A DNA stretch of 41,556 nt from Bacteroidota bacterium. Its GTDB lineage: Bacteria > Bacteroidota > Ignavibacteria > Ignavibacteriales > Ignavibacteriaceae. The stretch spans positions 1 to 41,556 of the forward strand of contig JAKBMG010000014.1 in assembly GCA_021831685.1 (NCBI GenBank), written 5' to 3'. This document shows positions 1 through 41,556 of the stretch, one piece after another (the first letter of the stretch is position 1; each line of letters opens with the position of its first letter). The notes under the pieces were generated by a model. The model worked only from the letters and a program-made list of their open reading frames with translations. It did no database searches and had not been told where the DNA came from. A program made the translations under genes and the position numbers.

Positions 1-1545
1 CATATAAACTCCGGATGCTAATTGGGAAGTATCGAAATTTATAATATAGTTTCCGGATTTTTGTTCTTGATTAACCAAAGTAACTACTTCTTGACCTAAC
101 AAATTATATACTTTAAGTGTAACAATACCGCTTTTGGGAATACTGTATTTAATCTCTGTTGACGGGTTAAATGGATTTGGATAGTTTTGTGATAATGAAA
201 ATTTAGCTGGGACTAAGTTATTCTGCTGGTTTAAGATTTGTCCTACGCTCTTGGACATTCCAAGTTTCGCCTCAAGATCAGTAAGCTTTGTGTAGTTTGA
301 AATATCAGAAGTCTTTATCTCGTAATCATATTCTTTGATAACAATGCTGTTTACAAAATCTCGAACAGCTTCTACCATAGATGTATCAGCCTCCGTTGCT
401 GAGGAAACTGAAGGTAATGCATCAATCTGTTGTACAGCCTCATTTACCTCAAGCAGACTGTCAGGACATGGCTGACCGTTTTTGTATGCTGCAATATACT
501 GCTCCATCCATCTGTAATATAGGTCGCCATGCCCGCCTTCCATTGGCTCAATATCCCGGCTTCTGGTTCTGTCATATTGATCGGTGAAATGTGAGTTAGA
601 ATCCTGATCGACGAGTCGCATAGCAGTCCACTCATTCCATTCCGACATCATAACAACTTTTGGTCTCTGAGCAAAAGCATACTGCCATTCTTCCTGGAAC
701 GTTTTGCCGCCGCGACGCGTTACGCAAGGATTAGCATTCATATATGTTCGCTCGATTGCAGGCGTTATTGATAATTCCTCTTTAATGCCGTTGTGCATAG
801 TAACCTGTTGTGGATACATACCATAGGTCCATTGACTATCCGCTATAGGGTCAGGATAATTCCAGCATTTTCTCATTGTAAAAAGCGACTTAAGAGTATC
901 CGGAAATGAATCTGTTACAAGAAGAAGCGGCTTACCTTCATAATATACAAATAGGTCTTTATATTGAGAATTTGAATAAAAGCGGTTGTAAATATCAAGC
1001 CCGCAATATGCTGGGTTGGGATCTTTCAAATTGGGTGAATAAATACCATCCCATGTGCCTGCCCAAAAACAGATATACGGTGTCTTTTTGCCTTCTTTGC
1101 GCATTTGATATAGGGTTTGAACAAACACTGTTGCCGGCTCCTGAAAGACATCATAATAGTAATTTGCTGGACGGGTGCTCATACCATTCGTATCTTCAAG
1201 GATTATAAAGTCTATTCCGGCATCTGTAAGTTGTTGAATGTGTTTCCTAATAACCGTAGTATCGTCTGAACGGTAATAGCCGGGAGCAGGCTCTGCCCAA
1301 TAGTGGTTGGAATATGCTGGTCCCCACTGTGGATTAGTTGGATTAGCTTTGAGTATATTTGTAATATTATAAATAGGATTAGGATTGCTGTAGCTTCCTA
1401 CAATAGGATTAAACCATAGAACATAGTAAATCGAAACTAAATTGGTTTTGTTTGTGATATCAAGTCCATTTTGTGGTAGTATGGGTTGAATATAAAAAAA
1501 ACAAATAATCCCAATTGTTAATATGGTTAATAAAGTCTTATTCAT
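1..1545 (-). CDS. Secreted GH99/GH71-like glycoside hydrolase with T9SS C-terminal domain (3' end off the left edge)
   Basis: The frame is open from the ATG at 1545 to the window edge (515 codons), so the C-terminus is missing. Residues 1-25 are a signal peptide. The body looks like the GH99/GH71-like TIM-barrel group: an SIYYVLWF strand near the start, NHYWAEP at about 80-86, LEDTN at 116-120 and SEWNEW at 301-306. A WNEW-type motif carries the acidic catalytic pair in GH99 enzymes, so E302 or E305 may be catalytic (inference). The tail has the NYPNPFNPS motif and the start of a type A sorting domain, predicting export by T9SS and attachment at the surface. The ribosome binding site AAGGAG lies just before the ATG. 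The substrate cannot be read from sequence; an alpha-mannan-type glycan is only a family-based guess. Leader and signal peptide are nearly identical to those of the FG-GAP gene upstream. Confidence 0.75.
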   Translation of the reverse strand, partial: MNKTLLTILTIGIICFFYIQPILPQNGLDITNKTNLVSIYYVLWFNPIVGSYSNPNPIYNITNILKANPTNPQWGPAYSNHYWAEPAPGYYRSDDTTVIRKHIQQLTDAGIDFIILEDTNGMSTRPANYYYDVFQEPATVFVQTLYQMRKEGKKTPYICFWAGTWDGIYSPNLKDPNPAYCGLDIYNRFYSNSQYKDLFVYYEGKPLLLVTDSFPDTLKSLFTMRKCWNYPDPIADSQWTYGMYPQQVTMHNGIKEELSITPAIERTYMNANPCVTRRGGKTFQEEWQYAFAQRPKVVMMSEWNEWTAMRLVDQDSNSHFTDQYDRTRSRDIEPMEGGHGDLYYRWMEQYIAAYKNGQPCPDSLLEVNEAVQQIDALPSVSSATEADTSMVEAVRDFVNSIVIKEYDYEIKTSDISNYTKLTDLEAKLGMSKSVGQILNQQNNLVPAKFSLSQNYPNPFNPSTEIKYSIPKSGIVTLKVYNLLGQEVVTLVNQEQKSGNYIINFDTSQLASGVYM

Positions 1546-1680
1546 AATTTGCTCCTTATGGCTAATTCTACTGGTAAAAATTTAAAAAGATAAAGTGGTT
1601 CCTTACATAAAGAAAGAAGCCACTTTTCTATCAATAATTATTTCAACTAATATTTCTGATTATTTTAGAAGTGTCATCTT
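1470..1680 (-). repeat. 211-bp direct repeat, copy A (signal peptide, RBS, leader, terminator, last codons of a gene)
   Basis: I count two mismatches over 211 bp to copy B at 3591-3801 (offset 2121). Read on the minus strand, the repeat covers the last few codons and stop of a sorting-domain gene (KMTLLK-type end), a terminator-like hairpin, the ribosome binding site and about 25 codons of signal peptide. In copy A the sorting-domain end is an orphan fragment at 1660-1680, not attached to any reading frame. This is the scar of a duplication. Confidence 0.9.
1592..1626 (-). terminator. Terminator-like hairpin in the leader (copy A)
   Basis: On the minus strand the arms AAAGTGGCTTC and its near-complement enclose an A/T-rich loop and are followed by ATCTTTTTAAATTTTT. 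It lies after the FG-GAP gene and about 50 nt before the start codon of the hydrolase gene. It could end the upstream transcript or form the 5' hairpin of a processed mRNA. The copy is identical to that at 3713-3747 except for one base. Confidence 0.55.
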
Positions 1681-1725
1681 CGGAACATCTCATTCGAATA
1701 GATACATTATAGCTTCGCTTGGCGC

Positions 1726-3666
1726 TCATTTTAGAAGTATCATCTTTCTTGTAACAGTGTAATTGCCGGAAGTAAGTGCATACAGATATATACCGGACGG
1801 AAGATTAGTTGCATTAAAATTAATGCTATGTTGACCTGCACTAAGATTTTCATTAACTAAGCTGGCAATTTTTTGACCAAGTATATTATAAATATCTAAT
1901 TTAGTCATACCGGATTTTTGAAGACTAAAATTAATTGTGGTAGATGGGTTAAAAGGATTAGGATAATTTTGTGATAAGCTATAAGTTTTAACATCCTCGT
2001 TTTCTTTATCATTTATACCTGTCGGCGAACTATACAAATGAAATTCAGCTAATTGAAAATAAAAGCCACCATAAGTATCCGCGCTAAGCTTCGTTGCATC
2101 AATGCGTATATATCGGCTATTTACAGGAGCTGAAAAATTGAATATTTCTCCGTTATTATTTGCCGGAGCAGGGTAATTTGTGTAACTCTGCCCAGGAATA
2201 TCTGTCCATGTAACTGTATCTGAGCTATATTGAAATTTAAAGTCTACGGGAAAACAATCTACCGTAGTACTAGTATCATTGTCTAATCTGGGGATTAATA
2301 CAACTTTATTTACGCTTTGAGCTATTCCCTGATCTATATAAATCCATTCCTCCGCATTGGAATTGAAGTGAACGTCACTTGTCCAAAAAGTTAGGGGATT
2401 ATTATCGAGCACATTACCGGGTCCAGCCCAGGTTACTCCAATCGATGATGCAACTGCAGTTAGAGAAGTAGTGGTAGAATTAATAAGCACCGATACCGTA
2501 TTACTACCGCTATTTGTTACAACAATATCAGGCTTGCCGTCTCCGTTCAGATCGGCAACTACTACCGAGTTGGGTTTGGTTCCTGTAGTGAAATCTGTCT
2601 TTGCTGAAAAGCTTGCGGTAGTTGCACCAGGCAAAGTTGTGTTTAATAAAACCGACACGGTATTACTACTTAGATTCGCTACAACAAGATCCGGCTTACC
2701 GTCTCCGTTCAGATCGGCAACTGCAACCGCACGGGCGTTGGTTCCTGTTATAAAATCTGTCTTTGCTGAAAAGCTTGCTGTAGTTGCGCCGGGCAAAGTT
2801 GTGTTTAATAAAACCGATACACTATCATTACCTACATTAGCCACAACAAGATCTGGGTTGCCGTCTCCGTTCAAATCGGCTATTGCTACCAACACTGGTT
2901 TGGTTTCTGTAGCAAAATCTGTCTTTGCTGAAAAGCTTGCTGTAGTTGCACCGGGCAAAGTTGTGTTTAATAAAACCGATACGGTATTACTACTTAGATT
3001 CGCCACTACAATATCCGGATTACCATCACCGTTCAAGTCCGCGGTTGTAACCCAGAATGGGGTAGTTCCTGTGGCAAAATCTGTCTTTGCTGAAAAGCTT
3101 GCTGTAGCTGCGCCGGGGGATGTTGTGTTTAATAAAACCGATACGGTATTACCACTCTGATTCGTTACAACAACATCAGGTTTACCGTCTCCGTTCAAAT
3201 CGGCAACTGCTACCGCACGGGGCAAGGTTCCTGTGGCAAAATCTGTCTTTGCCGAAAAGCTTGCTGTAGCTGCGCCGGGGGATGTTGTGTTTAATAAAAC
3301 CGATACGGTATTATCTCCTTGATTCGTTACAACAATATCAGGTTTACCGTCTCCGTTCAAATCGGCAACTGCTACCGTAGTGGGACTAGTTCCTGTGATA
3401 AAGTCTGTCTTAGCAGAATAGGTAGCGGTAGTTGCACCGGGTGATGTTGTGTTCATGAAAACCGATACGGTATTGCTACCTGGATTCGCTACAATAATAT
3501 CCGGCTTACCGTCTCCATTCAGGTCGGCAATTGCTTCCGAGTTGGGGGTAGTGCCTGTGGTAAAATCTGTCTTTGCTGAAAAATTTACTGTTTGTGGTAG
3601 TATGGGTTGAATATAAAAAAGACAAATAATCCCAATTGTTAATATGGTTAATAAAGTCTTATTCAT
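1726..3666 (-). CDS. Secreted FG-GAP/VCBS repeat protein with F5/8C-like domain and T9SS sorting domain
   Basis: This 646-aa protein has a signal peptide (residues 1-25) and seven nearly identical 54-residue repeats (about 29-402). Each repeat carries the calcium-binding-type core ADLNGDGKPD, as in FG-GAP/VCBS beta-propeller blades; seven blades would make one complete propeller. Residues about 405-545 look like an F5/8 type C (discoidin) carbohydrate-binding domain, with a FWTSD segment and a SRYIRIDA strand. The last ~85 residues are a type A T9SS sorting domain (SQNYPNPFNPS ... KMILLK). No catalytic motif is visible, so surface adhesion or glycan binding is the likely role (inference). The start is fixed by AAGGAG a few bases before the ATG. 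Its signal peptide differs from that of the downstream hydrolase by one residue, but its sorting domain is of a different sequence type. Confidence 0.85.
   Translation of the reverse strand: MNKTLLTILTIGIICLFYIQPILPQTVNFSAKTDFTTGTTPNSEAIADLNGDGKPDIIVANPGSNTVSVFMNTTSPGATTATYSAKTDFITGTSPTTVAVADLNGDGKPDIVVTNQGDNTVSVLLNTTSPGAATASFSAKTDFATGTLPRAVAVADLNGDGKPDVVVTNQSGNTVSVLLNTTSPGAATASFSAKTDFATGTTPFWVTTADLNGDGNPDIVVANLSSNTVSVLLNTTLPGATTASFSAKTDFATETKPVLVAIADLNGDGNPDLVVANVGNDSVSVLLNTTLPGATTASFSAKTDFITGTNARAVAVADLNGDGKPDLVVANLSSNTVSVLLNTTLPGATTASFSAKTDFTTGTKPNSVVVADLNGDGKPDIVVTNSGSNTVSVLINSTTTSLTAVASSIGVTWAGPGNVLDNNPLTFWTSDVHFNSNAEEWIYIDQGIAQSVNKVVLIPRLDNDTSTTVDCFPVDFKFQYSSDTVTWTDIPGQSYTNYPAPANNNGEIFNFSAPVNSRYIRIDATKLSADTYGGFYFQLAEFHLYSSPTGINDKENEDVKTYSLSQNYPNPFNPSTTINFSLQKSGMTKLDIYNILGQKIASLVNENLSAGQHSINFNATNLPSGIYLYALTSGNYTVTRKMILLK
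2460..3582 (-). repeat. Tandem coding repeat, seven units of 162 bp
   Basis: The seven FG-GAP blades are repeated at DNA level with a 162-bp period; the central units share long identical runs. High nucleotide identity between units indicates recent expansion or ongoing homogenisation, and makes the array prone to copy-number change and to assembly collapse. Confidence 0.9.
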
Positions 3667-3801
3667 AATTTGCTCCTTATGGCTAATTCTACTGGTAAAA
3701 ATTTAAAAAGATAAAGTGGTTTCTTACATAAAGAAAGAAGCCACTTTTCTATCAATAATTATTTCAACTAATATTTCTGATTATTTTAGAAGTGTCATCT
3801 T
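3591..3801 (-). repeat. 211-bp direct repeat, copy B
   Basis: This is the partner of copy A at 1470-1680. Here both ends are attached to intact genes: the right part is the true end of the beta-helix gene (stop at 3781-3789 region) and the left part is the signal peptide of the FG-GAP gene. Copy B therefore contains a complete gene junction, while copy A keeps only a fragment of it. Confidence 0.9.
3713..3747 (-). terminator. Terminator-like hairpin between beta-helix and FG-GAP genes (copy B)
   Basis: The minus-strand arms AAAGTGGCTTCTT and AAGAAACCACTTT form a 13-bp stem with one G-U pair, followed by ATCTTTTTAAATTTTT. It lies about 35 nt after the stop of the beta-helix gene. Confidence 0.6.
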
Positions 3802-5586
3802 TTTTGTTAAAGAAAAATCACCGGATTGAATTCTATACATATAAACTCCGGATGCTAATTGAGAAGCATTGAAATTTACAATATAATTTCCGGATTTTTG
3901 TTCTTGATTAACCAAAGTAACTACTTCTTGACCTAACAAATTATATACTTTTAGAGTAACTAAAGCACTTTTGGGAATACTGTATTTAATCTCTGTTGTT
4001 GGGTTGAATGGATTAGGATAGTTTTGCGATAATGAAAATTTAGTTGGCGTTTGATTATTCTCTTGCTTAACAGAGGTAATGTTAATCACGGACGTATTTT
4101 CACTTAAAATGTGGGTCATTATAGAAGCTTGGTTCTTCTGCCAAATTGCTTTTTGTGACGGGAACCAATTCAAATCGCCGAGAGGTAACCCTTCAATTGA
4201 AGCTGTCAACATTGTATTGTTTTTATAGCTGCAATCTACTCGTGGCCACACTTCGGGATTACCGTAATTATAAACTGTATCAGCATTCCAGAACCAATTA
4301 CCAGCCTGGTTTGGCTGCGGATTGACATCATTCGCTGTAAACCCCCAAGTATTTAATTCAGCAGCAGGTAAAGTCCATTTTACCAAGGAATCTTGAATGG
4401 CATAGAATCTTTGATCTGTCCATTGAGGATCGGTGTTAGGAGGGTTTGTGCCTAAAGAATTGTCCAAATAGTTACCCTCTTTAAAATTTGGAAACGATGA
4501 ACTGTTAGACATTGTAGCCTCTCTATTTACCTTGGCAGAATCTTTTGGAAGCATAAGATGCATAATGTAAGACCTATCAAGTGGAGTTACCCCATCATTA
4601 TTTTTTGTGTGTGTTGCTGCCCAGGTAGTTGTATAAGCCGTAATTCTTGGATCGGTATAAAAGGAATTATATTCAACAAATAATTTTCTTTGCGATAATA
4701 ATTGCCCATTAGTAGAATCTGCTGAAGTAGTATCCTGATTTACCAATGTCATCCAGCCTGTGGTATCACCATCAGGGAAATACTGATTCCAACTTAAGTT
4801 CCAGGGTTGTGTTGTAAAATCAAAGAAAAGATTGTTTGTAACAAAGTAGCTATTTGTGTGCCATGCCCAGATAAATTGACTCTTATGAAAGATAAACGAA
4901 TTATGATTTACCCAAATAAAATTTTCCCTATCAGTATTAAAATTAGCGTTTGAATACCACCATGTACCGGTAGTCATGAAAGTGTTGTTTTCTACATATA
5001 GTGTATCAAATCCATTGTTCGCTGGGTTGGCTATCTCAAACATAGGTCCATCGTTTGCACCGTCTAAAGTTCCCATGCGTAGAAACAAAGAGTTGGTAAT
5101 ATAGAGTCTGGGGCGTGGAGTAATATTGAAATTAATTAAACCCTGGGTAGTGCATACTGGGTCAACAGTAACACTGTCTAATACTATTTTAATGGAAGTA
5201 GAGCTATTAACGCTAAAAAGTCCTGCACCAATAGAGTTATTCATATTGGCATTAACTATAAAAACATTTTTTATAGTAATATCTCCTATGACATTGAACA
5301 TATTAGACAAAACTGTACCATCAGCATTCGTTCCCGTTTGTATCTCAGCCGGCATTTGACCTTGGGCTGGCGTAGCCCCAATAATGGTTAGCGGAAATCC
5401 ATTATTTTCAATTATTCCATTAAGACCGTACCATTGCCCGGCTTGTAGTCGGTAGATTACATTCCCTTGGTTTGCAGTAATAGCGGCATTTAGTGTACCA
5501 TAGCCGGGAGTAACATCTAGTATAGTTTGTGCAAATAAGGTAACGTTAAAAAGAAGAAACACTAGAAAAATTGTTGTTTTTTTCAT
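3781..5586 (-). CDS. Secreted beta-helix-like protein with T9SS sorting domain
   Basis: This 601-aa protein has a signal peptide of about 20 residues ending in LFAQ. Residues about 45-270 have the rhythm of a right-handed parallel beta-helix as in pectate-lyase-like proteins (short hydrophobic strands such as LTIIG, ITIKNVFI, KIVLDSVTV, LYITNSLF, TLYVENNTF). The middle is aromatic-rich without a recognisable domain. The last ~85 residues are a type A sorting domain (SQNYPNPFNPT to KMTLLK). I see no clear pectate-lyase catalytic motif, so polysaccharide binding or cleavage is only suggested. It lies between the TonB receptor and the other two secreted proteins on the same strand, fitting one glycan-use locus. 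Its sorting-domain DNA (3838-4047) is nearly identical to that of the hydrolase gene at 1-210. Confidence 0.75.
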   Translation of the reverse strand: MKKTTIFLVFLLFNVTLFAQTILDVTPGYGTLNAAITANQGNVIYRLQAGQWYGLNGIIENNGFPLTIIGATPAQGQMPAEIQTGTNADGTVLSNMFNVIGDITIKNVFIVNANMNNSIGAGLFSVNSSTSIKIVLDSVTVDPVCTTQGLINFNITPRPRLYITNSLFLRMGTLDGANDGPMFEIANPANNGFDTLYVENNTFMTTGTWWYSNANFNTDRENFIWVNHNSFIFHKSQFIWAWHTNSYFVTNNLFFDFTTQPWNLSWNQYFPDGDTTGWMTLVNQDTTSADSTNGQLLSQRKLFVEYNSFYTDPRITAYTTTWAATHTKNNDGVTPLDRSYIMHLMLPKDSAKVNREATMSNSSSFPNFKEGNYLDNSLGTNPPNTDPQWTDQRFYAIQDSLVKWTLPAAELNTWGFTANDVNPQPNQAGNWFWNADTVYNYGNPEVWPRVDCSYKNNTMLTASIEGLPLGDLNWFPSQKAIWQKNQASIMTHILSENTSVINITSVKQENNQTPTKFSLSQNYPNPFNPTTEIKYSIPKSALVTLKVYNLLGQEVVTLVNQEQKSGNYIVNFNASQLASGVYMYRIQSGDFSLTKKMTLLK

Positions 5587-5818
5587 ATTATCACCTATTA
5601 GAATTAATTAAGATTAATTTTAGGAAAAATATATTTAATTCTTTTAATGAATTAAATAATGTTAATTTTTTGTCAGAAATTATTATTTTTTTTGCTTCCT
5701 TTCTTGAATTGATAATTAAGAATGATTTAAAAAATGATTAGTCCTTTTTACCTCCTTTCTTTTTTAGGAGATTATTAATTATTGATATTGGTTTAGGTGG
5801 ATTATAAATAGATAATTT
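5587..5818. other. AT-rich spacer between TonB receptor and beta-helix gene
   Basis: This 232-bp spacer is very A/T rich. On the minus strand it contains a short CTCCT/AGGAG inverted repeat near 5752-5770 but no convincing terminator T-run or gene. A promoter for the secreted-protein genes may lie here, but I cannot place it. Confidence 0.4.
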
Positions 5819-8800
5819 CTATAACCTGTATCTAATACCAAGGTCCATAGTCCAGCCATAACTTTCCATATATGTTGGTCTGGAATCAGCTAGATAATTC
5901 TGGTAACCAATTGGGTCATTTATATTTGCATAATTAAATAATACTTCCAATCCTTTTATAGGAAGCTTTTGGGCAATTTGTAAATCCCACCTAGCAAATT
6001 GCGAAACACTATTTTGGAATTCAGTAAGGTTTGGTTCACTTGTAACCATTGCGCCGGTGTACTGGTATGATAACCACAGATTAAATCCTTTGTAGTTATA
6101 GCCAAAAGAAAAGTTTGCTATGCTTTTAGGTTGATTTAATACCGGGCCCGAATAAATTGAATCTACAGTAATTAATTTTGTAATAGGTCTACCCTTGTTG
6201 TCGGTTCCAACAGTAACTGACTGGGTTTTTGAATATTGATATTTTGTTTCAGAACTAATCAAAGTAAAGTTTATATCAAGAGAGATATAATTAAACGGCT
6301 CTGGTAAATACCATAAATTTGTTTGTGCTTCAAATTCTAACCCCTTTAAATACACTGGGAAGGAATGATTTTGCGGTACAGTTATTAATACTGTCGAGTT
6401 ATCAGAAAAATATTGACCTACTCCAAATATCCAAGATTCGCCTGGAGTTCTATAAATAGAAGGCGTCCATATTTTGTCCTTTACTTTTTTATAGAATCCA
6501 CTTAGCGATATTAATCCGATTTTATCTCCAAATATTGCAATCTGGGCGTCATAGCTCGTCCATAGCTCCGGTTTTAAATCCGGATTACCTGATGTGTAAG
6601 ATTGAACACCTGTACTCCGGTTAAGATAAACATTAGGTACAAGCTGGTTATAATCAGGCCTGCTCAAAGTTTGCGTAAATGATAATAATGTTTGCAGCCA
6701 GTCGGTAGGTTTAATTTTAAGATGAATCATTGGAAGCCAGTATTCATCATTATGAGTCGAATCTGTTGAATATCCGGGAGCATGCAGGCGATCATAGTAA
6801 GAAATTGCTTCCATCCACCAGCCCCCTAAATTATCTTTTACTTTTTCATAGCGCACACCTGGAATAAACGAAATCATGCTTCCGAAATTCAATTCGCCCA
6901 TTAAATAGCCTGCATAATAAAATTCATTTACTTTCTGAAGACTTTGTGTAATTGGCTGCCAATTTGGCAATAATCCAAGCTTATCGCTTGAAAATCCTGC
7001 GGGCGTAGCTTTGGAATTGACATACAAATAATAATTAGAAAAGTTATCCCACCAATCAAAAACCTGGTTTAAGCGATCCAAATTGGTGTACCAGCCGAAA
7101 TTGTATTGCCCCTTCATAAAGTTATTAACAATACCATCATCAACGCCAGACAAAGATAAAGACCCTGCCTGTGTCTGCTCAGCCCATGGAAAATTCTTGA
7201 CAGCATTATCTCCCCACTTTGGATTAACAGCAGCATTTACAGTTTGGTATCTTGAATCATAATTTCTATCTCTATAATTTACTTTATATTTTGCCCCAAA
7301 TTTAAGATACCCAGAAATTAAATCACTTAATTTGTACGGTGCTTTAACATTAAAATACGAATCGATATGTTTTTCAAGCATATCGTCTGCAGCTCGACTA
7401 AGACCGTATAATTCGAAATTATTTAATGTCGCAGGAGATAGTGTATCGGTAGCACCTGCAAGTATTTGATTGAGTGGTAAACTTTGAGTTGCCTGATTGC
7501 CATATTTTTTTAGACCCGGCGTAATGAAGGAAAACGACCAATTTCTTGTACTCGGTGTATAGGAATGTGATTCCGAAAATGCTATCCCTTCGTCTAAAAA
7601 AAAATATTTGAACTGATGTTCTGCTTTTAAAGAACCAACGTACAAATCCGATTTAATATTAGGTACATCGCTAATATTATAGTTAACACTACCATTACTA
7701 GCGTTATAAGACTTGGTGACATCAGTATAATTCTGATCCGTATGAGAGTAAAAATTAGAGAATAAAAGTTTAGTAACAGATGATAACTTATAATCAAGCA
7801 TTAAAGTACCCGATACTTTACCGTTAATTCTTGTTTCATCATTAAGGTTAATTCCATTTACAAATAAAGGAGCTAATTGACCGGGCGGAGGCACTGTCTC
7901 CGTCTGATAACTGGCACTTAAAGTTTGATCGCTTCTGTTTACGCTCTCAGCATCCACACTTAACATTAAACCTAATCTGTTATTAAGAAATCTATTGCTA
8001 ATATCACCAGCAAACTTGTAGTTTTTCCAGTAATTATTTAGATGGTTGTAGCCTCCTTGCGCCATCAAACTGTATTTCAATCCGCTTTGAGCTTCATTTA
8101 GTTTTAAGTTTATTGCCCCCGCAACAGCGTCGCCTTCCATATCCGGGGTAATTGATTTGAATACTTCAACCCCTTGAAGCGCATATTGAGAAATTCCAGC
8201 TATATCTGTTGCTCTAGTGTTATCATCGGTAGAAGGTAATGGAATACCGTCTAGCAACACTTGACTATATTTCGGGGCTAATCCACGAATTACAATGCCG
8301 GTACCTTCCCCACCGCTTCTTATTAATGATACGCCGGGAAGGCGTCCAATTGCCTCAGCAGCATTTGCATCAGGGTTTTCTTGAAGGCGATCCGCAGCTA
8401 CTACGTTTTTAATTACATTAGAATTAATTTGCTCATTAATAGCATTTTGTTGTCCTACTCTTTGCGCAGTTATAACTACTTCCTTACCTTTAACTGCTGT
8501 AATCTTTAAAGCTATATTTAATTCAGTAACTTTATCAGGTTTTATTTCAACATCAATTTTTTTCGTCTCATATCCGACATAAGAAACGCTAATCGTCCGT
8601 TTACCGGCATCAATATTTCTTATAATATAGTTACCCTCTAAGTCGGTTGCAGCGCCTAAATTTGTTCCAACGACCATGACTGTTGCAAATGGAAGAGCCT
8701 TTTTATCTTCGGCGCTAGTTATTCGTCCCCTGATCTCTCCCTTGTAATTACCATCCGGTTTATCTTTCTTTTTAACAACAATAAAGTTGCCAATCTGCGA

Positions 8801-9136
8801 AAACGATATGTCTAAATCCTGTGCAAGCTTTGTTAATACCTTATCAACTGTTGTCTCTCTCAAATTCAACGAAACTTTCGCATCAATAGGAATTTCTTTG
8901 CTATTATAACTGAAGACTAAGTTAGATTCATGCCCAATTGTCTGAAGAACTTCCTGAAGTGGAACATTTGTAAGATTTACACTTATTTTGATTTTATCAA
9001 GCTTTTGTGCCTCTATCGATGACATCCCGAACAGTAAATTTACAGCGAATACTTGCAGTATTAATCCACGAAACGAATAATAAGCAAACATTTTAAGTCT
9101 CCTATGTACATTTTTTTTCATATTTTTACCTTGCAT
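5819..9136 (-). CDS. TonB-dependent outer-membrane receptor with STN signalling domain
   Basis: This 1105-aa protein has, in order: a signal sequence (about residues 10-44), an STN domain (about 48-120, the part that contacts FecR-type anti-sigma factors), a carboxypeptidase-regulatory-like domain (about 133-220), a TonB plug (about 235-350, with EAIGRLPGVSLIR, IRGLAPKY and DMEGDAVAGAINL) and a C-terminal barrel. The plug wording resembles the large TonB-Xanth-Caul receptor group, which in proteobacteria imports plant or algal oligosaccharides and is often controlled by LacI-type regulators. Here a LacI-family gene is directly upstream and sigma/FecR genes precede it. Import of an oligosaccharide released by the neighbouring secreted proteins is therefore likely (inference). 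No SusD partner is nearby. Initiation at the ATG at 9121 is also plausible because AAGGT lies just before it. Confidence 0.9.
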   Translation of the reverse strand: MQGKNMKKNVHRRLKMFAYYSFRGLILQVFAVNLLFGMSSIEAQKLDKIKISVNLTNVPLQEVLQTIGHESNLVFSYNSKEIPIDAKVSLNLRETTVDKVLTKLAQDLDISFSQIGNFIVVKKKDKPDGNYKGEIRGRITSAEDKKALPFATVMVVGTNLGAATDLEGNYIIRNIDAGKRTISVSYVGYETKKIDVEIKPDKVTELNIALKITAVKGKEVVITAQRVGQQNAINEQINSNVIKNVVAADRLQENPDANAAEAIGRLPGVSLIRSGGEGTGIVIRGLAPKYSQVLLDGIPLPSTDDNTRATDIAGISQYALQGVEVFKSITPDMEGDAVAGAINLKLNEAQSGLKYSLMAQGGYNHLNNYWKNYKFAGDISNRFLNNRLGLMLSVDAESVNRSDQTLSASYQTETVPPPGQLAPLFVNGINLNDETRINGKVSGTLMLDYKLSSVTKLLFSNFYSHTDQNYTDVTKSYNASNGSVNYNISDVPNIKSDLYVGSLKAEHQFKYFFLDEGIAFSESHSYTPSTRNWSFSFITPGLKKYGNQATQSLPLNQILAGATDTLSPATLNNFELYGLSRAADDMLEKHIDSYFNVKAPYKLSDLISGYLKFGAKYKVNYRDRNYDSRYQTVNAAVNPKWGDNAVKNFPWAEQTQAGSLSLSGVDDGIVNNFMKGQYNFGWYTNLDRLNQVFDWWDNFSNYYLYVNSKATPAGFSSDKLGLLPNWQPITQSLQKVNEFYYAGYLMGELNFGSMISFIPGVRYEKVKDNLGGWWMEAISYYDRLHAPGYSTDSTHNDEYWLPMIHLKIKPTDWLQTLLSFTQTLSRPDYNQLVPNVYLNRSTGVQSYTSGNPDLKPELWTSYDAQIAIFGDKIGLISLSGFYKKVKDKIWTPSIYRTPGESWIFGVGQYFSDNSTVLITVPQNHSFPVYLKGLEFEAQTNLWYLPEPFNYISLDINFTLISSETKYQYSKTQSVTVGTDNKGRPITKLITVDSIYSGPVLNQPKSIANFSFGYNYKGFNLWLSYQYTGAMVTSEPNLTEFQNSVSQFARWDLQIAQKLPIKGLEVLFNYANINDPIGYQNYLADSRPTYMESYGWTMDLGIRYRL

Positions 9137-9142
9137 TGGTTA

Positions 9143-9160
9143 AACAATTCGTTAATTGTT
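9143..9160. promoter_or_regulatory. Palindrome upstream of the TonB receptor
   Basis: Arms AACAATT and AATTGTT (7 bp, perfect) flank CGTT, 7 bp upstream of the annotated receptor start. It could be an operator for the adjacent LacI-family protein or an mRNA hairpin at the ribosome binding region. Confidence 0.35.
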
Positions 9161-9177
9161 GTTTAGCTATAAAAGCT

Positions 9178-9200
9178 ATGACAATCTCGCAAATTGTCAT
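9178..9200. promoter_or_regulatory. Candidate operator between lacI-family gene and TonB receptor
   Basis: Perfect 8-bp arms ATGACAAT and ATTGTCAT flank CTCGCAA, giving a 23-bp dyad with a central CG-containing core, as LacI-family operators usually have. It lies 42 bp upstream of the receptor start and 24 bp after the lacI-family stop. A further short dyad (TAGCT/AGCTA, 9164-9178) abuts it. This is consistent with direct control of the receptor by the neighbouring regulator (inference). Confidence 0.45.
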
Positions 9201-9223
9201 GACTTTTTATTTCTGTCCATACT

Positions 9224-10243
9224 TTATCTTTCAATCACTTCTGATTCAATTACAATATCTGGAAAGTGATTTTCTCTTTCTTTAGATTCTAATTGCCTTA
9301 TTAGCAGGTCAACAGCCGCATTGCCAATTTTATAGGGATTTTGATACACTGTATAGAACGGTACTCCTAACCTGTTTACAATATCATTATCACCAAATTC
9401 TCCCAGAATAATATCTTCTGGAATAGAAAGATTGTGATCTAATATGGCTTTTCCCGCTCCGTAGGTAATTAATCCCCCTCCACTTACCAACCCATCTATT
9501 TCAATGTTTTTATTAAGCAGGAAATCCATCTTTTTGTAACTACCATTGTAACTACGAAAAGTCTGAACTACTAAAGAATGTTTAAAATCAATATCATGTT
9601 CTTTCAATGCTGATTTATATCCTTCAAATCTATTTTTGACCACAGGAATTTCTGTATTAGGACCTAAGAAAAGTATATTCTTTCTTCCCTGATTTATTAT
9701 TTTCATTGTAAGATCATACGAGGCTTTTTTATCGTCTATTGTCACCGATTTATAACCAAAATCATCCAGCTTTCTACCCCAGCAAACAAATTTTATCCCC
9801 TCTTCCGATAACTTTTGAAATAGCCAATAATTACCTTTACCTTGTACAGCATTTAATAGTATGCCGTCGACATGTATATCAGATAAAAATTCTAATTTCT
9901 CTTTTTCCTTTTCCCTTTTTTCATCATGAACCATTAATATAATCTCATAACCTTTACGGTTTGCTTCTTCGTACATACCCCTTACAGCTTCTGAGAAAAA
10001 TGAAATACGTAAATCAGGAATCAATACACCTAATATTTTGCTGCGATTCACTATTAGGCATCTAGCAAATATATTTGGTCGATAGCCGATCTCTTTAGCG
10101 GTTCTTTTAACTTTTTCCTTCATTTCGGAAGAAATATCATCGCCATTTCTAAGCGCTTTTGAAACAGTTGCAGTAGTAACAGAAAGCATATCTGCAATGT
10201 CTTTTAAAGTTACCTTTTTTTTATAGTTTTGATTTATTCTCAC
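9224..10243 (-). CDS. LacI-family transcriptional regulator
   Basis: This 339-aa protein is the normal LacI/GalR length. Residues about 11-57 form the DNA-binding headpiece (TLKDIADMLSVTTATVSKALR, hinge region GYRPN). The rest is a periplasmic-binding-protein-like sensor domain starting at ILGVLIPDL. It probably binds a sugar or sugar phosphate and controls the receptor and secreted-protein genes immediately downstream; dyads at 9143-9160 and 9178-9200 are candidate sites. The only start giving a complete headpiece is a GTG at 10243; an ATG at 10250 is out of frame. Confidence 0.9.
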   Translation of the reverse strand: MRINQNYKKKVTLKDIADMLSVTTATVSKALRNGDDISSEMKEKVKRTAKEIGYRPNIFARCLIVNRSKILGVLIPDLRISFFSEAVRGMYEEANRKGYEIILMVHDEKREKEKEKLEFLSDIHVDGILLNAVQGKGNYWLFQKLSEEGIKFVCWGRKLDDFGYKSVTIDDKKASYDLTMKIINQGRKNILFLGPNTEIPVVKNRFEGYKSALKEHDIDFKHSLVVQTFRSYNGSYKKMDFLLNKNIEIDGLVSGGGLITYGAGKAILDHNLSIPEDIILGEFGDNDIVNRLGVPFYTVYQNPYKIGNAAVDLLIRQLESKERENHFPDIVIESEVIER

Positions 10244-10483
10244 AATTCATTTAGCAATTAGTCGATGAGCTTAAATTCACTTAGAGGTATGTTGATAGTT
10301 CTTAATAATTATTGTCGGGGTGGTGCTTACAAAACATTAATCGTTTAATAAGAACCTGCAAATTTAAAAATACAGCTTCGCTTCGTGAGTCCCATTTTAG
10401 TACTCAGTTCATTAAAATATTTCATTTTGAAAACTCTTAAAGGATTGCGAAATCCATTAAGTTCAAAATGACAACTATTAGTA

Positions 10484-10586
10484 TGTCATATCGAAGGAGT
10501 CCTCGACTGAGATATCCCATGCTCTACTCGTGTATCTAAGCTACTCGTGGGATTTCTCACCGGCTAAAGCCGGATTCGAAATGATA
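10484..10586 (+). repeat. Composite palindromic intergenic repeat, copy 1
   Basis: Outer arms TGTCATATCGA and TCGAAATGATA flank an inner pair (GATATCCCA / TGGGATTTC) and a small hairpin CCGGC-TAAA-GCCGG (10560-10573). The same outer and inner blocks occur in inverted orientation at 18676-18806. This matches the style of dispersed REP/MITE-like sequences common between genes in this phylum. Confidence 0.75.
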
Positions 10587-10732
10587 CAAGTGGTTATTCT
10601 TTTAATAAATAAAGGCAATGCCTTTTTCAATAACTCAAAATGACAGTATTTTCCTCATTTATTTTAGCGATCTTTAGTAACAATTGAACAAGTGATAAGT
10701 TCGCCCTAAAAAGCCGGAATAATCGAAATGTC

Positions 10733-10776
10733 ATTTCCACAACTTTCCCCGATCCTTCGGGGAAAGTTGTGGAAAT
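10733..10776. other. 19-bp perfect hairpin downstream of fecR
   Basis: Arms 10733-10751 and 10758-10776 are perfectly complementary, with the 6-nt loop ATCCTT. On the minus strand it begins about 22 nt after the fecR stop but has no T-run, so it is not a classic intrinsic terminator. It may block 3' exonucleases or be part of a mobile palindromic repeat. Confidence 0.7.
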
Positions 10777-10797
10777 CTATTCCAAATAGTAAACCTT

Positions 10798-11808
10798 TTA
10801 GATTCTCCCTTTCTTGAAAAAAATTATCTTTTTTATTTTATCACTTTCTTTTACGGTTTTGTAATCAAGCCCTGTTAACTTTTTAATTATTTCAGAAATT
10901 TCCCAAATCGATGCATTCTGAAAATTTGTAGTTATTAAATAGTTTTCAAATGACTTTGATGCTATCTCAAATCTTACTCCATAGGCTCTTTCCAACTGAA
11001 TGAAAACATTATGAAGAGGTTCATCTTTAAACTTGAGTACATTTTTCTCCCACCCAATAGCATCTTCTATATTAGATTGTTCAATCTTGCTAGTCGAATT
11101 ACCTACGTTATAGACTAATTTCTCATCTGGATGAAGAATAGAATTTTTCACAACGGAGTTTGATTTCAATTCAGTAACTTTAACACGCCCTTCAATAAGT
11201 GATACGGAAATATTTTTTTCGTCAGGAAATGCGCTTATATTAAACTTTGTACCAAGAACAGTCGTAAAAAGGTTAGATGTATGCACTATGAAAGGCTTGG
11301 ATATGTCATGTTTAATTTCAAAATAAGCTTCACCTACTAAATAGACTTCACGGGTCTTACCTTGAAAGTTGGCTGGGTACCGTAATTTGCTATCTGCGTT
11401 AAGTATAATTTCAGAGCCATCCGCAAGTTTTACCAATAATTTTTCTCCGGGGATTGTTCTTTGCTCTTGCCAAATAACTGAATCTGAATTATTATTAAAG
11501 ACCCCGGTAATGTATAAAACACTTACTGATACCACCATAAGAAAAATAATTGAGGCAGCAATTTTTAATAAGTATGGCGAGGTTATTATTTTGTGTTTTA
11601 CACTTTTCTCCCTCTTATTTATCATTTGCATAATCTCTGAATAGATTTTTTCTTCAACAAACTTTTTATCACCGGATTCTTTTTCATTCCAGCCGGCATC
11701 TTCATTATTTAAAAATTCCAAATATTTTTCTAATAGGAACTCTTCGTCAGGCGAACATCCCCCTTCAAGATATTTGTTGATTAGGTCTAATAATTGTTGT
11801 TTTTTCAT
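10798..11808 (-). CDS. FecR-family anti-sigma factor
   Basis: This 336-aa inner-membrane protein has a cytoplasmic N-terminal part (about 1-78) expected to hold the sigma factor, one membrane segment (about 80-103), a periplasmic FecR domain (about 118-215, with IPGEKLLVKLADGSEIILNADSKL) and a C-terminal DUF4974-type domain (about 262-330) that in this family contacts the STN domain of the receptor. It follows the ECF sigma gene on the same strand, the usual pair. The receptor with an STN domain lies two genes further on and is the likely signal input. Confidence 0.93.
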   Translation of the reverse strand: MKKQQLLDLINKYLEGGCSPDEEFLLEKYLEFLNNEDAGWNEKESGDKKFVEEKIYSEIMQMINKREKSVKHKIITSPYLLKIAASIIFLMVVSVSVLYITGVFNNNSDSVIWQEQRTIPGEKLLVKLADGSEIILNADSKLRYPANFQGKTREVYLVGEAYFEIKHDISKPFIVHTSNLFTTVLGTKFNISAFPDEKNISVSLIEGRVKVTELKSNSVVKNSILHPDEKLVYNVGNSTSKIEQSNIEDAIGWEKNVLKFKDEPLHNVFIQLERAYGVRFEIASKSFENYLITTNFQNASIWEISEIIKKLTGLDYKTVKESDKIKKIIFFKKGRI

Positions 11809-11927
11809 AGTCTATATAAAAAATATTTTTAATTTGTATTAAGTACCCTCAGTAATAAAAAGGTACTATTCCATTTTAGAAAAAATTTTTAGGTTGGATA
11901 TAATAAAAGGATTGGTGCTGCTACTTT

Positions 11928-12494
11928 TTATATAAAGAACACAATCCAGCTCTTTATAGAAGAGCGAATCGATTTTAGGGCGTGGCTTATTTGATTTTTT
12001 ACAGTCTGTACAGAAATGTTTAGTTTTTGTGCAATTTCTTTGTTGGATAACCCTTCATCCCGGCTTAATTGAAAAATAATACGTCTCTGTTCAGGCAGTT
12101 TAACAATTTCAGTTTCTACACGAGAATATATATCTTTATATTCTATATATTCAGCCAGGTTATATTGTGATATGAAATTATCAAATTCTTCAACATGTTT
12201 ATCAATCAGCTTCATTTTGCGAAATTGATTAAAAACCTGAAACTTCACAGCTTTATACAAATAAGCAGAAATATTTCCTATTTCTTTCTCTTTTCTTCTT
12301 ATCCATAAGTCTGTAAATACTTCTTGAATAATGTCTTCACAAATGTCTTTATCCTTAATTATTTTATAAGCAAAGAGATAAAGCTTTTCCCAATAACGCT
12401 TATAAATTTCCTTAAACGCATTTTGGTCATCATCCTTTAATGAATCAATAAGTCCTTTATCAGATATATCGAATATGTTTTTACTATAATTCAT
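11928..12494 (-). CDS. ECF-family RNA polymerase sigma factor
   Basis: This 188-aa protein has sigma region 2 at about 20-85 (AFKEIYKRYWEKLYLFAYKI, then EDIIQEVFTDLW) and region 4 at about 125-180 (LPEQRRIIFQLSRDEGLSNKEIA, helix-turn-helix NISVQTVKNQI). It is the Bacteroidota RpoE-like type normally paired with FecR. It probably directs transcription of the receptor and secreted genes downstream when the receptor binds its ligand. The gap to fecR is 119 bp. Confidence 0.93.
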   Translation of the reverse strand: MNYSKNIFDISDKGLIDSLKDDDQNAFKEIYKRYWEKLYLFAYKIIKDKDICEDIIQEVFTDLWIRRKEKEIGNISAYLYKAVKFQVFNQFRKMKLIDKHVEEFDNFISQYNLAEYIEYKDIYSRVETEIVKLPEQRRIIFQLSRDEGLSNKEIAQKLNISVQTVKNQISHALKSIRSSIKSWIVFFI

Positions 12495-12556
12495 TAAATA
12501 TTCTTATATATTTTTTAGCTTTAACCGTAAATCAAATCTAAAAATTTTTATAGAAT

Positions 12557-12591
12557 AAAAAAAGACCCGGTTCCACTGAAACCGGGTCTTT
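12557..12591 (-). terminator. Intrinsic terminator after the 12620-16604 gene block
   Basis: A perfect 12-bp stem (AAAGACCCGGTT / AACCGGGTCTTT) has a 7-nt loop and, on the minus strand, a run of seven T. It lies about 30 nt after the stop of the barrel gene. Confidence 0.9.
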
Positions 12592-12619
12592 ATTATCTAA
12601 TTCATGTACATTCTTCCTG

Positions 12620-14032
12620 TCAGAATCTCCATCTCGAGTTTAATGCAACTGAAAGATATTTGCCCGAGTTGCTTACTAAAGATTGCATATCAAGTGTACT
12701 TAAGTTGAACTCCAGTACTCCTGCTTCAATACCTAGTCCTAAACCCCAATGAAATCCCGTTAATCCTCCAAATGAAAATCCGGTTCTTAGATAAGGAATC
12801 CAATTCATCGGCTTCCATTCAGCTCCGATTGATACCCTTGTCTTCGTAGAATTACCTGGCATATCATTAAAGCCTTGGTTAATATCCATAGCCACAAGCA
12901 ATGTACCCGGCCAGCTATTTGCTCCAAAATCAAATTTATATGCAGCTCCTAACCTTAGTGCGGTCGGTAAACTTGTCGAGAAACTGCCTGTACTGTCACT
13001 TGTTCCCTTAAATTTATTCTTCAGCGAATCCCTCTGGCTTTGCTGAGAAAGATCAGTAGCCGTAAATTGACCCGACGAAGACGTAATTGCAGCGTTCTTA
13101 TCCCAATTTATATTCCCGATATCTGTTATTGAAACACCAAAATTCCATTTACTGCCGATGCTTGCACTCAAACCGAAATCAATTCCAAGACCTGTTCCTG
13201 CAGGTGTCGGGAATGGGGTCATTTTACCTTTGGTGGTATCTGTAGTATAACTATATTTTACATGAAAATTATCTGAAAATGCTGACAAGAAACTATTATT
13301 TGCATCTACAGTAAGCTGATTTTGAGCGCCAGTTGATAGAGATGAATTAACCTGCTGTGTCCCAACGTATGCAAAGCCCTGAACCATTTTGAAGGTTATA
13401 CCGGCTGCGATCTTTGAAAAGATGTTCTGAGGTATTTCCGTTATTTCTCTCGCATAAGTTAAAGAATAATCCCTCAACCACCATGCGCTTGCACTCATGT
13501 CATTAAAATTAAACGTTGAGTTTGTTGTATTACCGTCAGCGATAAATTGAGAGAGTGCTTGTGGAATTGTAACATTGGTTGATACTACATCATTCATTGA
13601 AAACCCAAATGTTCCGATTGATGGCGCTAGCTTTACGCCAATTGAGAAAAGAGTAACATTTGCATTTCCTAATACCAGCCCCCCGCCTGAAAATAAAGAG
13701 CTGAAATTTTGTATATCGTTGTCAGTAAGCACCCGCGATTGGCCGTTTACTCCTCCAAAATAATAATTTAAATCATTTAGAGTCATAAAACTGGTCCCTC
13801 CCGTAACAGATATATTGGGAATCGGAAGCACTGTCGTGAAGTTAACCGTTTGATCTGTGTTAAGTAGATTCGCCGGATTAATTCCGATTGAATATATTCC
13901 TCTTGAAATCGCATTAGAAGTATTTCCTAATGACATTCGCCTCGCATCGCTTGTTCCGCTGGAACCATATTGGGCGAATGATGAGACCGAAAAAATCATA
14001 ATTAGTGCGAATACGATAATAATTTTTTTCAT
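12620..14032 (-). CDS. Outer-membrane beta-barrel protein (DUF5723-like)
   Basis: This 470-aa protein has a signal peptide ending in SSFAQ. The mature start carries DARRMSLGNTSNAISRG and GINPANL, the opening typical of PorV/FadL/DUF5723-type barrels. Amphipathic strands alternate through the rest, and it ends in an aromatic (SRWRF) as expected for an outer-membrane barrel C-terminus. The function is unknown. It is the last gene of a three-gene minus-strand block and starts 13 bp after the lipoprotein stop. Confidence 0.65.
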   Translation of the reverse strand: MKKIIIVFALIMIFSVSSFAQYGSSGTSDARRMSLGNTSNAISRGIYSIGINPANLLNTDQTVNFTTVLPIPNISVTGGTSFMTLNDLNYYFGGVNGQSRVLTDNDIQNFSSLFSGGGLVLGNANVTLFSIGVKLAPSIGTFGFSMNDVVSTNVTIPQALSQFIADGNTTNSTFNFNDMSASAWWLRDYSLTYAREITEIPQNIFSKIAAGITFKMVQGFAYVGTQQVNSSLSTGAQNQLTVDANNSFLSAFSDNFHVKYSYTTDTTKGKMTPFPTPAGTGLGIDFGLSASIGSKWNFGVSITDIGNINWDKNAAITSSSGQFTATDLSQQSQRDSLKNKFKGTSDSTGSFSTSLPTALRLGAAYKFDFGANSWPGTLLVAMDINQGFNDMPGNSTKTRVSIGAEWKPMNWIPYLRTGFSFGGLTGFHWGLGLGIEAGVLEFNLSTLDMQSLVSNSGKYLSVALNSRWRF

Positions 14033-14045
14033 TTTTTACCTCCTC

Positions 14046-15596
14046 CTACTTTAAGTTATCTTGATTTACTCTGAATTTTACGCCGCCAAATACTTGAATT
14101 TGTATTTGATCATTTGGGCGAATATAAACAGGAGTAGGGTTATTAGCTGATTGTACACCAACTGTATAAATTGCATACTGAGCATGAGAGAATTTATCTG
14201 TTTGCAATGAGTCGAGTTGAATAGTAAAACTTGTAGAAGTCGGTCCAGAGACCTCACCATTTTGACCTACAGAAGCAGGTGCAATCGAAAATGAATCTGC
14301 GCTTGTTGTATTATTAACCAGCGTGAAGAGAGGATTATAATTAGAGTCCGCTATGGTGACAGTAATAGATGAACTTAGTGGAATACCGTTTTGAACATTT
14401 ACGGTGATATATGCTGATTGAGCAGCACGAATTTTTGTTCTATCCTTATCAGATATATCCCCAAAGCTTGAAGTATCTGTTACTGAAGCATAACTGATTG
14501 CTAAGAAACTAGTAGTGGAAAAATTTGCAGTAAAACTAACCGAATCTTTATCAGTAACTGTTCCACTAGTATTGTTAGGATTCATAATATATTCTGCGCT
14601 AACTATTACTGAGTCCGGCAAGAAAGAAATAAAACTGGTAATACTGCTGTTAGTTTGATCAAAATCAAAATGCTTGCTTCCGTTACTAAAGATAAAGGTT
14701 TTTGCACTATCCGGAATTGTTAGAGAGATTTGACTTCCGTCGTTTCGCTTTCCAATTATAGAAAGATTTTTAACTTGAATTCCAAATGGATTCGAAGACG
14801 GTGATAAATAAGAAGCATCTAAACTAAGATCTGCATTTCCTAAAGTAATCTTGTTCCTGTAGTCTTTAGCTTTATTAATATTAAGCCCAAATGATTGAGT
14901 CTTTATTCCAAGGGATTTTGTGGGTATATAACCGGTAGCAGAACTAAAGAAGAAATCCTGAGTATACAAACCCACTCCTATTGACGAAGGTAAATTTGAA
15001 GATGCGCCAATTATAATTTGCAGACTATTATTAAAAAAAGAAGGCTGATTTGCCGGCAAAGTATATGTATAATTGCTAAAATCAAACTGAGTTGAATCAG
15101 TCGATTGAGGAGGTAGTTGAATTGTTTGGGAAAAAGTCGTACCGTCAGTTCTTTTTACACCAGGAATTGACAGATTTATGGTTACATTTTCTAGTGATGG
15201 GTTATTAAAACTGTATGATAGAAAACCACTTGCAAAGACAGCACTGTTAATAGTGACACCGCCCGGAAACTGCACGTACAATGTTTGGGTACCTAAATTA
15301 GTAGGGACATTAGTGTGAGTAGCTTCCGTTCCGGATGCCTGAACAAATTGAGAAACTCCAACAGTTTGTGAATAATTATCCGATTGTATAAGATAAATGC
15401 TATTCGGAGTATTAGGGTTTTGAATAGAAATATAATTTTGAGTTTTAATTATATCATTTAGGGCATAGCTTCTGTTGATGATAGGAACATTTAAGTTAAC
15501 ATCCCACTGCGGCATGATGAGGTTTTTAGGAATGTCCATGCAGCCAGATACAAGCGCTAACAAAGGGATTATTAAAATTGGTAAATACTTTCGCAT
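14046..15596 (-). CDS. Predicted lipoprotein, unknown function
   Basis: This 516-aa protein has a lipoprotein signal: a hydrophobic segment ending LVSGC with the lipid-carrying Cys at about residue 19. The start of the mature part (PQWDVNLNVPI, then SYALNDII) is seen in a family of uncharacterised FCB-group lipoproteins. The rest is Ser/Thr/Asn-rich and beta-rich, with no domain I recognise. It is immediately upstream of the barrel gene, so the two may act together at the outer membrane (inference). Confidence 0.65.
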   Translation of the reverse strand: MRKYLPILIIPLLALVSGCMDIPKNLIMPQWDVNLNVPIINRSYALNDIIKTQNYISIQNPNTPNSIYLIQSDNYSQTVGVSQFVQASGTEATHTNVPTNLGTQTLYVQFPGGVTINSAVFASGFLSYSFNNPSLENVTINLSIPGVKRTDGTTFSQTIQLPPQSTDSTQFDFSNYTYTLPANQPSFFNNSLQIIIGASSNLPSSIGVGLYTQDFFFSSATGYIPTKSLGIKTQSFGLNINKAKDYRNKITLGNADLSLDASYLSPSSNPFGIQVKNLSIIGKRNDGSQISLTIPDSAKTFIFSNGSKHFDFDQTNSSITSFISFLPDSVIVSAEYIMNPNNTSGTVTDKDSVSFTANFSTTSFLAISYASVTDTSSFGDISDKDRTKIRAAQSAYITVNVQNGIPLSSSITVTIADSNYNPLFTLVNNTTSADSFSIAPASVGQNGEVSGPTSTSFTIQLDSLQTDKFSHAQYAIYTVGVQSANNPTPVYIRPNDQIQIQVFGGVKFRVNQDNLK

Positions 15597-15637
15597 GAGT
15601 CCTCCCGATTGAATTATTGATATTTAGCTTGAGTTAT

Positions 15638-15662
15638 AATGCGGCTGAAAGTCAACCGCATT
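15638..15662. other. Intercistronic hairpin
   Basis: AATGCGG and CCGCATT pair, and after one mismatch three further pairs leave a 3-nt loop. It lies between the T9SS cargo gene and the lipoprotein gene. No T-run follows on the minus strand, so it is more likely an mRNA processing or stability element than a terminator. Confidence 0.5.
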
Positions 15663-15677
15663 TAGATAATAAATTGA

Positions 15678-16604
15678 TTATTTCATGAATAGCATTTTGC
15701 GCGACATTGTTACATCACCTGCTTTAAGCTGATATATATATAAACCGGATGAAAGATTTCCGGGATTAAACGTAACAGAATGAGTCCCTGCGTTCATATT
15801 AGAATTAACTAAAGTAGAAACCTTCTCTCCGAGCAAGTTGTAAACATCTAATCGCACATATGCTCTTTGGGGTAAATCAAATTCAATATTTGTTGTAGGG
15901 TTAAACGGATTAGGATAATTTTGCTTGAGAGCAAATTGTCTAGGGATATTATTATGCTGTTCTTTAACAGCGGTTAAAGAACTTGTTTTTGAGCCAACAA
16001 CATGTGAAAAGTGACTTATCAATGCAGTAACGCTGTTTGTGCTATCATAAGTTGTTATGCCCGTAGGGTCAAAGCCGGTACTAACTTCATAAGCAAATGT
16101 AAGCGCTGTGGCTAAATTAATTCCTGATGCAGTAAGAAAATTAGTAAAGGCAGTGGATTTATTAATTTTTATTACTGCGTATGTACCTGTGTTAAGGTCA
16201 AATGGTTCCGGTAGAAGATTTCCACTCCAATCATAAACAGCAAAATTAACATTAAAAAAGAATGGAGCATTGTTAGAGCCTAAACTATATTGGCCGGAAC
16301 TAAGGTCGATGCCAGTTATGTCAAAAATAATTGATATATCCTGATTAAGAGAACCTGATTGGAAATAAAATTCACTCCCTGCAAGTGCATCATAAAGATT
16401 TTGTGCTTTACTATAACTTGATGGTAATGTAGCAGATTTAATTGAATAAACTTGACCTTCATTTATTGTGTCGGCATATATTGAAGCAGCGCCAACATTA
16501 GTTGCCTGGACGAAAAATTGTATAGCAATTTTATGTTGAGCTTTTGTTAATTGTAAAGAACCGGCAAAAGCTATTAACAAGAAAATGTAAAAGACTTTTT
16601 TCAT
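15678..16604 (-). CDS. Secreted protein with T9SS sorting domain, unknown function
   Basis: This 308-aa protein has a signal peptide of about 22 residues (ending LTKAQ). The central ~190 residues are beta-rich and unlike any domain I can name. The final ~85 residues are a type A sorting domain (KQNYPNPFNPT, then LLGEKVSTLVN, ending KMLFMK). It is probably exported by T9SS and is the first gene of the block with the lipoprotein and the barrel. Confidence 0.75.
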   Translation of the reverse strand: MKKVFYIFLLIAFAGSLQLTKAQHKIAIQFFVQATNVGAASIYADTINEGQVYSIKSATLPSSYSKAQNLYDALAGSEFYFQSGSLNQDISIIFDITGIDLSSGQYSLGSNNAPFFFNVNFAVYDWSGNLLPEPFDLNTGTYAVIKINKSTAFTNFLTASGINLATALTFAYEVSTGFDPTGITTYDSTNSVTALISHFSHVVGSKTSSLTAVKEQHNNIPRQFALKQNYPNPFNPTTNIEFDLPQRAYVRLDVYNLLGEKVSTLVNSNMNAGTHSVTFNPGNLSSGLYIYQLKAGDVTMSRKMLFMK

Positions 16605-17367
16605 AAGGGGTACTTCCTTAGTTTAAAATTATATTATTAAAATATGACTATTTGAAATATAATTGTCAAGTGACATCTATCATGTCCTAACAAAAACAAT
16701 TATCATTTTTTCACTTAAATTTAATTTTGTAAATCCGCGTCAGATAATATAAATATAGTTTTAATAAAACAAAACATGTTACTCAAAACATTGTGATTAG
16801 CTATACAGACTTGTCATACTATTGTATTATCAAAATTCAGTGAACCTCTAAAAAACATTACTGGTGGAAGAATGTGACAATGGGAAATTCCACTATTCCA
16901 TTCCTCCACTACTCCATTTCTCCCCCCTCATCGTGTTCCTCTCAACTCTCAGATGTGTGCCATTTTTGTCACAACCAGGATCTTTTTCCTCTGTTTTTTG
17001 CCTAAAATTTCCCCATTTCTACAAGGCTTCTGCCAAGCCTATAACAAGCCTCCACCAAGCCTATAATTCTTATCTAAAAATTGCTGAAAAAATTGTGTGA
17101 CAAAAATGGCACAGGCTCATTCAAATAAGTAAAACTTTGAACATATTTTTCTATACAGATCACTAACAGAAACTCTCAATAAAATGAGATATTAATTTTA
17201 ATTTTTGGATAGCTATATTGGATGTTTTATAAAACCGGAATATCAAAAGACGTAGCATTTAGAAATACCATTAAATTTAAAAACCTCTTCTATATTTCAT
17301 AATTTTCTTTTATTTTATCATAATGCGTATTAGATCTATCATGCAATAATCATAAAGGAAAACTATC
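16605..17367. other. 763-bp divergent intergenic region
   Basis: This region separates the minus-strand T9SS cargo gene from the plus-strand DUF6588-like gene, so both promoters should lie here. It holds an 18-bp perfect inverted repeat (16956-16973 and 17096-17113) around a short array of CAAGCCT-type repeats (about 17033-17062). I see no convincing gene; the open frame at 16864-17100 has no protein-like character. Confidence 0.55.
16956..17113. repeat. 18-bp inverted repeat pair with operator-like symmetry
   Basis: TGTGCCATTTTTGTCACA (16956-16973) is the exact reverse complement of 17096-17113. Each arm is itself nearly palindromic (TGTGMCA, 4-bp A/T spacer, TGKCACA). Paired operator sites able to loop, or the ends of a small degraded element, are both possible. 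Confidence 0.6.
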
Positions 17368-18426
17368 ATGAAAAAAGCTTCACTTTATCTTGTTCTTCTT
17401 AGCTTCATTGTTATTTCTTCTACGGTTAAGGCTCAGAATGATTTAAGCTCTACCTTATCTCACCTTTCTTCCGGCGCCGCACAAGCTTATGTCGCACCAG
17501 TGGTATCCGGGTTCGGAGCTGACTTAAATTCAGGCTGGGTTACTCGTGTTACAAGCTCTAAACTTTTGGGTTTAGATATTGAATTTAAAATTGTTGCAAT
17601 GGGAACTTATTTTTCAAATCAAAACCAAACTTTTTCCACTTCGGCGGCATTTAGATTTAATAGGGACCAGGCAGCAACATTGACTCAATCAGTGCTTAAT
17701 CCAATCGCGCGGCAGGACATTGAGAACCAAATTATCAGCCAGGATTTTACCGTTGGAATTTCAGGTCCCACCATTGTTGGAGATAAAAATCAATTTGTTG
17801 CAGTTAATTTTCCGGGCCATACTTTTACCTCTAATGGATTCCAATATAATGTGCCGACCCAAAATATTGTAACTCAGGTAAATGGTCTTCTTGGCAATAT
17901 ACCAGCATTGCCTTTAGCAGCTCCGCAATTAACAATTGGGACTGTTTATGGGACTTCAGTTTCTTTTAGATACCTTCCCGATATCCAATTAAATGCCGAT
18001 CTTGGAAAATTCAGTTACTTCGGCTTCGGAATTCAACACAACCCGGCAGCTTGGTTTGATCTTCCCCTACCGGTTGATTTTTCCGTTGGATTCTTTGTTC
18101 AGAATATGAAGGTTGGCAGTGTATTTACGAGCAATGCAACGATGTTTAATATAAATGCAAGTAAAATGTTCGGCACAAGTCTCCTCAATGTTACCCCGTA
18201 TGTCGGTATCGGCTTTGAAAGTTCAACTATTTCAGTAAATTATAACCAAAACATTGATTCACCTGCCGGGCCTCAGCAAGTGAATATTTCTTTTGATCTT
18301 AAAGGTGAAAACACAACCAGATTTACACTCGGAGCCTCATTTGGATTAGCGATTGTAAATCTCAATGTGGATTACAGCTTTGCAAAATACAATACCCTAA
18401 GCGCTGGTTTAGGATTTAGATTTTAA
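17368..18426 (+). CDS. DUF6588-like secreted/outer-membrane protein
   Basis: This 352-aa protein has a signal peptide ending in VKAQ. The N-terminal YVAPVVSGFGADLNSGW followed by SKLLGLDIEF is the opening I associate with DUF6588 proteins of Bacteroidota. Strand-rich sequence and the terminal GLGFRF suggest a beta-barrel in the outer membrane. No biochemical role is known to me. The ATG follows AAAGGAAAAC. A clear terminator follows the stop. Confidence 0.65.
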   Translation: MKKASLYLVLLSFIVISSTVKAQNDLSSTLSHLSSGAAQAYVAPVVSGFGADLNSGWVTRVTSSKLLGLDIEFKIVAMGTYFSNQNQTFSTSAAFRFNRDQAATLTQSVLNPIARQDIENQIISQDFTVGISGPTIVGDKNQFVAVNFPGHTFTSNGFQYNVPTQNIVTQVNGLLGNIPALPLAAPQLTIGTVYGTSVSFRYLPDIQLNADLGKFSYFGFGIQHNPAAWFDLPLPVDFSVGFFVQNMKVGSVFTSNATMFNINASKMFGTSLLNVTPYVGIGFESSTISVNYNQNIDSPAGPQQVNISFDLKGENTTRFTLGASFGLAIVNLNVDYSFAKYNTLSAGLGFRF

Positions 18427-18458
18427 ATAATAAGTGTTACAAAATTATTTCCCACTAT

Positions 18459-18487
18459 GAGCCGTTGATTTTAACGGCTCTTTTTTG
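18459..18487 (+). terminator. Intrinsic terminator of the DUF6588-like gene
   Basis: GAGCCGTT and AACGGCTC form an 8-bp stem with a 6-nt loop, directly followed by TTTTTTGT, about 33 nt after the stop. Confidence 0.9.
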
Positions 18488-18675
18488 TCACTATAGTATG
18501 CCGTTTAACTTTTTGTTTTTTATGTCAAGATATTTTTAGGATAAATTTCATTGCGTTTCATTCAAAATTCATCCGCCGCGGCGGATTCATAATTCAAAAT
18601 TGCGGCTTGCCGCGCTAGGCTTTCTTCCGCACACAATTCAGACCTGTCTACCGAGACTGTTGCACATCTCCAAAA

Positions 18676-18806
18676 TGTCATTTCGACTCCCGCAATCGGG
18701 ATAAACTCTGGGAGAAATCCCATGTATAGCTTAAGTACACAAGTTGAACGTGGGATATCTCAGTCGATTACCTGCCTGCCGGCAGGCAAGCTCCTTCGAT
18801 ATGACA
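18676..18806 (-). repeat. Composite palindromic intergenic repeat, copy 2 (inverted)
   Basis: Outer arms TGTCATTTCGA and TCGATATGACA and inner arms GAAATCCCATG / CGTGGGATATC match the copy at 10484-10586 in reverse orientation. A GCCTGCCGGCAGGC palindrome is inserted in the right half, so the two copies differ in their centres and share their arms. Confidence 0.75.
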
Positions 18807-18905
18807 TCTGGAAGTTCTGCAACACTCTCTACCGGCAGGCAAATTTGAATTACCTTTCATTTTGGGTAAATTTGCATTTAATTTAAAAAAAAGAAACTAC
18901 ACAAA

Positions 18906-21374
18906 ATGCGTTATCCTTTTTCTGAAATCGAATCTAAGTGGCAGAAGTATTGGGAAGAAAATAAAATTTATAAAACTGACCTTTCCAACACAGATCACAA
19001 GCTTTATACACTAGTAATGTTCATTTATCCTTCAGGCGCAAAACTTCATTGCGGTCATTGGTATAATTACGGTCCAACAGATACCTGGGCACGCTATAAG
19101 AAGCTAAAAGGATTTAATGTATTTGAACCGATGGGATATGATGCTTTTGGTTTGCCTGCAGAAAATTACGCTATCAAAACAGGCATTCATCCTTTCGACA
19201 GCACAATGACTAATATCAAAGACATCCGCCAGCAGTTGGAAAAAATGGGCTGCATGTATGATTGGGATTCTGAATTGATGACATGTGTTCCTCAGTATTA
19301 TAAATGGAACCAGTGGTTATTTCTTCAGCTTTATAAAAAAGGTTTAGCATATAGGAAAAATGCCCCGGTAAATTGGTGCCCGAAAGACCAAACCGTTTTG
19401 GCAAATGAACAAGTTCAATCCGACGGTACTTGCGAAAGATGCGGCACCTTAGTTATCCAAAAGAACCTAACACAGTGGTTCTTCAAAATAACTGACTACG
19501 CAGAAGAACTCCTCAAAGGATTAAATGAAATCAATTGGCCTGATAAAACAAAGTCAATGCAGAGAAATTGGATCGGGAAAAGCACTGGTACTGAAGTAAA
19601 ATTCAAGGTCGAGAACAGCGATGAAATTATTACCGTTTTCACAACGAGACCCGATACGCTTTTCGGCGTTACTTATGTTGTAATTGCCCCCGAACATCCT
19701 TTGGTAGACAAACTGACTACACCTGAATTCAAAGAGAAAGTTGCTGCATACAAGGATTCAATTAAGTCCTTAACTGAAATCGAAAGAACTTCAACAGTAA
19801 AAGAAAAAACCGGCGTACCAATCGGAGCCTACGCAATCAATCCGGTTAACAGCGAGAAAGTTCCGATCTGGATAGCGGATTATGCTTTGTTGACATACGG
19901 AACCGGTTGCGTAATGGCTGTCCCTGCACATGACGAAAGAGATTTTGCATTCGCCAATAAATTTAATTTGCCAATTACTAAAGTAATTTTAGAAGCTGGT
20001 ACTAAACCCGGAGATGAATTAAACTCGGCCTACACTGATAGCGGTGAGATGATAAATTCCGGCAGCTTCAACGGATTAAATTCCGATGAAGGGATAGAAA
20101 AAATCAGCGATTACCTTGAACAAAAAGATCTTGGTAGAAGAAAAACTAATTTCCGTTTAAGAGATTGGTTAATTTCGCGCCAAAGATATTGGGGAACCCC
20201 TATACCGATTATACATTGCCCTAAATGCGGTGAAGTGCCGCTCGATGAAAAAGATTTGCCCTTAGAACTTCCTTACGATGTTGAGTTTAATCCATCAGGT
20301 GAATCACCCCTTGCATCAAATAAAAATTTTATAAATGTTATATGCCCGAAATGCGGCGTTGATGCAAAACGTGATCCCGATACAATGGATACATTCGTGG
20401 ATTCATCCTGGTATTATTTCAGATATTTGAATCCTAATTTTTCAGGTAAGATTTTTGACCAACAACTTACAGATAAATGGACACCGGTTGACATGTACGT
20501 CGGCGGAGCCGAACACGCGACGATGCATCTTCTTTATGCAAGATTCATTCATAAATTTTTAAGAGACCTCGGTTATACAAATTCTGATGAGCCGTTTACA
20601 AACTTGATCCATCAGGGAACAATAACTAACCAGGGCACGAAAATGTCGAAGTCCAAGGGCAACGTTGTTAATCCGGATAAATTTACAATAGAGTACGGCT
20701 CCGATGTATTCCGGCTTTACTTAATGTTCATGGGTCCTTATGAATTGGGCGGCGATTGGAGCGACAAAGGAATAACTGGATCTGATAGATTTGTTCAAAG
20801 GACATACGAGCTATTCAATCGCTTTCCTATAATTCTAGACAGAGTTTCCCCAAAATCTAAATTTGAAATTGCCGGATTGAACGGAGAAGAAAAATCTGTC
20901 TACAGAAAAGTAAACCAAACATTAAAGAAATATGACGAAGAAATAAATAACTTTAGATTTAATACCGCCATCGCAGCAATGATGGAACTCCTGAATGAAC
21001 TTGCAAAGAACCTTGAAAAATGTTCGCTCAAAATTCAAGCTTATACATTAGAGCGGTTCGGCGTGATGCTTGCGCCGGTTGCACCGCATCTAGCAGAAGA
21101 ATGCTTAGAGATTATTGGTCGAAAGAATTCTGTCTTCAAAAATACTGTTTGGTTTGAAGCCGATACCGAAGCTTTAATTGAAGATATTGCTAACATCGCC
21201 ATACAAATAAATGGAAAACTTAGGGCAACTATACAACTGCCGGTTAACAGCGAACAAAGTTATGTTAAAGATATTGTTTTCAAAGATGAAAAAGTAATCA
21301 AGTACGTCGATGGTAAACAGGTCGTTAAGGAAATTTTTGTGAAGAATAAAATTTACAACATAGTTGTTAGGTAA
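18906..21374 (+). CDS. leuS: Leucyl-tRNA synthetase
   Basis: This 822-aa class I synthetase charges tRNA-Leu with leucine. The HIGH-type motif appears as HCGH within YPSGAKLHCGHWYNY (about 42-56), and the KMSKS motif is present as KMSKSKGN. The CP1 editing region includes FTTRPDTLFG and a GTGCVMAVPAHDERD stretch with the conserved Asp. Two Cys clusters (CPKD...CERCG and CPKCG...CPKCG) suggest zinc sites. Length is normal for bacterial LeuRS. The stop lies 5 bp before the repeat-flanked cassette. Confidence 0.97.
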   Translation: MRYPFSEIESKWQKYWEENKIYKTDLSNTDHKLYTLVMFIYPSGAKLHCGHWYNYGPTDTWARYKKLKGFNVFEPMGYDAFGLPAENYAIKTGIHPFDSTMTNIKDIRQQLEKMGCMYDWDSELMTCVPQYYKWNQWLFLQLYKKGLAYRKNAPVNWCPKDQTVLANEQVQSDGTCERCGTLVIQKNLTQWFFKITDYAEELLKGLNEINWPDKTKSMQRNWIGKSTGTEVKFKVENSDEIITVFTTRPDTLFGVTYVVIAPEHPLVDKLTTPEFKEKVAAYKDSIKSLTEIERTSTVKEKTGVPIGAYAINPVNSEKVPIWIADYALLTYGTGCVMAVPAHDERDFAFANKFNLPITKVILEAGTKPGDELNSAYTDSGEMINSGSFNGLNSDEGIEKISDYLEQKDLGRRKTNFRLRDWLISRQRYWGTPIPIIHCPKCGEVPLDEKDLPLELPYDVEFNPSGESPLASNKNFINVICPKCGVDAKRDPDTMDTFVDSSWYYFRYLNPNFSGKIFDQQLTDKWTPVDMYVGGAEHATMHLLYARFIHKFLRDLGYTNSDEPFTNLIHQGTITNQGTKMSKSKGNVVNPDKFTIEYGSDVFRLYLMFMGPYELGGDWSDKGITGSDRFVQRTYELFNRFPIILDRVSPKSKFEIAGLNGEEKSVYRKVNQTLKKYDEEINNFRFNTAIAAMMELLNELAKNLEKCSLKIQAYTLERFGVMLAPVAPHLAEECLEIIGRKNSVFKNTVWFEADTEALIEDIANIAIQINGKLRATIQLPVNSEQSYVKDIVFKDEKVIKYVDGKQVVKEIFVKNKIYNIVVR

Positions 21375-21379
21375 AAGGA

Positions 21380-21403
21380 ATGGGACGCAGATTTTTTATG
21401 ATC
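21380..21403 (+). repeat. Left terminal inverted repeat of the GxxExxY cassette
   Basis: ATGGGACGCAGATT followed by TTTTATGATC matches the reverse complement of 21850-21873 at 23 of 24 positions. It starts 5 bp after the leuS stop and is followed by further TATGATC-type direct repeats before the ORF. Confidence 0.9.
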
Positions 21404-21417
21404 AATTATGATCGGTT

Positions 21418-21846
21418 ATGATTATGAATGAGAATTTTAAATATTCGGCTGTTACTGAGCGAATTATAAAGGGATTTTTTAATGTTTATAATAAATTAGG
21501 AAGTGGCTTTTTAGAAAAGGTTTATGAAAATGCTTTGATGATTGAACTTGGAAGACTTGGATTAAATTGCCAGAGACAAAGAAAGATTGATGTATATTAT
21601 GATGAGTTTTTAGTCGGAGAATATTATGCAGATATATTGGTTAATGAAGTGGTCATAGTCGAGCTTAAAGCCGCTGAAAATTTAATTGCAGAGCATGAAG
21701 CTCAATTAGTAAATTATTTAAGAGGAACTGATCTTGAAGTTGGTATCCTACTCAATTTTGGTAAACAGCCGCAATTCAAAAGAAAAGTATTAACAAACGA
21801 ATTCAAAAAAAATCAAACGCATCAATTCGATCTTAAAAAATCTTAA
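21418..21846 (+). CDS. GxxExxY-family protein (PD-(D/E)XK nuclease-like)
   Basis: This 142-aa protein has the name-giving motif GFLEKVY at about residues 30-36 within LGSGFLEKVYENAL, and a later D-x9-ELK pattern (ADILVNEVVIVELKA), the arrangement of the PD-(D/E)XK nuclease fold (PF13366-type). The family is widespread and uncharacterised as far as I know. The second ATG at 21424 is an equally good start. The gene fills a 494-bp block bounded by 24-bp inverted repeats exactly between leuS and serS; the stop is 3 bp before the right repeat. This suggests a mobile or formerly mobile cassette (inference). Confidence 0.88.
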   Translation: MIMNENFKYSAVTERIIKGFFNVYNKLGSGFLEKVYENALMIELGRLGLNCQRQRKIDVYYDEFLVGEYYADILVNEVVIVELKAAENLIAEHEAQLVNYLRGTDLEVGILLNFGKQPQFKRKVLTNEFKKNQTHQFDLKKS

Positions 21847-21849
21847 CGG

Positions 21850-21873
21850 GATCATAAAGAATCTGCGTCCCAT
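21850..21873 (-). repeat. Right terminal inverted repeat of the GxxExxY cassette
   Basis: GATCATAAAG followed by AATCTGCGTCCCAT is complementary to the left repeat with one mismatch. It ends 17 bp before the serS start, so the cassette sits in the serS leader. Confidence 0.9.
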
Positions 21874-21890
21874 AAAACCCTGAGGTACAA

Positions 21891-23168
21891 ATGTTAGACC
21901 TAAAATATATTCGTGAAAACCCTGAACTTGTTCGTCAAGGATTATTAAATAAAAATGCTAAAGATATAATTGACGAGGTTCTATCGTTAGATGAAGAACG
22001 CCGCACGCTGATCATGAAAACGGATGAGTTAAAATCGAAACGAAATCAAGCATCTGCACAAATTCCTATTATGAAAAAGGGTGGAGAAGATACGGCTCCC
22101 GTTCTTGCCGAGATGAAATTAGTCTCCGATCAAATTACGCTTCTTGATGAACAGTTGCGGGAAGTTGGAAATAAATTAGAGGACATACTTCGTCACACTC
22201 CAAACATAGCTCATAGCTCTGTGCCCGTCGGAAAAACAGCAGAAGAAAATGTCGAGACAAAGCAATGGCTTCCGTCAGAATTTTCATTTAAGAATGACTT
22301 TAAAGTTTTAGATCACATTGAACTTGGGAAAAAATTAAGAATTTTGGACTTTGAAAGAGGCACTAAAATTTCCGGTTCAGGATTTCCGCTTTATACCGGC
22401 AAAGGCGCTACATTAGAACGAGCCTTACTAAATTTTATGCTCGATTATCATTTGAAGCATCATGGTTATACTGAAGTTCTGCCACCGATTTTAGTTAACC
22501 GCGAATCAATGGAAGGAACAGGGCAAATTCCTAAGATGGAAGAAGATATGTACTTTATCGAAAAGGATGGTTTGTATCCGATCCCAACCGCGGAAGTGCC
22601 GATTACAAATATTCATCGAGGAGAAATTCTGACTGAAAAGGATTTACCGATAAAATACGTCGGTTATTCCCCGTGCTTCAGAAGAGAAGCCGGTTCCTAT
22701 GGAAAAGAATCAAAAGGATTTTTGCGTGTTCATCAATTTAACAAAGTTGAAATGGTTAAGTTTGTTAAACCGGAAACTTCTTACGACGAACTTGAAAAAT
22801 TAGTTGTAGATGCGGAAGATATACTGCAGGAGCTGAAAATCCCTTATAGAATTTTATTGCTTTGTACAGGCGATTTAAGTTTCTCTGCGGCAAAATGCTA
22901 TGACATCGAAACATGGTCACCGGCAGAAAACCGTTGGTTAGAGGCTTCTTCGTGCAGTAACTTTGAGAATTTCCAGGCGCGAAGGGCGAATATTCGTTAT
23001 AGAAATGAGACTACAAAAAAACCAGAGTTCATTCATACTTTGAACGGATCCGGTTTGGCAACCAGCAGACTGATGGTTTCTATTTTAGAAAATTATCAGA
23101 CACCGGAAGGAAAAATTATTGTTCCGAAAGTTCTGCAAAAATATACCGGCTTTGAAATCATCGAATAA
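21891..23168 (+). CDS. serS: Seryl-tRNA synthetase
   Basis: This 425-aa class II synthetase charges tRNA-Ser (and tRNA-Sec where present) with serine. The N-terminal ~110 residues are the long coiled-coil arm that grips the tRNA variable arm. Motif 2 ([22 protein letters not shown]) and motif 3 ([19 protein letters not shown]) are intact, as is the TAEVPITN serine-site segment. Length is typical. Its promoter is probably shared with leuS or lies in the preceding cassette. Confidence 0.97.
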
Positions 23169-23210
23169 GAAAACATTGCACGCTTCATTTTGATTCCTTA
23201 TTTTTGAATT

Positions 23211-23234
23211 ATCCTGTGTGCAGACAGGATTTTC
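23211..23234 (+). terminator. Probable terminator after serS
   Basis: ATCCTGT and ACAGGAT form a 7-bp stem with a 6-nt loop, followed by TTTTCTT. It lies about 45 nt after the serS stop and before the ABC exporter pair. Confidence 0.6.
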
Positions 23235-23254
23235 TTGAACAATAGAAAAAATCT

Positions 23255-25003
23255 ATGAAAAACCTATTTACACTTAAAAAATATTTTATAAGATATAAAA
23301 AGAAATTAATTCTCGGTGCTCTGTTTGTAATTTTATCAAACGCAGGTATGATTTATATTCCATTAATCATTAAAGATGCTATCAACGCCTTAACCGTAAA
23401 AGTATCCATCCCGCAATTAATTCATTTTTCTATTTTAATTGTTCTGGCTTCTTTATTTGCGGGTTTCTTTAGATACTTAATTAGGCAAATGATAATCGTT
23501 GTCTCAAGAGAAATTGAATATGATTTGAGAGAAGATTTTTGGGCTCATATTCAAAAGCTGCCGCTTAGATATTTTCAGAATAATTCTACCGGTAACGTTA
23601 TGGCGCACGCTACAAACGATATCAACGCTGTAAGGTCATTTCTAGGCCCTGCCGTTATGTATTCGACAGATACGGCAATTCGATTGGTAATTGTTATATC
23701 TGTAATGATTTCACTTAATCCAAGCTTAACTTTTTATTCTCTTCTTCCATTGCCATTGCTTTCTATACTCGTTTATAAAATTGGAAAACTTATTCACGAG
23801 AAATTTACTTTGATACAGGAAAAATTTTCTGAATTGACAACAAAGGCACAGGAAAATTTTGCAGGTATTCGTGTAATTAAATCCTATGTACGCGAAGAAA
23901 ACGAAATTAAACAATTTCAAAAACTCAGCAAAGATTTCTTGAACAGAAATATGGATATGATTAAAATTCAGGCGTACCTTCAGCCGGTACTCTTTTTAAT
24001 AACCGGACTTTCGGTAATTATCGTAATTTGGCTTGGAGGTATAAAAATAATTCACGGAAGTTTAAACCTCGGTGATTTAACTGCTTTCATTGCTTATTTA
24101 GGGATTTTAACCTGGCCAATGATCGCCTTCGGATGGGTTATAAACATGGTCCAGCAAGCTGAAGCGAGTATGAAGCGTCTAAATAAAATTTTTGACGAGC
24201 CCTATGAAATTGAAGACAACGATAGTACCAATTATTCAATTAAAGATTTAAGTGGTAAGATTGAATTTAAAAACGTTTCGTTCAAATACAGTGAGAACCT
24301 TCCCAACGTGTTAAATAAGATTAGCCTTACAATCCCTGCCGGATCGACCCTTGCGATAATGGGTTATACCGGCGAAGGGAAAACCTCGCTTATCAATTTA
24401 ATCCCGCGTCTTTATGATTGTACCGAAGGGGAAGTTTTAATCGATGGAGGAAATGTTAAATCGATTCCGCTTCAACTATTAAGGACTAAGATTGGAGTAG
24501 TTCAACAGGAATCATTTTTATTTTCAGATACAATCGCCAACAATATAACTTACGGATTAAGAGAATCCGGCAGAGAGAAAGTTTTGGAATCTTCTAAGAT
24601 AGCTCACTTTGATAAAGATGTCGATACTTTTCCGCAAGGTTACGAGACGATTATGGGAGAAAGAGGAATCACCTTATCTGGAGGACAAAAGCAGAGAGCC
24701 AGTCTCGCCCGGGCAGTAGCCATTGATCCAAAGATTCTGATTCTTGATGATTCTTTCTCGGCGGTTGATACAAATACCGAAGAAGAGATTTTAAAAAGCC
24801 TAAAAGAATTTATGAAAGACAGAACGAGCATAATTATTAGCCATAGAATTTCTACCGTTAAAGATGCAAATAAAATTATTGTACTTTCCAACGGAACTAT
24901 TTCAGAAGAAGGAACGCATGATGAGCTAATTTCCCGCGGTGGAATTTATGCAGACCTTCATTATAAGCAGCTTCTCGAAAAAGAATTAGAAGAATTAAAT
25001 TAA
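23255..25003 (+). CDS. ABC exporter half-transporter, degenerate-site subunit
   Basis: This 582-aa protein has six membrane segments in the N-terminal ~320 residues (type IV/ABCB exporter fold) and a C-terminal nucleotide-binding domain. Walker A is GYTGEGKTS and the signature is LSGGQKQR. Walker B ends ILILDDS, with Asp where the catalytic Glu normally sits. That substitution, with an intact LSGGQ, is what TM287/BmrC-type subunits of heterodimeric exporters show. The partner with a catalytic Glu follows 80 bp downstream. The likely job is efflux of a lipophilic compound or lipid from the inner membrane; the substrate is unknown. Confidence 0.92.
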   Translation: MKNLFTLKKYFIRYKKKLILGALFVILSNAGMIYIPLIIKDAINALTVKVSIPQLIHFSILIVLASLFAGFFRYLIRQMIIVVSREIEYDLREDFWAHIQKLPLRYFQNNSTGNVMAHATNDINAVRSFLGPAVMYSTDTAIRLVIVISVMISLNPSLTFYSLLPLPLLSILVYKIGKLIHEKFTLIQEKFSELTTKAQENFAGIRVIKSYVREENEIKQFQKLSKDFLNRNMDMIKIQAYLQPVLFLITGLSVIIVIWLGGIKIIHGSLNLGDLTAFIAYLGILTWPMIAFGWVINMVQQAEASMKRLNKIFDEPYEIEDNDSTNYSIKDLSGKIEFKNVSFKYSENLPNVLNKISLTIPAGSTLAIMGYTGEGKTSLINLIPRLYDCTEGEVLIDGGNVKSIPLQLLRTKIGVVQQESFLFSDTIANNITYGLRESGREKVLESSKIAHFDKDVDTFPQGYETIMGERGITLSGGQKQRASLARAVAIDPKILILDDSFSAVDTNTEEEILKSLKEFMKDRTSIIISHRISTVKDANKIIVLSNGTISEEGTHDELISRGGIYADLHYKQLLEKELEELN

Positions 25004-25011
25004 GGAACAGA

Positions 25012-25080
25012 ATGCCAAAAACATCTATTAAAAACATAAAATCATTTTTAACCGGCAAAAATTATCATAAGGTTATTTAG
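25012..25080 (+). CDS. Possible 22-codon ORF between the two ABC genes
   Basis: ATG at 25012 opens a 22-residue frame (MPKTSIKNIK...) ending in TAG 3 bp before the next gene's ATG. AAGGA lies 6-8 bases before its ATG, a better ribosome binding site than that of the following gene. It is in the same frame as that gene, so a single sense change at the TAG would make it an N-terminal extension. Translational coupling or a decayed extension are both possible. Confidence 0.25.
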   Translation: MPKTSIKNIKSFLTGKNYHKVI

Positions 25081-25083
25081 TTT

Positions 25084-26874
25084 ATGGCTACTGACAATAT
25101 CGAAGATGAAATTCTTGGTAAAGCGTATGACGCAAAACTTATGCGAAGGCTACTTGGTTATATTAAACCATATAGGAAATATGTCATCTCAGCAATTTTA
25201 TTAAACGTAGTTGTTGCTGCTCTTGGTCCACTTCGCCCATATTTAACAAAGATAGCAATAGATAAATATATTGCACACTCCAACTACCACGGACTTTTGC
25301 TAATCAGCTTAATGCTGTTCGGCTCTCTTATATTACAAGCATTTATTCAATATTTTTTAACTTACTACACACAATATCTCGGACAAAAAACAATTTTAGA
25401 TCTGCGCACGCAAATTTTTACTCATACACAAAAATTAGCTTTAAGATTTTTTGATAAGACTCCCATCGGAAGGATTGTTACGAGGGTAACTAACGATATT
25501 GAGTCCTTGAACGATCTTTTTTCCTCTGGTATCGTTATGGTTTTTAGTGATGTATTTATCGTAATCTGGATTCTTGTCTTTATGTTTTTTATGGATATAA
25601 AACTATCGCTTGTTACATTATCTGTGTTGCCGGTTTTAGTATACGTAACATTTCTTTTTAGAAGAAAGGTAAGAAGTTCCTACCGTAACGTTCGGCTTCA
25701 CCTTGCAAGATTAAATTCTTATATGCAAGAGCATATCACCGGGATGAATGTCGTTCAAATCTTTCATAAAGAAAAAGATGAGATGGATAAATTTCTCGAT
25801 ATAAACAAAGAATACCGTGAAGCAAACATTAAATCGAATCTATATTATTCAATATTTTACCCCAGCGTGGAGTTGTTAAGCTCTACCGCTACCGCACTTA
25901 TTATTTGGTATGGCGGCGGAGAGATTGTAAGAAGCAGTCTTTCTCTCGGTGTTCTTGTTGCCTTTGTTCAATACACTGAAATGTTTTTTAGACCGATTAG
26001 AGACCTTTCGGAAAAGTATAATATTCTTCAAACAGCAATGGCTTCGTCGGAAAGAATTTTTAAGCTTCTTGACAATAAAACTTTTGTACAAAACCCCGAA
26101 CAACCGCAGGAATTAAAAGATGTAAAAGGTGGAATTGAATTTAGAAATGTCTGGTTCGCTTATAATAAAGACGAATATATTCTGAGAGATATCTCTTTTA
26201 AAATTAATCCGGGTGAAACAGTTGCAATTGTTGGGCATACCGGAGCAGGTAAAACAAGCTTGATAAATATTCTTACAAGGTTTTATGATATTCAGAAAGG
26301 CAATATTTTCGTAGATGGTATTGATATAAAAACTTTAGACAAAAAGGAATTAAGGAAATATATTTCAATTGTTCTGCAGGATGTATATCTTTTCTCGGGC
26401 ACGATAAAATCAAACATCAGCATGAACAATGATGAAATACAAGATGAAAAAATTCAAGAAGCTGCAAAACTTGTAGGAGCAGATAGGTTTATAGACCAGC
26501 TCCCGAACAAATACGATGAAATTGTAAAGGAACGCGGCTCAACATTAAGCGTGGGGCAAAAACAATTAATCTCCTTTGCTCGTGCACTTGCTTTTGAACC
26601 TCACATTCTTATACTTGATGAAGCAACTTCAAGTGTTGATACGGAAACAGAAATTATCATTCAAAAAGCGATTGAAAAACTTCTTGTCGGCAGAACCGCG
26701 ATTGTTATTGCGCACCGGCTTTCAACGATTCAAAGCGCGGATAAAATAATTGTAATACACAAAGGCGAAATTAGAGAAACTGGAAATCACCAGCAGCTTC
26801 TTGCAAAAAAAGGAATTTATTACAAACTGTATCAGCTACAATATAAAGACCAGGAAATTTCTAAAGCGGTTTAA
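25084..26874 (+). CDS. ABC exporter half-transporter, catalytic-site subunit
   Basis: This 596-aa protein has six N-terminal membrane segments, then a nucleotide-binding domain with Walker A GHTGAGKTS, a variant signature LSVGQKQL and a complete Walker B with catalytic Glu (ILILDEATSSVD). It complements the upstream subunit: the canonical ATP site would use this Walker A/B and the partner's LSGGQ, as in TM287/288-type heterodimers. The two genes surely form one exporter. It ends 41 bp from a convergent gene, with no clear terminator between them. Confidence 0.93.
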   Translation: MATDNIEDEILGKAYDAKLMRRLLGYIKPYRKYVISAILLNVVVAALGPLRPYLTKIAIDKYIAHSNYHGLLLISLMLFGSLILQAFIQYFLTYYTQYLGQKTILDLRTQIFTHTQKLALRFFDKTPIGRIVTRVTNDIESLNDLFSSGIVMVFSDVFIVIWILVFMFFMDIKLSLVTLSVLPVLVYVTFLFRRKVRSSYRNVRLHLARLNSYMQEHITGMNVVQIFHKEKDEMDKFLDINKEYREANIKSNLYYSIFYPSVELLSSTATALIIWYGGGEIVRSSLSLGVLVAFVQYTEMFFRPIRDLSEKYNILQTAMASSERIFKLLDNKTFVQNPEQPQELKDVKGGIEFRNVWFAYNKDEYILRDISFKINPGETVAIVGHTGAGKTSLINILTRFYDIQKGNIFVDGIDIKTLDKKELRKYISIVLQDVYLFSGTIKSNISMNNDEIQDEKIQEAAKLVGADRFIDQLPNKYDEIVKERGSTLSVGQKQLISFARALAFEPHILILDEATSSVDTETEIIIQKAIEKLLVGRTAIVIAHRLSTIQSADKIIVIHKGEIRETGNHQQLLAKKGIYYKLYQLQYKDQEISKAV

Positions 26875-26915
26875 GTTATTTTATCTGAAAATCTATTGCC
26901 ATTTTTACTCTAAAT

Positions 26916-27908
26916 TTAAATCCACCCCTCTTTTTTGTACCAATCGCAGGTTCTTCTAATGCCTTCTTCGATTGAAATTTTTTGATGATAACCTAATTCA
27001 TTAACTGCTTTGCCGGTATTGCAGATCCAATATGCTTGGGTTATGTCCTTAGCCTTTTCAATATTTAATGTCGCGGGCTTGCTGCTGAACATTGCAAAGA
27101 ATTGAGCAATGGCTGCAATAAAATAAACCACAGAGTGAGGAATTTTTACTTTTAAGGGTGTCTTGGAAAGAACTTTTGAGGTTACTTCTCCGATCTCTTG
27201 CCACGAATAGTATTTTTCGGAACTAATAAAATAAATTTGTCCGGCAGATTTTTCGGACACAGCCGCGAGATAAAATCCTTCAACAAGATCAAGGACGTGA
27301 ATTAAGCTAATCAATTTTTTCCCGAAACCTATCGTCGTCATTAAACCGCTGTTAAATGTTTTGAAGAAAATTAATATTTCAGTGTCACGTTCACCATATA
27401 CTGCCGGAGCTCTGCATATAGTAACCGGAAGTTGAGTCATATACTCTTTTGCTAATTCTTCCTCTGCTAATTTACTTCTTCCGTATGTCGTTATTGGCAG
27501 ACAAATTTTATTTTCATCTACTGGATTCCCATCCAACGAAGGTCCCGATACTGTTTGGCTGCTAACAACTAAGAATTTTTTTATCATATTTTTAAATTCA
27601 ACAGCAACCTCTAAAAGACTCCTTGTAGTTTCGACATTACCTAAGAAATATCCTTCTGGAGTTTTTGATTTCACAACTCCCGCAACGTGAAAGACATAAT
27701 CAACGCCGTCAAATGCTTCTCTTAGACCTTCTTTGTCCTTCAATCCGCAATCAAATAATTCTACCGGCTTGCCTTTCAGCCATTTTAAGCTGCTGGTCTT
27801 TCTAATAATACATCTAACTTTAAAGCCTTTGTTTAGAAGATAATCAACTAAATGACTTCCGACGAAACCTGAAGCGCCTGTAACTAAAGCTGTCAATTTG
27901 TTTTCCAT
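26916..27908 (-). CDS. NAD(P)-dependent epimerase/dehydratase, CerR-like 3-ketosphinganine reductase candidate
   Basis: This 330-aa protein is an extended short-chain dehydrogenase with the Rossmann motif TGASGFVGS (about 10-18) and the catalytic pair YGRSK (Y142, K146). By itself the family could act on sugars, sterols or ketones. Its head-to-head position with serine palmitoyltransferase, next to an N-acyltransferase, matches the three-enzyme bacterial ceramide route, where an atypical epimerase-type reductase (CerR in Caulobacter) reduces 3-ketosphinganine. Fold assignment is firm; the exact substrate is inferred from context. Confidence 0.8.
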   Translation of the reverse strand: MENKLTALVTGASGFVGSHLVDYLLNKGFKVRCIIRKTSSLKWLKGKPVELFDCGLKDKEGLREAFDGVDYVFHVAGVVKSKTPEGYFLGNVETTRSLLEVAVEFKNMIKKFLVVSSQTVSGPSLDGNPVDENKICLPITTYGRSKLAEEELAKEYMTQLPVTICRAPAVYGERDTEILIFFKTFNSGLMTTIGFGKKLISLIHVLDLVEGFYLAAVSEKSAGQIYFISSEKYYSWQEIGEVTSKVLSKTPLKVKIPHSVVYFIAAIAQFFAMFSSKPATLNIEKAKDITQAYWICNTGKAVNELGYHQKISIEEGIRRTCDWYKKEGWI

Positions 27909-28015
27909 ATAATACTTTATTTGATTTTAAGGGTATTTAATTTTACATTTTATCGCTAAATTTAAGAAAATTATTCTTTATTTTTACTAAAAATGGAAAA
28001 GTATTTTAATCTTTC

Positions 28016-28024
28016 AAGGAGGAG
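28016..28024 (+). promoter_or_regulatory. Strong Shine-Dalgarno deciding a TTG start
   Basis: AAGGAGGAG, the best ribosome binding sequence I noticed in the window, lies 2-4 bases before TTG at 28027. It fixes a TTG start for the palmitoyltransferase; no in-frame ATG is available nearby. Confidence 0.75.
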
Positions 28025-28026
28025 TA

Positions 28027-29216
28027 TTGGATTTATTTAGAAAGTGTTATGATTTTACGCGGGCAGATGAAATAAAAGCATTAGGGTTATACCCATATTT
28101 CAGACCAATCGAAGCAAATGAGGGTCCTGTTGTACAGATTGAAGGCAGAAAAGTAATAATGGCAGGCTCTAATAATTATTTAGGGCTTACTTCTCACCCA
28201 AAAGTAAAAGAAGCAGCAATAAAAGCTGTGGAAAATATGGAACTGGTTGTTCTGGTTCACGCTATCTTACCGGAACCCTCGATCTTCACATAGAATTAGA
28301 AGAAAAATTAGCAAAGTTTTTTAAGAGTGAGGCTGTATTGCTTTTTAGCACAGGCTATCAAACTGCGCAGGGAATTATCCCCACCCTAGTTCAACGAGGT
28401 GATTATGTTGTTTCTGATAAGGATAACCATGCTTGCATTATAGCTGGTAATTTGATGGCAAAGGGTGCAACTGCGGAATTTGTCCGTTACAAACATAACG
28501 ATATGGAAGACCTCGAAAGAGTTATTAAAAAACTTCCCGCAGATGCCGGGAAATTGGTTGTAAGCGATGGAGTTTTTAGCACCGGAGGAGAAATAGTTGA
28601 TTTACCTCATCTTAATTCAATTGCAAAAAAATATGGCGCAAGAATTTTGATAGACGATGCACATGCTGTAGGTGTTATTGGTAAAGGCGGGCGAGGCACC
28701 GCAAGCGAATACAACCTTGAAACCGAAATTGATATGACGATGGGAACATTTAGTAAAACTTTTGCATCCTTGGGCGGATTTGTAGCCGGAGAAGCAAAAG
28801 TAATCAATTATATCAAGCATCATTCTCCCGCATTAATCTTTAGCGCATCTCCTACTCCCTCTTCAGTTGCAGCAGCACTTGCCGCTTTGGAAATACTTGA
28901 AGCTGAACCTGAAAGGGTTGTAAAGTTAATCCGCAACGCAAATAAAATGAGAATAGGATTAAAAGAAGCCGGTTTTACTGTGCTAGAAGGAAGAACGGCG
29001 ATCGTTCCGGTTATCGTAGGTAACGATGATATAGCATTTAAAATGTGGAAGATGTTATACGATGCCGGGGTTTTTGTTAATGTGTTCATTTCTCCCGGAG
29101 TTCCACAGGGAAGGCAGATGATGCGCACTAGTTATATGGCAACTCACGAGGATTCTCATCTGGATGCAATTTTAGAAATATTCACGGACACCGGTAAAAA
29201 GCTCGGGTTAATTTGA
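28027..29216 (+). CDS. spt: Serine palmitoyltransferase-like PLP enzyme, interrupted by a -1 frameshift
   Basis: Two frames (28027-28293 and the one continuing to 29216) together encode about 396 residues, the normal size for bacterial serine palmitoyltransferase, which joins serine and an acyl-CoA to make 3-ketosphinganine. The first part has [10 protein letters not shown] and [20 protein letters not shown]. The second frame continues with [25 protein letters not shown]. Between them an A run at 28232-28235 has four A where five would restore the frame. Later parts are intact: [12 protein letters not shown] and the PLP-lysine segment [15 protein letters not shown] and BioF are relatives, but the N-terminus and context favour SPT. 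Everything apart from this one base is well preserved, so a sequencing error in a homopolymer or a very recent mutation is likely. Confidence 0.85.
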
Positions 29217-29236
29217 TGTTAAGCATTGGTTAACAA

Positions 29237-29270
29237 AAAAAGCATATCTATCTTGGGTATGCTTTTTCTT
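29237..29270 (+). terminator. Intrinsic terminator between SPT and the N-acyltransferase
   Basis: AAAAAGCATATC and GGTATGCTTTTT (one G-T pair) form a 12-bp stem with a short loop and a T-rich tail. It lies 20 nt after the SPT stop and 28 nt before the next start, so part of transcription may stop here and the acyltransferase may be expressed at a lower level. Confidence 0.8.
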
Positions 29271-29297
29271 TTTTAAAATATATAAGGGTCAATTAAA

Positions 29298-30419
29298 ATG
29301 ATTTCAATAAATATTTCAGTTGTGAAAACACAGCAAGACTTAATGCACTTTATAAAATTTCAATGGAAAATATATAAAGGTGATGTTAATTGGGTACCGC
29401 CTTTAATTATGGATAGAAAGAAAATTTTAAGTAAGGAAAAAAATCCCTTTTTCAAACATGCAGAGGCGGAATATTTTCTTGCTGAAAGAGACGGTGAATT
29501 GGTAGGTAGAATCGCAGCTATTAAAAATGATTTGCACAATAAATATCATAATGATAAGGTCGGATTTTTTGGTTTCTTTGAATGTATCAACGATCAGGAA
29601 GTCGCAAATAAATTATTTGACGCTGCCAAAGAATGGTTAAAAAGCAAGGGGCTTGATTCAATGCGGGGACCTGCTAATCCTTCTAGTAATGACGAATATG
29701 CAATGTTGTTAGAGGGCTTTGATGATCCGCCAAGAATACTAATGACTTACAATCCAAAATATTATTTGAATCTTTGCGACAATTATGGCCTTGTCAAAGC
29801 GAAAGATTTATACGCTTACAAACTTGAAAACAAAAAAGTAGTTGGCTCGGATAAAATTAAGCGTGTTGCAGAGATTGCTCAAAAAAGATCCGGAATAAAA
29901 ATTACTCAACTTAATATGAAAGATTTTAAGAACGAAGTTGAGAAAGTAAAAATTGTATATAATAAAGCCTGGGCGCCAAACTGGGGCTTTGTACCAATGA
30001 CCGATGACGAGCTTGATGCAATGGCAAAGGACTTAAAACCCCTTGTTGAGCCTTCTCTTGTATTGTTCGGAGAAATTGACGATAAATTAGTAGGATTCGC
30101 GTTAGTGCTTCCTGACTACAATTATATATTCAAGCAGATTAACGGAAAGCTTTTCCCCTTTGGAATTATCAAACTATTTACCGAAAAGAAAAAAATTAAA
30201 TGGAGCAGAGTTATCACTCTTGGGTTGATTCCCGAATATCAAAAGAAGGGACTGGATGCCGTATTTTATTGGGAAATAGTAAACCGGGCACATAACATCG
30301 GAATTGATTTAGGCGAAGCAAGCTGGATACTTGAAGATAACGAAATGATGACTCGAGGGGCAAAGGCAATGAACGGAGATCTTTATAAGAAGTACCGGAT
30401 TTACGAAAAAAAAATATAA
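29298..30419 (+). CDS. GNAT-like N-acyltransferase, bacterial ceramide synthase candidate
   Basis: This 373-aa protein starts with KFQWKIYKGDVNWVPPL and has KNPFFKHAEAEYFLAERDGELVGRIAA, GFFGFFE and a later MRGPANPSSNDE stretch. These are the hallmarks of a conserved family of GNAT-related proteins often encoded beside serine palmitoyltransferase. In Caulobacter a GNAT-like protein was shown to be the bacterial ceramide synthase (bCerS), which N-acylates sphinganine with acyl-CoA; I assign this gene by family resemblance and by its position next to SPT and the CerR-like reductase. It may be wrongly labelled as an acetyltransferase or GTP cyclohydrolase in databases. Confidence 0.78.
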   Translation: MISINISVVKTQQDLMHFIKFQWKIYKGDVNWVPPLIMDRKKILSKEKNPFFKHAEAEYFLAERDGELVGRIAAIKNDLHNKYHNDKVGFFGFFECINDQEVANKLFDAAKEWLKSKGLDSMRGPANPSSNDEYAMLLEGFDDPPRILMTYNPKYYLNLCDNYGLVKAKDLYAYKLENKKVVGSDKIKRVAEIAQKRSGIKITQLNMKDFKNEVEKVKIVYNKAWAPNWGFVPMTDDELDAMAKDLKPLVEPSLVLFGEIDDKLVGFALVLPDYNYIFKQINGKLFPFGIIKLFTEKKKIKWSRVITLGLIPEYQKKGLDAVFYWEIVNRAHNIGIDLGEASWILEDNEMMTRGAKAMNGDLYKKYRIYEKKI

Positions 30420-30426
30420 TCTTTTG

Positions 30427-30453
30427 AAAAAAGCCTCGAATGAGGCTTTTTTT
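30427..30453. terminator. Bidirectional terminator
   Basis: AAAAAAGCCTC and GAGGCTTTTTT form an 11-bp stem with the loop GAAT, flanked by A and T runs. It serves the acyltransferase gene on the plus strand and could also serve the convergent DUF4835 gene. Confidence 0.9.
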
Positions 30454-30526
30454 ATGATTAGAATTTTAACAAAATATTTTATCATAAGCACTGAAGAACA
30501 ATACGCTAAAAGCCATAATTAGGAAA

Positions 30527-31411
30527 TTAAGGTGCTAGATTAAGCGCTGCATCATATTTTGCCGTATGAGACGGATCTATGCGTTTTAGGATTGTATAAA
30601 TATTACTGTCCGGGTAACCTTTAAGATAATCAACAATCTCACCACTGCGGGCGTCAAAAAAAGTTTTAATAAGGATGCTTAGAAAATCAATTTTATCCCG
30701 CATAGAGTATATCGTGTTAATCAGATAAACAATTTTTTGCTGTCCGACCTTAGGATTAATAGGAAAGATATCGATGCCATAATAGTATTGATAGAATGCC
30801 TGCCGGAAGGGTCTGTATTTGTCATTTAATAGATCCTCCACTAAAGCTTGTCTGCTATAGGAGCCACTGGTTCTTACCCAACCCTTAGTTGAAGAGGATG
30901 TTGTAGCAAGGTTAACAATATTTATAGCTTTATTAAAAAATGGTGTACCGCCGAATTCATAGTCTGACTCAATATCAAAGCCGATTATCATATATGCATA
31001 ATAATCAAGAAAGCTTGTTAGAGGATTGAAAGAATTCTGACTTAAGAATAAACCTTGACCTTTTTGGTAACTAAAAACCCACATCGGGTCGTTTATGCTT
31101 AACATCAAAGTGTTTTTCTCTGACCTGTATACCGGGCGCTGGCTTGATACTATTACTTGAGCGGAATAATTGAAATCTGTCGTACCTGTCAAAAATAAAA
31201 TAGTAAGGGAACAATTTATTTTTTCACCCTGCCAATCTTGGGAGGTAAACCGGGTTTTATTTAAGTAATCAGATATTGTATTTCCGAAATCAGATAGCAA
31301 ATCACGGCTTGCATTGGTAAGGTTATCCATGTTAACAGTTACTTTACAATTTAGTTCTTGCGAGTAAGAAACCGCCGTTAAAATTAAAAAGATGACAATT
31401 ATTTTTTTCAT
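30527..31411 (-). CDS. DUF4835-family exported protein
   Basis: This 294-aa protein has a signal peptide ending VSYSQ. The mature start ELNCKVTVNMDNL, with the later NKTRFTSQDWQGEKINCSL, is the pattern of the DUF4835 family, conserved in Bacteroidota and relatives. A Cys pair at about 22 and 67 could form a disulfide. The function is unknown. It diverges from a PorV/PorQ-like barrel gene across 85 bp. Confidence 0.8.
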   Translation of the reverse strand: MKKIIVIFLILTAVSYSQELNCKVTVNMDNLTNASRDLLSDFGNTISDYLNKTRFTSQDWQGEKINCSLTILFLTGTTDFNYSAQVIVSSQRPVYRSEKNTLMLSINDPMWVFSYQKGQGLFLSQNSFNPLTSFLDYYAYMIIGFDIESDYEFGGTPFFNKAINIVNLATTSSSTKGWVRTSGSYSRQALVEDLLNDKYRPFRQAFYQYYYGIDIFPINPKVGQQKIVYLINTIYSMRDKIDFLSILIKTFFDARSGEIVDYLKGYPDSNIYTILKRIDPSHTAKYDAALNLAP

Positions 31412-31496
31412 TATATTCTCTTAATGTCAAAATTAATATTGATTTAATATATGAATTTAGGTATAATTTAACAACAAATTTTGGGGTACCTGGAAA

Positions 31497-32330
31497 TTGC
31501 GTAGTATATTAATAATTTCAATAACATTTTTATTTAATTGCATTTACTTCCCTCAAATAAATCCGGGGGCAAAACAAGTTTCTCTTTCAAATTCAGACGC
31601 TGCAACAAACGGCGATGTATTTGCTTTGTTTAATAATCCGGCAGGCTTATCGCAATGTATGCAGCGTGAAGCAGGAGTTTATTACTCCCCTGCTCCATTC
31701 GGGTTATTCGAAATGGCAAACGGTTTTGTTGCTTATAACGAGCCTCTTTCCATTGGATCAATTGCTGTTGGAGGTGTGACTTACGGCTTTGAACTCTATA
31801 GGGAAAACAAATTTTCCATAGGTTATTCTTACAACTATCAAAATAAATTCTTCGTCGGTACAGCAATAAATCTTCAAACCGTATCAATAAAAAATTATGG
31901 CTCCGCTTCAGCTTTTTATTTAAATATTGGGGGAATTGCTTACCTAAATAATATTTTACGCTGGGGATTTTTTCTCCAGAATGTTAATCGCGCTTCATTT
32001 ACAAGTGAACAGAATCAAATACCTGTAATATTTAATACCGGCTTTAGTTTTGACGTTACTAATAAATTGACATTTCATATGGCGATGGAGAAAGATTTAA
32101 TCCAAAATGCCTCAGTCCTATTCGGAGTTGAATACAATTTGATAAAATATTTTTCAGTCCGCACAGGCTTTTCAAATGAACCTTCTAAATTTTCAGCCGG
32201 GATTGGTGTAAATTATTCTCTCGTCAGATTTGATTATGCAGTCTTTACTCATCAAGAATTGGGGATGACTCATCAGATCGGTTTAATTTTAAGCTTTGAT
32301 AAAAATAATCAAAATTCAACAAACGACTAA
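31497..32330 (+). CDS. PorV/PorQ-like outer-membrane barrel
   Basis: This 277-aa protein has a signal sequence and then NPGAKQVSLSNSDAATNGDVFALFNNPAGLSQ, the opening typical of PorV/PorQ-family proteins, which are FadL-like barrels linked to T9SS. Alternating strands fill the rest. The start is a TTG at 31497. It is shorter than typical PorV, so a generic family member without a proven T9SS role is the safer reading. It is followed after 15-21 bp by the next gene, probably in one operon. Confidence 0.65.
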   Translation: MRSILIISITFLFNCIYFPQINPGAKQVSLSNSDAATNGDVFALFNNPAGLSQCMQREAGVYYSPAPFGLFEMANGFVAYNEPLSIGSIAVGGVTYGFELYRENKFSIGYSYNYQNKFFVGTAINLQTVSIKNYGSASAFYLNIGGIAYLNNILRWGFFLQNVNRASFTSEQNQIPVIFNTGFSFDVTNKLTFHMAMEKDLIQNASVLFGVEYNLIKYFSVRTGFSNEPSKFSAGIGVNYSLVRFDYAVFTHQELGMTHQIGLILSFDKNNQNSTND

Positions 32331-32351
32331 TTTTCAAAATATTATTTGCTC

Positions 32352-34367
32352 ATGCGGTTTAGAAAACTTAAAGCAATATTATTAATAATTTTTTCATTTT
32401 CCTTTAATATTAATGGACAAATTGATTCTGCCGATTATAATTTTGAAGACGTTATTGACGACTATGTGAAGGGAACTAGCGAACAGAGTGATCCTACTCC
32501 CTCGATTGATTTTTTTGAAAACTTAATTAACAATCCCATCAACCTTAATACAGCCGGAATTTCCGACCTTCAATCTATTCCTTATATGGACTTGTCGACA
32601 GCAGAAACTATTATTAAGCAACGCGAAACATACGGGCTATTTTTTTCAAAAACCGAACTTTACTTTATTAAGGGTATTCCTTCCGATTTAATAGACAAAA
32701 TTTTGCCCTTCATCAAAGTTGAGATTAAGAATAAAGCAAGTAAAAAAACTAATACTCAAGGAAATATTTCTCTTTCGAAAACGGGGATTATGAAAGTAAA
32801 TCTTAAAAGCAGAATAGTGGAAGACTTGCAGCCAAGAAAAGGATTCATAGAAAATAAATTTGCAGGCTCCCCCTACCATATCTATAACAAACTGAAGCTA
32901 TCTTACGGAAGTCATTACCAGGCCGGGATGCTTGTGGAAAAGGATGCGGGGGAAACTTCATTAACTGATTTTTCTTCTTTCTATTTTGAAATTAAAAATT
33001 TTAATACTCTTGATTATTTTATTATTGGCGATTACCAAATTCAATTTGGTCATGGGCTTGCAATTTGCAGCGGTTACGGCTTATCAAAAGGCACGGAAGC
33101 TATTCTCCCGGGAGCAAAGAAAAATTACTCGTCCGTTCCATATGCAGGCTCAAATGAAAATAATTTTTTCCGCGGTTTAACGGGGAGTATCTCTATCAAA
33201 GGATTTAATTTTACCGGATTTATTTCTAAAAATAGCTTCGATGCAAAAGTAGATTCATTTAATAATTCCATACTTTCTATTCCGTTGGACGGTTTACATA
33301 GAACTATAGATGAATTAAACTCGGTCGACAAATCCTCTGAAACTCTTTTAGGTTTTAGTGCAAGCTATAGCTATAAAAATTTATTAACCGGAGGGATTTT
33401 ATATTATCATTCAAATTTCGCCTATCCGTTTACGCCGTCATCGATTTATAAAAAGAGAGGAAGCAATTTTAATTATTATTCGATTTTTTATGACCTTTAT
33501 TTTGAAAGCATCTCTCTTTCCGGAGAATCAGCATTTGATTCTAAATCAATTTCCTCTTTTGTAACAATACAAATAGCAGCAAGCAGAGATTTTATTTTTA
33601 TTTCTTCATTAAGAAATTATCCTTACAATTACATCAATTTGCATGGGGCGGGGTTTGGTGAGAGAGCAGGTTCTACAAATAATGAGTTTGGTTTCTATAC
33701 AGGCTTGAAATGGCGAACTCCAGTTGGTACAATAAATTTTTATTACGATCAATTTAGGTTTCCTTATGCAACATACGATAACCCATTACCATCAAGCGGA
33801 AATGAATTTTTATTTGATTTTGCTTCAAGATTATCCAAACAAATTGATCTTCGATTTAGGATTCGCCGGGAGAAAAAGGATATTCCTCAAGATATTCTTA
33901 ACCAGAAATATTCTGTAACCGGATTAAAATATTTATCAAAATTTGAGCTTGTCTACCAGGTCTCAAATCAAATAAAATTAAGGGGAGTTTTTAGTTATAA
34001 TAATTTTAATCTGCCAAAAGTTAATCACCAGGAAGACGGATTTCTGGTTAGTCAAGAAATGAATTATTCTCCGTTTAGACGGCTAAATTTAATTACGCGT
34101 TTATCGTTCTTCAATGCTTCATCGATAAATGCTGCTGTATATGAATATGAAAATAATATGGCAGGTTTTCTTTCTAGCAACATTTACACAGGCGAAGGCT
34201 CCAGGTGGTATCTTATATGCAGATATGAAATTTATAATTACTTAAATCTTTCGATAAAATATTCGGAAACATTTAAGCCAAACGTAAAAAACCTTAACAG
34301 CGGTTATTCGATGATAGACGGAAATCTGGACAATAGATTTGGATTGCAGGTTGAATTTAAACTTTAA
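32352..34367 (+). CDS. Helix-hairpin-helix domain protein with predicted outer-membrane barrel
   Basis: This 671-aa protein is counted from the ATG at 32352; a TTG at 32346 is less likely. After a signal peptide (ending NINGQ), residues about 60-125 hold a helix-hairpin-helix pair of the ComEA-like type (PINLNTAGISDLQSIPYMDLS, then ELYFIKGIPSDLIDKILPFI). About 530 strand-rich residues follow, ending LQVEFKL, consistent with a beta-barrel. HHH domains usually contact DNA backbone, so a role at the surface in DNA binding is conceivable but unproven. It is common as an uncharacterised protein in this phylum. It runs to within 10 bp of the convergent cyclase gene. Confidence 0.7.
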   Translation: MRFRKLKAILLIIFSFSFNINGQIDSADYNFEDVIDDYVKGTSEQSDPTPSIDFFENLINNPINLNTAGISDLQSIPYMDLSTAETIIKQRETYGLFFSKTELYFIKGIPSDLIDKILPFIKVEIKNKASKKTNTQGNISLSKTGIMKVNLKSRIVEDLQPRKGFIENKFAGSPYHIYNKLKLSYGSHYQAGMLVEKDAGETSLTDFSSFYFEIKNFNTLDYFIIGDYQIQFGHGLAICSGYGLSKGTEAILPGAKKNYSSVPYAGSNENNFFRGLTGSISIKGFNFTGFISKNSFDAKVDSFNNSILSIPLDGLHRTIDELNSVDKSSETLLGFSASYSYKNLLTGGILYYHSNFAYPFTPSSIYKKRGSNFNYYSIFYDLYFESISLSGESAFDSKSISSFVTIQIAASRDFIFISSLRNYPYNYINLHGAGFGERAGSTNNEFGFYTGLKWRTPVGTINFYYDQFRFPYATYDNPLPSSGNEFLFDFASRLSKQIDLRFRIRREKKDIPQDILNQKYSVTGLKYLSKFELVYQVSNQIKLRGVFSYNNFNLPKVNHQEDGFLVSQEMNYSPFRRLNLITRLSFFNASSINAAVYEYENNMAGFLSSNIYTGEGSRWYLICRYEIYNYLNLSIKYSETFKPNVKNLNSGYSMIDGNLDNRFGLQVEFKL

Positions 34368-34377
34368 GTATTAAAAT

Positions 34378-35445
34378 CTACTTTGCTCCAAGTACAAAAT
34401 AGGTATTTATTTCACCGTTACCGATAACATCAATCTTTTCTTTAAATTTAAAATTGAAAGATTCTTTAACTAGATTAAATGTTGCTTCGGTGACTGTAAG
34501 CATCCCCGGCAGGCTATAACGCTCCATTAAGTTTGCGATGTTTACCGTGTTTCCCCAAACATCGTAGGTAAATTTTTTCAATCCAACGACTCCTGCTACA
34601 ACATTTCCGGAATGGGCACCGGCTCGCATTATCCATTTATATTCAGAAATTTTATTTCGTTCGTTTAGATAACCTTGCATTTCAAGGGCGGCACAAATTA
34701 TATTTTTCGCATGATCTACATTTTCATTTGGCAAACCGCAGGCAACCATATATGAATCGCCCATAGTTTTTAACTTTTCAAGACGGTAGCTTTCCAAAAT
34801 CGTATCAAAACTTTTGAAAATATCATTAAGTTCGTTAACCAGAATCTGCGGCGGCATTTTAGAAACCATTGAAGTAAAGCCCTGGAAATCTGTAAAGAGA
34901 AGAGTAACATTTGAAAACTCACGAGGTATTATAAAGCCATTTTCCTTTAATTCCTTGACAATTTCGGCAGGAAATATATTGTGAAGAAGTTCATTTGATT
35001 TATTCCTTTCTTCTTCTAATTCAAGCGTACGCTCTTTAAGTTGACGGCTTATTTTATGTTTATACAAAGCTATTTCGATTGCTGAATGCAGAGTTCGCTC
35101 GTCAAACGGCTTTAACACATATCCAAATGGCTCTGTAATTTTTGCGCGATGAAGAGTTTCATCATCCGCAAGGGCGGTTAAGTAAACAACTGGAATATCA
35201 AGGTTTTTCATAATTATTTCTGCCGCTTCTATTCCGGTCATATCGCCGTGAAGAATAATGTCCATAAGGACCAAATCAGGTTTTAGTTCTTCGGACTTTT
35301 TAATTATATCAATCCCGCTTCTTGACGAACCAAGAACAATGTAACCCAATTTTTGAAGAGTTCTACTAATATCAATTGAAATTATATTTTCGTCCTCGGC
35401 AATAAGAATTTTTGCATCTGTAACCATTGAATCCTCTTTACTCAA
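34378..35445 (-). CDS. Response regulator receiver fused to a class III nucleotide cyclase
   Basis: This 355-aa protein has a receiver domain at residues 12-128 (E17, D18; phospho-acceptor D62; T90; K112), a coiled coil (about 130-155) and a class III cyclase domain (about 176-350). In the cyclase both metal aspartates (D186 in FTDFQGF, D230 in KTMGDSYM), the purine-reading K226 and D295, and N302 are present. These suggest ATP as substrate. The arginine that stabilises the transition state in VNxAxRME is Leu306 here (NIANLME). It may therefore be weakly active or a nucleotide sensor. It is divergent from the triple-receiver kinase-like gene, a likely partner in phospho-signalling. Confidence 0.88.
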   Translation of the reverse strand: MSKEDSMVTDAKILIAEDENIISIDISRTLQKLGYIVLGSSRSGIDIIKKSEELKPDLVLMDIILHGDMTGIEAAEIIMKNLDIPVVYLTALADDETLHRAKITEPFGYVLKPFDERTLHSAIEIALYKHKISRQLKERTLELEEERNKSNELLHNIFPAEIVKELKENGFIIPREFSNVTLLFTDFQGFTSMVSKMPPQILVNELNDIFKSFDTILESYRLEKLKTMGDSYMVACGLPNENVDHAKNIICAALEMQGYLNERNKISEYKWIMRAGAHSGNVVAGVVGLKKFTYDVWGNTVNIANLMERYSLPGMLTVTEATFNLVKESFNFKFKEKIDVIGNGEINTYFVLGAK

Positions 35446-35675
35446 AATATTTTACTTCAAATACCTTCCCAAATTTATACATTTTAGGTACAATTTACTT
35501 TGCAGATATAAAAATATTCTGTTATAATCTACTTAATTTTTGAAAAATTATGGAATTATTATGTTCCCATATAAGTGCGGGTTATTGTCATTTTCAATTC
35601 TAAATATTTATATTTACAACTATTATAATATTTGCGAGTATTAAAAGTCATCACTCAAGAATTTTTAGGAATCAA
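35446..35675. other. Divergent spacer between cyclase and kinase-like genes
   Basis: This 230-bp A/T-rich stretch must contain the promoters of both genes. I see no clear palindrome or known regulatory motif in it. Confidence 0.4.
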
Positions 35676-38033
35676 ATGCAAAATTCTAAGACCGAACTTC
35701 TTAACAAAATTAGCAACCTGCTAAATCTTGCTGCCACGTCTTCGCCTGATTTGCCAAATGAGATATGCAGATTTTTAGTAGATGAGTATGAATTACAAGC
35801 TGTTGCTTTATTTAAATTAGATGAACAAAATAAGCTTACTCTAAAGGGTAAATCAAATGATGTAAAAAAATCATATCCTTTAAATTCTGTTTACGAGTGT
35901 AAGTCATGCAATCTTCTCAAGGAACAGAATAAAAACATTTCGTTAAATACTCAGAATAATTGTGAAATCCAGGTATCGGAATATGTCATTTACGAATCTT
36001 GCTTGATCATAAAATCTTCTGTTAAGAATGTAGCTTTGTTAAAACTAGCTAAAAAAACAGCCTTTACCCCCGCGGATAAAGAAAATTTTGAGGCAGTTGC
36101 TAATGCTCTTTCAAGTATTATTAATCTTTGGTCTGATAATGATAAGTCCGCTACTGTTTCAACTGCCGAACTTATTTCTGAAATTGCCCAGGAGCTTAGA
36201 ACCCCAACCAACAGCATCATGGGATTTGCTTCGCTTTTATATGAAGATAAATTAACTCCGACTCAAACCGAATATGTATCCACTCTAAAAGAAAGCGCCT
36301 TCAACCTTCTTGCCGTCATAAATGATTTAATAGACCTCGCAAAAGTTGATACCGGCACATGCAAACTTGCTTTGTCTAACACCAACATTAAAGTTTTTGT
36401 TGATGAAGTCATTAAAATATTCAACGAGAAAATCAATAAAAATAAAATTGAGTTTATTGTAAACATAGATAAAACCTTGCCGGAGACGATGAGACTCGAC
36501 GTGCAAAAACTTCGGTTTATTTTTTCAAATATTATAACTTATGCCTTGAGATTAACAGAGAAAGGAAAGATATCTATTTCAGTTTCTGCTGGAAACCTAA
36601 ATAAAGTAAACTTTAAAATCAGCGATACAAGCTCGGGCATTTCAGCTAATAAACTGAAAGACATTTTTAAACCTTTTTCGCTTTTCGAACTTGGAAATCC
36701 TAAGATAGGCAACACGACAGGATTAAGCCTCTTGCTTGCAAAAAGATATATTGAACTTTTAAATGGCGAGATAGAGGTAACAAGTTCCTTGGGAAAAGGA
36801 ACTACATACAGCTTTAGCATCAACTCCGAAAATATTTCAACAATTGAAGCACAAATAAGTACTTTACCTAAACCCGGTAAGAAGAATAAAGTTTTGGTTG
36901 TGGAAGATGATTACGCCACCTCAAAGCTTTTAAGTAACTATTTAAATAAATGGGGATACGAACCAACAATCGTTAACTCAGCGGAGCAAGCTCTAAAAAT
37001 AATTGACAAAGAAATTTTCCTTGCCGTACTAATGGATATTATTTTACCGGATGCTAACGGTTTTGAATTGCTTAAAAGAATCCGGGAACATAAGAACGCA
37101 AAAAATACTCCGGTTATAGTGTGCTCGGTTGAAGCTGAACAGCAGAAGGCTTTTTTGATGGGAGCCGTCGAATATTTTGTAAAGCCGATTCAATATAAGT
37201 TTCTCATCGAAGTTTTAACAAGTTACAGACTTAAAAAAGATTCCAATATTTTAATTGTTGATGATGATGTCCCAACTTTAAGTTTGATAAAAGAAGCTAT
37301 TGAACAAGCCGGATTCAATGCAATTGCAGAGTCACATTCTTCCCGCGTGATGAATATGATTGAAGCAATAAACCTTGATCTTGCCATCATAGACCTTGAT
37401 ATGCCTGAAATTAACGGCTTCGACCTGATAAAGCAAATTAAATCCAAACCAAAATTTTCAAATCTGCCTATTGTAATTTATACTGGTAAAGAAAATTACC
37501 AGGAGGATATTAAAAAAATTGACGGAATGTTTTCCGATCTACTTAAGAAAAGCAGTACAAATATTGAGCAGCTTTCCGATACTATAAATCAGATGATTAA
37601 CCGCTTTGATGAGCCACCTACACCTGAAGAAATTGCAAGCAAAAAGGATCCTATCAAAATTCTTTTAGTTGAAGATTACAAACATTCTCAGATTATTGTT
37701 ACCAGACTTCTTAAGAAAAACAATTTTGAATCTATTGTAGTTGTAGAAAACGGTGCAGAAGCAGTTGAAGCTGTGCAAAAGCAAAAATTTAATCTGATAC
37801 TTATGGATATGCAGATGCCGGTGATGAATGGTTTTGAAGCTACTGAAAAAATACGGCAGATGAAAGAATATAAAGAAATACCCATCATTGCTTTAACTGC
37901 TTTTGCTATGAAAGGTGACAGGGAAAAATGCTTAGAATCCGGCGCAACGGATTATATCCCTAAACCAATTGATAGCCAGGAATTTATAGAGAAAGTTAAA
38001 TATTATACCCTTAACAAAGTTAATTCTGTTTAA
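35676..38033 (+). CDS. Hybrid histidine-kinase-like protein with three receivers and a glutamine in place of the phospho-histidine
   Basis: This 785-aa protein has an N-terminal GAF-like domain (about 8-150), a HisKA-like helix pair (about 160-230), an ATPase-like domain (about 270-385) and three receiver domains (about 406-522, 526-642, 660-780). The H-box reads IAQELRTPTNSI with Gln172 where the phospho-acceptor His should be. The N-box second Asn is Tyr289, the first Gly of the DxGxG box is Ser319 and GLGL reads GLSL (Ser351). All three receivers keep acidic pairs and phospho-Asp (D454, D573, D711). It is therefore probably a pseudokinase scaffold or phosphate sink fed by another kinase (inference). 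No membrane segment is seen, so it should be cytoplasmic. It is divergent from the receiver-cyclase gene. Confidence 0.9.
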   Translation: MQNSKTELLNKISNLLNLAATSSPDLPNEICRFLVDEYELQAVALFKLDEQNKLTLKGKSNDVKKSYPLNSVYECKSCNLLKEQNKNISLNTQNNCEIQVSEYVIYESCLIIKSSVKNVALLKLAKKTAFTPADKENFEAVANALSSIINLWSDNDKSATVSTAELISEIAQELRTPTNSIMGFASLLYEDKLTPTQTEYVSTLKESAFNLLAVINDLIDLAKVDTGTCKLALSNTNIKVFVDEVIKIFNEKINKNKIEFIVNIDKTLPETMRLDVQKLRFIFSNIITYALRLTEKGKISISVSAGNLNKVNFKISDTSSGISANKLKDIFKPFSLFELGNPKIGNTTGLSLLLAKRYIELLNGEIEVTSSLGKGTTYSFSINSENISTIEAQISTLPKPGKKNKVLVVEDDYATSKLLSNYLNKWGYEPTIVNSAEQALKIIDKEIFLAVLMDIILPDANGFELLKRIREHKNAKNTPVIVCSVEAEQQKAFLMGAVEYFVKPIQYKFLIEVLTSYRLKKDSNILIVDDDVPTLSLIKEAIEQAGFNAIAESHSSRVMNMIEAINLDLAIIDLDMPEINGFDLIKQIKSKPKFSNLPIVIYTGKENYQEDIKKIDGMFSDLLKKSSTNIEQLSDTINQMINRFDEPPTPEEIASKKDPIKILLVEDYKHSQIIVTRLLKKNNFESIVVVENGAEAVEAVQKQKFNLILMDMQMPVMNGFEATEKIRQMKEYKEIPIIALTAFAMKGDREKCLESGATDYIPKPIDSQEFIEKVKYYTLNKVNSV

Positions 38034-38126
38034 TTTTTTAATCTTATACTCAAGTTTTTACTAAAAAGATCACACCACATAAATTCCTTGATGTATTATT
38101 AATTTTTATCTCAATTCGAGTTTCTT

Positions 38127-39590
38127 ATGATTAGCGAAAAACCAAGAGTCAGATTTGCCCCGAGTCCCACTGGCTATTTGCATGTAGGCGGACTTCGCAC
38201 AGCATTGTATAACTATCTGTTTGCAAAACATAACGACGGAAAATTTGTTCTTAGAATTGAAGATACCGACCGGAACCGGTATGTTGAAGGAGCCGTTGAA
38301 AATTTGATTGAATCATTGAAATGGTGTGGACTTGAATACGACGAAGGACCAAATATCGGCGGTCAATTTGGTCCGTACATGCAATCTCAGAGGCTTGACC
38401 TTTACAAGAAATATGCAGCCGATCTTATTGCAAACGGCAAAGCATATTATTGCTTCTGTACACCCGAACGGCTTGAAAAACTGCGCGAAGAACAACAGCG
38501 TCAAAAACTTCCCCAGGCAAAATATGATAAGCATTGCCTTCATTTGAATAAAGAAGAAATCGAAGAAAATCTCTCAAAAGGTGTACCCCACGTGGTACGC
38601 TTAGATGTCGAAGCCAATAAAAAAATAATCTTTAATGATGTCGTACGAGGACAGGTAGAGTTCAATAGCAGTAATGTTGATGATCAGGTCCTGATTAAAA
38701 GCGATGGTTATCCTACATATCACCTTGCCAATGTGGTTGATGATCATTTAATGAAAATTACGCATGTTATTCGCGGTGAGGAATGGCTTTCATCTACGCC
38801 AAAACATGTATTACTATATGACTTCTTTGACTGGGAAAAACCCATATTTGCACATCTTCCGTTATTGCTTAATCCTGACCGTTCGAAACTAAGCAAACGT
38901 CAGGGCGATGTTGCAGTTGAAGATTACCGCATAAAAGGATTTTTGAAAGAAGCACTAATTAATTTTGTTGCTTTACTTGGATGGAACGCCGGAGACGATA
39001 AAGAATTTTATTACATGAATGAACTCATAGAAAATTTTTCACTCGAAAGGGTAAATAAATCAGGTGCTGTTTTTGATTTAGAAAAACTAAATTGGCTTAA
39101 TGCAGAGCATCTCCGCAAAAAACCGAACACTGACATTTTGCAAATGATCAAAGAGGAAGGTAAAAAATTAAATATCGACTATCAGAATTTTAGTGACGAT
39201 TATTTATTAAGAATTATTTCAGTAATGAAAGAACGGGTTTCTTTTGTAAATGAGTATTTCACTAAAAGTTTCTTTTTCTTTGAAGCTCCCCAAACTTATG
39301 AGCAAGCTGCGATAGAGAAAAACTGGAAATCAGAAACTCCTGAACAACTCAATAAATTACACAATGCTTTTGCCTCTCTTGCAAATCCGTTAAAGGAAGA
39401 TTACGAAAATACTTTGGCGAAAGTTGCTGAGGAATTAAATATCGGCAAAGGGAAATTGATTCACCCATTGCGATTAGCTGTATCAGGCATGAGTGCAGGC
39501 CCCGGTGTATTTGATATCCTATTTATCCTTGGCAAAGACGAAACCATTAAGAGGATTAGAGCAGCAATCGATAAAATAGGAAAGTCTTAA
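38127..39590 (+). CDS. gltX: Glutamyl-tRNA synthetase
   Basis: This 487-aa class I synthetase charges tRNA-Glu, and in organisms with the amidotransferase route may also charge tRNA-Gln. The HIGH-type motif is SPTGYLHVGG (residues about 13-22) and the KMSKS counterpart is KLSKRQGD. The DTDRNR segment typical of GluRS is present. Length is normal. It starts 93 bp after the kinase-like gene and probably has its own promoter. Confidence 0.96.
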   Translation: MISEKPRVRFAPSPTGYLHVGGLRTALYNYLFAKHNDGKFVLRIEDTDRNRYVEGAVENLIESLKWCGLEYDEGPNIGGQFGPYMQSQRLDLYKKYAADLIANGKAYYCFCTPERLEKLREEQQRQKLPQAKYDKHCLHLNKEEIEENLSKGVPHVVRLDVEANKKIIFNDVVRGQVEFNSSNVDDQVLIKSDGYPTYHLANVVDDHLMKITHVIRGEEWLSSTPKHVLLYDFFDWEKPIFAHLPLLLNPDRSKLSKRQGDVAVEDYRIKGFLKEALINFVALLGWNAGDDKEFYYMNELIENFSLERVNKSGAVFDLEKLNWLNAEHLRKKPNTDILQMIKEEGKKLNIDYQNFSDDYLLRIISVMKERVSFVNEYFTKSFFFFEAPQTYEQAAIEKNWKSETPEQLNKLHNAFASLANPLKEDYENTLAKVAEELNIGKGKLIHPLRLAVSGMSAGPGVFDILFILGKDETIKRIRAAIDKIGKS

Positions 39591-39740
39591 ACAGGATAAG
39601 TTCTGTGTCGCCACTCTGTGGCTCTTAGATATTTTTTGTTGATGATTATTGCTACTAATGAATCGCCCCGCCGGGTTTTTTTTATACAATAATAAATTAT
39701 TGTGCAATGTTATAATCTCAATCAATTAGAAACATAAGTT

Positions 39741-40421
39741 TTATTCCGGTAATTGATATCCGCTAAGTTTTTTTTGGTGCGCTATAATTTCTGCTTCAAC
39801 TAAAAAAATAACATCCTCGGAAATATTAGTAGCATGGTCTGCAAGGCGTTCAATCTGCCGGGAAAGCACTATTAAATGCGCACAGGCTTCGGTAATCTCA
39901 GGGTTGGATTGAATTTTTTCTACAAGCTGTTTAAATATTTTTTTATTATAATCATCAACAATATCGTCTTTTTTCCAGATTGTTTTTGCTAATTCGCTAT
40001 CGCAGTTTATAAATGAAGTAATAGCATCCTTAACCATTTCACGAGTAATTTTAGCCATATCCGGAAGATCTGTTTGAACTATTATATCACGAAAGTTTTC
40101 AGTTTTTTTAACACGCTGAGCTATGTTAACCGCAATATCACCGCAGCGCTCAAGCTGGCTGTCAATTTTAATTGCCGTCAATATAAAACGAAGATCGGTA
40201 GCAACTGGTTGATATAGTGCAAGCAAGTTTTCACATTGAGCCATAATTAGATTATCGTAAGCATCTACTTCCCTATCTCTTTGTTTGATTTCCTTAAACA
40301 GTCTGACTCCGGAGTCTTCCATATCCTTAAAACTATTTTCAACTTGATCGTCGACAATCGACGCCATTTTGTTTATGGTAGTTTTTAGTTCTTCAAGCTC
40401 TTTTTCAAAATGTCTTTCCAT
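39741..40421 (-). CDS. phoU: Phosphate-signalling accessory protein PhoU
   Basis: This 226-aa protein is all-helical with two PhoU three-helix repeats; the metal-contact stretch of repeat 1 (AVNIAQRVKKTE, preceded by IDSQLERCGDI) and of repeat 2 (RQIERLADHATNISED) are clear. PhoU links the Pst transporter to PhoR and dampens phosphate uptake and Pho-regulon output. It is downstream of pstB on the same strand, the usual order. Confidence 0.96.
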   Translation of the reverse strand: MERHFEKELEELKTTINKMASIVDDQVENSFKDMEDSGVRLFKEIKQRDREVDAYDNLIMAQCENLLALYQPVATDLRFILTAIKIDSQLERCGDIAVNIAQRVKKTENFRDIIVQTDLPDMAKITREMVKDAITSFINCDSELAKTIWKKDDIVDDYNKKIFKQLVEKIQSNPEITEACAHLIVLSRQIERLADHATNISEDVIFLVEAEIIAHQKKLSGYQLPE

Positions 40422-40527
40422 CTTTTCCTGATATCCTTTAACTTAAAAATCTTATCCTTACACTTAAACTTGAACTTAAACTCGAAAGAATAGGTTCAAT
40501 TGTAAGTTCACGAGTATTGTAAATATT

Positions 40528-41337
40528 TTAGCCAAACCTGCCTGTAATATAGTCTTCAGTTTGTTTTTTAGCCGGAGCGACGAACATTTTTTTGGTCTCT
40601 GAATATTCGATTAACTCGCCCATATAGAAAAATGTTGTAAAGTCACTCACCCGAGCCGCTTGCTGCATATTGTGAGTAACAATAACTATTGTATAATCTT
40701 TTTTCAATTCAAAAATAAGCTCTTCAATTTTTGTAGTAGAAAGAGGATCAAGCGCGCTTGCAGGCTCATCCATTAAAATTACTTCGGGATTTATTGCAAT
40801 TGTTCGCGCAATACATAAGCGTTGCTGCTGCCCCCCGGAGATGTCTGCGCCCGATTTGTGCAATATATCTTTTACTTCATCCCAAAGAGCGGCCTGTATT
40901 AAGCTTTTTTCTACAATTTCAGCAAGTGCTTTTTTATTATGAAAACCGTTTAATTTTAATCCAGCTACAACATTATTGAAAATTGACATTGTAGGGAATG
41001 GATTTGGCTTTTGAAAAACCATACCGATTTTTCTTCTCAAATATACGGGATCTTGTTTCATAATATCCTCACCGTCAAATATAATACTGCCGGTCATTGT
41101 TCCCCCAACGACCTCATGCATTCGGTTTAGGCTTCGTAAAAAAGTTGATTTACCGCAGCCTGATGGGCCAATAATGGCAAGAACCCTTTTTTCTGGAATC
41201 GTCATAGAAATATTTTTAAGAACTTTCGTCTTCCCAAAATAAGCAGAAAGGTCTTTCACCGAAATCTTTATTGCATCATGCTTATGATGAGTAGCTTTTG
41301 ACGTTATTTCGTTATTTGTCTGAGCGTTAAATACCAT
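40528..41337 (-). CDS. pstB: Phosphate ABC transporter ATP-binding protein
   Basis: This 269-aa ATPase drives high-affinity phosphate import with PstA, PstC and PstS. Walker A is GPSGCGKST, the signature ISGGQQQR and Walker [14 protein letters not shown]. The N-terminal ~22 residues before [11 protein letters not shown] are an extension, so a later start is possible, though none is clearly better. It begins 5 bp after the pstA stop. Confidence 0.97.
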
Positions 41338-41342
41338 TTAAT

Positions 41343-41556
41343 TTACGTTCTATATTTTGATCTAGTAATAATTCTGAAAATTAGACTTAAAAGAGAAATA
41401 AGGATAATTAACACAAGCGCTGCAGTCCATGCCTGATCATTCCAATCCTTAAAGGGTGAAGAAGCGTACTGATATATATAAACTGTAAGAGATGCTATCG
41501 GTTGGAAAATATTCGTTGACCAAAATCTATTTCCGAGCGAAGTAAACAAAAGAGGC
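41343..41556 (-). CDS. pstA: Phosphate ABC transporter permease PstA, C-terminal part only
   Basis: The frame is open to the right edge and continues upstream of the first in-window Met (PLLFTSLGNRFWS). The C-terminal 71 residues include SLTVYIYQYAS and a final membrane helix (AALVLIILISLLSLIFRII), as in PstA. Position directly before pstB supports this. The rest of the gene lies outside the window. Confidence 0.9.
   Translation of the reverse strand, partial: PLLFTSLGNRFWSTNIFQPIASLTVYIYQYASSPFKDWNDQAWTAALVLIILISLLSLIFRIITRSKYRT

Follow-up and report, generated by a model that had tools for sequence, protein, structure and literature searches.

RetS of Pseudomonas aeruginosa is a hybrid kinase-like protein with a degenerate ATPase domain that, as described in PMC5992135, cannot autophosphorylate and has kept its receivers. 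It takes up phosphoryl groups from GacS on a receiver, and it both dephosphorylates the GacS receiver and blocks GacS autophosphorylation, T428 being needed for the phosphatase action on GacS (PMC5992135). DivL of Caulobacter crescentus, in which the acceptor His is replaced and the ATP site is poor but the DHp fold is kept, is reported to read DivK-P without kinase or phosphatase activity (PMC4211667). A third comparison is offered by a modified sensor kinase, the Chloroplast Sensor Kinase (CSK), and Hik2 of Synechocystis, in which a conserved cysteine and a redox-active Fe-S cluster are described for the GAF domain at the N-terminus (PMC6949291). In addition, fused receivers are described as phosphate sinks in CheA3 (PMC3868531), and kinase-dead ChrS is described as forming heterodimers with HrrS (PMC9491836). 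Loss of the acceptor His is uncommon in the figures of one survey, in which 722 of 76,471 HisKA domains (about 0.9%) lack it (PMC12632262).

The window analyzed here, that is, the whole stretch of 41,556 nucleotides of contig JAKBMG010000014.1 from a member of the Ignavibacteriaceae, encodes a protein that invites comparison with these systems. The following features were assigned (basis in parentheses):

35676..38033, forward strand: predicted pseudo-histidine kinase of 785 amino acids, with GAF, degraded HisKA/HATPase_c and three receivers (ORF list, Pfam, residue check)
35676..36140, forward strand: N-terminal GAF-fold sensor, residues 1-155, with Cys31, 75, 78, 96 and 109 (structure model, alignment)
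36168..36356, forward strand: HisKA/DHp domain, residues 165-227, with the phosphatase-type E/DxxT/N motif kept at 173-176 (Pfam, alignment)
36189..36191, forward strand: Gln172 codon, replacing the phospho-accepting His (alignment)
36498..36824, forward strand: degraded HATPase_c domain, residues 275-383 (Pfam, alignment)
36540..36542, forward strand: Tyr289, replacing the N-box Asn (alignment)
36630..36632, forward strand: Ser319 in DxGxG (DTSSG) (alignment)
36726..36728, forward strand: Ser351 in GLGL (GLSL) (alignment)
36891..37223, forward strand: receiver 1, residues 406-516, with Asp454 (Pfam, alignment)
37248..37595, forward strand: receiver 2, residues 525-640, with Asp573 and Lys625 (Pfam, alignment)
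37659..37997, forward strand: receiver 3, residues 662-774, with Asp711; its first helix does not vary across 69 aligned rows (Pfam, alignment)
38127..39590, forward strand: gltX (glutamyl-tRNA synthetase), 93 nt downstream of the pseudokinase gene (ORF list, Pfam)
34378..35445, reverse strand: receiver-class III cyclase, divergent neighbor in an arrangement that is not conserved (Pfam, locus comparison)

An earlier note on this DNA had placed Gln172, Tyr289, Ser319 and Ser351 at four kinase positions, and all four read as claimed in the 785-residue open reading frame, in the contexts AQELRTP, NIITYALRLT, DTSSG and TTGLSL. Pfam recognized HisKA (53.6 bits), HATPase_c (61.6 bits) and three Response_reg stretches, all above cut-off. 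Compared with a competent hybrid histidine kinase, the protein has the domains but neither the acceptor His nor, in its ATP site, the N, G1 and G2 motifs. Considered as a pseudo-histidine kinase, it appears to retain the fold, since Foldseek neighbors of the full-length model include the RetS kinase region, DivL (4q20) and GacS, and the kinase residues are gone by sequence. The pTM of that model is 0.42, so the arrangement of the domains cannot be read from it. None of the 25 NCBIfam models listed, out of 143, reached its cut-off. At the N-terminus, Pfam listed no GAF family, and a comparison of the GAF profile with PDB sequences gave nothing at E <= 1; the AlphaFold2 model of residues 1-158 (mean pLDDT 89.4), when compared with GAF-containing structures, gave a best Z of 14.3 (rmsd 3.1 A over 144 residues), and single GAF domains gave Z values of 12.7-13.8.

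The gene was found in 12 of the 13 genomes of the genus (E <= 1e-100) and, as a single copy, in 72 of the 80 genomes of the family (E <= 1e-80), one of which has it split over two contigs. Wider draws at E <= 1e-80 gave matches in 40 of the 395 genomes taken from the phylum and in 63 of the 294 taken from the class, all of which belong to three families of one order, except for five genomes of a related class-level family that we label f59. Judged by these matches, this is a family of orthologous, predicted pseudo-histidine kinases, normally one per genome, that extends through the order Ignavibacteriales. The named strain Stygiobacter electus 09-Me carries an orthologue (L258), and the 80 best of the 581 matches obtained against named genome records include two distant ones, from Flavobacterium and Bryobacteraceae (26-29%). 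Among the matches listed from the open-licence PMC literature, we found no three-receiver pseudo-histidine kinase of Ignavibacteria.

Eight family genomes yielded no match at E <= 1e-80, which need not reflect true loss of the gene, and a query made of receivers 2 and 3 gave only 31-36% matches, in two of the eight. In four of these genomes gltX is also missing (E <= 1e-100), and in G045, G038 and G074 the contig ends next to gltX, on the flank expected to carry the pseudokinase (the position in G074 being deduced from locus length). G077 has 695 nt upstream of gltX, holding another gene, and loss of the pseudokinase gene is possible there. The gltX contig of G077 (L301) carries an upstream fragment that we named by eye as a MoxR-like ATPase; from its Arg-rich frames the contig looks very G+C-rich and may be a binning contaminant.

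The alignment used for the counts below comprises 101 orthologues, 67 from the 72 matched family genomes and 34 from the 36 matched order genomes outside the family; G026, G029, G035, G056, G068, G161 and G378 were omitted as fragmentary or split. Alignments A1 and A2 hold 69 and 57 of the 101 rows. L012 was omitted from the tree of the receiver half, and both L012 and L019 from the domain identities; these, like the motif and change counts, use 99 rows.

The f59 kinases (L304-L308) have HisKA, HATPase and three receivers in the same order as the pseudokinase, to which they are 33-35% identical, but their kinase motifs are intact in five of five. On a tree of the kinase core and receivers, built by a quick method, they form the sister group (support 89), and a long stem (1.59 changes per column) leads to the pseudokinase family. 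Because this sister group is intact and the stem is long, the stem of the order is where the kinase most likely started to decay. The one f59 kinase that was scanned, L308, differs further in having a PAS input and a C-terminal HPt domain (24.7 bits, against a cut-off of 24.6).

Residue 172 is occupied by 14 different residues across the orthologues (H 27, N 25, Q 23, S 8, P 4, L 3, D 2, T 2 and six others once each, with one gap among the 101 rows). Of the 100 orthologues whose sequence extends across this residue, 73 lack the acceptor His, which, for a single order-wide gene, contrasts with the frequency of about 0.9% in the survey cited above. Conservation of the Gln in relatives, a matter raised by the earlier note, proved to be local: all four substitutions of the window protein recur in L039 (98% identical) and in L040 (87%), but within the genus Gln172 is restricted to these three, and His is found in all eight other genus rows that cover the site (L019 does not). 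Orthologues with an intact His, which the earlier note had regarded as adverse to its reading, thus do exist and show that Gln is not conserved; however, those eight rows have the N-box Asn replaced (by T, S or Y) and have lost the first Gly of DxGxG. A sequencing or frame error, which it had likewise foreseen as an objection, was ruled out, as L039 and L040 share the substitutions and the gene is under purifying selection. We take Gln172, on this alignment, to be an incidental, local change within a drifting site.

No orthologue among the 101 has H172, N289, D317, G319, G321 and G351 all intact. The N-box Asn is found in 23 of the 101; His occurs together with it in three orthologues and together with DxGxG in another count of three, and 44 of the 99 countable orthologues keep none of the four motifs. 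G319 is the sole scored residue missing from L050. The protein is very probably catalytically dead in this genome, to judge from its residues, and the pseudokinase reading, including the loss of autophosphorylation for which the earlier note had argued, is likely right and applies more broadly than first claimed. On a tree made from the receiver half alone, residue 172 undergoes 26 letter changes, more than 70% of HisKA sites, as against 10 at the adjoining E173 and seven at R175. At least six changes between His and non-His are needed on the same tree, a fewest-changes count that cannot separate loss of His from its regain. Mutual exclusion of His and the N-box Asn was considered and set aside, as the distribution (both, 3; His only, 23; Asn only, 20; neither, 53) is not significant (Fisher p 0.11, three independent pairs).

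This decay, which is order-wide and graded, can be compared with an intact paralogue in the same genomes. Among paralogues in this genome the best match over the full length is L002, a kinase with HAMP and GAF domains and, like the pseudokinase, three receivers; in the L002-type paralogue every scored catalytic position is invariant in 30 of 30 rows. These rows are the 30 best-scoring loci of the family search, L002 included, and are nearer kin than the whole family; their mean identity is 0.85 for HisKA, the highest of their domains, 0.67 for HATPase, and 0.71, 0.73 and 0.68 for the receivers. The corresponding values for the pseudokinase are 0.51, 0.36 and 0.72/0.69/0.83 over 99 rows, and 0.73, 0.57 and 0.83/0.75/0.89 over 24 rows drawn mostly from the genomes that supplied the control. 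The order of conservation is therefore reversed, HisKA being highest in the paralogue and the receivers highest in the pseudokinase. In some genera the L002 orthologues seem shorter (about 790-950 aa), with the match ending at residue ~730-760.

All three receivers of the window protein have the acidic pair, the Asp, the Thr/Ser and the Lys (D411/D412/D454/S484/K503, D530/D531/D573/T603/K625 and E666/D667/D711/T741/K763), and eight of these 15 residues are invariant in the 101 rows; Lys625 of receiver 2, for example, is kept in 101 of 101. Substitutions affect D411 (one Asn), D454 (seven Asn), S484 (two Ala, one Thr) and D711 (one Val), and the other departures are gaps in the contig-cut rows L097 and L124. 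In the 69-row alignment, no position of the first helix of receiver 3 (666-681) varies. As this helix is a usual docking surface for kinases and HPt proteins, a constant partner appears likely. The five GAF cysteines, C31, C75, C78, C96 and C109, are all present in 83 of 101 orthologues. The earlier note's statement that three phosphorylatable receivers and a GAF sensor are kept thus holds for the catalytic residues and the modelled GAF fold, and it holds order-wide.

The Asp454Asn change in receiver 1 occurs in seven of the 101 rows (L098-L102, L107 and L126). The full-length active three-receiver paralogue is absent from six of these seven genomes as against nine of the 94 others, an association that amounts to three events, for which a sign test cannot reach significance. 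Within the family, absence means that nothing matched at E <= 1e-150; among the order genomes, G610, G088, G619 and G145 were scored as lacking the paralogue, and G149 (1.3e-128) and G130 (8.4e-148), which have short versions, as having it. Some of the genomes scored as lacking it are incomplete (e.g., G027, 76%). We regard this association as a weak hint concerning the donor kinase.

With its kinase machinery worn and its three receivers almost unchanged, the protein probably takes phosphate from another kinase. The best overall explanation, which we consider reasonably likely, is a pseudo-histidine kinase of the RetS/DivL type; that its receivers are phosphorylated in trans, taken as a separate proposition, we hold with somewhat greater assurance. 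The ancestor would have been an active kinase with three receivers that subsequently lost autophosphorylation. The receivers would be phosphorylated by a separate histidine kinase or HPt protein, the GAF domain would alter the pairing of the DHp helices, and the DHp core would pair with or dock a partner and might dephosphorylate it, so that phosphoryl groups would be drained or removed, as RetS does with GacS. A RetS-like sink or phosphatase in particular is our leading guess, offered tentatively by analogy, and the "phosphate sink or scaffold" of the earlier note is accordingly named here as a possible role. The phosphatase-type E/DxxT/N motif is kept in 84 of 101 orthologues, including 58 of the 73 without His; RetS T428 is presumably the equivalent of its last position, four residues after the His. 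Retention of the motif is by itself ambiguous, as folding or docking could also preserve it. RetS differs from the window protein in having two receivers and a periplasmic ligand-binding domain, as described in PMC5992135, where the protein reported here has three receivers and an N-terminal GAF domain, and in the window family the His site drifts.

The Fe-S GAF domain of CSK, which is likewise N-terminal and has a conserved cysteine, suggests by analogy that the cysteine-bearing GAF domain may be a redox or metal sensor. The cysteine pattern is different, however, the Synechocystis form is described as an active kinase, and metal binding here is putative. CSK and Hik2 are not known to carry receivers. 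A wider scheme, which we advance more speculatively still than the RetS-like role, is that of a near-universal hub of Ignavibacteriales in which the flow is reversed: the receivers would collect foreign phosphoryl groups, the GAF domain would add a redox or metal input, and the worn core would be the output, by phosphatase action or contact. In this scheme the ATP site would have been damaged on the stem of the order, after which nothing would have held the acceptor-His site constant; a return of His, with no recovery of kinase function, may even have occurred.

The strongest competitor, although we consider it unlikely, is a reversed sensor or scaffold like DivL, in which the DHp core would read a phosphorylated receiver, its own or foreign, and signal by contact, without phosphatase or sink chemistry. 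DivL, a Foldseek neighbor of the model as noted above, has Tyr at the His site and weak nucleotide binding, and is described as binding DivK-P at its docking surface (PMC4211667). The DHp positions E173, R175, N179, I181 and G183 are retained in 87-98 of the 101 orthologues, as a conserved contact surface of this kind would lead one to expect. However, three intact receivers suggest uptake of phosphoryl groups rather than reading alone. DivL is not known to carry receivers, and Tyr is usual at its acceptor-His site, where 14 residues are found in the present family.

It is improbable that the kinase region is merely decaying, used for dimerization or not at all, in a protein that would then be a three-receiver, response-regulator-like hub with a GAF input. 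HATPase is the least conserved region after the GAF domain and linker by identity (0.36), and after the GAF domain by pN/pS. Moreover, nearly half of the orthologues lack all four motifs, and in L129, which has Thr at residue 172, HisKA scores 20.8 bits, below the Pfam cut-off of 26.9. Nevertheless, the HATPase region is at least 85% filled in 101 of 101 rows, as is HisKA except in the contig-cut L019, and N179 and G364 are retained in 98 of 101. Pooled pN/pS over 23 close pairs, near neighbors picked by hand, is 0.24 for GAF, 0.084 for HisKA, 0.147 for HATPase, and 0.040, 0.066 and 0.033 for the receivers. As the kinase-region values are far below 1, the region, while relaxed, is still under selection, and this is no pseudogene.

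An atypical but active kinase with an altered ATP site, at least in the lineages bearing His, is very improbable. His is present in 27 of the 101 orthologues and accompanies an intact GxG more often than expected (GxG is intact in 17 of the 26 rows that have His and in 19 of the 73 that do not; Fisher p 0.0007 with kinship ignored, only three independent pairs); the N-box Asn is likewise associated with GxG (p 0.007 with kinship ignored, and too few independent pairs for sign tests). The ATP-site Asp and glycines, although often lost, change more slowly than most HATPase sites (D317, G319, G321, G349 and G351 have change ranks of 0.09-0.32), unlike N289 (0.62). The slow glycines, together with the co-occurrence of His and GxG, make some residual nucleotide function possible in the His-bearing lineages. 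Against kinase activity, every orthologue lacks at least one residue that all 30 paralogue rows keep, and the window protein lacks the acceptor His itself.

Least credible is a phosphorelay in which this protein and the divergent cyclase, with four receivers between them, would control cAMP or cGMP, the undescribed module proposed in the earlier note: the pair occurs in the window and seven other loci (L039, L040, L049, L053, L056, L060 and L073) but was not seen in 87 of the 95 whose upstream DNA reaches 1.5 kb or more, and a receiver-cyclase homologue (E <= 1e-60) is present in 27 of 80 family genomes, as compared with 72 of 80 for the pseudokinase. With six loci having less upstream DNA, this is eight of all 101, and the gene pair was rejected as a conserved feature. 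In nine of the 12 genus genomes with the pseudokinase, the cyclase is on another contig. The description of the cyclase as equally altered was overstated, in that Leu (L306) occupies the position of the transition-state Arg, the one loss among the positions checked, but both metal Asp residues, the Lys and the adenine-site Asp are present, these roles being as we presume them to be; among 30 cyclase rows that position is Arg in 10, with the metal-binding and base-binding residues largely retained. A longer cyclase protein lies upstream in L051 (280 bits), tandem receiver-cyclase genes precede the pseudokinase in L049, L053 and L056, and in several genus members a pair of adjacent genes of this kind occurs at another place in the genome.

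On the downstream side, gltX, an essential gene of protein synthesis, comes after the pseudokinase gene in the same orientation in 89 of the 97 loci with downstream room, within 500 nt in 83 and within 2 kb in the other six; it was not found in the 3.3-5.5 kb fetched downstream of L048, L086, L095, L096, L125, L130, L132 and L133, and the contig-cut L093, L097, L124 and L136 (807 nt or less downstream, without gltX) were left out of the count. This link may reflect shared expression only; we see no reason for a signaling role. Beyond gltX, at 39741-41337 on the reverse strand, lie what we take, by eye, to be PhoU-like and PstB-like phosphate genes; a PstB-like cluster is near the pseudokinase in only five loci.

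The orthologues form a natural series in which to ask which features of a kinase core outlast catalysis and what pseudo-histidine kinases do. With respect to possible partners, Hpt matches were obtained in 14 of the 14 genomes tried, nine of which have one in an open reading frame of 239-249 aa. Such a frame (e.g., with the match at G000:C38:33130-33330) may encode a stand-alone phosphotransfer protein.
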